Source of the DNA: a virus
Length of the DNA stretch: 43,088 bases
Reading direction: 5' to 3' (one strand)
Virus record (IMG/VR): IMGVR_UViG_3300036852_000198
Span: 1-43,088 of that record
The notes under the pieces: generated by a model
What the model saw: only the letters and a program-made list of their open reading frames with translations
The model's database searches: none
Told to the model about the DNA's origin: nothing
Part shown: positions 1-43,088 of the stretch, in pieces
Numbering within the stretch: the stretch's first letter is position 1
Layout: the number at the start of each line of letters is the position of its first letter
Position numbers and translations under genes: made by a program

Positions 1-77
1 CCCGCCAGCTCGAGCGGCTCCAGCAGCCCCAGCGGCGGCGCAGCCCCATCCCACCGTACGGGCGGTGGGCGGCATGA
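1..77 (+). CDS. 3' end of a membrane/coiled-coil protein that begins at 42782
   Basis: From base 3 the frame encodes about 24 residues rich in Q, R and L and stops with TGA at 75-77. The stop overlaps the ATG at 74 of the next gene as ATGA, the junction used throughout this operon. The frame left open at 43088 joins base 1 in phase: the last G plus the first two bases make a GCC codon. The combined C-terminus reads as a continuous charged helix, so this is taken as the tail of that gene on a circular genome. The function is unknown. If the molecule is not circular, this is only an unassigned gene fragment. Confidence 0.55.
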   Translation, partial: RQLERLQQPQRRRSPIPPYGRWAA

Positions 78-397
78 GGTCCCGCTCCGACCACCGCCGG
101 CTCGTCGCCCTCGGCGACCGGCTCGCCGAAGCCGACGCCATCCGCGCCAAAGGCGCCTGCCGGGACATCGACGTCGCCGTGTTCTTCCCGGAGATCCCCC
201 ACTTCGGGATGAAGGGCCGCCCCGACGGATTCGACCCGTACGCCCAGGCCCGACGCATCTGCGCCGGCTGTCCCGTCCGCGACGCCTGCCTCAAGTTCGC
301 CGTCGACGGCCACGAACCCGCCGGCATGTGGGGCGGCCACTCGCCCGAGGAACGCGCGGCCATCCGCGCCCAACGCCGACAGGAGAGGACCGGATGA
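74..397 (+). CDS. WhiB-family iron-sulfur regulator (first of two)
   Basis: This 107-residue protein has the WhiB signature: four cysteines at about residues 29, 63, 66 and 72 (C...CAGC...C) followed by GMWGG, the beta-turn motif of the family. WhiB proteins bind a 4Fe-4S cluster and act with sigma-A as transcription regulators; they are restricted to actinobacteria and their phages. I start at ATG 74, which overlaps the upstream stop as ATGA, rather than GTG 65. The C-terminus is rich in R, as expected for DNA binding. The gene heads an operon of early functions. In mycobacteriophage TM4 a WhiB protein represses host whiB2 and blocks superinfection, so host takeover or exclusion is a reasonable inference. 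Confidence 0.9.
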   Translation: MRSRSDHRRLVALGDRLAEADAIRAKGACRDIDVAVFFPEIPHFGMKGRPDGFDPYAQARRICAGCPVRDACLKFAVDGHEPAGMWGGHSPEERAAIRAQRRQERTG

Positions 398-672
398 GCC
401 GCACCGCCGAACAGGACCAGCGCGACACCCGGTGGATGGACCAGGCCAACTGCCTCGGCGTCGACCCCGACCTGTTCTTCCCCAGCCGCGGCGAATCGAC
501 CGCCGAGGCCCGCGCCGTGTGCGCCGGCTGTGTCGTCCGCGCCGAGTGCCTGGAGTACGCGCTCGAGGGCGCCGAGAAGTTCGGGATCTGGGGCGGCATG
601 TCGGAGCGCGAGCGGCGCCGCATGCGCAAGGCCCGCAACCAGGCCCGCCCCGATCGTGGGGGAGTGGCATGA
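394..672 (+). CDS. WhiB-family iron-sulfur regulator (second of two)
   Basis: This 92-residue WhiB protein has cysteines at 20, 43, 46 and 52 and the turn motif FGIWGG, then a basic RERRRMRKAR tail. ATG 394 overlaps the stop of the first WhiB gene (ATGA) and is preceded by the strong ribosome site AGGAGAGG. It is shorter than its neighbour and only partly similar outside the cysteine/turn core, so the pair looks like an old duplication or two acquisitions rather than a recent copy. The expected role is an Fe-S dependent transcription regulator that interacts with the host housekeeping sigma factor; the targets are unknown. Confidence 0.92.
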   Translation: MSRTAEQDQRDTRWMDQANCLGVDPDLFFPSRGESTAEARAVCAGCVVRAECLEYALEGAEKFGIWGGMSERERRRMRKARNQARPDRGGVA

Positions 673-824
673 CCACCGACCCACACTCCCGGCCGCACGG
701 CCAGGCCGACGCCCAACTCGAGGGCCGCTACTGGCCCGCCGAGCCCGAGCCGCCCCGCCGGCGTGACGGCACCATCGACATCCGGGCCCTCTGCCGCCGC
801 TGGGACGACGAGGCCAACCAGTGA
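669..824 (+). CDS. Small hypothetical protein (51 aa)
   Basis: The ATG at 669 overlaps the second WhiB stop (ATGA), and the TGA at 822 overlaps the GTG of the nuclease gene (GTGA). The product is 51 residues, proline-rich in the middle, and ends in a conserved-looking helix IDIRALCRRWDDEANQ. I do not recognise a family. It is supported by the perfect operon spacing and strong third-position G/C. It may be a partner of the adjacent nuclease, but nothing in the sequence shows that. Confidence 0.6.
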   Translation: MTTDPHSRPHGQADAQLEGRYWPAEPEPPRRRDGTIDIRALCRRWDDEANQ

Positions 825-1141
825 CCGTCGCCACGGACCTCACCGAGGCCGAGCTCCAGGCCCACGTGATCGACCTCGCCCGCATGCTCCGTTGGCGCGT
901 CGCCCACTTCCGCCCGGCCATGACCAAGCACGGGTGGCGCACCCCCGTCGCCGCCGACGGCAAGGGGTTCCCCGACCTCGTGCTCGTCCGCGACCGGGTG
1001 ATCTTCGCCGAGCTCAAGTCCCGCACCGGCCGCGTCGGCGCCGACCAGCAGGCGTGGCTCGACGCCGCCCGAGCCGCCGGCGCCGAGGCCCACGTGTGGC
1101 GGCCCGCCGACCTGCAGACGATCGCTGAGGTACTCCGATGA
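821..1141 (+). CDS. VRR-NUC family nuclease
   Basis: This 106-residue stand-alone VRR-NUC protein belongs to the PD-(D/E)XK superfamily. The core is visible as GFPDLVLVRD (the PD motif, about residues 49-58) followed by VIFAELKSRTG (E-x-K, about 61-71) and then the QQAWLDAARAAG helix with AHVWRP, typical of the fold. Phage members are magnesium-dependent endonucleases that often lie beside replication helicases and are thought to resolve branched DNA. GTG 821 overlaps the preceding stop. Its place in the replication operon fits recombination or replication-fork processing. Confidence 0.88.
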   Translation: MTVATDLTEAELQAHVIDLARMLRWRVAHFRPAMTKHGWRTPVAADGKGFPDLVLVRDRVIFAELKSRTGRVGADQQAWLDAARAAGAEAHVWRPADLQTIAEVLR

Positions 1142-1284
1142 GCGCCCCCACCCCGACCGATGCAGGCGCCGACGACGAGACGGATCGCTGCCCTACCTGC
1201 GGAGTGGCACTGCCTGACCCGCGGCACATCATCGACCAGGCGAACCGGACGCTCGCCGAGCAGGCGAGTGGGGCGGCGTCATGA
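1138..1284 (+). CDS. Very small protein with one CPTC zinc knuckle (48 aa)
   Basis: ATG 1138 overlaps the nuclease stop and the TGA at 1282 overlaps the next ATG, both as ATGA. The 48-residue product has an acidic N-terminus, a single CPTCGVAL knuckle at about 18-25 and the helix HIIDQANRTLAEQA. One CxxC is only half a zinc ribbon, so it may bind metal as a dimer or with a partner. No family is recognised. The junctions at both ends are the main evidence that it is a gene. Confidence 0.6.
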   Translation: MSAPTPTDAGADDETDRCPTCGVALPDPRHIIDQANRTLAEQASGAAS

Positions 1285-1643
1285 GCGGCCTCACGAAGGC
1301 GCAGCGGGCGATGCTCGACGACATCGCCGCCACCGAACGCGGCGTGCTGTACGTGCGGCGATTCAGCCGCTACGGACGAACGGTCGAGGCGCTGGAGAAG
1401 CGGGGGTTCGTCGTCAAAGTGGAGCCGGACCACTCGACGATCGGCATGGACGGCTGGTCGCTGGCCCCGTCCGCCGTCCCCGCCACCGAGTGCCCCATCT
1501 GCCATCCACCCGAGGACGGCATGGTGCGGGTCGACCCGACGCACACCGTCGGCGTGGAGTTCGTGACTGACGATGAACACGCGGCCCTGCACCCCGGCTG
1601 GCGCCCCGCCGCCGACACAGCCACGGAGCACAGCGATGCCTGA
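1281..1643 (+). CDS. Hypothetical protein with C-terminal CPIC knuckle
   Basis: The product is 120 residues. The first half (TKAQRAMLDDIAATERGVLYVRR and EALEKRGFVVKVE) looks like a small winged-helix: a helix pair followed by a beta wing, as in many phage DNA-binding proteins. The second half carries ECPICHPPEDGM, half a zinc site. The N-terminal pattern is common among short phage proteins in actinobacteria. The gene is joined by ATGA overlap upstream and overlaps the next gene by 8 bases. The winged-helix reading is an inference from pattern only. Confidence 0.65.
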   Translation: MSGLTKAQRAMLDDIAATERGVLYVRRFSRYGRTVEALEKRGFVVKVEPDHSTIGMDGWSLAPSAVPATECPICHPPEDGMVRVDPTHTVGVEFVTDDEHAALHPGWRPAADTATEHSDA

Positions 1644-1785
1644 GGTCGTGTGGATCGAGGTCGACTGCCCGCAGTGCGGCAACGTCAACCGGCGCGCTCG
1701 TCGACAGTGTGACCGGTGCAAGGGCACCGGCAAGGTCAGGAAGTCCGACCCCGCCGACGACACAGCCACAGAGGACCAGCAGTGA
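1636..1785 (+). CDS. Zinc-ribbon protein (49 aa)
   Basis: Starting at ATG 1636, inside the end of the previous gene, the product has paired knuckles CPQCGNVNRRARRQCDRCKG, a complete four-cysteine zinc ribbon resembling rubredoxin-like or DnaJ-like ribbons. The tail is acidic. An upstream in-frame ATG at 1573 exists but would overlap the previous gene by 71 bases, so the shorter form is preferred. The role is unknown; such ribbons often mediate protein or nucleic-acid binding. Confidence 0.6.
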   Translation: MPEVVWIEVDCPQCGNVNRRARRQCDRCKGTGKVRKSDPADDTATEDQQ

Positions 1786-1946
1786 GCGGCCAACGCGGTG
1801 CCGGCACCCCGTTCGGCGCGACACCCACCCACCACACCGACGAACCCGGCACCTGGCGGCACGTCACCCTCATCGCCCTCGGCTGCGCGGCCGTCGTCGC
1901 CGCCATCGCCGGAATCGCCTGGCTCTGCGGAGCGTGGACACCGTGA
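1782..1946 (+). CDS. Small single-pass membrane protein (54 aa)
   Basis: GTG 1782 overlaps the preceding stop (GTGA) and the TGA at 1944 overlaps the GTG of the methyltransferase. The 54-residue product has a polar N-terminus with HHTDEP and one hydrophobic helix near the C-terminus (TLIALGCAAVVAAIAGIAWL). The function is unknown. A membrane peptide within a replication operon is unusual but common among actinophages. Confidence 0.55.
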   Translation: MSGQRGAGTPFGATPTHHTDEPGTWRHVTLIALGCAAVVAAIAGIAWLCGAWTP

Positions 1947-3550
1947 CCGCCACCGTGACCGACCTGTTCTGCGGCGCGGGCGGCAGCTCCCTCGGCGCCG
2001 CCTCGGCGGGCCTCGAGCTCGTCATGGCCGCCAACCACTGGTCGACCGCCATCGACGTCCACCAGGCCCACTTCCCCGAGGCGGCGCACGACTGCGCCGA
2101 CATCACGCAGGTCGACCCCCGCCGCTACCCGCGCACCGACATCCTGCTCGCCTCGCCCGAGTGCACGAACCATTCGCAGGCCCGCGGCGTGTCCCGCAAA
2201 CAGCAGGACCCGACCCTGTGGGACGCGCCCGACCCCGCCGCCGAGCGGTCGAGGGCGACGATGTGGGACGTCTGCCGGTTCGCCGAGCAGATGCGGTACG
2301 ACGCCATCGTCGTCGAGAACGTCGTCGAGGCCACGAAGTGGGTCGGCTGGCGCGGCTGGTCACAGACGATGGCCGACCTCGGCTACGAGCGCCGCATCTT
2401 GTCCCACAATTCGATGCACCACGGCGTCCCCCAGTCCCGGGACCGGATCTACGTCGTGTTCTGGCGGCGCGGGCTGCGCCCCGACCTCGAGCTCGAGCAG
2501 CAGGCGTGGTGCCCGCGGTGCGACGCCACCCGGACCGTCCGGCAGGCGTGGAAGAACGACCGGACCGTCGGCCGCTACCGGCAGCAATGGCACTGGGCAT
2601 GCACCACCTGTGGCGCGACCGCCGAGCCGTCGACCAGCCCCGCTGCGGACATCATCGACTGGGACCTCGACTGCCCGCGCATCGGCGACCGACGCCGTCC
2701 CCTCGCCGCGGCCACCCGGGCGCGCATCCTCGCCGGGCTGCAGCGCTACGGCTGGGCGCCGGTTATCACCGCCGGCGCCGGCCACGTGTGGGAGGGCACG
2801 CCCGGCATGCGGGCCCGGCCTGTGCACAGCGCCCCGCTTCCGGTGCAGGGCACCACCGCCCAGCACGCCCTCGCGACGCCGCCGCCGTTCCTGCTGCAGA
2901 CCGCCCACGGCGGCCGGGTGCACGAGCTCGACCGGCCGCACCCGACCGTTTGCGCGAGCGACGACCGGCTCGCGCTCGTCGTGCGGAGCAACGGGTTCAC
3001 CGGCAGCGGCCAGCAGGGCCGGTTCAGCTCGACGACCGAGGACCCCCTGCCCACGCTCGTGACGACGCAGCGCCCCGCGCTCGTCGTCACGAACCGCCGT
3101 CACCACACGCCGCGCCCGGTCGCCGAGCCGCTCACGACCATCTGCGCCGGCGGCAATCACCACGGCCTGCTCATGCGGAACAACGGTGGGGGAGCGGAGA
3201 TGGTCACCCCGACCGACGAGCCCGCCCGCACGGTCACCACGAAGGGCCACCAGTCGCTGCTCGTGCCGTACAACGGCACCGGCCAGGCCAAGCGCGACAG
3301 CGAACCGCTCGGCACGCAGCCGACCCGTGACCGGTGGGCGCTCGTCGACCCCGACCAGATCGTCGACGACTGCGGATTCCGGATGCTCGAGCCCCACGAG
3401 ATCGCCGCCGCCATGGCCTTCCCCGACGGCTACATCCCCACCGACCTGACAAAGCGCGACCGGGTGAAGCTCGCCGGCAACGCCGTCACCCCGCCCGTCA
3501 TGACGTGGATCACCGGGCGGCTACTTCAAGCGCTCGAGGCGGCGTCGTGA
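1943..3550 (+). CDS. C5 cytosine DNA methyltransferase
   Basis: The product is 535 residues with the ordered motifs of the family: DLFCGAGG (I, residues 7-14) for S-adenosylmethionine, ASPECTNHSQ (IV, catalytic Cys 74), VENVVE (VI, 124-129), PQSRDRIY (VIII, 163-170) and LAGNAVTP near the C-terminus (X). Motif IV is PEC-TNHS rather than the usual PPCQ-FS, a variant I associate with phage enzymes. The specificity region (about 185-490) holds a four-cysteine zinc ribbon (CPRC 190-193, CTTC 220-223) and several degenerate repeats built on D/E-P-x-x-T-(I/V). The likely role is protection of phage DNA from host restriction. GTG 1943 is chosen because it overlaps the preceding stop. Confidence 0.93.
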   Translation: MTATVTDLFCGAGGSSLGAASAGLELVMAANHWSTAIDVHQAHFPEAAHDCADITQVDPRRYPRTDILLASPECTNHSQARGVSRKQQDPTLWDAPDPAAERSRATMWDVCRFAEQMRYDAIVVENVVEATKWVGWRGWSQTMADLGYERRILSHNSMHHGVPQSRDRIYVVFWRRGLRPDLELEQQAWCPRCDATRTVRQAWKNDRTVGRYRQQWHWACTTCGATAEPSTSPAADIIDWDLDCPRIGDRRRPLAAATRARILAGLQRYGWAPVITAGAGHVWEGTPGMRARPVHSAPLPVQGTTAQHALATPPPFLLQTAHGGRVHELDRPHPTVCASDDRLALVVRSNGFTGSGQQGRFSSTTEDPLPTLVTTQRPALVVTNRRHHTPRPVAEPLTTICAGGNHHGLLMRNNGGGAEMVTPTDEPARTVTTKGHQSLLVPYNGTGQAKRDSEPLGTQPTRDRWALVDPDQIVDDCGFRMLEPHEIAAAMAFPDGYIPTDLTKRDRVKLAGNAVTPPVMTWITGRLLQALEAAS

Positions 3551-3747
3551 GCCTGCTCAGCCGCGACCATCGCGAGCTCGGCCGCCTCATGGCGACCCTG
3601 CAGCCGCTCCTGCCGGACCGCCGCCACCCAGTAGACGCCCCCCGCGTCATACCGGACCACCGTCGCCACCAACCGGCGGCGGTCGTCCATCCCGCGCCAG
3701 GCGACGACCGGGACACCGCCACCGTGCGGCCGCCAGTCGAGCGCCAT
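3526..3747 (-). CDS. Possible minus-strand gene inside the plus operon (73 aa)
   Basis: The minus frame from ATG 3747 encodes 73 residues with a natural composition (several W, Y and V) and third-position G/C near 90 percent. It has a pattern seen in short actinophage proteins: an N-terminal W, a central GGVYW strand and a C-terminal GRHEAAELAMVAAE helix. A TACCCT box lies 8 bases upstream of the ATG, compatible with leaderless expression. It overlaps the end of the methyltransferase by 25 bases, tail to tail, and competes with the plus-strand reading of 3547-3747. Either strand could be the real one; the minus reading looks more protein-like for this stretch. Confidence 0.45.
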   Translation of the reverse strand: MALDWRPHGGGVPVVAWRGMDDRRRLVATVVRYDAGGVYWVAAVRQERLQGRHEAAELAMVAAEQAHDAASSA

Positions 3748-3891
3748 AGCCCCGGAGGGTACGACCCCGCCGCCCGGTGCGCCTGGTGCCGCACCATCCT
3801 CGCCCCTCCGATCAGCGACAACACCCCAGCCGACTGCGCCGTCTGCCGCGCCACTGGATCCGCCACCCGAACCAAGGGGACCCGGCCGTGA
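3547..3891 (+). CDS. Hypothetical protein with paired CxxC knuckles; start uncertain
   Basis: GTG 3547 overlaps the methyltransferase stop, and the TGA at 3889 overlaps the next GTG, so the reading fits the operon. The C-terminal 45 residues contain CAWCRTIL and CAVCRATG, a short zinc ribbon that looks genuine. The first two thirds (rich in H, P, R and D, low in hydrophobics) resemble the antisense of a real gene. The true protein may therefore start later, for example at GTG 3724 (55 residues), leaving 3551-3723 to the minus-strand gene. Confidence 0.45.
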   Translation: MSLLSRDHRELGRLMATLQPLLPDRRHPVDAPRVIPDHRRHQPAAVVHPAPGDDRDTATVRPPVERHSPGGYDPAARCAWCRTILAPPISDNTPADCAVCRATGSATRTKGTRP

Positions 3892-4247
3892 CGGTCCCTA
3901 GCCCGCCCCGAGGCGCCGTCGCCGCGCAGCCCCGCCAGCTGTTGGCCGACCGCGGTGAGGTCGCCCGCTGGCGCCACACTGACCGGCTCCCCGCCCTCGA
4001 GCTGTCGCTGCGCGCCGCGGGCAAGCACGGCGGCTACCCCGAGCAGCCCGCCCACGTCCTCGTCTCCCCCCACCCGGTCCGCATGGAGGGCATCACCGAC
4101 CCGGCCGAGCTCCGCCAGATCGCCTGGTGCCTCCTCGCCGCCGCCGCATGGCTCGAACGCCAACACCCCGCCCAGCCCGAGCCGGCGGAGCCGGCGGAGC
4201 CCGACCCCCAGATGACCGTGTTCGACTTCGTCGAGGCCACCCCATGA
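3888..4247 (+). CDS. Hypothetical protein (119 aa)
   Basis: GTG 3888 overlaps the upstream stop and the TGA at 4245 overlaps the next ATG. The protein has a helix-strand core (EVARWRHTDRLPALELSLRAAG, then HVLVSPHPVRMEGITDPAELRQIAWCLLAAAAWLERQ), a repetitive PEPAEPAEP linker and the terminal peptide TVFDFVEATP. The closing aromatic/acidic peptide recalls C-terminal tails by which phage proteins dock on a partner. No family is recognised. Confidence 0.65.
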   Translation: MTVPSPPRGAVAAQPRQLLADRGEVARWRHTDRLPALELSLRAAGKHGGYPEQPAHVLVSPHPVRMEGITDPAELRQIAWCLLAAAAWLERQHPAQPEPAEPAEPDPQMTVFDFVEATP

Positions 4248-4741
4248 CCGACCGGCTGGGAGGCGCCAGGCTTCACTACCGCGCCCAGGACGCTGTCCGA
4301 GAACGACTCCACCTCCGCAACCCTGACCGGCTGGGGGTCGTCTACTTCATCGTTGACCAGCGCAACCGCGCCGTGAAGATCGGCTGGACCGGAAGAACGC
4401 CAGAGACGCGGCGTGCTGCCTTACAGATCGGCTCTTCCGTACCGCTCATCATTGCCGGTTCCATCCCTGCCCGGGAGTCGTACGAGCAGTGGGGGCTGCA
4501 CAACGAGGTGGGCGAGAGCCACGTCAGGGGCGAGTGGTTCCGCCTCAACGGCCATGTCGTCGCGGTCGCCTGGGAGCACGGAGTCGATCTCATGCCGTAC
4601 GTCCCGAGGTCACAGCGCCAGCGAATGGCCGACGCGGTTGTCAGCTACCTGCCGGGGTTCGATGACGCCGATCGCTGGCTTCGCCATCAGGGCGCCGCCC
4701 AGCCGGTTCAACTCTCCCTGTACGAGGCCACCACGCCATGA
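4244..4741 (+). CDS. T5orf172 / MUG113-type GIY-YIG-like protein
   Basis: The product is 165 residues from ATG 4244 (ATGA overlap). The N-terminal half has the T5orf172 pattern: GVVYFIVDQRNRAVKIGWTG, then TPETRRAALQIGSSVPL, then ES...WGLHNEVGESHVRGEWFRL. These correspond to the GIY-YIG-like strand pair, the arginine helix and the glutamate/HxxGEWF element. The family is a reduced GIY-YIG nuclease fold frequent in phages; whether it cuts DNA is unclear. The C-terminal part, ending in QPVQLSLYEATTP, is unassigned. Slightly lower G/C at third positions than the neighbours hints at later acquisition. Confidence 0.78.
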   Translation: MTDRLGGARLHYRAQDAVRERLHLRNPDRLGVVYFIVDQRNRAVKIGWTGRTPETRRAALQIGSSVPLIIAGSIPARESYEQWGLHNEVGESHVRGEWFRLNGHVVAVAWEHGVDLMPYVPRSQRQRMADAVVSYLPGFDDADRWLRHQGAAQPVQLSLYEATTP

Positions 4742-5034
4742 CCATGCTCGACGACGACCAGCTACGCCAGCTCCTCGCCGCGCCGACCCTCGGCGCCTGG
4801 CGGCGCGAGCACGGCGTCACCGGCCCGTCGCCGTACGCCCGCCATGCCCTCGCCGTCGCCATCGTCGAGGAGGCCATCCGAGACGTGATCCGCTGGCGGC
4901 TCGTCGCCATCTTCGACGACCTCCGGATCGGCATCCGCCCCGACCTGATCGCCCGCCGCCTCCACCGGCTCGCGCTCGAGGTCGATCCCGCCATCGCCGC
5001 CACCCCCACAACACACCGCGGCGAGGCCGCCTGA
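4738..5034 (+). CDS. Hypothetical helical protein (98 aa)
   Basis: ATG 4738 overlaps the previous stop; ATG 4744 is a possible second start. The product is mostly helical, with LDDDQLRQLLAAPTLGAWRREHG and AVAIVEEAIRDVIRWRLVAIFDDL followed by a basic region IARRLHRLALEV. It lies directly before the D5 helicase, with the TGA at 5032-5034 sharing one base with that gene's ATG. It may be a replication accessory factor, but no family is recognised. Confidence 0.65.
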   Translation: MTMLDDDQLRQLLAAPTLGAWRREHGVTGPSPYARHALAVAIVEEAIRDVIRWRLVAIFDDLRIGIRPDLIARRLHRLALEVDPAIAATPTTHRGEAA

Positions 5035-6488
5035 TGGTCGACATCGACCCCGACCATGTCCGCGCCATGGCCTCCGAGACCCCCCTCAACGGCGGCCGGC
5101 CTGTCCCCAACCAGCCAGACGACTACCCCAGGGCACCAGGCGCGCTCGCCGACGGACACCGGCCCACCGACGCCGGCAACGCCGACCGGCTCGTCGCCGT
5201 CGCCGACGGCCTCATCCGCTATGTCCACCGCTGGCAGAAATGGATCGTCTACCGAGACGGCGCCTGGCAGATCGACACCGGCGACGCCCTCATCACCGAA
5301 ATCGCCAAGCAAGTCCCCCGAGCCATGTTCACCCGCGCCGCTGGCCTCGACCCCGACCCCCGCGACGCCATGTGGAAATGGGCCCGCCGCTCCGAAACCG
5401 CCGGCGCCATCGCCGCCATGGTCCGCCTCGCCCGCGGCATCCCCGGCGTGCTCATCGACCACCACCAGCTCGACCAGCACCCCCACCTCCTCAACGTCCG
5501 CAACGGCACCATCGACCTCCGCTCAGGCAGGTTCCTCGACCACGACCCCGAGCACCTGCTCACCATGCAGGCCCCCGTCGCCTACCACCCCGACGCCACC
5601 ACCACCCGCTGGGACGCCTGCCTCCAGCAATGGCAGCCCGACCCCGACATGCGCGCCTTCCTGCAACGCGCCCTCGGCTCCGGCGCCACCGGCCAGCCCG
5701 TCGACAAGCTCCTCGTCAACATCGGCGGCGGCGCCAACGGCAAATCAGCGTGCCTCGGGGCCATCAAACGCGTGCTCGGCCCCTACGTCGTCGTGCCCGA
5801 CAAGAGCCTGTTCGTCCAATCCCGCCACGAACCCCATCCCACGGTCCGCGCCGCCTTGTTCGGCGCCCGGCTCCTCCTCGCACCCGAGACCGAGCGCGGC
5901 GCCCGGCTCGCCGAAGCCCAGGTCAAGGAGATCACCGGCGGCGACACGATCACCGCCAGGCGGATGCACGAGGACCCATGGGACTTCCAGCCCACATGGA
6001 CCGCGTTCATGCACTCCAACCACCGGCCCACCATCCGCGGCACCGACGAAGGCGTCTGGCGGCGCATCCGCCTCGTCGAGTGGCCAGCCACGATCCCCGA
6101 ACACGACCGGGACCCCGACCTCGCCGACAAGCTCGCCGCCGAAGCCAGCGGCATCCTCAACTGGCTCATCGTCGGCGCCCAAGCGCACCTCGCCGACGGG
6201 CTCGACGAACCCGCCAGCGTCCGCCAGGCCTCCGTCAACTACCGGCAGGACGAGGACCACCTCGGCCGGTTCCTCACCGACTGCTGCACCCTCGGACCAG
6301 GCCGCTACGCCATGGCCGCCGATCTCCGATCCCGCTACGAACAGTGGTGCAAGGACGAAGGCGAACAGCCCCTCGCACCCAAAGTCGTCGGCACCGAGCT
6401 GCGCGCCCGCGGCATCGAGAAGGCCCCCTCAGGCACCCACCGGTGGCTCGGCATCGGCATCGTCGCCGATGAGGCCGAAACGCCGTGA
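5034..6488 (+). CDS. D5-type superfamily 3 helicase / primase-helicase
   Basis: The product is 484 residues. The N-terminal 200 residues match a D5_N-like region (LLNVRNGTIDLRSG at about 152-165, WDACLQQW). The SF3 motor follows, with Walker A GGGANGKS (231-238), a B region LLLAPETERG (280-289) and the sensor motif FMHSNHRP (325-332). A short C-terminal winged-helix-like tail (YEQWCKDEG...) ends the protein. No prim-pol catalytic triad is evident, so it is probably the replicative helicase/loader only. It is the only replication initiator candidate here. ATG 5034 shares one base with the previous stop. Confidence 0.9.
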   Translation: MVDIDPDHVRAMASETPLNGGRPVPNQPDDYPRAPGALADGHRPTDAGNADRLVAVADGLIRYVHRWQKWIVYRDGAWQIDTGDALITEIAKQVPRAMFTRAAGLDPDPRDAMWKWARRSETAGAIAAMVRLARGIPGVLIDHHQLDQHPHLLNVRNGTIDLRSGRFLDHDPEHLLTMQAPVAYHPDATTTRWDACLQQWQPDPDMRAFLQRALGSGATGQPVDKLLVNIGGGANGKSACLGAIKRVLGPYVVVPDKSLFVQSRHEPHPTVRAALFGARLLLAPETERGARLAEAQVKEITGGDTITARRMHEDPWDFQPTWTAFMHSNHRPTIRGTDEGVWRRIRLVEWPATIPEHDRDPDLADKLAAEASGILNWLIVGAQAHLADGLDEPASVRQASVNYRQDEDHLGRFLTDCCTLGPGRYAMAADLRSRYEQWCKDEGEQPLAPKVVGTELRARGIEKAPSGTHRWLGIGIVADEAETP

Positions 6489-6724
6489 CCTGCACCTTCT
6501 CCCGAACCTCCCGATCCTCCAGGTTATCTCGCGAGAGAACACTCCTCACGCGCAATAGGGAAGTGCGGGAGATGCGGGAGATGCGGGAGAAAATCACGCA
6601 TCGTGACGACTCCACCACACCACATCGTGACCACGCAGCGTGCCAACCCCAGGACCGCCATCACCCAGACGCCGACCACCCCCACGACACCATGGGGTGC
6701 GAACGCGAGGGATGCGAACGATGA
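6485..6724 (+). CDS. Small basic protein spanning inverted 9-bp repeats
   Basis: GTG 6485 overlaps the helicase stop and the TGA at 6722 overlaps the terminase ATG, so the frame bridges two genes exactly. The 79 residues are low complexity: SRTSRSSRLSRE, then REVREMREMREKITHR, then a H/D-rich end. These residues simply mirror two tandem 9-bp arrays in the DNA. The product may be a real basic protein, or the stretch may be mainly a cis-acting site that happens to stay open. Confidence 0.4.
   Translation: MTCTFSRTSRSSRLSRERTLLTRNREVREMREMREKITHRDDSTTPHRDHAACQPQDRHHPDADHPHDTMGCEREGCER
6499..6589. repeat. Two facing arrays of 9-bp repeats around a TCTCGCGAGA palindrome
   Basis: The left array has CTCCCG-type units starting at 6499, 6508 and (degenerate) 6517. 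The right array has CGGGAG units at 6566, 6575 and 6584. Both have a 9-bp period and opposite orientation, and a perfect 10-bp palindrome lies between them at 6527-6536. The arrays lie just after the D5 helicase gene. Iterons flanking a palindrome next to the initiator helicase suggest a replication origin, or a foldback RNA. This is inferred from layout only. Confidence 0.5.
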
Positions 6725-7206
6725 GCGGGACACCCAACACGAAGCGAGCACAGGTCGCCGAGCGGCGCGCCCGCGCCATCGCCCTACGGGCCGAGGGCCA
6801 GTCGTGGGACACCATCGCCGAGGCGCTGGGGTACAAGTCCCGGGGCGCGGCGTGCACCGACGTCGCCCGGGCGCTCGACGCGCGGCTCAAGGAGCAGGCG
6901 CTCGCCGCCGACCAGCTGCGTGAGGTCGAGCTCGAGCGGCTGGAGACGATGGAGCGCGAGGTGTGGGTGGTGCTGCGCCGCCGGCATGTGACGGTGTCGG
7001 GCGGGAAGATCGTCTACGACGAGCCCGCCGCCGGCGAGGAACCGCGGCCGCTGGTGGACGACGGCCCGGTGCTCGCCGCGGTGGACCGGCTGAACCGGAT
7101 CAGTGAGCGCCGAGCGAAGCTGCTCGGGTTGGACTCGCCGGTGAAGGTGGAGCAGGGCGGCCAGGTCCGCTACGAGATCGTCGGCGTCGACCTGGACAAG
7201 CTGTGA
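6721..7206 (+). CDS. terS: Terminase small subunit
   Basis: The product is 161 residues from ATG 6721 (ATGA overlap). An N-terminal helix-turn-helix is visible as RARAIALRAEGQSWDTIAEALGYKSRGAACTDVARAL (about 15-55). A central coiled helix (REVELERLETMEREVWVVLRRR) follows, with the C-terminal motif LNRISERRAKLLGLDSPVKVE, typical of small terminases that oligomerise and recognise the packaging site. It directly precedes and overlaps the large subunit gene. Confidence 0.85.
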   Translation: MSGTPNTKRAQVAERRARAIALRAEGQSWDTIAEALGYKSRGAACTDVARALDARLKEQALAADQLREVELERLETMEREVWVVLRRRHVTVSGGKIVYDEPAAGEEPRPLVDDGPVLAAVDRLNRISERRAKLLGLDSPVKVEQGGQVRYEIVGVDLDKL

Positions 7207-8534
7207 CTGCCGCCGAGGTCGTCCACCAGTACCAGCCTCGGGGCGCGTGCGCGGCCCTGTGGGAGCACCGTGGCCCTGAGATCCTGCTAAGTGGCCCAGC
7301 GGGGACGGGCAAATCCAGGGCCTGTCTCCAGAAGCTCCACACCCAGGCGCTCAAGTACCCGGGCATGCGCGGCCTCCTCGTCCGCAAGACCCTCGCCAGC
7401 CTCGGCTCGACCGCTCTCGTGACGTGGCGGGAGCACGTCGTCCCGGAGGTGCTGGCGACCGGCGAAGTGGTGTTCTACGGCGGCTCGGCAGAGCACGCCG
7501 CCCAATACCGCTACCGCAACGGATCGACGATCGTGGTCGGGGGCCTCGACCGCTCGACGCGAATCATGTCGTCGGAGTACGACGTCATCTACGTGCAGGA
7601 GGCGATCGAGCTCACCGAGGCCGACTGGGAAGCCCTCACCACACGGCTCCGTAACGGGCGGATGCCGTACCAACAGCTGATCGCCGACACGAACCCCGAC
7701 ACGCCCACGCACTGGCTCAAGGCGCGCTGCGACCGCGGCGCCGCGGTCATGCTCGACAGCCGGCACGAGGACAACCCGCTCCTGTTCGACGACGCCGGCG
7801 CCATGACGGAGACGGGTGCCACGTACCTGGCTCGGCTCGATGCCCTCACAGGGCCCCGCCACGCCCGGCTCCGCCGCGGCCTCTGGACGAGCGCCGAGGG
7901 CCAGATCTTCGAGCAGTGGGACCCCGCGGTGCACCTCGTCGACCGGCGGCGCATCCCCGCCGAGTGGACCCGCTGGTGGACCGTCGACTTCGGGTACACG
8001 AACCCGTTCGTGCTGCAGCGGTGGGCGGAGGACCCCGACGGCCGCCTCTGGCTGTACGCGGAGCGCTACCTGACCCGCACGCTCGTCGAGGACCACGCCC
8101 GGGCGATCCTGGCGGAGGTGGCGCCGGCGGGGGAGTGGCGCGAGCCCCGCCCCCGCGCCGTGATCTGCGACCACGACGCCGAGGACCGCGCCACGCTCGA
8201 GCGGCACTTGGGCATGTCGACCGTCCCCGCCAAGAAGCAGGTGAAGCCCGGGATCGAGGCTGTCATGGCCCGCCTGCGGCCCGCAGGGGACGGCAAGGCC
8301 CGCCTGTACCTGGTGCGCGACGCGCGCACCGACCCGGCTGACCCCGAGCTCGTCGAGGCCAAGAAACCCACGTGCACCGCCGATGAGATCCCCGGCTACA
8401 TCTGGGCGCCCGCCGCCGACGGCCGGGCCGCGAAGGAGGAGCCGGTCAAGGTGGACGACCATGGCTGCGACGGCATGCGGTACGCGGTGGCGCAGCTCGA
8501 CCTCGGCGGCCGGCCCCGCGTCCGCTTCATGTGA
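7203..8534 (+). CDS. terL: Terminase large subunit
   Basis: This 443-residue packaging motor and nuclease has an ATPase with Walker A GPAGTGKS (31-38), Walker B YDVIYVQEA (126-134) and a coupling motif around IADTNPDTP (160-168). The RNase-H-like nuclease has acidic residues in TVDFGYTNP (Asp 262), ICDHDAEDR (Asp 323) and VDDHGCDGMRYAV (Asp 418, 419 and 423). The order and spacing match the Terminase_6/phage T4 gp17-like group. GTG 7203 overlaps the small subunit stop. It pumps DNA into the prohead through the portal encoded at 10072. Confidence 0.96.
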   Translation: MTAAEVVHQYQPRGACAALWEHRGPEILLSGPAGTGKSRACLQKLHTQALKYPGMRGLLVRKTLASLGSTALVTWREHVVPEVLATGEVVFYGGSAEHAAQYRYRNGSTIVVGGLDRSTRIMSSEYDVIYVQEAIELTEADWEALTTRLRNGRMPYQQLIADTNPDTPTHWLKARCDRGAAVMLDSRHEDNPLLFDDAGAMTETGATYLARLDALTGPRHARLRRGLWTSAEGQIFEQWDPAVHLVDRRRIPAEWTRWWTVDFGYTNPFVLQRWAEDPDGRLWLYAERYLTRTLVEDHARAILAEVAPAGEWREPRPRAVICDHDAEDRATLERHLGMSTVPAKKQVKPGIEAVMARLRPAGDGKARLYLVRDARTDPADPELVEAKKPTCTADEIPGYIWAPAADGRAAKEEPVKVDDHGCDGMRYAVAQLDLGGRPRVRFM

Positions 8535-8555
8535 ACCCCTAGCCCGGAGAGCACG

Positions 8556-8987
8556 ATGCCCCTGCTGAACTACACAACCACGGTCCCGGTGCGACGCACG
8601 GCCGGCGAGGTCCAGGCGCTGCTGGTCGAAGCCGGCGCCCGCCGGATCATGACCGAGTACGACGAGGCCGGCCGCGCAGACGGCGTCGCCTTCACGATCC
8701 ACACCGGCTACGGCGAGCGATCGTTCCTGCTCCCGGTCAACGCCGGCCGAGTCGAGAGCGTGCTCAAGCGGCAGCGAGTCGCGCCCCGGTACTCGACCCC
8801 GGAGCACGCCGAGCGGGTCGCCTGGCGCATCATCAAGGACTGGCTCGAGGCCCAGCTGGCGATCATCCGCACCGAGATGGTCACGCTCGACCAGGTGATG
8901 CTGCCCTACATGGCGACCGACGGCGGCCAGACGATGTACGAGCGGTACCTCGACAGCCAGCTCGCCCTGCCCGCGGGCGGCGAGTGA
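8556..8987 (+). CDS. Conserved phage hypothetical protein (143 aa)
   Basis: A GGAGAG ribosome site precedes ATG 8556 after a 21-base gap. The protein has a strand-rich start (LNYTTTVPVRRTAGEVQALLVEAGARRIMTEYD), then TIHTGYGERSFLLPVN, and a helix-rich end with RVAWRIIKDWLEAQLAIIRTEMVTLDQVMLPYM. I recognise this sequence pattern from many actinobacterial phages and prophages, but no function is known to me. It lies between terminase and portal, the usual place for packaging accessory genes. Confidence 0.75.
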   Translation: MPLLNYTTTVPVRRTAGEVQALLVEAGARRIMTEYDEAGRADGVAFTIHTGYGERSFLLPVNAGRVESVLKRQRVAPRYSTPEHAERVAWRIIKDWLEAQLAIIRTEMVTLDQVMLPYMATDGGQTMYERYLDSQLALPAGGE

Positions 8988-9472
8988 CCCAGTCGCCGAC
9001 TACCGTCCCCGCCATGGTGCGGGCGAAGGGCGTGAACGGGACCATCACCTTCGACGGGAGCACCGTCACGATCGACCGGAAGGGCCTGCTCGGCCGGGCC
9101 ACGATCGGCAAGGGCACCAAGTCCATCCCGCTGCGCAGCATCACAGCCGTCCAGTGGAAGCCCGCCGGGCTGACCGCCGGCGCCCTCCAACTCACCCTGT
9201 CGGGTGGCACCGAGGTCCGCTCTCGGTTCGGCCGCCAGGCCCATGACGCCATCAAGGACGAGAACAGCGTCGCGTTCCACCGCCACCGCCAGCACGATTT
9301 CGAGCGGGTGCGTGATGCGATCCAGGCGGCGATCGCCGCGCCCGCTCAGGCTCCGCAGCCGGCGCCGCAGCCAGCGCCGCAGGGCCCGCCGCCCGGTTGG
9401 TACGCCGACCCCCGGGGCTCGGGCTCGCAGCGTTGGTGGGACGGGACCGCCTGGACGGAGCACATCCAGTAG
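8984..9472 (+). CDS. DUF4429 - DUF2510 protein
   Basis: The product is 162 residues. The first domain (about 14-115) reads GTITFDGSTVTIDRKGLLGRATIGKGTKSIPL...AVQWKPAG, the DUF4429 pattern, a PH-like fold. After a proline/glutamine linker comes PPGWYADPRGSGSQRWWDGTAWTEHIQ (about 136-162), the actinobacterial DUF2510 motif usually found at the cytoplasmic end of membrane proteins. GTG 8984 overlaps the previous stop; ATG 9014 is an alternative. Both modules are host-type sequences, so a capture from a host chromosome is plausible. The role is unknown. Confidence 0.8.
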   Translation: MTQSPTTVPAMVRAKGVNGTITFDGSTVTIDRKGLLGRATIGKGTKSIPLRSITAVQWKPAGLTAGALQLTLSGGTEVRSRFGRQAHDAIKDENSVAFHRHRQHDFERVRDAIQAAIAAPAQAPQPAPQPAPQGPPPGWYADPRGSGSQRWWDGTAWTEHIQ

Positions 9473-9790
9473 CCTCTCGGGGCGGCGGTGTTCGCCTGCA
9501 CCCTGCGTGGCCATGAGGGACCCGGTGCGGGAGAGCACGAAAGTGCACGGAGCCGGGCGCAAGGCCGAGATGCTCCATTCTGTCAAGTTGCGCAGCGCCA
9601 TGACCTGCGGTTCTAGGAGCGCCCGGTGTAACAGTCAACCGGGGAGCCATGGCAGTCAGCGAAAGGCTACGAGCGCCGTCCGCGCCAGGGTGGCGCGAGC
9701 TCGCGCCAGAATGGCGCGAGGGCACGCCTGGTCGTCACTCTCCGACGCCGGCTGACGGCCCCTCACCCGGCTGCGACACCCCGTGGGGGT
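9473..9790. other. 318-base gap without a convincing gene
   Basis: The stretch between the DUF4429 gene and the small membrane protein gene has open frames on the plus strand but none with natural composition or ribosome sites. It contains the stacked palindromes at 9681-9720 and the boundary promoter element at 9776-9795. No tRNA cloverleaf could be built around the GGTTCTAGG near 9610. As the largest non-coding gap in the late half, close to terminase, it could hold a packaging (cos or pac) site or late-transcription signals. Confidence 0.5.
9681..9720. repeat. Stacked palindromes built from four TGGCGCGAG half-sites
   Basis: The 40 bases are made of one 9-base arm in alternating orientation. 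CGCGCCA-GGG-TGGCGCG lies at 9681-9697. The perfect 18-bp palindrome TGGCGCGAGCTCGCGCCA is at 9691-9708. CTCGCGCCA-GAA-TGGCGCGAG (9-bp stem, 3-base loop) is at 9700-9720. The arms can pair in alternative ways, so the DNA or RNA could switch between one long and two short hairpins. There is no U-tract after the last stem. Confidence 0.75.
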
Positions 9791-9802
9791 ATGTTCGGCG
9801 AG
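9776..9802 (+). promoter_or_regulatory. Boundary palindrome with TATGTT -10 box, leaderless start (copy a)
   Basis: ACACCCCGTGGGGGTAT occupies 9776-9792. The TATGTT at 9790-9795 is a good actinobacterial -10 box and is followed after 7 bases by ATG 9803, the spacing expected for a leaderless transcript. There is no consensus -35 hexamer 17 bases upstream, so the palindrome may be the activator or repressor site that sets promoter use. It stands directly before the portal module. Confidence 0.6.
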
Positions 9803-10075
9803 ATGGCCGCCGTCCCCGCGTACCTCACCGCCACCCGCACCCGCGACGCCACGATCCTCGGCCGCCTGCTCGTCGCCGCCCGCGAACACGCGCCCGGGGT
9901 CGGCCGCTGGCTCGCCCGCTCCGGCCGCCGCCTCCGCACCGCCGTCCTGACCATCTCCGGGCTCGGGTCGATCACCGCCGCCGCCTGGGCGATCGCCCTC
10001 CCGCTCGGCCTCGTCACGCTCGGCGTGTCGCTGCTGCTGCTCGAGCACCTCACCGCCGAGGACCCGCGCAGGTGA
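9803..10075 (+). CDS. Small membrane protein before the portal (90 aa)
   Basis: The product has a polar, arginine-rich N-terminus and two hydrophobic segments (TAVLTISGLGSITAAAWAIALPLG and LVTLGVSLLLLEHL). I take ATG 9803, which sits 7 bases after a TATGTT box, over ATG 9791, which lies inside that box. The TGA at 10073 overlaps the portal GTG. The function is unknown; holin-like size and topology are possible, but the location with head genes does not support a lysis role. Confidence 0.65.
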   Translation: MAAVPAYLTATRTRDATILGRLLVAAREHAPGVGRWLARSGRRLRTAVLTISGLGSITAAAWAIALPLGLVTLGVSLLLLEHLTAEDPRR

Positions 10076-12183
10076 GATCGCTCGTCGGGTCGATCCTCGA
10101 CCGAGCGCCCGTCCCGTACGTCTCCAAGCGGCTGTCGTTCCCGATGCTGCACCGCAACGACGCCGAGTCGCAGATGCGCGCCTACGGCGCCGTCGGCACC
10201 CTGTTCGCCACCGTCCACCGCACCTCGGCCGACACCGCCAAGGTCGAATGGAGGCTCTGGCGCAAGGCCGCGAGCGGCAAGAAGGAGGACCGCACCGAGG
10301 TCACCCGCCACGCCGCGCTCGACCTGTGGAACCGGCCCAACCCGTTCTATACGCGGCAGGAGTTCGTCGAGACCTTCCAGCAGCACATCGACCTCACCGG
10401 CGAGGGCTGGTGGGTCGTCGGCCGTAACCCCCGGTCGCCGCTGCCGCTCGAGCTGTGGCCCGTCCGCCCCGACCGCATGGCCCCCGTCCCCTCGGCGACG
10501 GACTTCATCGCCGGCTACGTCTACACCGGCCCCGACGGCGAGAAGATCCCGCTCGAGCTCGCCGACGTGATGCAGCTGAAGATGCCGAACCCCCTGGACC
10601 CGTACCGGGGGCTCGGGCCCGTGCAGGCGATCCTCACCGACATCGACAGCGAGAAGTACTCGGCCGAGTGGAACCGCAACTTCTTCGTCAACGGCGCCGA
10701 GCCCGGCGGCATCATCGAGCTCCCCGAGCACCTGGGCGACGACGAATTCGACGAGATGACGACCCGCTGGCGCGAGCAGCACCAGGGCGTCGCCAACGCC
10801 CACCGCGTCGCCGTGATCGAACGGGGCGGCAAGTGGGTCGACCGCAAGTACTCGATGCGGGACATGCAGTTCACCGAGCTGCGCCGGGCCAGCCGCGAGA
10901 CCATCCGCGAGGCGTTCGGCATGTCCAAGACGATGCTCGGCGCCGCCGAGTCGGAGACGAACCGGGCCACCGCCGAGGCCGCCGAGTACGTCTACGCCAA
11001 GTACCAGATCACCGAGCGGCTCGACCGGATCAAGGGCGTGCTCAACACCGAGCTGCTCGCCCTCTACGGGCCCGGCGCCGGCGACCTGGAGTTCGACTAC
11101 GAGGACCCGGTCCCCGAGAACGCCGAGGCCGACAACGCCGGGCGCGACTCCAAGGTGGCGGCGGCCGTCGCGCTGATCGGCCAGGGCGCCGACCCGGCGG
11201 AGACCATGCAGGCGTTCGAGCTCCCCGACATCCCGTTCGCCGCCCCCACCCCCGCGCCCGCCCCGACCGGCCCGCTACCGCCCACGCCGGCGGCCATCGA
11301 GGCCCGCGCGATAGATCGCGCGCTCGCCGCCGTGGGCCACAACCGCGCCTCCTGGCGCCAGCCCCGGCCCGCCCGCCGTCGGCGCACGAGCAACGCCGCC
11401 GACGACGACGTACCACCCGACCTCGACCCCGACGACCTCCCCGACATCACCCACCTCCAGGAGTCATGGGAGGCCGAGCTCGCCGACCTGCTCGACGAGT
11501 GGGGGCCCGTCGAGGACGACCAGAAGGCCGACCTGGTCGACGCCATCCGGGAGATCGCCGAGTCCGGCGAGCTCTCCGACCTCACCGACGTGGTGATCGA
11601 CTCTGGGCCCGGCGCCGACGTGCTCCTCGACGCGATGGTGCGGATCGCTGCCGAGGCGGCGGAGCAGGTCATCGAGGAGGCCGCCGAGCAGGGCGTGACG
11701 GTCGAGCCCCAGGACGTCGCCGAGGCGCTGCTCAGCGACGTCGCCACCGTCGTGGCGGCGGTCCGCGCTGGGGTGCTCACCGGCGGCGCCCTGGTCGCTG
11801 CGCTGCGAGCCAACGGACCCGAGGCCACCGCCGATGACGTCGCCGACGCGGTCGCCGACCACCTCGAGTCCCTGTCGCCTGACGGGCCCCGGCCACTGCT
11901 CGGCGGCGCCCTGACGGGGGCGCAGAACGCCGGCCGCATCGAGACGCTGCGCGCCGCCCCCGAGGGCGCCCTGTACGCGAACGAGCGCAACGACCGCAAC
12001 ACCTGCGCGCCGTGCCGGGAGGTGAATGGCCGCTGGCTTGGGAACGTCTCCGACATGGACCGGGTGCTGGCCTCGTACCCGGGCGGGGCGTATGGCGGCT
12101 ACATCCTGTGCCTGGGGCGGGAGCGGTGCAGGGGGACGATCACGGGCGTGTGGCGGCCCGCCCAGGTGGGCGAGCGGGCATGA
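10072..12183 (+). CDS. Portal protein fused to a MuF-like C-terminal domain
   Basis: The product is 703 residues from GTG 10072. Residues 1-370 are an HK97-type portal (LWNRPNPFYTRQEFVETFQQHIDLTGEGWWVV, then DVMQLKMPNPLDPYRGLGPVQ, then FFVNGAEPGGIIELPE). A proline-rich linker follows at about 385-405. An acidic helical region leads into a MuF-type end with ARAAPEG...NDRNTCAPCREVNGRWL and YGGYILCLGRERCRGT. The portal forms the DNA entry ring and MuF-like proteins sit inside the head. Fusion of the two in one chain is uncommon and would place a MuF domain on each of the 12 portal subunits. It is far longer than a normal portal of about 400-500 residues. Confidence 0.92.
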   Translation: MRSLVGSILDRAPVPYVSKRLSFPMLHRNDAESQMRAYGAVGTLFATVHRTSADTAKVEWRLWRKAASGKKEDRTEVTRHAALDLWNRPNPFYTRQEFVETFQQHIDLTGEGWWVVGRNPRSPLPLELWPVRPDRMAPVPSATDFIAGYVYTGPDGEKIPLELADVMQLKMPNPLDPYRGLGPVQAILTDIDSEKYSAEWNRNFFVNGAEPGGIIELPEHLGDDEFDEMTTRWREQHQGVANAHRVAVIERGGKWVDRKYSMRDMQFTELRRASRETIREAFGMSKTMLGAAESETNRATAEAAEYVYAKYQITERLDRIKGVLNTELLALYGPGAGDLEFDYEDPVPENAEADNAGRDSKVAAAVALIGQGADPAETMQAFELPDIPFAAPTPAPAPTGPLPPTPAAIEARAIDRALAAVGHNRASWRQPRPARRRRTSNAADDDVPPDLDPDDLPDITHLQESWEAELADLLDEWGPVEDDQKADLVDAIREIAESGELSDLTDVVIDSGPGADVLLDAMVRIAAEAAEQVIEEAAEQGVTVEPQDVAEALLSDVATVVAAVRAGVLTGGALVAALRANGPEATADDVADAVADHLESLSPDGPRPLLGGALTGAQNAGRIETLRAAPEGALYANERNDRNTCAPCREVNGRWLGNVSDMDRVLASYPGGAYGGYILCLGRERCRGTITGVWRPAQVGERA

Positions 12184-12254
12184 CCTATACCCACACCCCG
12201 TGGGGGTATCGTCGGCGCCGTGGCATGGGGAACACCGTGGAGGCCGGGGCGTGA
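12180..12254 (+). CDS. Possible 24-residue linking ORF between portal and protease
   Basis: ATG 12180 overlaps the portal stop as ATGA and the TGA at 12252 overlaps the protease GTG as GTGA, so ribosomes could pass through without leaving the message. The peptide starts MTYTHTPWGYRRRR and has no recognised family. The stretch also contains a copy of the boundary palindrome, so the reading frame may be a by-product of that site. It is too short to judge by composition. Confidence 0.3.
   Translation: MTYTHTPWGYRRRRGMGNTVEAGA
12193..12219 (+). promoter_or_regulatory. Boundary palindrome with TATCGT -10 box (copy b)
   Basis: ACACCCCGTGGGGGTAT at 12193-12209 is identical to copy a over 17 bases. 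The -10 box here is TATCGT (12207-12212), followed after 7 bases by GTG 12220. That GTG opens only a 12-codon frame overlapping the protease start at 12251. A transcript from here would begin just upstream of the prohead protease and capsid genes, giving a second entry point for head gene expression. Confidence 0.55.
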
Positions 12255-13420
12255 CTGACCGGACGCGTCGCGCCTGGGCCTCTGCTCGACGCCCCGACGT
12301 GACCCGCGGCCGGCTCGTGCCCGCCGCCGACGGCGCACAGAACAACGCCCGCCCGACCGGCCGGTCGTGGTACCGGATCGTCAACCAGGCTGACGACCCC
12401 ACCGCCGCCGAGATCTACGTCTACGACGAGATCGGCTACTGGGGCATCACCGCCGGCGCGTTCATCGACGAGCTCCGCGCCATCGCCTCCGACCGCATCG
12501 ACCTCCACCTCAACTCGCCCGGCGGCGACGTGTTCGACGGCATCGCCATCCTCAACGCCCTCCGCGCCCACCAGGCCGAGGTCACCGTCTACGTCGACGC
12601 CATCGCCGCCAGCATCGCCTCAGTGATCGCCATGGCCGGCGACCGGGTCGTCATGGCCCGCAACAGCCAGATGATGATCCACGACGCCTTCGGCCTGTGC
12701 ATCGGGGACGCCGACGAGATGCGCCAGATGGCCGAGACGCTCGACCGGCACTCGGACAACATCGCCTCGGTGTACAACGACCGCGCCGGTGGCGGCGTGA
12801 AGTCGTGGCGGGCCCGGATGCGCGCCGAGTCGTGGTTCAGCCCGGATGAGGCCGTCGCCACTGGCCTGGCGGACGAGGTCGCCGCTCCACCGAAGCGCAG
12901 CGAGGACATGCCGGAGAACCGGTGGGACCTGTCGATCTTCACGTACGCCGGCCGGGACCAGGCACCAGCGCCCACTCCGCTCGGCGGCGTGTTCCCGGAC
13001 AAGCCCGCGCCGGCGCCTGGTGGAGGTGTCGCCTCCCCGGCAGCGGCGTCCGTGGGGTCGCCGCCGAGAGCCGGGCAGCCCGGCGGCGACCCCACCCCCC
13101 GTGCGCCATCGGGCGCCGGCTACGGGGGCGAGCCGTCGGCGGCCGGGGCCCCCGCCGGCGCCGCCCCTGTCCCCGGCCCAGAGTCCGATGACGAGCCGTT
13201 CGAGCTCCCCGACGACCTCGACATCGGCGCCCGCATCCGAGCCTCGCTCGAGCAGGCCGCCGCTGACCCCGCCTACGACCCCTCTGCCATCGCCGCCGGC
13301 ATCGAGGCCCGGGCCAACAGCGCCCCCGCCCCGACCCCGACGGCCCCGCGTCCTACCGCGCCCGCCACCCACGTCGACATCGACACGTTCACCAATGCCC
13401 TCAAGGAGGCGCTGCAATGA
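12251..13420 (+). CDS. ClpP-like (S14) prohead maturation protease with long C-terminal extension
   Basis: The product is 389 residues. The S14 fold is clear: IYVYDEIGYWGITAGAFIDEL, then LHLNSPGGDVFDGIAILNAL, then AASIASVIAMAGDRVVM (catalytic Ser), then NSQMMIHDAFG (catalytic His). A proline/glycine/alanine-rich linker of about 100 residues (about 235-320) follows, then helices with FELPDDLDIGARIRASLEQAA and a terminal DTFTNALKEALQ. In HK97-like phages the protease and scaffold are separate or the scaffold is the capsid delta domain; the extension here may be a fused scaffold. GTG 12251 overlaps the previous stop, and the capsid gene follows with ATGA. Confidence 0.9.
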   Translation: MTDRTRRAWASARRPDVTRGRLVPAADGAQNNARPTGRSWYRIVNQADDPTAAEIYVYDEIGYWGITAGAFIDELRAIASDRIDLHLNSPGGDVFDGIAILNALRAHQAEVTVYVDAIAASIASVIAMAGDRVVMARNSQMMIHDAFGLCIGDADEMRQMAETLDRHSDNIASVYNDRAGGGVKSWRARMRAESWFSPDEAVATGLADEVAAPPKRSEDMPENRWDLSIFTYAGRDQAPAPTPLGGVFPDKPAPAPGGGVASPAAASVGSPPRAGQPGGDPTPRAPSGAGYGGEPSAAGAPAGAAPVPGPESDDEPFELPDDLDIGARIRASLEQAAADPAYDPSAIAAGIEARANSAPAPTPTAPRPTAPATHVDIDTFTNALKEALQ

Positions 13421-14880
13421 GCAAGACCCGCTTGACCCCGGGCGTGCGGGACAAGCTCGCCCGCGCCGGCTACTGCTCCGACCACGTCGGCCGCAGCTTC
13501 AACGCCGTCCGCACACCGCCGGCCCCCGGCGCGACTGACGACGTCGACGACCTGACGATCCCCGACAGCGCGGACGGGTTCGCCGAGTTCCTGGCCGACC
13601 GCAAGCGGATGGTCGCGCTCCTGGCGCAGCCCGAGAAGTTCGACGAGTTCATCGTCGGCTACGCCGGCAAGGTCCTCGACAAGCAGGTCGACATCCGCCA
13701 GCAGGTCGACGACCAGGTCACTCAGACGCTGGCCAACTGGCTGCGCGAGCAGGACGAGGCCGGCGGCGTCGAGCGCCTGAGCCTGCGGACCCCGGAGGCC
13801 GTCGTCGCCCAGGGCGCAGCCCGCAACGGGCTGCACAACCCGCGGGCGATGGGCGCGGTGCTCGACAAGGAGTTCACCAACTCGGCGGACTTCTTCTCGC
13901 TGATCTGGCACAACCGCAACCGGGACGCCCAGGCGCAGGCCAAGCTCCACAAGGTCCGCAACGCCTTCTCGTCGACCGTGCCCAGTGAGGGCGGGTTCCT
14001 GATCCCGGAGGCGCTGCGCTCCGAGCTGCTCCGGGTGGCGCTCGAGACCAGCGTGGTCAGGCAACGGGCGCGGGTGATCCCGATGGAGACGCTGCGGGTG
14101 CCGTTCCCCGCTATCGACTCCACGTCGAACGTCAGCTCCGTGTACGGCGGAATCGTCGGCTTCTGGACGGAGGAGGGCGCTGCCCTCCAGGCGTCGCAGG
14201 CCAGCTTTGGCCGGATCGTGCTCGACGCCAAGAAGCTGACTGCGTACACCGAGGTGCCCAACGAGCTGATCTCCGACTCGATCGTCTCGTTCCAGGCGTT
14301 CATCGACGAGATCTTCCCCGAGGCCCTCGGCTTCTACGAGGACGTCGCCTTCCTGACCGGCACCGGCGTCGGCGAGCCGCTCGGCGTGCTCAACGGCTCG
14401 GGGCTCGTCAACGTCACCCGCGCGGGTGGCGGCAACGCCATCGACTTCGCCGACGTCATCGCCATGTACGCCCGGATGCTGCCTGGCAGCCTCAGCCGGG
14501 CCGTGTGGGTCGCGTCGATCGACACGTTCCCGTCGCTCGCATCGATGGTCGTGGGCGCCAACATCAGCCCGGCCGTCTGGCTCAACAACGGCCAGGTGAT
14601 CGATGGTCCGCCCATGACGCTCTTGGGTCGGCCTGTGATCTTCACCGAGAAGGTCCCGCCCGCCGGCACCGCCGGCGATCTGTCGTTCATCGACTTCGGC
14701 TTCTACCTGATCGGCGATCGCCAGGTCATGTCCGCCATGTCGTCGCCGCACTTCAAGTTCCAGAACGACATGACCGCCTACCGGATCATCGAGCGGGTGG
14801 ACGGTCGGCCGTGGCTCAACTCGGCGATCACCCCCAAGAACGGCGGCCCCACCCTGTCGCCCTACGTCCGTCTGGTCTGA
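13417..14880 (+). CDS. HK97-fold major capsid protein
   Basis: The product is 487 residues. The N-terminal 170 residues are helical and acidic (TIPDSADGFAEFLADRKRM, VDDQVTQTLANWLREQ), as in a delta/scaffold domain. The HK97 fold then starts near TVPSEGGFLIPEALRSELLRVALE, with VVRQRARVIPMETLRVPFPAID, the E-loop/P-domain region FGRIVLDAKKLTAYTEVPNELISDS, GVGEPLGVLNGSG, and a C-terminal A-domain with FIDFGFYLIGDRQVM. Cleavage by the upstream protease near residues 170-180 is expected. It forms the icosahedral shell. ATG 13417 overlaps the protease stop. Confidence 0.95.
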   Translation: MSKTRLTPGVRDKLARAGYCSDHVGRSFNAVRTPPAPGATDDVDDLTIPDSADGFAEFLADRKRMVALLAQPEKFDEFIVGYAGKVLDKQVDIRQQVDDQVTQTLANWLREQDEAGGVERLSLRTPEAVVAQGAARNGLHNPRAMGAVLDKEFTNSADFFSLIWHNRNRDAQAQAKLHKVRNAFSSTVPSEGGFLIPEALRSELLRVALETSVVRQRARVIPMETLRVPFPAIDSTSNVSSVYGGIVGFWTEEGAALQASQASFGRIVLDAKKLTAYTEVPNELISDSIVSFQAFIDEIFPEALGFYEDVAFLTGTGVGEPLGVLNGSGLVNVTRAGGGNAIDFADVIAMYARMLPGSLSRAVWVASIDTFPSLASMVVGANISPAVWLNNGQVIDGPPMTLLGRPVIFTEKVPPAGTAGDLSFIDFGFYLIGDRQVMSAMSSPHFKFQNDMTAYRIIERVDGRPWLNSAITPKNGGPTLSPYVRLV

Positions 14881-14887
14881 TAGCCAG

Positions 14888-14936
14888 CCCGGCCCGGCAG
14901 TAATGCCCCGGGCCGGGACCACCTGGGGTGGCATTA
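14888..14936 (+). terminator. GC hairpin after the capsid gene with a competing stem
   Basis: CCCGGCCCGG (14888-14897) pairs perfectly with CCGGGCCGGG (14908-14917) across a 10-base loop. TAATGCC in the loop (14901-14907) is also complementary to GGCATTA at 14930-14936, so an alternative stem could break the first one. There is no U-tract. The element could act as an attenuator or RNA end-protector that sets capsid message above the downstream structural genes. Confidence 0.55.
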
Positions 14937-14964
14937 GCGCCCCGCCCACAAGGAAGGCAACACC

Positions 14965-15378
14965 ATGGAAGGCCTCGGCCGAGAGTTCAACCTGGGACTC
15001 AGCCAGATCGCGGCGAACAAGCGCATCTACGTCGGCGAGACCGCCGCGTTCGCGCTGATTGTCGTCGACCCCGCGGCGAACCTGGTCACCGTCCAGCAGC
15101 ACACGCTGGCGGCGGCCGGCTCTACCGCGGCGCTCAACTTCACCAAGCGGTACAACCAGACGGCCGACGTGTGGGCCGAGGTCGCGCAGGCGTCGGGCAA
15201 CACGTTCACCCCGGCGGGCACCGAGGACTTCGTCGTCGTCGAGTTCGACACCCGGGCCCTGGCGGACGGGTTCAAGTACGTGTCCGCGTCGATCGCCACC
15301 GCCGGCACGATCATCTGGCACCTGCACGACCTCGAGGTCCAGCGCAAGCCGGTCAACCTCCGGTCGGTCTCGGCCTGA
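14965..15378 (+). CDS. Probable head decoration/structural protein (137 aa)
   Basis: A good AAGGAAGG ribosome site precedes ATG 14965. The product is beta-rich with alternating hydrophobics (RIYVGETAAFALIVVDPAANLVTVQQHTLA, then FVVVEFDTRALADGFKYVSASIATAGTIIWHLHDLEV), which suits a small jelly-roll or immunoglobulin-like structural protein. Its location immediately after the major capsid gene and its own ribosome site suggest high expression, as for decoration proteins. No family is recognised, so the role is inferred from position and strand content. Confidence 0.65.
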   Translation: MEGLGREFNLGLSQIAANKRIYVGETAAFALIVVDPAANLVTVQQHTLAAAGSTAALNFTKRYNQTADVWAEVAQASGNTFTPAGTEDFVVVEFDTRALADGFKYVSASIATAGTIIWHLHDLEVQRKPVNLRSVSA

Positions 15379-15379
15379 C

Positions 15380-15835
15380 ATGGCCCTGATGGTCTGCCGG
15401 CGGTGCGGCACACGGTTCGCCGTGGGGCTGCCGTACTGCCCGCAGTGCACATCCACCGACGCCGAGGAGGACACAGGTATGCCGAAGATCACCAGCGAAG
15501 GCGTCACCGACAAGACGCTCGAGCCGACGTCTGACGAGAGCGCAGACCTATCGCAGCCGGTGCCGAACGCGGTCGATCTCGACTTCGCCGACGCCGACCC
15601 GGGCGAGCTCGAGGGTGTCGAGCACCCCGCGGACGGCACTCTGTCGCCCGAGATCGAGGGCGACGGCACTGGCGAACCCCTGGCCCCCATCGTCGACCGC
15701 CCAGCGGTGAGCGCCACGAAGGGCGAATGGGTCGAGTACGCCGTCGCCCGGGGCCACGACCGCGCCGACGCTGAGGCGCTCACGAAGGCGAAGCTGCTGG
15801 ACCTGTACGGGCCCGACGGCTCCCCCGCGGACTGA
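15380..15835 (+). CDS. Zinc-ribbon and SAP-like protein in the head module (151 aa)
   Basis: ATG 15380 follows the previous stop by one base. The N-terminus has CRRCGTRFAVGLPYCPQCTS, a complete zinc ribbon (residues 6-25). An acidic middle follows, then WVEYAVARGHDRADAEALTKAKLLDLYG, a SAP/HeH-like helix pair often found at the end of phage head-completion or Rho-N-like proteins. A second ATG at 15480 would give a shorter protein without the ribbon. It is likely a minor head or connector component; the exact role is unknown. Confidence 0.65.
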   Translation: MALMVCRRCGTRFAVGLPYCPQCTSTDAEEDTGMPKITSEGVTDKTLEPTSDESADLSQPVPNAVDLDFADADPGELEGVEHPADGTLSPEIEGDGTGEPLAPIVDRPAVSATKGEWVEYAVARGHDRADAEALTKAKLLDLYGPDGSPAD

Positions 15836-15836
15836 T

Positions 15837-16976
15837 GTGGCCAAGGCCACCCGCCTCGGCGGCGCCAGCAAGTCGGACGGCACCCAGCAGCGCGTCGTCG
15901 AACGCATAGCCGGCGTCGACGTCGAGCTCCTCGGCCCAGACTCCGACCTCAACCTCGGCGGCCGCCTCACCGTAGGCGCCGTGGAGATCCTGCCCGGGGT
16001 GGTGCACGACTGGACGCGCGACGGCTGGGGCCCGTGGCGCAAGCAGCTGGTCAACGAGGACGCCACCGCCACCCTCGCCACGCAGACCGAGAGCGTGGTC
16101 AATGGCAAGGGGCGCATCAGCCAGTCCACGGCCGACGCCAACCTGCGGGTGGCGTACGAGCGCGAGGGCACCCAGTGGGAGAACAGCGAGGTGCTCGCCC
16201 TGCACCTGGGCGCCGACCGCTACGACACCGGCGGCAGCAACCCCGCCACCCCGCAGATGGGCCTGTTCCACCGGGGCCAGGTCGACAGCACCGGCCGGTG
16301 GCGGGCGGTGGTGGTCACGAACAACATCTTCCTGAGCGACGTCAACGTCGTGAATCAGAACGTGTGGAACAGCGTGCCGGGTAGCCCGAGCAGCATCGCG
16401 CTCGGCACGAACGGCGGGCAGAAGTCCTTCGCCAACAACGAGCTGCGCCGACACGCCCGCATCCGGGCGCTGCAACGCCTCAACTTCGGGGGCATCGTCA
16501 ACAACTACCTGATGGACCCCAGCCACGCGTACGGCATCACGACCGCCGAGCAGGTGGTGATGGACGCCGACGACAACACGTTCGATGTGGCCACCGCCAC
16601 CGCCCCCGTCGGTGTCGACAACATCGCGGGCACCGTGACCATGACCGACGCCGAGGCCGGCGCCGACGTGGCGCTCAAGGTGGGCAGCGGGCTGATGGTG
16701 CCCAGCAGCGAGACGGCCAGGCGGTACTGGCCCTACTGGATCCGCAGCCAGCTGGTGGGGTTCAAGCTGCGGGTGAAGGTGTGGCGGCACATGGACCCCG
16801 AGCCCGACTGGAGCGTGACCGTGAACCTGCAGACGGTCGACTTCGCCGGCGCGCAGAACCCGAGCCCGGGTGCGGTCATGCCCGAGGGCCGGGGCGCGTG
16901 CGGCCTCATCGGGGCGCACCTGCGCAATGGGCGGTTCATGGACTACGGCTACTGGGGCGCGTGGAGGCTGCCATGA
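15837..16976 (+). CDS. Large structural protein between capsid and connector genes (379 aa)
   Basis: GTG 15837 lies one base after the previous stop. The 379 residues are mostly beta, with repeated W, Y and N (HDWTRDGWGPWRKQLVN, VAYEREGTQWENSEVLALHLGADRYD, RYWPYWIRSQLVGFKLRVKVWRHM) and the ending FMDYGYWGAWRLP. Composition and length fit a head fibre, decoration or receptor-binding protein; its place before the head-tail connector favours the head. No family is recognised. It is a good candidate for a surface protein exposed on the capsid. Confidence 0.6.
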   Translation: MAKATRLGGASKSDGTQQRVVERIAGVDVELLGPDSDLNLGGRLTVGAVEILPGVVHDWTRDGWGPWRKQLVNEDATATLATQTESVVNGKGRISQSTADANLRVAYEREGTQWENSEVLALHLGADRYDTGGSNPATPQMGLFHRGQVDSTGRWRAVVVTNNIFLSDVNVVNQNVWNSVPGSPSSIALGTNGGQKSFANNELRRHARIRALQRLNFGGIVNNYLMDPSHAYGITTAEQVVMDADDNTFDVATATAPVGVDNIAGTVTMTDAEAGADVALKVGSGLMVPSSETARRYWPYWIRSQLVGFKLRVKVWRHMDPEPDWSVTVNLQTVDFAGAQNPSPGAVMPEGRGACGLIGAHLRNGRFMDYGYWGAWRLP

Positions 16977-17263
16977 CCATCGAGGCCCTGTACGAGCTCG
17001 GCGTGCCCGTGGTGCCCGTCGGCGCCGACCCCGCCGACCCCGACGAGACGCCACGCGAGGCGGTGCTGGCCACCACCGACGACGTGTACCTGGTCGCTCC
17101 CGCCGACGGGGACGGCCCGGTGCACGCCGTGGCCGGCGACAAGGACGACGCAGTGGGGCTCGGCGTCATGGCGGCCGACACGCTCGGCTGGCTGGCCAGC
17201 GACCCCTACGGCGCCGAGTCGAACACCCGCCAGGTGTGGGTGGTGGCGGTGTCGGCCCAGTGA
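16973..17263 (+). CDS. Hypothetical head-module protein (96 aa)
   Basis: ATG 16973 overlaps the previous stop (ATGA) and the TGA at 17261 overlaps the next GTG. The protein is acidic with strands VPVVPVGADPADP, DVYLVAPADGDGPVHAVAG and RQVWVVAVSAQ, suggesting a small beta barrel. There is no similarity I can name. Tight coupling to the preceding structural gene suggests a chaperone or partner. Confidence 0.6.
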   Translation: MTIEALYELGVPVVPVGADPADPDETPREAVLATTDDVYLVAPADGDGPVHAVAGDKDDAVGLGVMAADTLGWLASDPYGAESNTRQVWVVAVSAQ

Positions 17264-17436
17264 GCTGGGAACAGCTGATCAGCATCGCCCGCGAGGCCGC
17301 CGACGAGGCCCGCGCCGAGCGGGTCCAGCCACCCGAGGCGTGCCCCAACGACGGGGAACCGCTCCAGGAGGGCCCCGGCGGCGTCCGGTTCTGCCCGTTC
17401 GACGGCTGGCAGTGGCCCCGCGACCGGGACCGCTGA
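17260..17436 (+). CDS. Small conserved phage protein with CPNDG/CPFDG knuckles (58 aa)
   Basis: GTG 17260 overlaps the preceding stop. The 58 residues begin with SWEQLISIAREAADEARAER and end with ACPNDGEPLQEGPGG and FCPFDGWQWPRDRDR. I recognise this helix-plus-paired-CP(N/F)DG arrangement from many actinophages, where it sits between capsid and connector genes. The two single-cysteine loops look like a degenerate metal site. The function is unknown. Confidence 0.75.
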   Translation: MSWEQLISIAREAADEARAERVQPPEACPNDGEPLQEGPGGVRFCPFDGWQWPRDRDR

Positions 17437-17461
17437 ACCCTCGCACCATGCTCTCGGTGGG

Positions 17462-17513
17462 ACACCCCCCCGGGGTACCGTCCGAGGAGCGCATCCCGCC
17501 GCCCTGGGGCGGC
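17462..17513 (+). promoter_or_regulatory. Boundary palindrome (copy c) and small hairpin before the connector genes
   Basis: ACACCCCCCCGGGGTAC at 17462-17478 follows the same plan as copies a and b, with TACCGT (17476-17481) in the -10 position. No start codon lies 6-7 bases on, so a transcript from here would have a leader of about 50 bases. The leader contains GCCGCC-CTGG-GGCGGC (17498-17513). The position is the gap between head and connector/tail genes. Confidence 0.5.
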
Positions 17514-17539
17514 TGGCCTAGAAAGCAAGGGCGAGGGAC

Positions 17540-18583
17540 TTGGGCATCTGGTTCTGCACGCGCGAGGACGTGAAGCTCGCGCTCGATTCGAAGCACACGG
17601 CACGCGACGACGCCCAGGTCGACCGGGCGATCGACGCCGGTGCCCGGTCCACTGAGGGGCGTCTGCACCGCCGGTTCGCCCCGGTCGTCGCTACCAGGTT
17701 CTTCGACTGGCCTCGCGAGGGCGGCTCGGGGCGGCCGTGGCGGCTCTGGCTCGACGCCGACGAGCTCATCTCCGTGACCACCCTCACCAGCGGCGGGGTC
17801 GCCATCCCCGCGTCGGACTACTTCCTCGAGCCGGCCAACTCGGGGCCGCCGTTCACGCACGTCGAGATCGACCTGGGCAGCAGCGCGGCGTTCGGCGGAG
17901 GCGACACACACCAGCGCGACGTGGCCATCACCGGCCTGTTCGGGTACCGCAACGACGAGGCCGCCGCCGGCGTGCTGGAGAACGCCGTCGCCGACGCCGT
18001 CGGCACCACGGTCGACGTCACCGACGGTTCTCTCGTCGGGGTGGGCAGCGTGCTGCGCTGCGAGAGCGAGCGCATGATCGTCACGGCCCGCACCGCGCTC
18101 GACTCCGGGGTCAACCTCGGCGGCGACGGCCTGACGGCCAACGTCGCCGACCAGGTCGTCGAGGCCGCTGTCGGGCAGCCCGGCGAGGTGCTACTGATCG
18201 ACGCCGAGCGGATGCTGGTGGTCGACGTCGCCGGCAGCAACCGGGTCGTGAAGCGGGCGTGGGACGGCTCCACCCTCGCCGCCCACTCGGCCGGCGCGGA
18301 CGTGTTCACATACCGGCGGCTCACTGTCGCTCGCGGCCAGCTGGGCACCGCCGGCGCCGCCCACGCGGACGCCACTGCCCTGTCCGTCTGGCAGTCACCG
18401 TCGCTCGTGCACAGCCTCAACATCGCTGAGGCAATCAACACGGTCGAGCAGGACCGGGCCGCGTGGGGGCGCACGGTCGGCTCCGGTGACAACGAGCGCG
18501 AGGCCGGCGGCCGTGGCCTCCGAGACATCCGCGCTCAGGCGTACACCGAGCACGGCCGCAAGGCCCGGATCAGGAGCGTGTAA
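17540..18583 (+). CDS. Head-tail connector (gp6-like) with an inserted beta domain
   Basis: The product is 347 residues, starting at TTG 17540 with GAGGGA close upstream. Residues 1-130 follow the adaptor pattern of four helices and a strand pair (TREDVKLALDSKHTARDDAQVDRAIDAGARSTEGRLHRRF, then VTTLTSGGVAIPASDYFLEP). A beta-rich insertion (about 150-255) contains two similar halves around VGSVLRCESERMIVTA and PGEVLLIDAERMLVVD. The adaptor fold closes with VWQSPSLVHSLNIAEAINTVEQDRAAWGR and RGLRDIRAQAYTEHGRK. Usual gp6-type adaptors are 100-200 residues, so the insert is notable. It joins the portal to the tail. Confidence 0.75.
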   Translation: MGIWFCTREDVKLALDSKHTARDDAQVDRAIDAGARSTEGRLHRRFAPVVATRFFDWPREGGSGRPWRLWLDADELISVTTLTSGGVAIPASDYFLEPANSGPPFTHVEIDLGSSAAFGGGDTHQRDVAITGLFGYRNDEAAAGVLENAVADAVGTTVDVTDGSLVGVGSVLRCESERMIVTARTALDSGVNLGGDGLTANVADQVVEAAVGQPGEVLLIDAERMLVVDVAGSNRVVKRAWDGSTLAAHSAGADVFTYRRLTVARGQLGTAGAAHADATALSVWQSPSLVHSLNIAEAINTVEQDRAAWGRTVGSGDNEREAGGRGLRDIRAQAYTEHGRKARIRSV

Positions 18584-18972
18584 TGCCCGAGATCACGCTC
18601 TCCTTCGACACGTCCGGCCCAATGTTCGATGCCCGCGCCCGGGCCGCGGTCGACCGGTTCCGCGAGGACGCGACGCACGCCGTCGGCCAGGCCGCCCTCT
18701 CGGAGGTCCAGATGCTGCTCGACCGCAGCATCCGCAACCCGACCCCCTACTACGAGACGCAGATCCTGCTCGAGCGGACCGTTGACGCCGAGGTCGTGCA
18801 CGACCGGGGGATCGTCTACGGGCCCTGGCTCGAGGGCACCGGCTCCCGCAACCGCACGACCCGGTTCAAAGGGTACGCCAGCTTCCGGCGGGCGGCGCAG
18901 GCCGTGCAGGCGCGCGTCCCGCGGATCGTGGCCCCGCACCTGGACCGGCTCGTCAGGAGGCTGGGCGGATGA
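18583..18972 (+). CDS. HK97 gp10-like tail completion protein (129 aa)
   Basis: ATG 18583 shares one base with the preceding TAA. The product has a helical N-terminus (DARARAAVDRFREDATHAVGQAALSEVQMLLDRSIRNPTPYYE), then strands with VVHDRGIVYGPWLEGTGSRN and a C-terminal helix. The YGPWLEGTGSR block and position between adaptor and tail terminator match the gp10-like family of neck/tail-completion proteins in actinophages. Confidence 0.75.
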   Translation: MPEITLSFDTSGPMFDARARAAVDRFREDATHAVGQAALSEVQMLLDRSIRNPTPYYETQILLERTVDAEVVHDRGIVYGPWLEGTGSRNRTTRFKGYASFRRAAQAVQARVPRIVAPHLDRLVRRLGG

Positions 18973-19427
18973 GCCTGAACGGGTCGGCGCTCCTCGACGC
19001 GGTGAAGTCGCACGCCCTCGCGAGCGGGGCGTTCGAGCGAGCCCACACGCACGAGCCGAAGAACGCGCCGGGGTCCGGGCGGACGTGGGCGGCGTGGCTC
19101 CAGTCCGTGGGCCCGGTCCCCGCGGGCTCCGGGCTCGCCGCGACGACCGCCCGTGTCGAGTTCCGCGTGCGGCTCTACACGCCCATGCTCCAGGAGCCGC
19201 AGGACGAGATCGACCCCGACACGATGGCGGCGCTCGACACCCTCATGGCCGCCTACTCGGGCGACTTCACGCTGGGCGGACTGGTAAAGGCCGTCGACCT
19301 GCTCGGCCAGGCCGGCGCCCCGCTCGGCGCGCAGGCCGGCTACATCCCGCAGGACGGGAAGCTGCTGCGGGTGGTCGACGTCACCCTCCCGCTGATCGTG
19401 AACGACGTCTGGGAGCAGGTCCCCTGA
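18969..19427 (+). CDS. Tail terminator-like protein (152 aa)
   Basis: ATG 18969 overlaps the preceding stop. The alpha/beta pattern (LDAVKSHALASGAFERAHTHEP, TTARVEFRVRLYTPML, DTLMAAYSGDFTLGG, KLLRVVDVTLPLIVNDVWEQ) fits gpU/tail terminator proteins that cap the tail tube and bind the neck. Gene order (adaptor, gp10-like, this gene, tube) supports the call. Sequence similarity alone would not be decisive. Confidence 0.7.
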   Translation: MSLNGSALLDAVKSHALASGAFERAHTHEPKNAPGSGRTWAAWLQSVGPVPAGSGLAATTARVEFRVRLYTPMLQEPQDEIDPDTMAALDTLMAAYSGDFTLGGLVKAVDLLGQAGAPLGAQAGYIPQDGKLLRVVDVTLPLIVNDVWEQVP

Positions 19428-19621
19428 TGGCCCGGCGTGACCTCGAGCTCCGGTTCTCGCTCGACCTGCTCGACGAGGAACCCGAGACCGGCGTCTGGTG
19501 CGAACCCTGCGCGCTCCCCTCGGGCGTCGCGTTCAGCTGGGCCATGACCGTCAACGACAAGCCCAGCGGCATCATCCGCCGCGGCGTGTGCCACGAGTGC
19601 GGAGGCATCATCGATGGGTAA
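19427..19621 (+). CDS. Small zinc-knuckle protein before the tail tube (64 aa)
   Basis: ATG 19427 shares a base with the previous TGA. The 64 residues contain CEPCALPSG (about 25-33) and CHECGG near the end, a spaced CxxC pair separated by strands AFSWAMTVNDKPSGIIRRGV, together a probable zinc ribbon. The gene overlaps the next one by 8 bases. It is a tail-module accessory protein of unknown role. Confidence 0.6.
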   Translation: MARRDLELRFSLDLLDEEPETGVWCEPCALPSGVAFSWAMTVNDKPSGIIRRGVCHECGGIIDG

Positions 19622-20354
19622 GCAGACAGGGCTCGGCGACAACCTGCTTGTCGACGGGTTCAACATCTCGGGCGACATCGGTTCGCTGGAGGCCATCGGC
19701 GGGGGTAACGAGCCCCTGGTGACGACCGGCATCGACAAGTCCGCCATGGAACGCCTCGGGGGCAAGCGCGACGGCCGCATCGAGTTCACGGCCTACTTCA
19801 ACCCCGCCACCGACCGGGCCCACCCTGTGCTGCGGACGCTGCCCACCACCGACCGGATCGTCAGCTACCTGCGCGGCACCGTGCTGGGCGGCGAGGCCGC
19901 CAGCCTGGTGGCGAAGCAGGTCGGCTATGACGGCACCCGCGGCGACGACGGCTCGCTGACGTTCAAGACAGCAGCGCAGGGCCAGGGGTTCGGGCTGCAG
20001 TGGGGGCGCAACCTGGGGGCGATCCTGCAGGGCTCACCGGGCGCGGGCTCGGGAGTCGACCACGGCGCCGCCTCCACGTTCGGCCTGCAGGCGTTCCTCC
20101 ACATCGTCGCTTTCACGGGCACATCGGTGGTCGTCACCCTGCAGGAGTCCAGCGACAACGCGGTGGGCGACCCCTACGCCAACGTCGCGAACGGCGCCTT
20201 CGCCTCGGCGTCGGCCATCGGCGCGCAGCGCATCGCGACCCCGAACAATCAGAGCATCGAGCGGTGGCTGCGGGTCATCACCACGGGCACGTTCTCATCG
20301 CTGGCGTTCGTGGTCGTGGTGGTCCGCAACACGATCGCCGGGCAGGTGTTCTGA
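19614..20354 (+). CDS. Tail-tube-like protein, long form (246 aa)
   Basis: The N-terminal half carries TGIDKSAMERLGGKRDGRIEF, FNPATDRAHPVLRTLPTTDR and a GSLTFKTAAQGQGFGLQWG strand, the same order as in the protein at 20909 (TGIDKSAIERL..., FNDAAGASHAVFKTVPS, GSLTWTAPG). The C-terminal 100 residues are an extra beta domain (FLHIVAFTGTSVVVTLQESSDN, RWLRVITTGTFSSLAFVVVVVRNT), a lectin- or Ig-like decoration. The two genes are paralogues; this one may form part of the tube or its outer surface. It overlaps the previous gene by 8 bases. Confidence 0.75.
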   Translation: MGKQTGLGDNLLVDGFNISGDIGSLEAIGGGNEPLVTTGIDKSAMERLGGKRDGRIEFTAYFNPATDRAHPVLRTLPTTDRIVSYLRGTVLGGEAASLVAKQVGYDGTRGDDGSLTFKTAAQGQGFGLQWGRNLGAILQGSPGAGSGVDHGAASTFGLQAFLHIVAFTGTSVVVTLQESSDNAVGDPYANVANGAFASASAIGAQRIATPNNQSIERWLRVITTGTFSSLAFVVVVVRNTIAGQVF

Positions 20355-20887
20355 TGCGGGGCCCCAACCGCCCTCAGCCAGTCGGCCCGCCCTCGGCGTA
20401 CAAGACCTACCAGGTGACCAGCCCGCCGGATACTCACGTGGTGGTGGTGTGCGAGCAGGTCGGGTGCCTGGCCTGGCGCAACGGCTGGGACACCGTTGTG
20501 GACGAGCGGACGCACCTGCTGACCGACCCCGATGCCATGTACGCCGAGGCCACCCGCCTCGGCCATGAACCATCCGAGGCGGGCGCGGTGCTGCGCGAGC
20601 TGATCCTGCTCGGGGTGCGCCAGGCCGAGTACATCAGGTCGGGCCAGTCGGGGCGCAGCTTCCGCGAGCTCCGCACCGAGGACGGCCGCACGGTGTTCCG
20701 GTTCGACTCCCATCAGCGGTGCTTCGCGGAGCACCGCAGCCGCGCCGAGCTGTACGTCGTCAGGGACGGCGACTGGCGCGGCAACCCCAGGGGGACGGCG
20801 CCGCGCCAGCACGTGCGGGCGGCCGACTGGGTGGAGGACTTCGCCGGCCATCAGGACCGGATCAAGACCGCGCACGAGCGCGGCTGA
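20354..20887 (+). CDS. Hypothetical tail-module protein (177 aa)
   Basis: ATG 20354 shares one base with the previous stop. The protein begins with a proline-rich segment and then YKTYQVTSPPDTHVVVVCEQVGCLAWRNGWDTVVDE, and later SGRSFRELRTEDGRTVFRFDSHQRCFAEH and WVEDFAGHQDRIKTAHERG. The Cys-x6-W region and the FxxxxRCFxEH motif recur in actinophage proteins near tail genes, but no function is known to me. It separates the two tail-tube paralogues. Confidence 0.65.
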   Translation: MRGPNRPQPVGPPSAYKTYQVTSPPDTHVVVVCEQVGCLAWRNGWDTVVDERTHLLTDPDAMYAEATRLGHEPSEAGAVLRELILLGVRQAEYIRSGQSGRSFRELRTEDGRTVFRFDSHQRCFAEHRSRAELYVVRDGDWRGNPRGTAPRQHVRAADWVEDFAGHQDRIKTAHERG

Positions 20888-20908
20888 CACCAGGAAAGGC
20901 AGGCCAGC

Positions 20909-21316
20909 ATGGCCAAGGAAACGGGCCTTGGGTGGACGACGCTCAGCGTCGATGACTCGGGCGGCACCCCCCAGGCGATCAAGAACGACATCACGAACTT
21001 CGACTTCGCCACGCCCCGCGAGGTGCAGGACGTCACGGGCATCGACAAGTCAGCGATCGAGCGCCTGCTGCTCTTGGCCGACTGCAGCTACAACCTGAAC
21101 GGCGTCTTCAACGACGCCGCTGGCGCGAGCCACGCCGTGTTCAAGACCGTGCCCAGCACCTCGGTGGCCCGCACCGTCACGAACGTGATCAGCGGCCAGA
21201 CGCTGGCCACCGAGCTGGTGTTCACCGACTACCAGCTGACCCGCGACGCCAACGGCAGCCTGACCTGGACGGCCCCAGGGGTGCTGGCCGACGGCACCGT
21301 GCCGACCTGGTCATGA
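20909..21316 (+). CDS. Major tail tube protein (135 aa)
   Basis: A strong AGGAAAGG ribosome site precedes ATG 20909. The compact beta protein (GLGWTTLSVDDSGGTPQAIKNDI, DFATPREVQDVTGIDKSAIERLLLLADCSYNLNGVFND, SVARTVTNVISGQTLATELVFTDYQLTRDANGSLTWTAPG) has the strand pattern of phage major tail proteins, lies directly before the tail chaperones, and has the best ribosome site in the region. It is therefore the more likely main tube subunit of the two paralogues. Confidence 0.85.
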   Translation: MAKETGLGWTTLSVDDSGGTPQAIKNDITNFDFATPREVQDVTGIDKSAIERLLLLADCSYNLNGVFNDAAGASHAVFKTVPSTSVARTVTNVISGQTLATELVFTDYQLTRDANGSLTWTAPGVLADGTVPTWS

Positions 21317-21858
21317 GCGCCTGGGACGACGCCACCCCCGAGCCCGAGTACAGGGGCGCGCACGCCGCGCCCCCACTCAACCGGGCTGCCCGCCGGGCCT
21401 ACGTGCGCACCCCCAAGACGTACAAGCTCACCTGGGCCACCGACCACGAGCTGCACGGGCTCGAGGTGCGCACCCGCGCCCTGCCGCTCGGCACGTTCAT
21501 GGAGCTGATCGACCTGGCGGCCACGTTCGAGGGGATGGACACCACCGACCTGTCGGCGGAGGACGCCAAGGCGGTGCGCCAGCTGCTCGACGGGTTCGCC
21601 GGCGCACTGATGTCGTGGAACCTGGAAGAGCCCGAGCTGGACGCCGACGGCGAACCCACCGGGGGCTCGGTGCCGGTGCCATGCACCGCCCAGGGCCTGT
21701 ACACCCAAGACATCGGGTTCGCCATGGGCCTGATCCAGGAGTGGATGAGCGCGGTCGCGTCAGTGCCCGCCCCTTTGCCACGGCCATCGGCCGCTGGCGA
21801 GCCGTCCCTGGAGGCATCGATGCCGATGGACGTGTCGTCACCAAGCCGAGCGAGCTAG
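21313..21858 (+). CDS. Tail assembly chaperone, short form (G-like)
   Basis: The product is 181 residues from ATG 21313 (ATGA). The core is helical: KLTWATDHELHGLEVRTRALPLGTFMELIDLAATFEG and SAEDAKAVRQLLDGFAGALMSWNLEEPELD. It ends with a proline/serine tail. As in lambda G, it is the abundant form that coats the tape measure during assembly. The stop at 21856 is bypassed by the frameshift described in the next entry. Confidence 0.85.
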   Translation: MSAWDDATPEPEYRGAHAAPPLNRAARRAYVRTPKTYKLTWATDHELHGLEVRTRALPLGTFMELIDLAATFEGMDTTDLSAEDAKAVRQLLDGFAGALMSWNLEEPELDADGEPTGGSVPVPCTAQGLYTQDIGFAMGLIQEWMSAVASVPAPLPRPSAAGEPSLEASMPMDVSSPSRAS

Positions 21859-22001
21859 CCACCGCCGAGATGGTGCTGGGCCTGTGCGAACGGTTCGGCT
21901 GCCTGCCCAGCGCTCTGCTGGCCGAGGACGCCGACCTGCTGCGCTGGGTGCGCATCGAGCACCTTGGTCGGCCCGACCCCCCGAGCACACCAGGAACGTG
22001 A
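21313..22001 (+). CDS. Tail assembly chaperone, -1 frameshift product (GT-like)
   Basis: A slip at CCCTTTG (21771-21777; zero frame C CCT TTG) moves ribosomes back one base and joins the first 155 codons to 74 codons ending at 21999-22001, giving a 229-residue fusion. The shifted part reads RWRAVPGGIDADGRVVTKPSELATAEMVLGLCERFGCLPSALL, which has no usable start of its own and looks like a T domain, with the typical LLAEDADLLRWVRIEHLG end. The position just before the tape measure and the X-XXY-YYZ heptamer are the classic arrangement for tail chaperones. Confidence 0.85.
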
Positions 22002-22004
22002 GCC

Positions 22005-24194
22005 GTGGCTAACGAGGTGGAGATCGTCGTCGGGTCGACCGACCGCACCGAACGCGGTTTCGCGTCGGTGCGCCGGTCGCTGCGCGACATGCTCCGCGAC
22101 GTCAAGACACGCTCCGAGGGCGAGGGCGGCGCGGCGGGCAAGGGCCTGGCCGACCGCTTCCTGGCCATGATGGCCAGCACCCTCAAGCCGGGGGCGGTGG
22201 CGGTGGCCACGGGGCTCTCGGCACAGATCACGGGGGCCCTCGCGGCCGGGCTGGCGTCCGGTGCCGTGAAGGTGGCCCAGGGATTCGGCGCAGCGCTGGC
22301 TCTGTTGCCCGCTGTGGCCCTCGCGGGCGGGGTGGCGCTCGGTGCCCTCAAGATCGCCCTGGCGGGGGTAGCGGACACCCTGGCGGCCGGCCTGACCGGC
22401 GATACCGCCAAGTTCGAGGAAGGGCTCAAGGGGCTCGCGCCGTCGGCCCAGGCCGCGGCCCGCGAGGTGGTCGGGCTCAAGGACATGGTCGACGGGCTCA
22501 AGGGCACGGTGCAGGAGAGCTTCTTTGCGCCGCTGGTGGGCCAGATACGGCCGCTGGCCGAGACGTACCTGCCGATGCTGGAAGGCACCCTGGCTGGGGT
22601 CGCGCGGGGGTTCGGCCAGGCGGGCAATCAGGTGTCGAACCTGCTGCAGACGCCCAGCATGGTGCGGGCCATCCAGCAGGCGCTGGCCGACTCGGGCGTG
22701 GCCGTCGGGAACATGACGCTTGGCGTGGGCAACCTGGTGCAGGCGTTCATCCCGCTGCTCACTGTCGGCGCCTCATTCCTGCCGCAGCTGACCGACGGGT
22801 TCGGTGGGGCCACCGCCCAGCTGGCCACGTTCATGCAGGAGGCCGAACGCACCGGCGCCCTGCGTGACTTCATCCAGCGGGGCATCGACGCCATCAAGTC
22901 GCTCATCGAAACGGGCGGCCAGGTGGTGCGCATCCTGCAGAACATCGGGGACATAGGCCGAGCTGCGTTCGACAAGCTGGGCGTGCCCGCCGGTGGGCTG
23001 CTGGACACCATCGAGCGCCTGACCGCCCAAGCCGCGGCGTTCTTCGAGACGGCCGAGGGCGGCGACGCGCTGGGCAGCATCATGCAGCTGGCCAAGGGGT
23101 TTGCTCAGGCGTTCCTGGGCACCCTGCAGAAGGTCGGCGAAATACTGGCGCCGATCATTCCGCAAATAGTCGAGCTGCTGACAGCGTTCGCCAACCTTAA
23201 GACCGCCATCCTCGACGCCCTGGCCCCGGCGGTGCAGGTGATCGGGGAGCAGGTGCTGCCCGCCCTGACGGGCCTGATGAACTGGCTGGCCAACAACGGG
23301 CCCGTGCTGCAGGGCATCCTCATTGCCCTGTTCACGGTGTGGGCCATACATGCCGGCATAGCGGCGGCGGCCACCATCGCTGCCACGTGGCCGTTCATCC
23401 TCATCGGCCTGGCCGTGGCCGCCTTGGCCGCCCTCATCATCACGCACTGGGACACCATCAAGGCCGTGACCCTGGCCGTGTGGGACTTTGTGCTCGGGGT
23501 CATACAGGGCGTGTGGAACTGGATCTCTGAGAACTGGCCGCTGCTGCTGGCCATCCTTACGGGGCCCATCGGCATCGCGGTCTACATGATCGTCAGCCAC
23601 TGGGACACCATCAAGGCCGCGGCCGCAGCGGTGTGGAACTGGATCAATGACAACTGGCACCTGCTGCTGGCCATCATCACGGGTCCGATCGGGGCAGCGG
23701 TGTGGATCGTGACCGCGGCGTGGCAGTCGATATCCGACGCCGCCTCGGCCGCCAAGGACTGGATCTCTGACCGGGTGGACGACATCGTGGGTTTCATCAA
23801 GGCCATACCCGAGCGCATCGGCAATATCGGCAGCCAGATCAAGAACAAGATCACCAGCGGGCTCGGCGGCGCAATCTTCAGCCCGCTCGGCAGCGTTACC
23901 GGCCTGTTCCGTGCGAGCGGCGGTGTCGTCGGCGCCCAGGGCGGCGGTGCCCGCTCGGGCCTGACCATGGTGGGCGAGCACGGCCGCGAGCTGGTGAACC
24001 TGCCGCCCGGCTCGAGGGTGCACGGCAACGCCATGACGGAGCAGATGATGGCCGGCGGTGGGGGCGGCGGTGGGCCCGCGGTGCTGGTGGTCGACGTGCG
24101 CGGCGACAGCCCCGAGCTGGTGGCCGTGATCCAGAAGTGGATCCGCAACGCCACCGGTGGTGACGTGCAGGCCGCGCTCGGGTTCGGTGCCTGA
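22005..24194 (+). CDS. Tape measure protein
   Basis: The product is 729 residues from GTG 22005. The N-terminus has the ERGFASVRRSLRDMLRDVKTRSEG coiled start. The middle holds long hydrophobic stretches and two tandem repeats built on HWDTIKA...VWNWI, then NW, then LLLAI(L/I)TGPIG (about residues 480-565). A glycine-rich end carries GGVVGAQGGGARSGLTMVGEHGRELVNLPPGSRV, the conserved tail-tip block. Length sets tail length; at roughly 1.5 angstrom per residue the tail would be near 110 nm. Membrane-like helices suggest a role in DNA passage into the cell. It shares one base with the next gene. Confidence 0.93.
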   Translation: MANEVEIVVGSTDRTERGFASVRRSLRDMLRDVKTRSEGEGGAAGKGLADRFLAMMASTLKPGAVAVATGLSAQITGALAAGLASGAVKVAQGFGAALALLPAVALAGGVALGALKIALAGVADTLAAGLTGDTAKFEEGLKGLAPSAQAAAREVVGLKDMVDGLKGTVQESFFAPLVGQIRPLAETYLPMLEGTLAGVARGFGQAGNQVSNLLQTPSMVRAIQQALADSGVAVGNMTLGVGNLVQAFIPLLTVGASFLPQLTDGFGGATAQLATFMQEAERTGALRDFIQRGIDAIKSLIETGGQVVRILQNIGDIGRAAFDKLGVPAGGLLDTIERLTAQAAAFFETAEGGDALGSIMQLAKGFAQAFLGTLQKVGEILAPIIPQIVELLTAFANLKTAILDALAPAVQVIGEQVLPALTGLMNWLANNGPVLQGILIALFTVWAIHAGIAAAATIAATWPFILIGLAVAALAALIITHWDTIKAVTLAVWDFVLGVIQGVWNWISENWPLLLAILTGPIGIAVYMIVSHWDTIKAAAAAVWNWINDNWHLLLAIITGPIGAAVWIVTAAWQSISDAASAAKDWISDRVDDIVGFIKAIPERIGNIGSQIKNKITSGLGGAIFSPLGSVTGLFRASGGVVGAQGGGARSGLTMVGEHGRELVNLPPGSRVHGNAMTEQMMAGGGGGGGPAVLVVDVRGDSPELVAVIQKWIRNATGGDVQAALGFGA

Positions 24195-27049
24195 TGGCTG
24201 GCACCGTTGGCCGCTACGAGGCCGCGTTCGGGGCCGACCGGTCGGGCATGACCCTGGCCGACGAGTTCGCCTGGACTGACCTCACGGCCCGCACCCAGGG
24301 CAGCGAGGCGGTCATCAACCGGGGGCGCATGGCCCAGCAGCAGCAGGTGCAGCCGGCCACCCTCGACCAGGTGCTCGACAACGGGGACGGCGCCCTGACC
24401 CCCCGCCACCCCGCGAGCACGTTCTACCCCAACGTGGAGAAGGGCCTGGCCATTCGGCACAGCGTCGCGGTGGGCGACCCCTACCTGCTGTGCGACGGCT
24501 CGGGCATCGGGGCCACTACGCCCGACTCAGCGAACCTGGACATCGTGAGCGACCTGGCCCTCGCGGTCGAGGTGGTGTCGCCGCTGCGGTACCGGGCGCA
24601 GCAGCTGGTCGGCACCCAGGGGTCGATGCTGGTGGCGAAGTGGACGAACGCCGGGGACCAGCGCAGCTATCGGCTGTATGTGTCGCAGACCACGGGCAAC
24701 CTGGTGCTGATCTGGTCGGTCAACGGCACCGACGCCGGGCAACGGTTCCAGCAGTGCCCGGTGCCCAAGCCCGCGCAGGGCCCCTACTCGGTGGGCGCCT
24801 ACCTGGACGTCAACAACGGGCTCGGCGGGTACACCGTGCGTTTCTACGCCTGGAAGGGCGACCTGGACGACCTGCTGGCCAACGTGGCCGACGCGCAGAT
24901 TGATGAGGTGGTCACCACGGCGGGCACCACCAGCATCCACTCGGGCACGGCGGCGCTGACCATCGGCGGCACCAGCGAGTCGTCCACTGGCCGCTACCCG
25001 GGGGGCATCAGCCAGGCTCGGGTATACGCCGGCACGCTCGGCACGTCGGTGCGCGCCAACCCTGACTTTCGGGCGCAGGCCGTCGGCGCGGCCGGGTTCA
25101 CCGACGCGGCCGGCGCCGTCTGGACCGTCGGCGCCGCCGGCGAAATCCTCAAGTACCGGCAGCGCTTCTACGGCGAGCTCGGCGGCAGCTATCCGACGTG
25201 GCCGGGCGCCTCGGTGGATAACACCAGCCGGGCGCGGTGGTCGGCCGCGGGGGTGCTGCGCCGCATGCGCCAGAACGACAAGCCCCTCGACAGCCCCATG
25301 CGCCGCACCGTGGGCAGCCCCGCCAACGTGGCCAGCGTGCACGGCTACTGGCCCCTAGACGACGGCTCGCGCAGCAGCCAGGCCGAGTCCCCGGTGCCGG
25401 GCGTGGCGCCGCTGGTGCCCGGCGGGGCGGTCACGTTCGCGTCGGACGCCACGTGCCCCGGCAGCGACCCCGTCATCAACATCGCTGAGAACCAGCCCTA
25501 CGGCTGGAACGCCACCGTGCCCGACCCCGGGGGCAGCCCCGGGTTCTGGCGCGCCGAGTGGTTCGTGAAGGTGACCACGCCGGCCACCGCCCCAGCGCAG
25601 ACGATCTTCCAGGTGGTCGGGCTCGCGGGCAGCATCGGCACGGTGTACATGGGCATCAACGACACCACGCTTTTCGTGGTGGTGCTCGACAGCCTGGGCG
25701 GGTTCCTCGATCAGACCGTGGCCGGCGCCCCGATCCCCGACACCCTCGGCCACTGGACCTACTACAGCCTCAAGCTGGATCAGAACGGGGGCAACGTCGA
25801 CATGACCCTCGACTGGATCCCGCTGGAGGGGCCAGGCCAGGGCGACACCTACCAGATGACCGACAGCTACGCCGGCACGTTCGGGCGCATGGCCAGCATC
25901 CGCAACCTGGCCACCTCCCCGCCCGGGGGCATCAGTTTCGGGAACTTCATCGTGGTGACCGACCAGAACTTTGGGTGGCTGGCCAACGCCGACACCGGGT
26001 GGGACACCGAGTCGGCCACGCAGCGCATCCACCGGCTGTGCAAGGAGCAGGGCATCCTGTGCTACGTCGACGGGCCCCACGGGCAGGGCCCCAACGAGAC
26101 GTCGCCGCTGCACGTCGGCCAGGCCGACGGCGTGCAGGCCCTCGGCCCGCAGCGCAGCCTGCCGCTGCTGGCGCTGCTCGAGGAGGCCGCCAAGGCCGAT
26201 TACGGGTACCTGGGCGAGGACTACAGCACCGGGGGGCTGACGTACCGCACGGGGGCCACGCTGGTGAACCAGGAGCCCCGGCTGACGGTGGGCACCGAGG
26301 TGACCAAGGAGCTGGCCCCGGCCGACGACGACCAGGGGCTCATCAACGACCTGACCGCCGAACGCCTCGACGGTTCGCGCCGCCGGCTGAAAGACGACGA
26401 GAGCATCGCCAAGGCGGGGCCCTACGAGGCCAACGTGCTGCTGAACGTGGGCTCGGACGACCAGCTGGCCGACCAGGCCAGCATCCGGCTCACGATCGCC
26501 ACGTGGCCCGAGATGCGGTACGGGCAGGTGCCCATCGAGCTGTCGAAGGACAGCGCCCTGTGGCCCGACTGGATGCAGGCCGCGCCCGGTGACCTGATCG
26601 TTGCCGACAGCCTGCCCGACACCCACCCGACCCCCGAGCTGCGCCAGCTGCTGGACGGCTACCAGGAGACCATCAGCGCGGTGCGGTGGCGGGTGCTGGC
26701 CAACGTGACACCCGAGGGCCCCTGGGCCGCGGGGGTGCTCGACACCGACGGCACCCCCGATACCGACATGCGGGCCCTGGACACCGACGGCAGCGAGCTG
26801 TCGGCCGGCATCAACACCGTGGCCACCAGCCTGAGCGTGGCCATCACCGACGGGCCCCTGTGGACGACCGTGGCCGCCAACTACCCCCTAGACATCGGCA
26901 TCGGCGGCGAACAGATGACCGTGACCGCGGTGTCGGGCGGCGCGAGCCCGCAGACGTTCACCGTTACCCGCAGCGTCAACGGGGTGGTCAAGTCGCACAG
27001 CGCGGGCGCCGACGTGCGCCTGTGGCAGCCCCTCACCCTCACCATCTGA
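24194..27049 (+). CDS. Large tail-tip/baseplate protein with LamG-like insert (951 aa)
   Basis: The product is 951 residues. The first 360 residues resemble a distal-tail part (YEAAFGADRSGMTLADEFAWTDLTARTQG, then NRGRMAQQQQVQPATLDQVLDNGDGALTPRHPAS, then RYRQRFYGELGGSYPTWP). The stretch from about 385 to 590 starts with VHGYWPLDDGSRSSQAESPVPG and continues in strands, like a LamG/concanavalin domain that could bind glycans. The last 350 residues (TQRIHRLCKEQGILCYVDG..., EMRYGQVPIELSKDS..., VAWRVL-type strands) match phage tail-associated proteins. A single gene replaces the usual two or three minor tail genes. It probably forms the tip and contacts the cell surface. Confidence 0.8.
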   Translation: MAGTVGRYEAAFGADRSGMTLADEFAWTDLTARTQGSEAVINRGRMAQQQQVQPATLDQVLDNGDGALTPRHPASTFYPNVEKGLAIRHSVAVGDPYLLCDGSGIGATTPDSANLDIVSDLALAVEVVSPLRYRAQQLVGTQGSMLVAKWTNAGDQRSYRLYVSQTTGNLVLIWSVNGTDAGQRFQQCPVPKPAQGPYSVGAYLDVNNGLGGYTVRFYAWKGDLDDLLANVADAQIDEVVTTAGTTSIHSGTAALTIGGTSESSTGRYPGGISQARVYAGTLGTSVRANPDFRAQAVGAAGFTDAAGAVWTVGAAGEILKYRQRFYGELGGSYPTWPGASVDNTSRARWSAAGVLRRMRQNDKPLDSPMRRTVGSPANVASVHGYWPLDDGSRSSQAESPVPGVAPLVPGGAVTFASDATCPGSDPVINIAENQPYGWNATVPDPGGSPGFWRAEWFVKVTTPATAPAQTIFQVVGLAGSIGTVYMGINDTTLFVVVLDSLGGFLDQTVAGAPIPDTLGHWTYYSLKLDQNGGNVDMTLDWIPLEGPGQGDTYQMTDSYAGTFGRMASIRNLATSPPGGISFGNFIVVTDQNFGWLANADTGWDTESATQRIHRLCKEQGILCYVDGPHGQGPNETSPLHVGQADGVQALGPQRSLPLLALLEEAAKADYGYLGEDYSTGGLTYRTGATLVNQEPRLTVGTEVTKELAPADDDQGLINDLTAERLDGSRRRLKDDESIAKAGPYEANVLLNVGSDDQLADQASIRLTIATWPEMRYGQVPIELSKDSALWPDWMQAAPGDLIVADSLPDTHPTPELRQLLDGYQETISAVRWRVLANVTPEGPWAAGVLDTDGTPDTDMRALDTDGSELSAGINTVATSLSVAITDGPLWTTVAANYPLDIGIGGEQMTVTAVSGGASPQTFTVTRSVNGVVKSHSAGADVRLWQPLTLTI

Positions 27050-27059
27050 CAGGAGCACC

Positions 27060-27548
27060 ATGGCGGCCGACCCGATCTTTCTCGCCGGCGAACGGCTGCC
27101 CGCGGGCAAGCTGCAGAAGCTGGGCGGCGCCGATACGGCGTACTCCAGCCCGATCGACGCGGCCACCACCGACCCGACCATCGGCGCGGGTGGCGTGCAG
27201 GCTGGGGTGTACTACCGGCGCGGCGACCTGTGCATCGCCCAGGTGAACATCATCTGGGGTGGTGCCGGGCTCAACGCGGGGGTCGGCGCCTACTCGATGC
27301 CGCTGCCCGTCGACATCCAGGTGCCGACCGGGCTGACCAACACCATGGTGGGCAAGGGCTGGTGGTACGACACATCGGCCGCCACGCTCGGAAGCCTGTT
27401 CCTGCAGCACGTGTCGGGCGACCCCGTCAACCGGGCCCGCATGATCACCACGGGCGCCACCGTCGGCGTCGGCCCCACGAACCCGTACGTGCCGGCGACC
27501 GGCGACACGTACGTCCTGCAGCTGTGCTATCAGGCCGCGTGGCCCTGA
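27060..27548 (+). CDS. Tail-fibre-like protein (162 aa)
   Basis: AGGAGCACC precedes ATG 27060, a good ribosome site. The product begins ADPIFLAGERLPAGKLQKLG, a fibre-type N-terminus that attaches to the baseplate, followed by a compact beta domain (GVYYRRGDLCIAQVNIIWGGAGLNAGVGAYSMPLPVDI..., GDTYVLQLCYQAAWP). It resembles the C-terminal domain of small fibre or receptor-binding proteins. It is the last tail gene before the lysis genes. Confidence 0.7.
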   Translation: MAADPIFLAGERLPAGKLQKLGGADTAYSSPIDAATTDPTIGAGGVQAGVYYRRGDLCIAQVNIIWGGAGLNAGVGAYSMPLPVDIQVPTGLTNTMVGKGWWYDTSAATLGSLFLQHVSGDPVNRARMITTGATVGVGPTNPYVPATGDTYVLQLCYQAAWP

Positions 27549-27564
27549 CCCTCACCTGAGCCTC

Positions 27565-27590
27565 ACACCCCCTAGGGGTATGTTCGCGGC
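27565..27590 (+). promoter_or_regulatory. Boundary palindrome with TATGTT -10 box, leaderless endolysin start (copy d)
   Basis: ACACCCCCTAGGGGTAT (27565-27581) has arms CCCC and GGGG around CTAG and shares TATGTT (27579-27584) with copy a. GTG 27591 follows after 6 bases and has no ribosome site, which strongly suggests a leaderless endolysin message. No -35 consensus is visible, so a factor binding the palindrome may control lysis timing. Confidence 0.65.
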
Positions 27591-28343
27591 GTGGCCTACG
27601 CGCTCGCCCCCTCGCTCGTCGCGTTCCGCTCCGAGGTCAACGCCCGCTGGCCGCAGCGTGACAAGACCTCGGACGGCTGGATCGGCGACGCCGCCCACTC
27701 CGGCCGGGTGTCAGACCACAACCCCGGCGCCCGCGACCTCGTGCACGCGTTCGACACCGACGAAGACCTCGACGGCAACCCCGCCGACGGTGGCCCGGAT
27801 GCGTGGCCGATCGTCGCCCAGCTCATCGAGAACCGTGACCCGCGTGTGAAGTACCTGATCTACGAGGGCCGGATCATCTCCGGGAACCTCGGACCGTCCC
27901 CGTGGCAATGGCGGCCCTACACGGGCACGAACGCGCACCGGCACCACGTCCACCTGTCGATCCTGTCGACCGTCGAGGCCGAACAGGACACGTCCGCCTG
28001 GCTGGCACCCAAGCTCGGTGGCGGCCCGGTCCCGAAGCCCGTCCCCCTGGAGGATGACGACATGCCGTACCTAACCGCCAGCCGCTTCACCGGTGTCACC
28101 TACCACGACGGCGCCGGGGCGACCTGGATCAGCAGCTCTGACACCGTGAACGAGCTGCGCCGCCAGGGCGTCCCGGTGTTCACCCTCGACGCCAACGAGT
28201 CCGACGCCCGCCGCATCGTCGCCGACCGGGCCGCGAACACCGACGAGCTCACCCTCGACGCCGTCAAGACCGCGACCATCTACGCCGCCGCGACGGCACA
28301 GATCGAGGAACGCGAGGAACAGCGCGACCTCGCCGACGGCTGA
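27591..28343 (+). CDS. Endolysin, M15 peptidase-like
   Basis: The product is 250 residues from GTG 27591. The catalytic half (1-130) shows the zinc ligands of the M15/VanY type: GDAAHSGRVSDHNPG (His 43), LVHAFDTDED (Asp 55) and NAHRHHVHLSI (His 119/121), with YLIYEGRIIS in between. It should cleave peptide crosslinks of the host cell wall. After a proline linker (about 147-155) the C-terminal 95 residues (MPYLTASRFTGVTYHDGAG...) are unassigned and may bind the wall. The leaderless-type promoter and position before the membrane proteins mark the start of the lysis module. Confidence 0.88.
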   Translation: MAYALAPSLVAFRSEVNARWPQRDKTSDGWIGDAAHSGRVSDHNPGARDLVHAFDTDEDLDGNPADGGPDAWPIVAQLIENRDPRVKYLIYEGRIISGNLGPSPWQWRPYTGTNAHRHHVHLSILSTVEAEQDTSAWLAPKLGGGPVPKPVPLEDDDMPYLTASRFTGVTYHDGAGATWISSSDTVNELRRQGVPVFTLDANESDARRIVADRAANTDELTLDAVKTATIYAAATAQIEEREEQRDLADG

Positions 28344-28377
28344 CCTCTGTGCATGAGGCGAACCCAGGTGCTCGGTA

Positions 28378-28653
28378 ATGCCCGACCGGCAGTGGCCGCG
28401 CCGGCAACGGTCGCTTGAGGAGCTGGACGAGGACGTGCTCGAGCTGCAGCGCGACATCAGGCACGTAGGGGACCGGCTGGACTCTGCCCCATTCGTGCGG
28501 GTCGAGCTCCACAACGAGCAGCTCGACCGGGTCCGGTCCGACATCGCATCGTTGCGGGCGCTCACCATGTGGACCCTCGGCCTACTGTGCTCACAGTTCG
28601 TCGGGGCCATCGTCGTGGTGATCGTTTCCGTGGCGCGGGGTGGCGGATCATGA
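28378..28653 (+). CDS. Coiled-coil membrane protein of the lysis module (91 aa)
   Basis: ATG 28378 lies 35 bases after the endolysin stop. Residues 10-55 form a charged coiled coil (SLEELDEDVLELQRDIRHVGDRLDS, then VRVELHNEQLDRVRSDIASLRAL). One hydrophobic helix (WTLGLLCSQFVGAIVVVIVSVA) is followed by a short glycine end. This layout is common near actinophage lysins, where it is thought to be a holin partner or anchor. The TGA overlaps the next ATG. Confidence 0.7.
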   Translation: MPDRQWPRRQRSLEELDEDVLELQRDIRHVGDRLDSAPFVRVELHNEQLDRVRSDIASLRALTMWTLGLLCSQFVGAIVVVIVSVARGGGS

Positions 28654-29195
28654 TCTCGCGACGCCGCAACGTCGCCCTGTTCGCCGCCGCTGTGCTCACC
28701 GTCGGCCTGCTCGTCGGCGGCGCCTTCTCGTTCGTACTCGACCTCAGCCACGAGGTCGACCAACTGCGCCTCGACCGCGACGTCCTCGCCACGCAGCTCG
28801 AGAACGAGGGCATCGAACCCGCGGTGCCCGACGCCGAGCCGGTGCCCGGCATCCCCGGCGAGAAGGGCGAGCCCGGCCGGGACGGCATCGACGGACAAGA
28901 CGGCGCCCCCGGCCGGGACGGACTCGACGGTGCCCCAGGGAAGGACGGCGCGGCCGGGCCCAAGGGCGACACCGGCGCGAGCGGCACCGACGGCAGCGAC
29001 GGAGCGGACGGAGCCGATGGGGTGGACGGAGCCAACGGGGCGGACGGCCAGCCTGGCGCCGACGGCCGAGGGATCGCCTCACAGGACTGCGTCGACGGCG
29101 ACATGGTGACCACCTACACCGACGGCACCACGTCCACCATCCCCGACTCCCCAGCGTGCCCCAGCGGGCCACCCCCAATCGAGATCATCCCGTGA
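28650..29195 (+). CDS. Collagen-like membrane-anchored protein (181 aa)
   Basis: From ATG 28650 (ATGA overlap), a signal-anchor helix (NVALFAAAVLTVGLLVGGAFSFVL, about 7-30) is followed by a short coiled coil (HEVDQLRLDRDVLATQLE). About 25 Gly-x-y triplets follow (residues 65-142), rich in GRDG, GADG and GKDG. The C-terminus has two cysteines (QDCVDGDMVTTYTDG, SPACPSG) that could form a disulfide. The triplets would form a trimeric rod outside the membrane. Collagen-like repeats in phages usually occur in fibres; an anchored one in a lysis cassette may be a spanin-like rod or a surface protein. Confidence 0.75.
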   Translation: MISRRRNVALFAAAVLTVGLLVGGAFSFVLDLSHEVDQLRLDRDVLATQLENEGIEPAVPDAEPVPGIPGEKGEPGRDGIDGQDGAPGRDGLDGAPGKDGAAGPKGDTGASGTDGSDGADGADGVDGANGADGQPGADGRGIASQDCVDGDMVTTYTDGTTSTIPDSPACPSGPPPIEIIP

Positions 29196-29437
29196 TCGTC
29201 GTCGCCGTCGCCGTCCTGTTGTCCTACACGGTCCTGTCGCTGGCGTGGATCGCGTGGCCGGTCGATGGCGGCTACCGGCCCCGGCACCTGGAGGGCCGCA
29301 ACCCGTACGCCGACGACCTCGAGCGTGCGCTCAGCGCCACGAGACGCAGCCTGAGCCATCCAAGCCCCTGGTCCCCCGCACCCTGGCATCCCGCCACCAA
29401 ACGTCACAGTGACGAAACCCCAAGGAGAGCAACCTGA
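29192..29437 (+). CDS. Small single-pass membrane protein (81 aa)
   Basis: GTG 29192 overlaps the previous stop. The hydrophobic N-terminus (IVVAVAVLLSYTVLSLAWIAW) is followed by a polar tail with DGGYRPRHLEGRNPYADDLERALS and an S/P/H-rich end. The TGA shares one base with the holin-like ATG. It may take part in lysis by topology and position, but no family is recognised. Confidence 0.6.
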   Translation: MIVVAVAVLLSYTVLSLAWIAWPVDGGYRPRHLEGRNPYADDLERALSATRRSLSHPSPWSPAPWHPATKRHSDETPRRAT

Positions 29438-29622
29438 TGGACAAGATTCTCACCAAGGCCAAGGCCATCGCAGCCGCGGTCGGCGCCGTCATCACCCTCA
29501 CGCAGGCCGCGCTCGCGGACCAGGCCCTCAGCCTCGATGAGGCGTCGGGCATCTGGACCGCCGTCCTGGCGGCGCTCACGGTGCTCGGCGTCTACGCGGT
29601 CCCCAACAAGGTGCAGTCGTGA
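29437..29622 (+). CDS. Holin-like small membrane protein (61 aa)
   Basis: A CAAGGAGAG ribosome site precedes ATG 29437. Two hydrophobic segments (KAIAAAVGAVITLTQAALA and WTAVLAALTVLGVYAVP) flank a polar turn with DQALSLDEASGI, and the ends are charged. Size and topology match short phage holins of the mycobacteriophage type (the VLAALTVLGVYAVPN pattern is typical). It would form the membrane lesion that releases the endolysin. The TGA at 29620 overlaps the next GTG-type junction. Confidence 0.78.
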   Translation: MDKILTKAKAIAAAVGAVITLTQAALADQALSLDEASGIWTAVLAALTVLGVYAVPNKVQS

Positions 29623-29918
29623 CGTCGCTCGCCGAAGTGTTCGCCCACCGCCACCCGAGCACGGTGGCCATCCTGCGCTACTTCGACTACGGGCATCTGC
29701 CGCCCGCGCTGCAGGACGTCAGCCGCCCGTGCGCCGACCTCGCCCGCGAGATGGTGAACGAGCTGCCCGACGGGCCCGAGCTCACCACCGGGCTCCGCAA
29801 GCTGCTCGAGGCGAAGGACTGCTTTGTCCGCGTCGCCGTCGACCAGCTCCGCGAGGCCGAGGGCCGCCAGCTCGCCAACACACCCGAACCGTTCCTCACC
29901 CAGGAGGCAACCCTGTGA
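29619..29918 (+). CDS. Probable Acb2/Tad1-hairpin family protein (anti-CBASS/Thoeris sponge)
   Basis: GTG 29619 overlaps the holin stop. The 99 residues are two long helices with the pattern ILRYFDYGHLPPALQDVSRP, CADLAREMVNELPDGPELT and TGLRKLLEAKDCFVRVAV. That pattern matches what I know of the small phage helical-hairpin family that includes Acb2 and Tad1 (DUF7681). Characterised members form hexamers that bind cyclic di-, tri- or ADP-ribose nucleotides and so blunt CBASS or Thoeris signalling. The ligand and activity of this member cannot be read from sequence, and its place in the lysis module is odd for an early-acting defence inhibitor. Confidence 0.6.
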   Translation: MTSLAEVFAHRHPSTVAILRYFDYGHLPPALQDVSRPCADLAREMVNELPDGPELTTGLRKLLEAKDCFVRVAVDQLREAEGRQLANTPEPFLTQEATL

Positions 29919-30181
29919 GCTACACGCTGTCCACCGGCGCCGAGAAGGCCGAGATCCACGAGGCCGTCGTCCAGGCGGTCGAAGGAGTGCCCGAGCCGTC
30001 GATCGAGACGAGCGCCCACCTCGAGGCGATCATCGAGGCGGCTACCCGTCTGGCCGCCGCCATCGGCCGGCCAGAGGATGCGCTGTCGGTGAGCGTGACG
30101 GGCCACAGCAACCCTGACCACGCCCCCGCCGAGGGCTGGGCCGACGAGTTCATCACGGTCACCGTCGCCGTCAGCCGCTGA
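29915..30181 (+). CDS. Conserved phage hypothetical protein (88 aa)
   Basis: GTG 29915 overlaps the preceding stop, with CAGGAGG upstream. The product has helices EKAEIHEAVVQAVEG and HLEAIIEAATRLAAAIG, then strands ALSVSVTGHSNPDHAPAEGWADEFITVTVAV. The SVSVTGHxNPxH...GWA(D/N)E block recurs in actinophages beside the helical-hairpin gene before it, so the two may act together. No function is known to me. It is the last plus-strand gene of the late region. Confidence 0.7.
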   Translation: MSYTLSTGAEKAEIHEAVVQAVEGVPEPSIETSAHLEAIIEAATRLAAAIGRPEDALSVSVTGHSNPDHAPAEGWADEFITVTVAVSR

Positions 30182-30188
30182 TCAGCCG

Positions 30189-30324
30189 GCAGGCAGGGCT
30201 ACCACCGGGGACCTAATCGTCCTACCCTGCCTGCAGTAGCACCCCTCGGTCTGCCTGGCCGCCCGCCCGGACCGGGGGGTGCACCGTGTCTGCTGTCGGC
30301 CCCCGCCCCATCGTGGCGGGGGCC
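30189..30324. terminator. Two inverted repeats closing the convergent late and minus operons
   Basis: GCAGGCAGGG (30189-30198) pairs with CCCTGCCTGC (30225-30234) across 26 bases. GGCCCCCGCC (30298-30307) pairs perfectly with GGCGGGGGCC (30315-30324) across 7 bases. They lie between the last late gene and the end of the minus-strand P63C gene, where a bidirectional terminator is expected. There is no T-run, as is usual for high-GC actinobacteria. Confidence 0.65.
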
Positions 30325-30393
30325 TCGTCGCGTCTGATGGCCGGCGAAGCCGGGTCGGCTCGCCGAGCCCGCGGCCCACGGCCCGATGCTTGC

Positions 30394-31446
30394 TCAGTCG
30401 AGACCCAGCTCCAGCTGCAACGGGCCCTTCGAGAAGACGCGCTCGAACTTCCTCCGGAAGTCGTTCATGTCGTCGCACAGCTTCATGATGGTGATGACCT
30501 GCTGGATCTGGTCGTGTAGCCGCTGCTTGCCGTACTTTTCGAGCCACTGATGATGGTTCCGGCGGTGACGCGGGTTCGGGTTGAGCTCGCGTAGCGTGTT
30601 GCCGACGTCCTGGTCGATCGCGTCGTACACGAACATCATCACGTACTTCCCCCATCTCAGCGGTCGGTGCTGGGGTGAGTAGTGGACGCCCTCGAGGCGG
30701 GCGAGCTCATACCAGAACTCGTCGGGGAACACCTTGGCCCACTCCTGTATGTCCTCGGCGATGAAGGCCTGGAGCTTGAGCTGCAGCGCGTTGCGCTCGC
30801 GCACCTTCTGGTAGCCAGTGGCCTCATCGATGAGGGCGATGATCCCGACCTTGGCGCACGCGCGGGTGATGATCTCGGCCATCCTGGCCATGTGCTGCTG
30901 GTTGCTCTTGAGCAGCTTCTGGTCTCGTGCCTGGAGGTAGAGATCGCAGATCTCGATCAGTAGCTCGGCCTGGTACCCGGCGCCGTTCCTCGGGTTTCCC
31001 GGCACGACGAACGGGATCACGCGCTCGTCGAGGGACCCGTGCTGATAGAGGGGCAGGTTTACGAGGTATCGGGACAGATCGCCGCTGTCTCGTCCCCCGG
31101 TGAGGGCACGAACGACTTCGCGCTGGCTCAGAACGCGGTTGCCATCGCTCAGGACATGGACTTCGAATTCGACATCGTCGATGTCGATCGTGCCCTTGAA
31201 CATCGAGTGCGGCAGGTCGCCGGACGGCTTGTCAGCTGGGACCTCGTCGGGCTCGTCGGGCTCGATCGTCTCGGCGGGGATCTTGCCTGCCTTGATCCAT
31301 CGCTGGCGAGCAGCCTGCCGGGCGATCGTTCGCCTCTCCTCTGGCGACAGGACGCTTGCACGCGCCCGGCCTCCCTTGCTCGGGTCCGCCAACAGCGGCG
31401 GGCGTGCGCCGCTACGGGTCTTCGGGGAATCAGGCTTGGCCACATG
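30394..31446 (-). CDS. P63C-domain protein
   Basis: The product is 350 residues. An N-terminal basic/KGGRARA segment and SPEERRTIARQAARQRWIKAG precede a region (about 80-170) with VLSDGNRVLSQREVVRALTGGRDSG and ELLIEICDLYLQARD. The P63C domain (about 190-300) includes LIDEATGYQKVRERNALQLKLQAFIAED and WAKVFPDEFWYELARLEG. P63C proteins occur in phages and mobile elements; some carry antirepressor-like N-termini, but their biochemical role is unsettled. GTG 31446 has GGGAGG at good spacing. It is driven by its own promoter with two palindromic operators, and by third-position base use it is slightly lower in G/C than the late genes. Confidence 0.85.
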   Translation of the reverse strand, partial: HVAKPDSPKTRSGARPPLLADPSKGGRARASVLSPEERRTIARQAARQRWIKAGKIPAETIEPDEPDEVPADKPSGDLPHSMFKGTIDIDDVEFEVHVLSDGNRVLSQREVVRALTGGRDSGDLSRYLVNLPLYQHGSLDERVIPFVVPGNPRNGAGYQAELLIEICDLYLQARDQKLLKSNQQHMARMAEIITRACAKVGIIALIDEATGYQKVRERNALQLKLQAFIAEDIQEWAKVFPDEFWYELARLEGVHYSPQHRPLRWGKYVMMFVYDAIDQDVGNTLRELNPNPRHRRNHHQWLEKYGKQRLHDQIQQVITIMKLCDDMNDFRRKFERVFSKGPLQLELGLD

Positions 31447-31466
31447 GCCTCCCAGCTCGTCGATTC

Positions 31467-31507
31467 TGCTTGCTCGGCAAGCATACCTGTGCTTGCTCGG
31501 CAAGCAA
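31467..31507 (-). promoter_or_regulatory. P63C promoter with two identical 17-bp palindromic operators
   Basis: TGCTTGCTCGGCAAGCA occurs at 31467-31483 and again at 31490-31506, 23 bp apart, about two helical turns. Each is itself a 7-bp inverted repeat around TCG. On the minus strand TTGCTT (31507-31502), a 16-base spacer and TATGCT (31485-31480) form a promoter whose two boxes lie in the two operators. A dimeric repressor bound to both would shut the gene tightly. The cognate regulator is not identified. Confidence 0.75.
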
Positions 31508-31602
31508 GGACCGGCGATGTCACGCCGCCGTCGTAGATCCCAGCATCCACACGGCGCCCCTCGGTCACCGCCTCCGGCCGAGGGGCGCCGTCGCGCCCGG
31601 GC

Positions 31603-32046
31603 TCAGGTTCGATCCACTGTTCCCGTGATCGAGATGCGCATCGACACCTGCCAGTCGTTCTCCTCCAGGTCCGACCGGCTCACCGTCGCTAGCTCGCCGC
31701 CGGCCTCGATCGCGTAGAACTCGGCGTCGGAACGCACGAATACCGCGGTCGACCAGTCGCACGAGGCCGCGCCGTCGGTCAGCTCGAGGATGTCGGCACC
31801 GATGACCGTCCCGTCCTCGTTCTTCACCGTCAGCTGGCTTCCGACCCCAACGTCGAGGCCGCTTCGGGTGAGGGCCTCCGTGCAGCCGAGGATCTGCTCG
31901 GCCGTGACCCGCACCGACAGCGGCACCTCCGCCGGCGCCTCGTCGGCCGCCTCTGTGGCATCGCCGTCACCGTCACCGTCACCGCCGCACGCCGCCAGCA
32001 TTAGAACGGCGACGGTGGCCCCCACCCATCGTCCTGTCCGCATCAC
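31603..32046 (-). CDS. Lipoprotein (about 147 aa)
   Basis: A signal peptide (MRTGRWVGATVAVLMLAAC) ends in the lipobox LAAC, followed by a flexible GGDGDGDGDATEAADEAP linker. The mature domain (VPLSVRVTAEQILGCTEALTRSG..., VGSQLTVKNEDGTVIGADILEL..., ISITGTVDRT) has two cysteines that may pair. It would be exported and tethered to the outer face of the membrane. GTG 32046 or ATG 32043 are possible starts; the former shares one base with the preceding stop. Phage lipoproteins made from lysogenic operons often block superinfection by related phages, which is an inference here. Confidence 0.75.
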   Translation of the reverse strand: MMRTGRWVGATVAVLMLAACGGDGDGDGDATEAADEAPAEVPLSVRVTAEQILGCTEALTRSGLDVGVGSQLTVKNEDGTVIGADILELTDGAASCDWSTAVFVRSDAEFYAIEAGGELATVSRSDLEENDWQVSMRISITGTVDRT

Positions 32047-32336
32047 TATGGCCTACCACCCGCGCCGACAGGCCACCCGGTCGCCCGGAACACGCCGTCC
32101 TCGCATTCGCCGAGGATCACTGTCTGACGTGGCGTCATGGCCCGGGATGGCCGGGGCGTCAGCATGACGGGGGTCGGGTCGGGGAACAGCCTGCGCTCGA
32201 GTAGCGCCCAGCCGGCGATCACAGCGGCGCACAGGGCTGGCCCGACGACGAACGCTGCCGCCCACGGGCCGAGGATCATCCGCAGCGCCCACACGGCCCC
32301 CAGGGCCAGGGCCAGCACGACGACGGCCCGGCGCAT
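32046..32336 (-). CDS. Small membrane protein of the transfer-like operon (96 aa)
   Basis: ATG 32336 shares one base with the stop of the DUF2637 gene. Two hydrophobic helices (VVVLALALGAVWALRMILGPW and AFVVGPALCAAVIAGWALLE) are followed by a cytoplasmic-type tail with basic stretches and TPRQTVILGECEDGVFRATGWPVG. In actinobacterial conjugative elements small Spd-type membrane proteins accompany TraB. This one could be such a partner, though no family is recognised. Confidence 0.65.
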   Translation of the reverse strand: MRRAVVVLALALGAVWALRMILGPWAAAFVVGPALCAAVIAGWALLERRLFPDPTPVMLTPRPSRAMTPRQTVILGECEDGVFRATGWPVGAGGRP

Positions 32337-32944
32337 CAGCGGCTGCCTCGGTCGAGCAGATGCCCGCACAGCACGACGGCGATTGGCGGCAGAGCTGCGA
32401 ACCCCCATCGCACGTACCGCAAGTCGGCCAGCGTCGGGTCGATGGCGAGCACGTTGGCTGTCAGGCTGCCGGCCGCTCCGACGGCAACACCAGCCCACGC
32501 AACCGGGTAGCTGCGCTCGTGCTCCAGGTGGCGTAGAGACACCAGCGCCATGCCGTCGAGCGGCAACGGCATCACCCACGCCCACCAGCCGCCACCGGCA
32601 AGCAGCGCCAGGTGCACGATGTGGCTGTAGGACACCGCCAGCCCGACCGCGAGCACGACCCCGGTGCAGACGACCTGCCACGGGTCCCGTTGCCGACGCG
32701 TTGCCGGCTGCTGTTGCCGGGCCCGTGGCGCCCGGGTTGCCGGTCGATCGACTGCCGGCGACGAGGGCTTGTCGTCCGCCTTGCCGACCTCGTTATTGAG
32801 CTTCTTCGCCCAGTAGCTGCCGGTGCGTTCCGGCACACCCAACTGGCGGCCGAGCTCGGCGCCCGACATCCCTTGCCGCCACAGTTGCCGAGCCCGGTCC
32901 CCGGTCGAGCCGTGGCCGTTGCTGGTCACATCGGTCATCGTCAT
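32336..32944 (-). CDS. DUF2637 (SpdB-like) membrane protein with HTH
   Basis: The product is 202 residues from ATG 32944, overlapping the translocase stop as ATGA. Residues 15-50 (GDRARQLWRQGMSGAELGRQLGVPERTGSYWAKKL) look like a helix-turn-helix. The second half matches DUF2637: VVCTGVVLAVGLAVSYSHIVHLALLAGGGWWAWVMPLPLDGMALVS, then two more hydrophobic helices, four in all. DUF2637/Spd proteins are found on actinobacterial conjugative plasmids and integrative elements beside TraB or FtsK-like translocases and help spread of DNA between mycelial compartments. Presence directly after the translocase in a phage is striking. Confidence 0.8.
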   Translation of the reverse strand: MTMTDVTSNGHGSTGDRARQLWRQGMSGAELGRQLGVPERTGSYWAKKLNNEVGKADDKPSSPAVDRPATRAPRARQQQPATRRQRDPWQVVCTGVVLAVGLAVSYSHIVHLALLAGGGWWAWVMPLPLDGMALVSLRHLEHERSYPVAWAGVAVGAAGSLTANVLAIDPTLADLRYVRWGFAALPPIAVVLCGHLLDRGSR

Positions 32945-35226
32945 GAGGTGGCTCCCTGTTGGGCCCGATCGCGCTCGTGTCGGAGGCTGACGTTCTTCTC
33001 GTTCGTGACCGCCTGGAGGTGCTCGCCGCGGGTGCAGAGCTTCGACGTGCACGGCTCTCCCGGACCGATCCGGTGGTCGACCGTCTCACCCTCGGGGATC
33101 GGGCCGACCTGGTCCTCGAAGGCGAACCGGTGCACGGGGACAGCCCGCCCGCCGATCTTGAAGTAGCCGTAGCCGTCCCCGTTGACCGCTCCGGTCCAGA
33201 GCTCGCAGCCGGCCTCGTCCCGGTCGGCGACCCTGGCGTAGAACCTGTCCCGCGGGGACTCGCCGGGTTGTAGCCATCCACCTAGGGGAACCTTCTCTTC
33301 CGACTCATCGTTTTCGTTGTCGTCCACTCGACCGACTCCGTCGGTCTCGTTCCCCTGGTCCACGTAGGTGGACGTCGTGTTGACGTCCTGCTTCGGCCTC
33401 ACGCGGTTCGGCTCCCAGCGCTGCAGGTCACGAGGGTCGTACTCAGGGAATCGCCCGCGCTGGCCGACTGGCTCGGGGAACTCGCCCTTCTTGCGATCGC
33501 GCTGCGCGGCCTTCTTGAGCGCCTCGAAGTTGAGATCGACGACGCCGCGGCCGTTGTCCTTCGACGCTTCCCACAGCGTCACCGCCGGCACACCACCAGG
33601 CAGGAGGTCTGTCCCGCTAGGGGGACGTTCCCGCATCGTTTCCCCAGGTGAGACGTTCTCGCCGCGATGCGGGACAGCCGTCATCGGCTGCATCCCACGG
33701 CGATCGGCCACCCACTGCTGAGCCTCCTCCTCGCTCATCCTGATGACCTGGACCTCGGTGGCGTTGTCACCGACGCACACCTGGACGCGGCCCTTGATCT
33801 TGGACTTGGGGACGAAGTCGGCCGAGGTGAGCATCTTCCACGTCTGCGGGGTGTGCTCGGCGAGGATCCTCACCGAGAAGTTCTCCCGCAGGTCACCGCT
33901 GCCGACGGCGTTGGCGCTCGCACGCTGCGCCACCGCGAGCACGTTGATCTTCACCGCTCGACCCATGTTGAGGATCGCCGTCAGCGCCCGTATGGCGGGG
34001 CTCGTAGCTGGGTCCCCGGGGCCCCGGATGTCGGTCCAGTGGTCGCGCAGGAGCCCGGCGGTCGTGGACAGCTCCTCCAGGATCAGCACGATCCGCCCGA
34101 AATCGGGGCCCTCGTCGTTGATGCCAACGTGGTCCCACGCGCGGTTGCGGCGGTCGCCCTCGGCGGCGAGCTCGATCAGCATCCGGTGGATCTCACCGAT
34201 GTCCCGCGCGTAGCGGACCCCCGGCAGGTCCCGGAGCCAGCGGAGCGAGTGCCGCTTGTAGTCGGCCACCCACGGTTCGGCTCCGTGCCACATCAGCTGC
34301 GCGGCAACCAGCGTCAGCATCGTCGACTTGCCGCCACCCGTGCCCGCCGACATCAGCACGTGCGGGGACTCGCGGTCCAGGTTCACCTTGTAAGGCCGGT
34401 CACCACGGGTGACCCCGAGCACGAACGTCGACGGCGTCGACTCGCCCTCAACGAGCTTTTGCATCTCGTCGTCCTCCTCGTCATTGAAGGGGGCGACCTC
34501 GCGGATCGGGTCCTTCGGCCAGAACCGGACGTAGTGGTGCCGGCCCTTCATCTCCCAGCGATGGGTCACGTCGCCGCTCAGCTCGAGCTTGGCCCGGATG
34601 ATCTCCTCCACCGCTTCCTTGTTCGCGTTCCGGGGCGCGAACGTCGGCGAGCACCCGACGACCACCCCGTCCCCGCCACGCTCGAGATCGCGGCGGACGG
34701 TGATGTACCGCCACGCCCGGACGCTCATCGCCCGCTCCAGCTCCTTGCCGTCACCGGACGACTTCCCCCATCCCGCGGCCAAGCACACCGCTAGGTGCAG
34801 CGGATAGACCCAACGGAGGTAGTGGGCGACCTTGACCGCCACACACGCGACCACCACAGCGAACGCGGCGAGCCCGAACGTGGTCCCCAGCCCCCAGGCC
34901 GCGAGCGTCGTGACGCCCGTGCCGTTGGGTGCGCCCGAGTCGAGGTACACGACGACGACCAGGCCCGCGGTGCTCGCGGTGCGGACCGCGGCAAGCCCGG
35001 CACGGCGCGACAGCCGATGGGAGCCTTCGTAGCGGGGGGAGCGGCCGGACTCGAGGTGACCGCCGGTGAACCAATGCCAGAGCCACCAGGTGAGATGGCT
35101 GTCCTGCCGCGGGTTGCGGTGCTGGCCCGAGAACGTGACCGCTGCCGCCGCGGCCAGGATAAGGCCCGTGATCGACCAGCCGATCAGCTGCGCCAACCCG
35201 AGCTCGGTCCACGAGGTCAGGTCCAC
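32941..35226 (-). CDS. FtsK/TraB-type DNA translocase fused to a C-terminal HNH nuclease
   Basis: The product is 761 residues. The N-terminus has membrane helices (about 11-31, 85-96, 105-130 and 133-150) separated by a basic loop. An FtsK/SpoIIIE motor follows: PHVLMSAGTGGGKSTML (Walker A, 295-301), WVADYKRHSLRW, and RIVLILEELS (Walker B, 378-387), then NVLAVAQRASANAVGSGDLRENF and the arginine-rich region. A proline/charged linker (530-650) leads to an HNH_3-type domain (about 655-750): YARVADRDEAGCELWTGAV, HRFAFEDQVGPIPEGETVDH (His 699, His 718) and HLQAVTNEKN (His 736, Asn). A hexameric double-strand DNA pump with its own nuclease is expected. The motor resembles TraB of actinobacterial transfer elements. 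Confidence 0.9.
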   Translation of the reverse strand: MDLTSWTELGLAQLIGWSITGLILAAAAAVTFSGQHRNPRQDSHLTWWLWHWFTGGHLESGRSPRYEGSHRLSRRAGLAAVRTASTAGLVVVVYLDSGAPNGTGVTTLAAWGLGTTFGLAAFAVVVACVAVKVAHYLRWVYPLHLAVCLAAGWGKSSGDGKELERAMSVRAWRYITVRRDLERGGDGVVVGCSPTFAPRNANKEAVEEIIRAKLELSGDVTHRWEMKGRHHYVRFWPKDPIREVAPFNDEEDDEMQKLVEGESTPSTFVLGVTRGDRPYKVNLDRESPHVLMSAGTGGGKSTMLTLVAAQLMWHGAEPWVADYKRHSLRWLRDLPGVRYARDIGEIHRMLIELAAEGDRRNRAWDHVGINDEGPDFGRIVLILEELSTTAGLLRDHWTDIRGPGDPATSPAIRALTAILNMGRAVKINVLAVAQRASANAVGSGDLRENFSVRILAEHTPQTWKMLTSADFVPKSKIKGRVQVCVGDNATEVQVIRMSEEEAQQWVADRRGMQPMTAVPHRGENVSPGETMRERPPSGTDLLPGGVPAVTLWEASKDNGRGVVDLNFEALKKAAQRDRKKGEFPEPVGQRGRFPEYDPRDLQRWEPNRVRPKQDVNTTSTYVDQGNETDGVGRVDDNENDESEEKVPLGGWLQPGESPRDRFYARVADRDEAGCELWTGAVNGDGYGYFKIGGRAVPVHRFAFEDQVGPIPEGETVDHRIGPGEPCTSKLCTRGEHLQAVTNEKNVSLRHERDRAQQGATS

Positions 35227-35229
35227 GGC

Positions 35230-35547
35230 TCAGGCCTTCTTCAGCCCGTAGCCGGCGGCGGCGAGTCCGGCGCCCAAGACGATCAGCAGGGCGCCGGCGC
35301 TTCGGGCCACCGTGAACGCCAGGATCTCGGTGACCGCCGCCGTGCCGTACAGAGCGGCGGCGGCCTTCCGGCGATCCCGCAGCATCCACAGGGACCGCTT
35401 GGCGTTGAACCACGCCCGAGCCGGCCGCAGTTTCGTCCCGAACGACGGACCGGGACCACCCCCCTTCCGCGTGCTCCTGGTGTGCGCCGAGCGGTAGTAG
35501 GTCTTCCCGTTGCGGGTGACCTTGTGCGTGCGGACGCGGGTCGCCAT
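35230..35547 (-). CDS. Small basic membrane protein at the head of the transfer-like operon (105 aa)
   Basis: GGAGGA precedes ATG 35547. The N-terminal 55 residues are strongly basic (RVRTHKVTRNGKTYYRSAHTRSTRKGG, then KRSLWMLRDRRKAAA). Two hydrophobic helices follow (ALYGTAAVTEILAFTVARS and AGALLIVLGAGLAAAGYGL). The charge would suit DNA or anionic-membrane contact next to the translocase. It resembles Spd-type accessory proteins in size and layout, but no family is named. It is first in a five- or six-gene minus-strand operon reaching 30394. Confidence 0.7.
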   Translation of the reverse strand: MATRVRTHKVTRNGKTYYRSAHTRSTRKGGGPGPSFGTKLRPARAWFNAKRSLWMLRDRRKAAAALYGTAAVTEILAFTVARSAGALLIVLGAGLAAAGYGLKKA

Positions 35548-35591
35548 CGAGACCGTCCTCCGGGCATCGTCGAGGCTGTATTAAAGACCAT

Positions 35592-35606
35592 ACTACCCGG
35601 GGGTAT
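35592..35606. promoter_or_regulatory. Boundary palindrome in the divergent promoter region (copy e)
   Basis: TACCC-GG-GGGTA at 35594-35605 is a perfect inverted repeat and a shorter variant of the dispersed palindrome. It lies in the 86 bases between the minus-strand transfer-like operon and the plus-strand excisionase gene. GGGGGTAT ends the plus reading as in the other copies. On the minus strand TATGGT follows it (35592-35587) as a possible -10 box. The same factor could thus control both directions. Confidence 0.5.
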
Positions 35607-35633
35607 GGCGTAGCTCAGTAGGGTTCCGCTGCA

Positions 35634-35849
35634 ATGGGACGGCTGGTCGACCTCGACGACATCACCGACGCCGCCGGGGTAGCCGAGATCATCGGCCTGT
35701 CGCGGGGCAGCAACGTGAGCGTCTACCGCAACCGCTACCCCGACTTCCCCGAGCCCGTCGTCGACCTCGGCACCGGCCGCTGCCTCCTCTGGCTCCGCTC
35801 CGACATCCAGACATGGAAGCGGGCCCGAGGGGGCGAGCCGAAGGGCTGA
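35634..35849 (+). CDS. AlpA/excisionase-like DNA-binding protein (71 aa)
   Basis: The winged helix-turn-helix of the AlpA/MerR-type excisionase group is visible: AAGVAEIIGLSRGSNVSVYRNRYPDFPEPVVDLGTGRCLLWLRSDIQTWKRAR, with the recognition helix around SRGSNVSVYRNR and the wing DLGTGRCLLW. Such proteins act as recombination directionality factors or transcription switches. The gene lies 62 bases upstream of the small CxxC gene and just before the integrase operon. ATG 35634 has no clear ribosome site. Confidence 0.8.
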   Translation: MGRLVDLDDITDAAGVAEIIGLSRGSNVSVYRNRYPDFPEPVVDLGTGRCLLWLRSDIQTWKRARGGEPKG

Positions 35850-35861
35850 CGTTCCCTTCAT

Positions 35862-35910
35862 GACTGAATGAAGTCATTCGGTCGGACAGGGAGCGTGATA
35901 GCGTCCGGGC
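35862..35910 (+). promoter_or_regulatory. Integrase-operon promoter with 22-bp palindrome
   Basis: GACTGAATGA (35862-35871) and TCATTCGGTC (35874-35883) form a near-perfect inverted repeat with a 2-base spacer, covering the expected -35 area. TAGCGT at 35899-35904 is a -10 box placed 6 bases before GTG 35911, again a leaderless layout. A regulator bound to the palindrome (for example the adjacent AlpA-like protein) could block integrase expression. Confidence 0.6.
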
Positions 35911-36039
35911 GTGCCAGACCGAGTGTTCGCCCTCGCGCTGCTCTGCGGGGGCTGCCACCGCCTCATGCCGATCATCGGTCCCGAGGCCGCCGACGCCGGC
36001 CGCGCGTACGTGTTCGTCACCTGGCGGCCATCACCATGA
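35911..36039 (+). CDS. Leaderless 42-residue CxxC protein upstream of the integrase
   Basis: GTG 35911 lies 6 bases after TAGCGT and the TGA at 36037 overlaps the integrase ATG as ATGA, so translation of the two is coupled. The peptide has a CGGC knuckle followed by HRLMPIIGPEAADAGRAYVF and ends TWRPSP. It is not a known family. It could be an integrase regulator or only a translational leader. The exact junction and the promoter spacing are strong support for its being translated. Confidence 0.6.
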   Translation: MPDRVFALALLCGGCHRLMPIIGPEAADAGRAYVFVTWRPSP

Positions 36040-37436
36040 GAGCCGGCATCTACGCACGCATCTCCCTCGACCGTGACGGCGACGAGCTCGGCGTCACCCG
36101 GCAGGAGAAGGACTGCCGACGACTCGCCACCGACCGCGGGTGGCGAGTCGTCGACGTCTACGTCGACAACGACCTCAGCGCCTCCAAGCGGGACATCGCC
36201 CGCCCCGCCTACGAGCGGATGCTCACCGACATCGCCGGCGGCCGCATCGACGCCGTGATCGTCTGGGATCTCGATCGCCTCACGCGGCAGCCACGGCAGC
36301 TCGAGGAGTTCGTCGACCTGTGCGACGAGCACGGGATCACCACCCTGGCGACGGTCAGCGGTGACGTCGACCTCGGATCGGGAGACGGGCTGCTGGTCGC
36401 GCGCATCAAGGGCGCAGTCGCTGCCGAGGAGGTGCGCAAGATGAGCAAGCGCATCGCACGGAAGCATGCCGAGCTGGCCGAGCGAGGCCTGCCGGCTGGT
36501 GGGGGACGGCGACCGTACGGGTACATGGCCGACCGGATGACTATCAACGACGTGGAGGCCGAGCACCTGCGGCGGGCCGCTCGAATGATCCTCGACGGCG
36601 CGACGCTGACAGCCGCGTGCGGCACGATCCCTGACATCACCGACATCACGGTGCTGCGCCGGGCGCTCACATCGCCGCGCACCTCCGGGCTGCGGACCTA
36701 CAAGGGCGAGATCGTCGGTGACGCCGCCTGGCCGCCGATCCTCGACCGGGACACGTGGACCGAGGTCCGCTCGACGCTCAGCGGCCGCAGCCGGTTCGTC
36801 CGGCCGTTCCGCAAGCACCTCCTCGGCGGCATCGCCCGCTGCGGCCGGTGCGGCGCGAAGCTGCACGCCCAGGTGTCCAGCCGCCGTGGCCAGCCCGGGC
36901 CCGCCGTCTACGCCTGCCGTACCACGAAGGGCGGGTGCAACTCGCTGTCGATCGTTGCCGACCGGCTCGAGCGGATCGTCGTCGCCGAGGTGGGCGGCTG
37001 GCTCCGTGACCCGAGGCTCGCCAAGGCGGTGACCGCCGCCTTGCACGGTGGCCAGGACGCCGACGACACCGACGCCCTCATGGCGGCCATCAAGGCCGAC
37101 GAGGCCCGGCTCGCCGAGCTGGCAGTCGAGCGCGAGGAGCACGGCCTCGAGCTCGTCGAGTGGAAGGCCATGCGGGAGCCCGTGCTCATCCGGCTCGAGA
37201 ACAACCGTGCGACGCTGGCCGACGCGCGGCAGCGGGCGGCCACCACGTCACCAGTCGCGGAGGCGTCACCGGCCGAACTGGCCGCCATGTGGACCGACGT
37301 CGACCACCCGATGGAGCCCGCCGTGAGACGCGCGCTCATCGCCATGTTCGCCGCCGAGATCATCGTGCTGCCGGCCGGGAAGGGCTGGCGCGCCGGGGCG
37401 GTCGACCGGGTGCGGGTCCGGCCCGTGTGGGCCTAG
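36036..37436 (+). CDS. int: Large serine recombinase (integrase)
   Basis: The product is 466 residues. The resolvase domain starts with IYARISLDRDGDELGV (catalytic Ser 10) and includes GRIDAVIVWDLDRLTRQPRQLE. The recombinase domain follows (PAGGGRRPYGY, then TTAACG...LTSPRTSGLRTYKGEIVG), then a zinc ribbon (GGIARCGRCGAKL ... GGC) and a coiled coil (about 350-400, AAIKADEARLAELAVEREEHGLELVEWKAMREPVLIRLENN). It should integrate the phage at attB and, with a directionality factor, excise it. I choose ATG 36036 over an upstream frame start at 35868 because of the ATGA overlap. The stop TAG at 37434 is interlocked with the TAG of the minus-strand gene. Confidence 0.96.
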   Translation: MRAGIYARISLDRDGDELGVTRQEKDCRRLATDRGWRVVDVYVDNDLSASKRDIARPAYERMLTDIAGGRIDAVIVWDLDRLTRQPRQLEEFVDLCDEHGITTLATVSGDVDLGSGDGLLVARIKGAVAAEEVRKMSKRIARKHAELAERGLPAGGGRRPYGYMADRMTINDVEAEHLRRAARMILDGATLTAACGTIPDITDITVLRRALTSPRTSGLRTYKGEIVGDAAWPPILDRDTWTEVRSTLSGRSRFVRPFRKHLLGGIARCGRCGAKLHAQVSSRRGQPGPAVYACRTTKGGCNSLSIVADRLERIVVAEVGGWLRDPRLAKAVTAALHGGQDADDTDALMAAIKADEARLAELAVEREEHGLELVEWKAMREPVLIRLENNRATLADARQRAATTSPVAEASPAELAAMWTDVDHPMEPAVRRALIAMFAAEIIVLPAGKGWRAGAVDRVRVRPVWA

Positions 37437-37657
37437 CGTCGCGAACGCCGTTCCCGGTCGATCTCCCCCGCCAGCTTCACCGCGTCCTCATCGAGCGGGG
37501 GCTGCAGCCGGCCGAGCGCCTCGAGGTACGCGGTCAGCGTGACGCGTCGTCGGGCGACCATCCTGTCGAGCCCAGCGCGGGCTTCCTCTGAGAGACGGAC
37601 CTGCAGGGGGCGGCGTGGCTCGGCGATGGCCGGAGCATGGCTGCACGATTGGTGCAG
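37433..37657 (-). pseudogene. Ribbon-helix-helix-like remnant or gene lacking a normal start
   Basis: The minus frame reads PRRPLQVRLSEEARAGLDRM, then VARRRVTLTAYLEALGRLQP and ends LAGEIDRERRSRR, the strand-helix-helix plan of CopG/ParD-type DNA-binding proteins. It is open from just after a TAG at 37660-37658, but no ATG, GTG or TTG precedes the ribbon; the first ATG (37561) would leave only 42 residues without the DNA-binding strand. A CTG at 37657 is the only start-like codon. It is a decayed gene, a non-standard start, or an undetected frameshift. Its stop overlaps the integrase stop as CTAG. Confidence 0.45.
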
Positions 37658-37690
37658 CTACGAACACCGGGTTGCTGCTGCAATCGTGCA
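37642..37690. other. Candidate attP: 49-bp imperfect dyad downstream of the integrase
   Basis: TGCACGATTG (37642-37651) is the exact reverse complement of CAATCGTGCA (37681-37690). Inside these, GCAGC (37654-37658) pairs with GCTGC (37674-37678), leaving a 15-base centre (37659-37673). Arms of this kind around an asymmetric core, in about 50 bp and some 205 bases from a large serine integrase gene, are how phage attP sites look. No crossover dinucleotide can be proven here. It could instead be a transcription terminator or operator. Confidence 0.5.
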
Positions 37691-37716
37691 CCCGTCCTGG
37701 CCAGGAAGGAAATCTC

Positions 37717-37836
37717 GCACGTTCGCGTCACGAAACGTGCCGTTGACCGCTCCTAGAGAGAGCAGGGCCGCTTGCAGCGGTCACACCGTGACAGTAGACA
37801 ACACCACCGGTCGCTGGGTCGAACGCTCCCAGCGTT
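37717..37836. repeat. Cluster of small inverted repeats before the coiled-coil gene
   Basis: GCACGTT...AACGTGC (37717-37723 and 37734-37740), CCGCT-TGC-AGCGG (37768-37780), TCAC-ACC-GTGA at about 37781-37791 and AACGCT-CCC-AGCGTT (37822-37836) follow the attP candidate within 150 bases. No gene covers 37658-37864 convincingly. They may be accessory sites for the recombinase or its directionality factor, operators of the gene at 37865, or terminators. Confidence 0.5.
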
Positions 37837-37864
37837 GGTGGCGGACACGCATGGAGGGGGCAAC

Positions 37865-38212
37865 GTGGCCCTGGTGGTATGGGACAAGCATCTGACCATG
37901 GCGCGCGTGCGCGCCTCGATCGTCTACCGACTCGGAGCGGTGCCACGGAGCGGCGGCGTTCCGCGCCGGGTTGACGTCGACGACGAGCTGGCGTCGCTGC
38001 GCGGCGAGCTCGACAAGAAGATCGAGGAGCTCGAGATGCTCCGCCTGGAGCTCGACGTCAACCGATCTGACAGCCAGCGGCGCGAACCCCGGCTCGCCGA
38101 GCTCGAGCGCCGCGTCGACGTGCAGGACGCGATCATCGACGAGTACCTCGGCGGCGTGCAGACGATGTGCCTCTACCTGGCTGATATGGCCTCGCGCTTG
38201 CGGGCGAGCTGA
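37865..38212 (+). CDS. Coiled-coil protein (115 aa)
   Basis: GTG 37865 is preceded by a strong GGAGGGGG ribosome site; ATG 37898 is an alternative. After a short basic start the product is a long coiled coil (VDDELASLRGELDKKIEELEMLRLELDVNRSD, then RLAELERRVDVQDAIIDEYLGG) and ends with TMCLYLADMASRLRAS. The function is unknown. It runs towards and overlaps the last 40 bases of the repressor gene on the other strand, so the two genes may interfere in expression. Confidence 0.65.
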   Translation: MALVVWDKHLTMARVRASIVYRLGAVPRSGGVPRRVDVDDELASLRGELDKKIEELEMLRLELDVNRSDSQRREPRLAELERRVDVQDAIIDEYLGGVQTMCLYLADMASRLRAS

Positions 38213-38523
38213 TCGATGCCCAGGATCACCCGACGCTCATCCTTGTTGAGGTGTGGGCTCGCTTTGACCGCGCTCTCCATCGTGCACTCGTGGGCGTTCG
38301 CGACGTAGCCAGCGAGTCCGAGCACATAGCCGGTGGGCTGGCTGCACAGCTTGTCGATCCGGGGGAAGTAGTCGAGGTCGATCCGTTGTAACCCGCGGGC
38401 CCATCGGCTCACGGTTGCCTGATCGACGCCGAGCTCGGCGGCGATCTCGTCCTGCTTCAAGCCCGCGCGCTGGTACGCGCTCTTGAAGGCCGTACCGACG
38501 CGCTCGTAGGCAGGGCGAGCCAT
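38173..38523 (-). CDS. XRE-type helix-turn-helix protein, likely immunity repressor (116 aa)
   Basis: The helix-turn-helix is clear in the first half: GTAFKSAYQRAGLKQDEIAAELGVDQATVSRWARGLQRID. The C-terminal half (LAGYVANAHECTMESAVKASPHLNKDERRVILGIDQLARKREAI) may dimerise. Divergent position opposite a Cro-like gene, with shared GCAT/ATGC operators, supports the role of lysogeny repressor. ATG 38523 lies within a few bases of the first operator. There is no protease-like domain, so induction is not of the LexA type. Confidence 0.82.
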   Translation of the reverse strand: MARPAYERVGTAFKSAYQRAGLKQDEIAAELGVDQATVSRWARGLQRIDLDYFPRIDKLCSQPTGYVLGLAGYVANAHECTMESAVKASPHLNKDERRVILGIDQLARKREAISAR

Positions 38524-38628
38524 ATATGCAGTGTGCGCATCCGTTGATGTCTTTGTCCACTACACGGCGCCAGGCGCATGCCGAATTGAGTCTTGCGCAT
38601 ATGCAGCACTCGCATTATCGTATGCGGC
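38524..38628. promoter_or_regulatory. Divergent immunity operators and leaderless cro-type promoter
   Basis: TTGCGC (38593-38598), 17 bases, TATCGT (38616-38621), then 7 bases to GTG 38629 make the clearest promoter in the window and imply a leaderless message. Dyads with GCAT/ATGC arms overlap it: CGCAT-N6-ATGCG at 38611-38626 covers the -10 box, GCGCATATGC at about 38596-38605 the -35 side, and ATGC-N7-GCAT at 38526-38540 lies at the repressor start. They are probably the operators of the two HTH proteins. Confidence 0.75.
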
Positions 38629-38865
38629 GTGACCGAAGCAACCACCGCCGAGACGCGGAAGGAGCTGGGCAGGATCCTCCGCCGCAAGCGCGAGGAACGT
38701 GAGCTCAGCCAGGCAGTCCTGGCCCAGCGCACAGGCCTTGACCAGGCGAGCATCAGCCGTGTCGAGGCCGGCACCGCGAGCTTCGACTCCATGATGCTGT
38801 GCGCCAAGGAGCTCGGCGTCGTGATCACCGTCGGCGATGGCGTCGTGATCGGGGTGGCGCCGTGA
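38629..38865 (+). CDS. Cro-like XRE helix-turn-helix protein (78 aa)
   Basis: The HTH reads ELGRILRRKREERELSQAVLAQRTGLDQASISRVEAGTASFDSMMLCAKELGVVITV, a full XRE domain that fills most of the protein. GTG 38629, 7 bases after TATCGT, is preferred over TTG 38593, which is the -35 box itself. As first gene rightward of the repressor it occupies the cro position and may open lytic growth. The next gene overlaps its stop as GTGA. Confidence 0.8.
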   Translation: MTEATTAETRKELGRILRRKREERELSQAVLAQRTGLDQASISRVEAGTASFDSMMLCAKELGVVITVGDGVVIGVAP

Positions 38866-39140
38866 ACGGCCCCGTCCACGTCGTCCACCTGCCAACCGAG
38901 GCCGAGGCGTACCCGTACAACGGGACGAACGACGCCGTCATCGCCGACTGGGGTGGCGACCTCGCCTACCTCGACGCCGGGCGCGTGGTGCTCCGCACCA
39001 AGCAGGGCGACATGTCGCCCGAGCCGACCGACGTCGTGATCCTCGATCGAACTCACGCCGATCGTCGCCAGCACGAGATCTACCCGATCAAGCGCGCCCG
39101 CTATGACACGAACTGGGCACCGATGGGGGAGCGGTCGTGA
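38862..39140 (+). CDS. Hypothetical early protein (92 aa)
   Basis: GTG 38862 overlaps the previous stop. The beta-rich start (VHVVHLPTEAEAYPYNGTNDAVIADWGGDLAYLDAGRVVL) is followed by VVILDRTHADRRQHEIYPIKRARYDTNW. No family is recognised. It is second in the rightward early operon, so an early regulatory or anti-host role is possible. Its stop overlaps the next GTG. Confidence 0.65.
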   Translation: MNGPVHVVHLPTEAEAYPYNGTNDAVIADWGGDLAYLDAGRVVLRTKQGDMSPEPTDVVILDRTHADRRQHEIYPIKRARYDTNWAPMGERS

Positions 39141-39304
39141 CTGGCCCGTCGCCCGCCCTGTGCGCCGAGGCCGCGCGCCTGATCGCCCCTGCCTTGCTCG
39201 CCTGGCGGGAGGCGAAGGCAGCCGATCCGGGGACGCCCGCCGCCGTTCCCGGGCGGGTGCCCGCTGCCCCGGCCGACCGCACCCCGGATGCGGGCGCGGC
39301 ATGA
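39137..39304 (+). CDS. Small hypothetical protein (55 aa)
   Basis: GTG 39137 and the TGA at 39302 fit GTGA and ATGA junctions with both neighbours. The product is a short helix (PALCAEAARLIAPALLAWREAKAAD) followed by a proline/alanine-rich tail. It is not recognised. Support is from junctions only; the low-complexity end lowers confidence. Confidence 0.5.
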   Translation: MTGPSPALCAEAARLIAPALLAWREAKAADPGTPAAVPGRVPAAPADRTPDAGAA

Positions 39305-39441
39305 CCCCCGACCCGGTGGCTGCCGTGGTCGTCGACACCCCCGCTGCCCCCCAGCCGGCGGGCGCGGTGTCGACGGCCCCGCTGGTCCCCGGCTCGGCCG
39401 TTGCCGCCCGCGCGACCGGGTCGGGGGCCACCCCTCCCTGA
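39301..39441 (+). CDS. Small alanine/proline-rich protein (46 aa)
   Basis: ATG 39301 overlaps the preceding stop. The 46 residues are almost entirely A, P, V, T and G (VVVDTPAAPQPAGAVSTAPLVPG), with no charged helix or motif. Such a peptide could be a flexible linker relic of a longer fusion with the gene before it. It is weakly supported as a separate gene. Confidence 0.4.
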   Translation: MTPDPVAAVVVDTPAAPQPAGAVSTAPLVPGSAVAARATGSGATPP

Positions 39442-39451
39442 CATCAAGCGA

Positions 39452-39487
39452 CCCCGGGCCCTTCACCTTCCACAGCGGGGCCCGGGG
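39452..39487 (+). terminator. GC-rich hairpin ahead of the recombination operon
   Basis: CCCCGGGCCC (39452-39461) pairs perfectly with GGGCCCGGGG (39478-39487) across a 16-base loop. It lies in the 73-base leader before ATG 39515 and is built like the hairpin after the capsid gene. It may attenuate read-through from the early promoter or protect the downstream message. There is no T-run. Confidence 0.55.
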
Positions 39488-39514
39488 CCACCCGAACACG
39501 AGGAGCAGAACACA

Positions 39515-40087
39515 ATGTCCACGACCGACGCAACGACCCGGCCGCCCCTCACGGCCGAGGACGTTGTCGCTGACCCGCGGCCGTACTTCCGGGCGCTCGC
39601 GGTCGAGTCCGCCAAGGCGTGGCTCGACCTCCCGGTCCCGCCGACGGCGCTCCAGCTCTCCGGCCACGTCGAGGTCGGGAGGGCTGCGGTGCGGGCGCTC
39701 CTCCACGAGCTCGAGCACGTCGACCCGCCCCCGGTGGTGGCGGCGATGAGCGCGGTACAGCGGTCCATCAACGAGGCCGGGCTCGCCCAGGCCCGCCAGG
39801 CGCTCGCCGCCACCCGGCCCATGTGCCCAGGCGGCGGCGCCACCATCGACGAGGACAACGTCGACGGCAGCTACATCGCCACCTGCCCGGTCTGCTTCCA
39901 GCACCGCCCCGCACACCACGTGTCGGGCCGCTGGTGGGCGGTCGACGGGCACCGCGCCCGCCACCTGGCCGGCTGCCTCGTGGACGGCAAGGTCGAGCAC
40001 TGCATCTGCGGGCTCGACGAGAAGATCGCCCGGATCAACGCGGCGATCACCGAGGCCGGCCACGCCACCGAGGCGGTGCAGTCATGA
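39515..40087 (+). CDS. Zinc-finger protein of the recombination operon (190 aa)
   Basis: GAGGAGC precedes ATG 39515. The first 110 residues are helical (VVADPRPYFRALAVESAKAWLDLP, then VVAAMSAVQRSINEAGLAQARQAL). The second part has CPGGG, TCPVCFQHRP, HHVSGRW and HCICGLDEK, a set of Cys/His residues suited to one or two zinc sites. It is unknown otherwise. The gene overlaps the Gam-like gene as ATGA, so a role with recombination proteins is likely. Confidence 0.6.
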   Translation: MSTTDATTRPPLTAEDVVADPRPYFRALAVESAKAWLDLPVPPTALQLSGHVEVGRAAVRALLHELEHVDPPPVVAAMSAVQRSINEAGLAQARQALAATRPMCPGGGATIDEDNVDGSYIATCPVCFQHRPAHHVSGRWWAVDGHRARHLAGCLVDGKVEHCICGLDEKIARINAAITEAGHATEAVQS

Positions 40088-40680
40088 GCGCCGCCGAGGA
40101 CCTAACGCAGGCCATGGTGGCAGCCGCCGAGGATCTGGGCGAGCTGCTGGACACCAGCCAGCCCGACGCCACGTTCACCATCGACAGCCTCGACAAGGCG
40201 ATCTGGGCGGTCCGCAAGATCGACCAGCACCGGCACCGGTTCGCCGAGGCCACCAAGGCCGCGGGGGCCGAGCGCAGCCGCATCGACCAGTGGCTGGAGG
40301 GCGAACGCCAGCGCCTCGCCACCAGCACCGGCCACCTCGAGACGCTGCTGGCCCGCTACCACGCCGACCAGCTCGCCGAGGACCCCAAGCGCAAGACCAT
40401 TCGCACCCCCGCCGGGGACCTCGTCGCCCGTAAGAGCCCGGACCGGGTCGAGGTCGACGAGACGGTGTTCGTCCCGTGGGCCGAGCGCAACGCCGAGGAC
40501 CTGCTCAACCCGCCCAAGCCGCGCACACCTGCGAAGGCGGAGATCAAGAAGCGGGTCGGGGACATCATGTCGGACGGCCAGGTGGTGAACGCCGACACGG
40601 GTGAGTTCCTGCCCGGCGTTCTGTGGGTCGACGGCGAGACGACCTACAAGGTCGTCACGGACGAGGCGGTGAAGCCGTGA
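40084..40680 (+). CDS. Gam-like (Gp157-type) host-nuclease inhibitor
   Basis: The product is 198 residues. After an acidic N-terminus comes the long helical pair with KIDQHRHRFAEATKAAGAERSRIDQWLEGERQRLATSTGHLETLLARYHAD. The conserved strand block KRKTIRTPAGDLVARKSPDRVEVDETVFVPWAERN follows, and the end is KVVTDEAVKP. This is the Gam-like/Gp157 pattern; such proteins bind DNA ends or protect them from RecBCD-type nucleases and sit beside phage single-strand annealing or Sak ATPase genes. Both neighbours overlap it. Confidence 0.8.
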   Translation: MSAAEDLTQAMVAAAEDLGELLDTSQPDATFTIDSLDKAIWAVRKIDQHRHRFAEATKAAGAERSRIDQWLEGERQRLATSTGHLETLLARYHADQLAEDPKRKTIRTPAGDLVARKSPDRVEVDETVFVPWAERNAEDLLNPPKPRTPAKAEIKKRVGDIMSDGQVVNADTGEFLPGVLWVDGETTYKVVTDEAVKP

Positions 40681-42134
40681 GCGCCTCCCGCCTCTCGCTC
40701 GCCCGCCAGGCCAGCCGCGCCCAGCTCAAGGCCCGCGTCGCCATCGACGGCCCTACCGGCGCCGGCAAGACCTGGACGGCGCTCGAGTGGGCTACCTCCC
40801 TCGCCGGCGACGGCGGCCGGATCATCGTGCTCGACACCGAGCACGGCAGCGCCGAGTGGTACAGCGACAGCTTCACCTACGAGGTCGTCACGTGGGCGCC
40901 GCCGTACACGCCATCCGAGCTCGCCGCCACCATCAACGAGGCGCAGGGCCCCTACGACGTGATCGTCGTCGACTCGTTCTCCCACTTCTGGGAAGGCGAG
41001 GGCGGCACCCGCGACATCGTCGATGCCGCCGCCGAGCGCGCCCGCGGCAACAGCTTCGCCGGCTGGAAGGTCGGCACCCCGGCGCTGCGGCACCTGATCG
41101 ACTCCATCCTCGCTGCCGACGCCCACGTCATCTGCACGATGCGCTCGAAGATGGAGTACGTCCTCGAGCAGGACGAGCGGGGCCGGCAGGTGCCGAAGAA
41201 GGTCGGGCTCGCGCCGGTCATGCGGCAGGGCGTGGAGTACGAGTTCACGCTCATCGCCGACATGGACCTCGAGCACCGGATGATGGTGACGAAGTCCCGG
41301 TGCCCCGCCCTGTCCGACCAGGTGTTCCAACCGCACCGGGCCGTGGACGGCGCCCGCCTGTTCCTCGACTGGCTCGACTCGGGCGAGAAGCCCATCGGCC
41401 AGGCCGACGCCGACCGCCTCGCGGCGGCCCTCAACGAGGCCGGCCAAGAGGCCCGCAAGGCGTGGCTCGACCGGTTCAACGTCCGCCCCACCGCGCTGCC
41501 CGAGTCCCGGCTCGACGAGGCGAACGCGTTCGTGGCCACGATGGGCGAGCTCAGCCCGACCAATGACGACCCCGGCCCGGAGCCGCCCCCCGACGACGGG
41601 GGCCCGGGCGGGAACGGTCAGGGTTCGGGAGGGTCCGCCGACCGCGAGGCGGTGGACACCAACACGCCTGCGCCCCCCGGCGCGGACGGGGCGGGTATGG
41701 ACAGCCCTCCCGAACCCGCCAAGAGCGAGCCGGTGCCGGAAGCTGGGGCGGGTGCCGGGGAGGGCCCCGCCGTCACCGGCCGCACTCGCCCTGCGGTCAC
41801 GCCGAAGCAGGTCGGCACGAAGGCCAGCCTCGTCTGGAAGGCCGAGTACGACGCCGCGCCCCGCGGCGCCAAGACCCGGATCGTCGACCGGCTGCGGCAC
41901 GCCCTGATCTACGCCCAGACCGGGGGCGAGAAGGCGTCGGCCAACGCGTGCACCCCCGACGAGCTCGGGCAGGTGTACCAGCGGCTGGAGGACATCGCCG
42001 CCGGCCGCCTCACCTACGAGATCCAGCACGGTGACGACGGCGGCGTCACCTGGATCTCGGCCAGCGGGAAGCGGACGACGGTCATGTGGGCCGAGGCCGA
42101 GATGACCGACCGGGACGCGGGGGAGGCGGCGTGA
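40677..42134 (+). CDS. Sak4-like RecA-fold ATPase with long C-terminal extension
   Basis: The product is 485 residues from GTG 40677 (GTGA overlap). The RecA-like core has Walker A GPTGAGKT (25-32), an acidic LDTEHGS (52-58) and Walker B VIVVDSFSHFW (95-105). It also has RSKMEYVLEQDERGR and a MVTKSRCP strand typical of AAA_24/Sak4 proteins, which promote single-strand annealing. The core ends near residue 295. A proline/glycine linker (about 300-380) and a separate helical domain with DELGQVYQRLEDIAAGRLTYE follow. Usual Sak4 proteins are about 220-300 residues, so the extension is unusual and may recruit a partner. Confidence 0.85.
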   Translation: MSASRLSLARQASRAQLKARVAIDGPTGAGKTWTALEWATSLAGDGGRIIVLDTEHGSAEWYSDSFTYEVVTWAPPYTPSELAATINEAQGPYDVIVVDSFSHFWEGEGGTRDIVDAAAERARGNSFAGWKVGTPALRHLIDSILAADAHVICTMRSKMEYVLEQDERGRQVPKKVGLAPVMRQGVEYEFTLIADMDLEHRMMVTKSRCPALSDQVFQPHRAVDGARLFLDWLDSGEKPIGQADADRLAAALNEAGQEARKAWLDRFNVRPTALPESRLDEANAFVATMGELSPTNDDPGPEPPPDDGGPGGNGQGSGGSADREAVDTNTPAPPGADGAGMDSPPEPAKSEPVPEAGAGAGEGPAVTGRTRPAVTPKQVGTKASLVWKAEYDAAPRGAKTRIVDRLRHALIYAQTGGEKASANACTPDELGQVYQRLEDIAAGRLTYEIQHGDDGGVTWISASGKRTTVMWAEAEMTDRDAGEAA

Positions 42135-42304
42135 TGGACCGCACCACTCGCGCCAACCTGTACATCGCGGTCGCCGGCCTCCTGATCGTGCTCGCCTCGG
42201 TCCTCGGTGCCGTGCTTGCTCCGCCCGCGGGGCCGCGCTCCGTTCCGGTCGACTTCACCCCCGAGACCCCGCCCGCGGGCACCATCCCCGCGGCGGCGCC
42301 GTGA
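42134..42304 (+). CDS. Small single-pass membrane protein (56 aa)
   Basis: ATG 42134 shares one base with the previous stop; GTG 42131 is an alternative. One hydrophobic helix (LYIAVAGLLIVLASVLGAVLA) lies near the N-terminus, followed by a proline-rich exterior tail. It is similar in plan to the 54-residue protein at 1782. The function is unknown. Confidence 0.6.
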   Translation: MDRTTRANLYIAVAGLLIVLASVLGAVLAPPAGPRSVPVDFTPETPPAGTIPAAAP

Positions 42305-42537
42305 TGGCCGGGACGAAGGGGTTCGACCCCGCACCCGTGCTCGCGAGATTCCCGGGAGCATCCAACGGCGAGGTCGCCGACCTGCTCGGCGTCACGATCC
42401 GCACGGTGAACCGGTGGCGCAGCGGCCACACCGGCATCATCTGCAAGCTGGCCGACGAGATCGCCACGCAGCATCTCGGCCTCCACCCGGCGCTGCTGTG
42501 GCCCGAGTGGCTCGATGAGCCCGAGGCGGTGGCCTGA
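42301..42537 (+). CDS. Helix-turn-helix protein (78 aa)
   Basis: GTG 42301 overlaps the preceding stop; ATG 42304 is possible. The helix-turn-helix reads VLARFPGASNGEVADLLGVTIRTVNRWRSG, and the second part has ICKLADEIATQHLGLHPALLWPEWL. This HTH plus HPxxLWPEW pattern is common in actinophage early regions and probably is a small DNA-binding regulator. Its TGA shares a base with the next ATG. Confidence 0.72.
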   Translation: MMAGTKGFDPAPVLARFPGASNGEVADLLGVTIRTVNRWRSGHTGIICKLADEIATQHLGLHPALLWPEWLDEPEAVA

Positions 42538-42785
42538 TGGCCGCGCTCGTGGCGCTGGCCGCCGGCGCAGCCGCGGCGGGCACCCTCGCCGTGCTCATCC
42601 TGTGGCGCTCATCCCGGCGCGAGGCCGCGCATGTCCGCCACGTCGACGCCCTCATGGCCGAGGCCCTCGCCGAGCTCCGCTCGTCCGAGCGTGCGCTGCT
42701 GCACGACCAGTTCGACCAGATCGTCGCCGACAACTGGTCGGACGACGAGGCCGACGTCATCCGCGCGCTAGAGGCCGACCAGTGA
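42537..42785 (+). CDS. Membrane-anchored helical protein (82 aa)
   Basis: ATG 42537 shares a base with the previous stop. An N-terminal hydrophobic helix (LVALAAGAAAAGTLAVLILW) is followed by a basic RSSRR stop-transfer and a long helix (AHVRHVDALMAEALAELRSSERALLHDQFDQIVADNW). The plan resembles the gene that follows. The function is unknown. Confidence 0.6.
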   Translation: MAALVALAAGAAAAGTLAVLILWRSSRREAAHVRHVDALMAEALAELRSSERALLHDQFDQIVADNWSDDEADVIRALEADQ

Positions 42786-43088
42786 ACGCCACCCGACGCG
42801 TCCTCGCCGGTCTCGCTACTAGCGTCGGAGCCGGCACCGCGATCGCTCACCTGTCCAGCACCAGCTGGCCCCGGTTCACGGTCGGTGCCGCCATCGGCAT
42901 CGCCGTCGGCGCAGGCGTCATGTACGCCGCCCACGCCCGCTGGGCCGAGGCCCACCACTACCGGCGGGTCTGGCTCGAGGTCACCCGGGTCCGCGACCTC
43001 GCGGACATGGCCGACCACGACCACCGCAACGCCCGACGCTGGGAGGAGGCGCTCACCGCGATGCGCGACCTCCACCTCGAGATCGTCG
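42782..43088 (+). CDS. Membrane/coiled-coil protein running off the end and re-entering at base 1
   Basis: GTG 42782 overlaps the previous stop (GTGA). Two hydrophobic segments (VLAGLATSVGAGTAIAHL and FTVGAAIGIAVGAGVMYAAHA) are followed by a charged helix ending ALTAMRDLHLEIV at the window edge. Joined to base 1 the frame continues RQLERLQQPQ and stops at 77, giving a protein of about 127 residues. Continuity of the coiled coil across the join is the main reason to regard the sequence as circular. Confidence 0.6.
   Translation, partial: MNATRRVLAGLATSVGAGTAIAHLSSTSWPRFTVGAAIGIAVGAGVMYAAHARWAEAHHYRRVWLEVTRVRDLADMADHDHRNARRWEEALTAMRDLHLEIV

Follow-up and report, generated by a model that had tools for sequence, protein, structure and literature searches.

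A widespread phage protein family of uncharacterised function as a putative divergent branch of the Acb2/Tad1 helical-hairpin superfamily

The DNA stretch analysed here (the window) comprises 43,088 nucleotides of the IMG/VR virus record IMGVR_UViG_3300036852_000198. The record resembles a temperate tailed phage and encodes a terminase, a portal, an HK97-type capsid protein, a large serine integrase and a D5-type primase. The gene of interest lies in a late region of the plus strand, where the following features can be delineated:

27591-28343, plus strand: probable endolysin, with M15-peptidase-like motifs; matches phrog_32486, function unassigned
28378-28653, plus strand: XhlA/holin-like membrane protein of 91 aa; Pfam XhlA at E 0.013, below the cut-off, and a hemolysin phrog at 6e-4
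29437-29622, plus strand: predicted holin-like membrane protein of 61 aa; weak matches to holin families only (E 0.05-0.15)
29619-29918, plus strand: helical-hairpin protein of 99 aa of the phrog_5120/phrog_1761 family; putative divergent homologue of the Acb2/Tad1 hairpin superfamily
29915-30181, plus strand: protein of 88 aa from a small family with the motif SGHxNPxHxPxEGWxxExITV, overlapping the preceding gene by GTGA; an occasional neighbour

A lysis cassette, as the first-pass annotation called this region, is plausible but thinly supported: the holin and XhlA matches are as weak as listed, and Pfam gave no endolysin match in the window. The ORF at 27591 is presumably an M15-type peptidase, judging by its SDHNPG...HVHLS motifs. 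A collagen-like triple-helix repeat protein (28653-29195, plus strand) is encoded between the XhlA-like and the holin-like genes. Convergent to the late operon lies a gene for a P63C-domain protein (30394-31503, minus strand; phrog_2384, without assigned function), and a single ORF at 32941-35226 on the minus strand combines an FtsK/SpoIIIE-like ATPase region with a C-terminal HNH endonuclease domain.

The 99-aa ORF begins with GTG and overlaps each of its neighbours by four bases (GTGA), an arrangement that looks as in a translationally coupled operon. Its product contains exactly the pattern FDYGHLP..LQ..SRP...LA.EM...LPDGPELT.GLRKLLEAKD, on which the first-pass annotation had based its assignment to the Acb2/Tad1 family. 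It matches phrog_5120 (E 3.3e-32) and phrog_1761 (E 1.4e-29), neither with an assigned function. Judging by the phrog_5120 match and the family-wide relatives, 29619-29918 is a true gene. The family to which it belongs, here called family A, is matched by 356 phage records (E<=1e-5), and relatives are encoded at at least 43 IMG/VR loci, with best segments reaching 75-80% identity. The spread is very wide, covering phages of Actinomycetota, Proteobacteria and others, and the position in the genome is variable. Many bacteria, ranging from Actinomycetota to Proteobacteria and Cyanobacteria, carry family A in their genomes as well, and many prophages are among these occurrences. Family A is thus a large and widespread phage family of uncharacterised function.

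The genomic neighbourhood bears on whether the protein is a component of the lysis machinery, for example a holin or antiholin regulator whose helical-hairpin shape is incidental. Translational coupling to the holin-like gene in the window speaks for such a role, as do the relative that follows the holin gene in Brevibacterium phage AGM2 and the order endolysin, membrane protein, companion gene, family-A relative in one IMG/VR contig (locus L042); in Gordonia phage Gustav, too, the relative is near lysis genes. However, the 99-aa sequence has no hydrophobic membrane-spanning stretch, and relatives are located in the early right arm of Mycobacterium phage BigNuz and between the portal and capsid genes of Acinetobacter phage Aclw_8. 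Across 38 viral contigs, the two genes on each side of the relatives came predominantly from portal, terminase and head-protease families. Since its members occupy such varied non-lysis positions, family A is not tied to lysis, and we regard a lysis function as improbable. A late position had been considered unexpected for a counter-defence protein; for family A it is the usual one, with portal or terminase genes as frequent neighbours.

The gene at 29915-30181 had been suggested to travel with its upstream neighbour. Its family is uncharacterised, comprises about a dozen loci in IMG/VR, and its product had no relative in the phage collection searched. The co-occurrence check covered the 132 other family-A loci as well as the other companion loci. 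Outside the window the companion adjoins family A in one contig only (L042/L143), where a 45%-identical companion gene directly precedes the family-A gene in a lysis-like cluster; the other companion loci carried no family-A gene within the flanks examined. Co-travel is occasional, and an obligate partnership is rejected.

The direct test of the Acb2/Tad1 assignment, an HMM search against the DUF7681/Acb2 profile, was negative. Neither the 99-aa protein nor the window matched PF24729 (Acb2_Tad1_hairpin; curated cut-off 27 bits) at E<=10, and the protein matched no Pfam family at all at E<=1. The model itself works, since T4 Vs.4 (Acb2), the positive control, was recognised at 71 bits in the same Pfam library. 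Direct PADLOC and PDB sequence searches with the 99-aa protein gave no useful match, and the Acb4 domain PF13876 was absent both from the protein and from the whole window.

Profile comparisons, in turn, point to a remote relationship. PF24729-type proteins were collected as the comparison set; a consensus of this type scored 100 bits in Pfam, and actual sequences were used for all comparisons. An hhalign profile of family A built from 49 sequences aligned to the PF24729 members with a probability of 88.8 and a score of 32.6 over 38 gap-free columns, pairing LA....LPDGpE...gLrKLLEA of family A with LA....CPDSREKS.A.TKLEEA of the PF24729 members. By comparison, 400 column-shuffles averaged about 10 (SD 2.3) with a maximum of 20.4, which places family A about 10 SD above the shuffles; reversing the profile gave 11.7. 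Against the PF24729-member profile, T4 Vs.4 by itself reaches 33.9, a strength equal to that of family A. Single family-A relatives score 32-37, the window protein singly only 19. In profile searches, an HMM of the PF24729 members placed window-family genes at all ranks from 1 to 50 among 20,117 ORFs of family-A loci (best E 2e-4), and in the reciprocal search all 50 top ranks among 3,626 ORFs were PF24729 members. When 500 mixed ORFs were ranked, the places following the true PF24729 members were taken by window-family genes and T4 Vs.4. A combined family-A/PF24729 profile found the solved 'Acb2 homolog 43' (9ptq) in the PDB at E 7.6e-9, followed by Tad1 chains at E 0.15-0.2, and in a joint MAFFT alignment F-x-Y, LA, P-D-G-x-E and K-L-x-E-A were in register between family A and the PF24729 members. 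Direct alignment of the family-A profile with T4 Acb2 gave no match (hhalign probability 0.6), so the connection to T4 Acb2 runs via intermediate members.

The sequences are short, helical and biased in composition, and two unrelated hairpins of this kind might resemble each other, loop included, by coincidence. In addition to the negative PF24729 result, the family-A profile shows a comparable partial likeness to residues 426-472 of the phage sheath-like protein Gp22 of PDB 8jaj (YLHFQHVP...AIS...LARQM..PDG; E 0.017, possibly chance), which means that the short family-A pattern can recur. Coincidence is nevertheless difficult to reconcile with the 50/50 reciprocal ranking, the gap-free alignment far above the shuffles, an hhalign strength equal to that of T4 Acb2 and the matching helix boundaries described below, and we consider it highly improbable. 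Remote homology of family A to the Acb2/Tad1 hairpin is supported by these sequence comparisons, and the 99-aa gene would represent a divergent, Pfam-invisible branch of that superfamily.

The 99-residue protein was described as helical, and the AlphaFold2 model (39 sequences, mean pLDDT 93.5) is indeed all-helical, with helices at residues 13-22, 29-48 and 53-86. On the DNA, the predicted elements are located as follows:

29655-29684, plus strand: short N-terminal helix, residues 13-22 (DSSP of the AlphaFold2 model), followed by the conserved motif F22-x-Y24-x-H26-L27-P28
29703-29762, plus strand: hairpin helix 1, residues 29-48 (AlphaFold2); matches helix 19-40 of the PF24729 member L051 at a residue offset of +8
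29775-29876, plus strand: hairpin helix 2, residues 53-86 (AlphaFold2), with conserved R60, E64, K66, D67 and R71; matches helix 45-67 of L051

The model of L051 (pLDDT 91.9) has helices at residues 4-9, 19-40 and 45-67, and at the alignment offset its two long helices correspond to window residues 27-48 and 53-75. The Acb2 protomer has been described as a short N-terminal helix followed by an antiparallel hairpin (PMC12043709), and the model supports the same shape for the predicted monomer; the two-helix hairpin topology suggests that the long helices pack antiparallel. Foldseek searches of the PDB with the model yielded no Acb2 and nothing at E<1, and Foldseek and VIA-align listed generic helical bundles only, again with no Acb2; so short a helical hairpin is a poor query and such results are little informative. 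The N-terminal antiparallel beta-sheet that precedes the two C-terminal helices in Tad1 is absent, the model being helical over the 99 residues. The first-pass annotation had named a missing profile match together with a predicted non-hairpin fold as evidence against its assignment: the PF24729 match is missing, and the predicted fold is a helical hairpin. The Acb2/Tad1 identity thus stands at the level of the superfamily, where reciprocal ranks, profile-profile scores, protomer shape and helix boundaries agree, and falls at the level of PF24729 as curated.

Two positions of the T4 Acb2 pocket can be traced to the window protein. The Y8A mutant of T4 Acb2 is deficient in binding, and T68M reduces the binding affinity (PMC12657230). 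In the Pfam alignments and the joint alignment, Y8 falls on the Tyr that is invariant in PF24729 and, in turn, on Y24 here, the last step lying outside the confident hhalign block; the tyrosine needed by T4 Acb2 is thereby probably kept. Family A has Y, F, H and W at this position in 63, 17, 8 and 5 percent of cases, respectively. T68 corresponds to the invariant Thr of PF24729 (set A7) and to R60 here, where Thr is absent. R60 is present in about 99% of the relatives, a figure biased by the search pattern, and R60, K61, E64, K66, D67 and R71 are almost invariant, this conservation being partly biased because RKLLEAKD itself served as the search pattern for the genome loci. Of ten phage relatives retrieved independently of it, phiAsp2 and RPP1 deviate from the conserved residues. 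With R60 at the T68 position and near-invariant charged residues around it, family A appears to keep the frame of the hairpin with a different pocket chemistry, and R60 together with the conserved charges lining one face of helix 2 suggests a ligand or a binding pose unlike that of T4 Acb2. Because it falls short of the curated threshold and departs from Acb2 at one tested pocket position, we do not file the 99-aa protein as a member of PF24729 or Acb2.

Homology of the hairpin does not imply binding of immune signals in every case, and the protein could be a true hairpin homologue with another job, for instance regulating late infection, or serving as an adaptor in it, by binding a protein partner or some other small molecule. 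R60 in place of T68 fits such a role, as does a strongly conserved R/K/E/K/D/R motif in helix 2 that differs from the PF24729 consensus; relatives are fused to further domains (crAss001_48) and many adjoin portal or terminase genes. On the other hand, the characterised hairpin relatives known to us (the Acb2 proteins of T4 and PaMx33, and Tad1) all act as signal sponges, and Acb4-domain genes adjoin some family-A relatives. Another job is a serious possibility, though one we would not put first.

The Acb4 sponge belongs to the domain family PF13876 (PMC11722364). In 5 of the 133 family-A loci this domain occurs in the gene that follows on the same strand, namely in four loci and, independently, in an Acinetobacter locus (L191):

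L035, 5430-6278: Acb4-domain gene directly downstream of the family-A gene, same strand
L037, 5436-6248: likewise
L041, 5449-6570: likewise
L221, 2494-3378: likewise
L191, 5435-6595: likewise, with two copies of the PF13876 domain

As these represent about two independent lineages in 133 loci, the adjacency is suggestive only. The family-A genes of the Acb4-adjoining group bear a C-terminal extension, and three family-A members, including that of L041, match crAss001_48 (PF21825).

The single most likely reading, to which we give about an even chance, is that the window protein works as a divergent nucleotide-signal sponge. The short helix and the long antiparallel hairpin would form the building unit; by analogy with Acb2, such units may assemble into an oligomer with an immune second messenger of the nucleotide type bound between the protomers, be it a cyclic dinucleotide, a cyclic trinucleotide or a signal of the ADPR type. 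Capture of the signal would shield the phage against a defence resembling CBASS or Thoeris, and the protein would be made from the late operon, as many of its relatives appear to be. For the window protein itself, oligomer, pocket, ligand, signal binding and counter-defence are all extrapolated from Acb2. More tentatively, the whole phrog_5120/phrog_1761 family may constitute a separate, new class of sponges for nucleotide signals that has a ligand specificity of its own (an R60/K66/D67/R71 pocket), sometimes paired with Acb4 in a two-sponge cassette; such a family would have been overlooked because it falls just below the curated Acb2/Tad1 profiles. Should this branch act as a sponge, a very common family of phage genes without assigned function would acquire one in counter-defence, and the annotation of hundreds of phage genomes could be updated in one step. 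The changed residues of the pocket would then point to a signal or binding mode beyond those of known Acb2 and Tad1, and the sponge hairpin would extend well past the Pfam model, often being made late, amid packaging and lysis genes.

Compared with known systems, the window protein is alike in core size to the PF24729 family (the FxYHxPK...REKS.A.TKLEEAVMWANA type, which includes 'Acb2 homolog 43', PDB 9ptq). The two share a gap-free alignment over both hairpin helices, helix boundaries in the AlphaFold2 models, the F-x-Y entry motif, the P-D-G/S-x-E loop and K-L-x-E-A in helix 2. They differ in the second half of helix 2 (KDCFVRAA in the window protein, VMWANAAI in the PF24729 family), in Arg60 and Ser35 of the window protein at the positions of the conserved Thr and the conserved helix-1 Arg, respectively, and in that the window protein lies below Pfam detection. 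With T4 Vs.4 and PaMx33 Acb2 it shares, according to the model, the short N-terminal helix and the antiparallel hairpin, and probably also a tyrosine at the Y8 position; by eye, E-A-x5-R-A in helix 2 (E72-A73...R79-A80 in T4) is mirrored by E64-A65...R71-x. T4 Acb2 differs in having T68 where the window protein has R60, in a longer loop between its helices and in the lack of a direct profile match. Tad1 shows a distant similarity in its C-terminal hairpin (E 0.15-0.2 with the combined profile); its N-terminal beta-sheet domain is absent from the window protein. Acb4 (PF13876), finally, is a phage signal sponge of an unrelated alpha-beta fold that is encoded directly downstream of family-A relatives in the five loci listed above.

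Follow-up and report, generated by a model that had tools for sequence, protein, structure and literature searches.

Gene organization of the locus

The window, that is the whole stretch of DNA analysed (IMG/VR record IMGVR_UViG_3300036852_000198, 43,088 nt), carries terminase, portal, capsid and tape measure genes together with serine integrase, Gam-like, RadB-like and WhiB genes, and the nearest match of its portal is the portal of Streptomyces phage Dagobah (48.5% across 45% of the length). These genes support a phage setting, in a virus of actinobacteria, for the motor-HNH gene studied here. The following features were recognized at the locus, residue numbers being those of the fusion protein.

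32336..32944, minus strand: DUF2637 membrane and HTH protein (PF10935, E=5e-6, above cut-off); its ATG overlaps the TGA of the fusion gene (ATGA)
32941..35226, minus strand: gene of the motor-HNH fusion (761 aa), starting with GTG at 35226 and ending with TGA at 32941-32943 (Pfam, PHROGs)
32962..33261, minus strand: HNH_3 endonuclease domain (residues 656-755) with His699, Asp717-His718, Cys726, Cys731 and His736 (Pfam, PHROGs, alignment)
33277..33396, minus strand: acidic linker, predicted disordered (residues 611-650), with an in-frame GTG634 and GGAG 8 nt upstream of it
33403..33576, minus strand: winged-helix DNA-reader-like domain (residues 551-608), conserved in 51/53 full-length motors, predicted helix-helix-strand-strand-helix with pLDDT ~80-93, weak excisionase/MerR matches
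33697..34452, minus strand: FtsK/TcpA-type motor domain (residues ~259-510), from PF01580, Foldseek matches to TcpA/FtsK and residues invariant in A1, A2 and A5
34069..34095, minus strand: Walker B RIVLILEEL (residues 378-386), E384 and E385 invariant
34324..34344, minus strand: Walker A GTGGGKS (residues 295-301), G297, G299, K300 and S301 invariant
34777..35214, minus strand: N-terminal membrane helices (residues ~5-150), from hydropathy peaks and predicted long helices, residues 1-70 being of low model confidence
35230..35547, minus strand: small basic/membrane protein, upstream in the operon, its stop 3 nt ahead of the motor start
35634..35849, plus strand: AlpA/excisionase-like HTH protein, divergent, beside the serine integrase, with a winged-helix profile match
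35868..37436, plus strand: serine integrase (Pfam, PHROGs)

The 761-residue chain of the original prediction was borne out as a single frame of 761 codons running on the minus strand from 35226 to 32941, while the plus strand of the same interval contains stops. Third-position GC is matched between the motor (0.90) and the HNH part (0.89), the linker standing at 0.75, which fits a single coding frame. PHROGs recovers both parts from the one protein, as HNH endonuclease phrog_826 (E=1e-22) and FtsK/SpoIIIE phrog_1358 (E=9e-10). Judged from its sequence, the fusion is real.

Elsewhere in the window, an insert suspected in the methyltransferase gene was dropped, the sole match being to a C5-methylase and the gap being empty of matches. 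Two close copies of the palindrome GCTTGCTCGGCAAGC, a possible operator, lie at 31465-31510 upstream of a P63C-domain gene (30394-31503, minus strand).

Membrane region, motor and winged-helix reader

The predicted membrane helices and FtsK/TraB-type motor with its Walker A and B motifs were confirmed. On residues 259-371 the FtsK_SpoIIIE profile PF01580 scored 21.2 bits by hmmscan, slightly below the cut-off of 24, and it reached 24.2 bits in the genome profile search. By predicted fold the motor is close to TcpA (6o1w, E=2.6e-18) and to the motor domains of FtsK (6t8b, E=1.1e-14), and the sequence match in the PDB is likewise TcpA of plasmid pCW3 (E=7e-7). This conjugation coupling protein of Clostridium perfringens is the closest solved relative of the window motor in both fold and sequence, although it shares only about 18% identity, belongs to another host group, is part of a type IV-like apparatus and was solved as a construct without HNH.

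The nuclease had been predicted to occupy the position of the DNA reader that ends known TraB and FtsK proteins. This was rejected, since a winged helix is intact at residues ~551-608 and the HNH is an extra domain appended behind it. The module was detected in 51 of the 53 non-redundant full-length motors, the window included, and therefore the reader domain is retained rather than swapped out; in the remaining two motors the same pattern is visible by eye. It is common to the relatives as LREA..ALR.ARxxDxxFPxPxGKRG..LYrxxDLxxWaRNR, the predicted block having a pLDDT mostly of 75-91, and the full-length relatives align along the entire motor and end at or just past the equivalent of window residue ~612. 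Profile matches are weak but coherent (lambda excisionase, E=0.03; MerR-type CarH, E=0.065), and the predicted fold matches RdfS excisionase and MerR regulators, the best being the excisionase (E=0.19, probability 0.75). Residues ~551-608 are consequently modelled, from these weak matches, as a putative Xis/MerR-like winged helix of DNA-reader type.

The 71-aa AlpA/excisionase-like protein encoded divergently from the motor is itself matched by the winged-helix profile of the motor (E=0.0035), and the reader and this phage protein may have a common origin.

The HNH tail and the operon junction

The C-terminal HNH_3 domain, predicted at about residues 655-750, was found by PF13392 on residues 697-746 (E=1.3e-6, 28.4 bits against a cut-off of 24.8) and extends more widely, over about 655-755, by PHROGs. 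In an alignment with eight free-standing phage HNH proteins it keeps 16 of 16 invariant columns, including the three histidines originally noted (His699, His718 and His736) as well as Asp717, Cys726 and Cys731, and it is probably catalytically able. Its relatives are free-standing phage genes of about 34-44% identity, and it also matches the PADLOC 'homing endonuclease' profile. The structure model is unreliable in the HNH part, with pLDDT mostly below 50, and that part was left out of the analysis.

Free-standing HNH_3 proteins of the phrog_826 kind from actinophages (Raleigh gp43, Merry, DoctorDiddles gp43) align over the entire domain with the invariant residues kept, and the 99-aa protein of Microbacterium phage Merry is essentially the window HNH domain by itself. 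They differ in being separate genes, whereas the window HNH is fused, and the middle Asn of their C-x-N-P is Arg in the window. Free-standing HNH genes of mycobacteriophages form a mobile class that is inserted precisely between genes (PMC3706429).

Among 146 motor ORFs of any length and 53 full-length non-redundant motors, the window alone has a tail longer than 39 residues or an HNH behind the reader, and a widespread fusion was rejected accordingly. The second-longest tail among the full-length relatives, also acidic, is of 39 residues (L036). In the plasmids no place matched 80% of the combined reader-plus-HNH stretch, and no allele pair with and without the HNH insertion was found at the DNA level. 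A match of phage Samy over residues 542-757 is, judged by its coordinates, apparently an alignment overrunning an HNH gene into its neighbour.

Viral contig L094 has a terminase 61% identical to that of the window, and there the DUF2637 gene starts with an ATG that shares an ATGA with the TGA of the motor itself. In the window an ATGA of this kind links the DUF2637 start to the stop of the HNH instead. This difference points to an in-frame addition of HNH DNA to the 3' end of the motor gene, and such an addition, with the coupling to DUF2637 kept, is the simplest history of the junction. DUF2637 genes are also found near plasmid motors, in pRL2 and pPR2. Streptomyces TraB moves double-stranded DNA without other known type IV parts and works together with Spd proteins of the membrane, among them a DNA-binding one (PMC12857230; PMC4170104). 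By analogy, the DUF2637 protein could be an Spd-like partner of the motor.

Kinship and distribution of the motor

By tblastn the motor was matched in 99 records of plasmids, most of them from Streptomyces and frequently linear, under the names 'pRL2-11', 'Tra' and 'DUF87', with identities of about 31-39% and a coverage of the motor query that reaches 82%. The window motor shares with plasmid Tra (pRL2-11/TraB-like) proteins the intact Walker A and B, the N-terminal membrane helices, the C-terminal winged helix (by weak fold matches) and a tree position among the plasmid members. In the tree it falls in a plasmid clade (support 100/98) with L004, L017, L018 and L019, apart from two other phage motor groups. 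Its branch length is 2.58 against a median of 0.24; consequently its exact place is unsure, and the long branch could reflect either a changed function or a misplaced branch. Such motors therefore appear to have entered phages on more than one occasion.

When the motor or the HNH served as a single-protein query, scans of viral and genome collections gave no relatives, whereas alignment-based scans succeeded, yielding 35 genome loci and 37 viral loci with the motor. Searching genomes across the class and family (692 look-ups) gave few further motors. A terminase gene is present on 14 of 26 motor-bearing viral contigs, and many of these are therefore phages. Of the terminase relatives of the window, 49 have longer contigs, and the motor is present on just two of these, L094 and, distantly, L127; it is an accessory gene in this group.

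A second well-supported clade of TraB-like motors comprises the viral contigs L012, L144, L146-L151, L153 and L168, several of which carry a terminase gene. Short motors (about 300-400 aa) that have no winged helix occur in Dagobah-like phages (L002 2547-3476, which is Dagobah, and L013, L014, L152, L154, L156, L158-L160, L162 and L163), and that of Dagobah also has no membrane region.

Comparison with known systems

The closest counterparts of the window motor are the pRL2-11/Tra (DUF87) proteins of the Streptomyces linear plasmids pRL2 and pFRL6 and of an S. goshikiensis plasmid, which have the same membrane region, motor and winged-helix C-terminus, show 30-38% identity in the alignment, and are the group in which the window motor nests. 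The DUF2637 neighbour is likewise present in pRL2, although it lies upstream of the motor there and downstream in the window, and the group differs further in being plasmid-borne and having no HNH. Streptomyces TraB (pSVH1, pIJ101) and the FtsK-like proteins of AICEs resemble it in their way of working, as a single translocase of double-stranded DNA with a DNA reader and membrane partners (PMC12857230, PMC3218068). No HNH is known in TraB/AICE proteins, and repeat scans near the window motor gene gave no clear array of clt-like loading repeats and no other loading site.

HerA/FtsK 'capture' systems and HerA-nuclease complexes also couple an FtsK/HerA ring to a nuclease, an exonuclease fusion being among those known from defence (PMC10853773), but they serve in defence and use other nucleases, whereas the window encodes a membrane transfer-type motor in a phage. 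A reading of the window gene as a defence system found no support: the matches were confined to part of a P-loop with mads_8 (residues 267-327) and to the homing endonuclease profile, and the operon neighbours were negative. In the openly licensed literature no FtsK-HNH fusion and no membrane transfer-type motor with an HNH tail was found described. The supposition that this architecture is undescribed in a phage agrees with this, no second example and no common, characterised family of motor-HNH fusions having been found.

Nuclease genes beside other motors

Six viral contigs have, no more than about 2 kb from their TraB-like motor, a small gene of a GIY-YIG-like family, as listed here.

L094 9049-9438, plus strand: GIY-YIG-like gene
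L145 6831-7553, plus strand: GIY-YIG-like gene
L155 3686-4309, minus strand: GIY-YIG-like gene
L161 7195-7722, plus strand: GIY-YIG-like gene
L164 4101-4652, minus strand: GIY-YIG-like gene
L166 7293-7823, plus strand: GIY-YIG-like gene

The invariant residues of the family are Tyr, Tyr-x-Gly, Arg, His, Glu and Asn, which is the GIY-YIG signature, although Pfam detects GIY-YIG weakly, in one member (E=0.054). No such gene was found in the window, nor in any of the motor-less loci compared, which form an imperfect control because most of them are flanks of terminase genes. With these genes beside six phage motors, the pairing of motor and nuclease may be recurrent.

Several members of the family contain hydrophobic stretches. 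A GmrSD-type HNH gene (L008 6276-7034) is also found two genes downstream of a related motor on a plasmid of Pseudonocardia.

Origin and possible working of the fusion

The domains, the intact catalytic residues, the retained reader, the plasmid kinship and the operon junction are read from the sequence, whereas we infer the hexamer, the DNA transfer, the path through the membrane, the cutting and the homing. The explanation held to have a slightly better than even chance is that an actinophage captured a plasmid-type transfer motor for double-stranded DNA and that a mobile HNH was joined to it, pumping being ancestral and cutting possible. The window phage would most likely be a temperate actinophage, with a cassette consisting of a membrane-anchored translocase of the pRL2-11/TraB kind, its own winged-helix reader and a DUF2637 membrane partner, and a mobile phage HNH_3 gene would have been joined in frame between the old stop of the motor and the DUF2637 start. 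The motor would most likely work in the way assumed for its plasmid relatives: a hexamer would be loaded by the winged helix at a site of the phage or prophage DNA and would pump double-stranded DNA through the membrane or septum, so that the element spreads between hyphal compartments or cells. The HNH, tethered by the flexible acidic arm, would at first have been a selfish (homing-type) passenger and perhaps also nicks or cuts the pumped DNA. To our knowledge, there is no case of DNA transfer by a phage-encoded motor of such kind.

The failure to find a clt-like array or other loading site near the gene and the long branch of the motor speak against this explanation, and so do the GIY-YIG-like genes beside six motors in so far as they suggest that a nuclease can be a working partner and not only a passenger. 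The protein might then be a dedicated enzyme whose HNH acts on the DNA being pumped: it could nick the phage DNA or make it linear so that transfer begins, resolve its end, or cut competitors' DNA that enters or passes the membrane motor. This is considered unlikely and is kept alive chiefly by those neighbours, found at six phage motor loci and at 0 motor-less loci, although the latter are mostly terminase-gene flanks; the HNH has all its family-invariant residues and shares frame, codon usage and operon with the motor, the plasmid relative has its GmrSD-type HNH gene two genes downstream, and nuclease-coupled HerA/FtsK motors, an exonuclease fusion included, occur in defence (PMC10853773). 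However, the HNH belongs to a family of free-standing phage genes and has its homing endonuclease match, and the window motor lies outside the GIY-YIG phage clade and so gives no sign of an inherited nuclease partnership. One fusion among 53 full-length motors is more simply read as the capture of a mobile HNH.

A motor serving phage biology other than cell-to-cell transfer, such as superinfection exclusion, plasmid-like prophage segregation or the kind of chromosome handling that can be imagined for the FtsK-like protein of Omega, a phage, appears quite improbable. FtsK-like motors that bear gamma domains of their own do occur in cluster J mycobacteriophages (PMC3706429), and Dagobah-like phages have short soluble versions, but the window motor belongs to the membrane-bound plasmid type, has a DUF2637 gene beside it and is not a host FtsK derivative. 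Very unlikely, though worth a real check given the +1 frame TGA directly after Arg608 and the one known contig, is that there are two genes, either through a single-base assembly error (an extra base in CGCG, codons 608-609), with a motor ending 'NR*' next to a free-standing HNH gene whose start is GTG634, or through production of the HNH mainly from that internal GTG. The TGA falls near the ends of the relatives, GTG634 has its GGAG 8 nt upstream, free-standing HNH_3 genes are common in actinophages, and a second isolate was looked for and not found. Against this, all 761 codons are open, one consensus indel at exactly that spot is unlikely a priori, an off-frame TGA is not rare by chance, and most relatives do not end at precisely Arg608.

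Taken together, the fused HNH is a one-off so far, and the repeated carriage of plasmid/AICE-like transfer motors by actinophages is the more interesting lead. As a natural motor-nuclease protein, the chimera could reveal whether translocation and cutting can be coupled or, alternatively, how a mobile nuclease settles at the end of a gene. More broadly, and as an improbable extension, some temperate actinophages might use a plasmid-style transfer machine for double-stranded DNA to spread virion-free through the mycelium, with a GIY-YIG or fused HNH nuclease processing the pumped DNA. If true, the TraB-like motor, the DUF2637 partner and the nuclease would constitute a second spreading route for phages. 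Phages and conjugative elements are usually seen as separate routes of gene transfer, and a conjugation-type pump for double-stranded DNA in actinophages, together with its reader and membrane partner, makes it testable whether a prophage can spread from cell to cell without virions.
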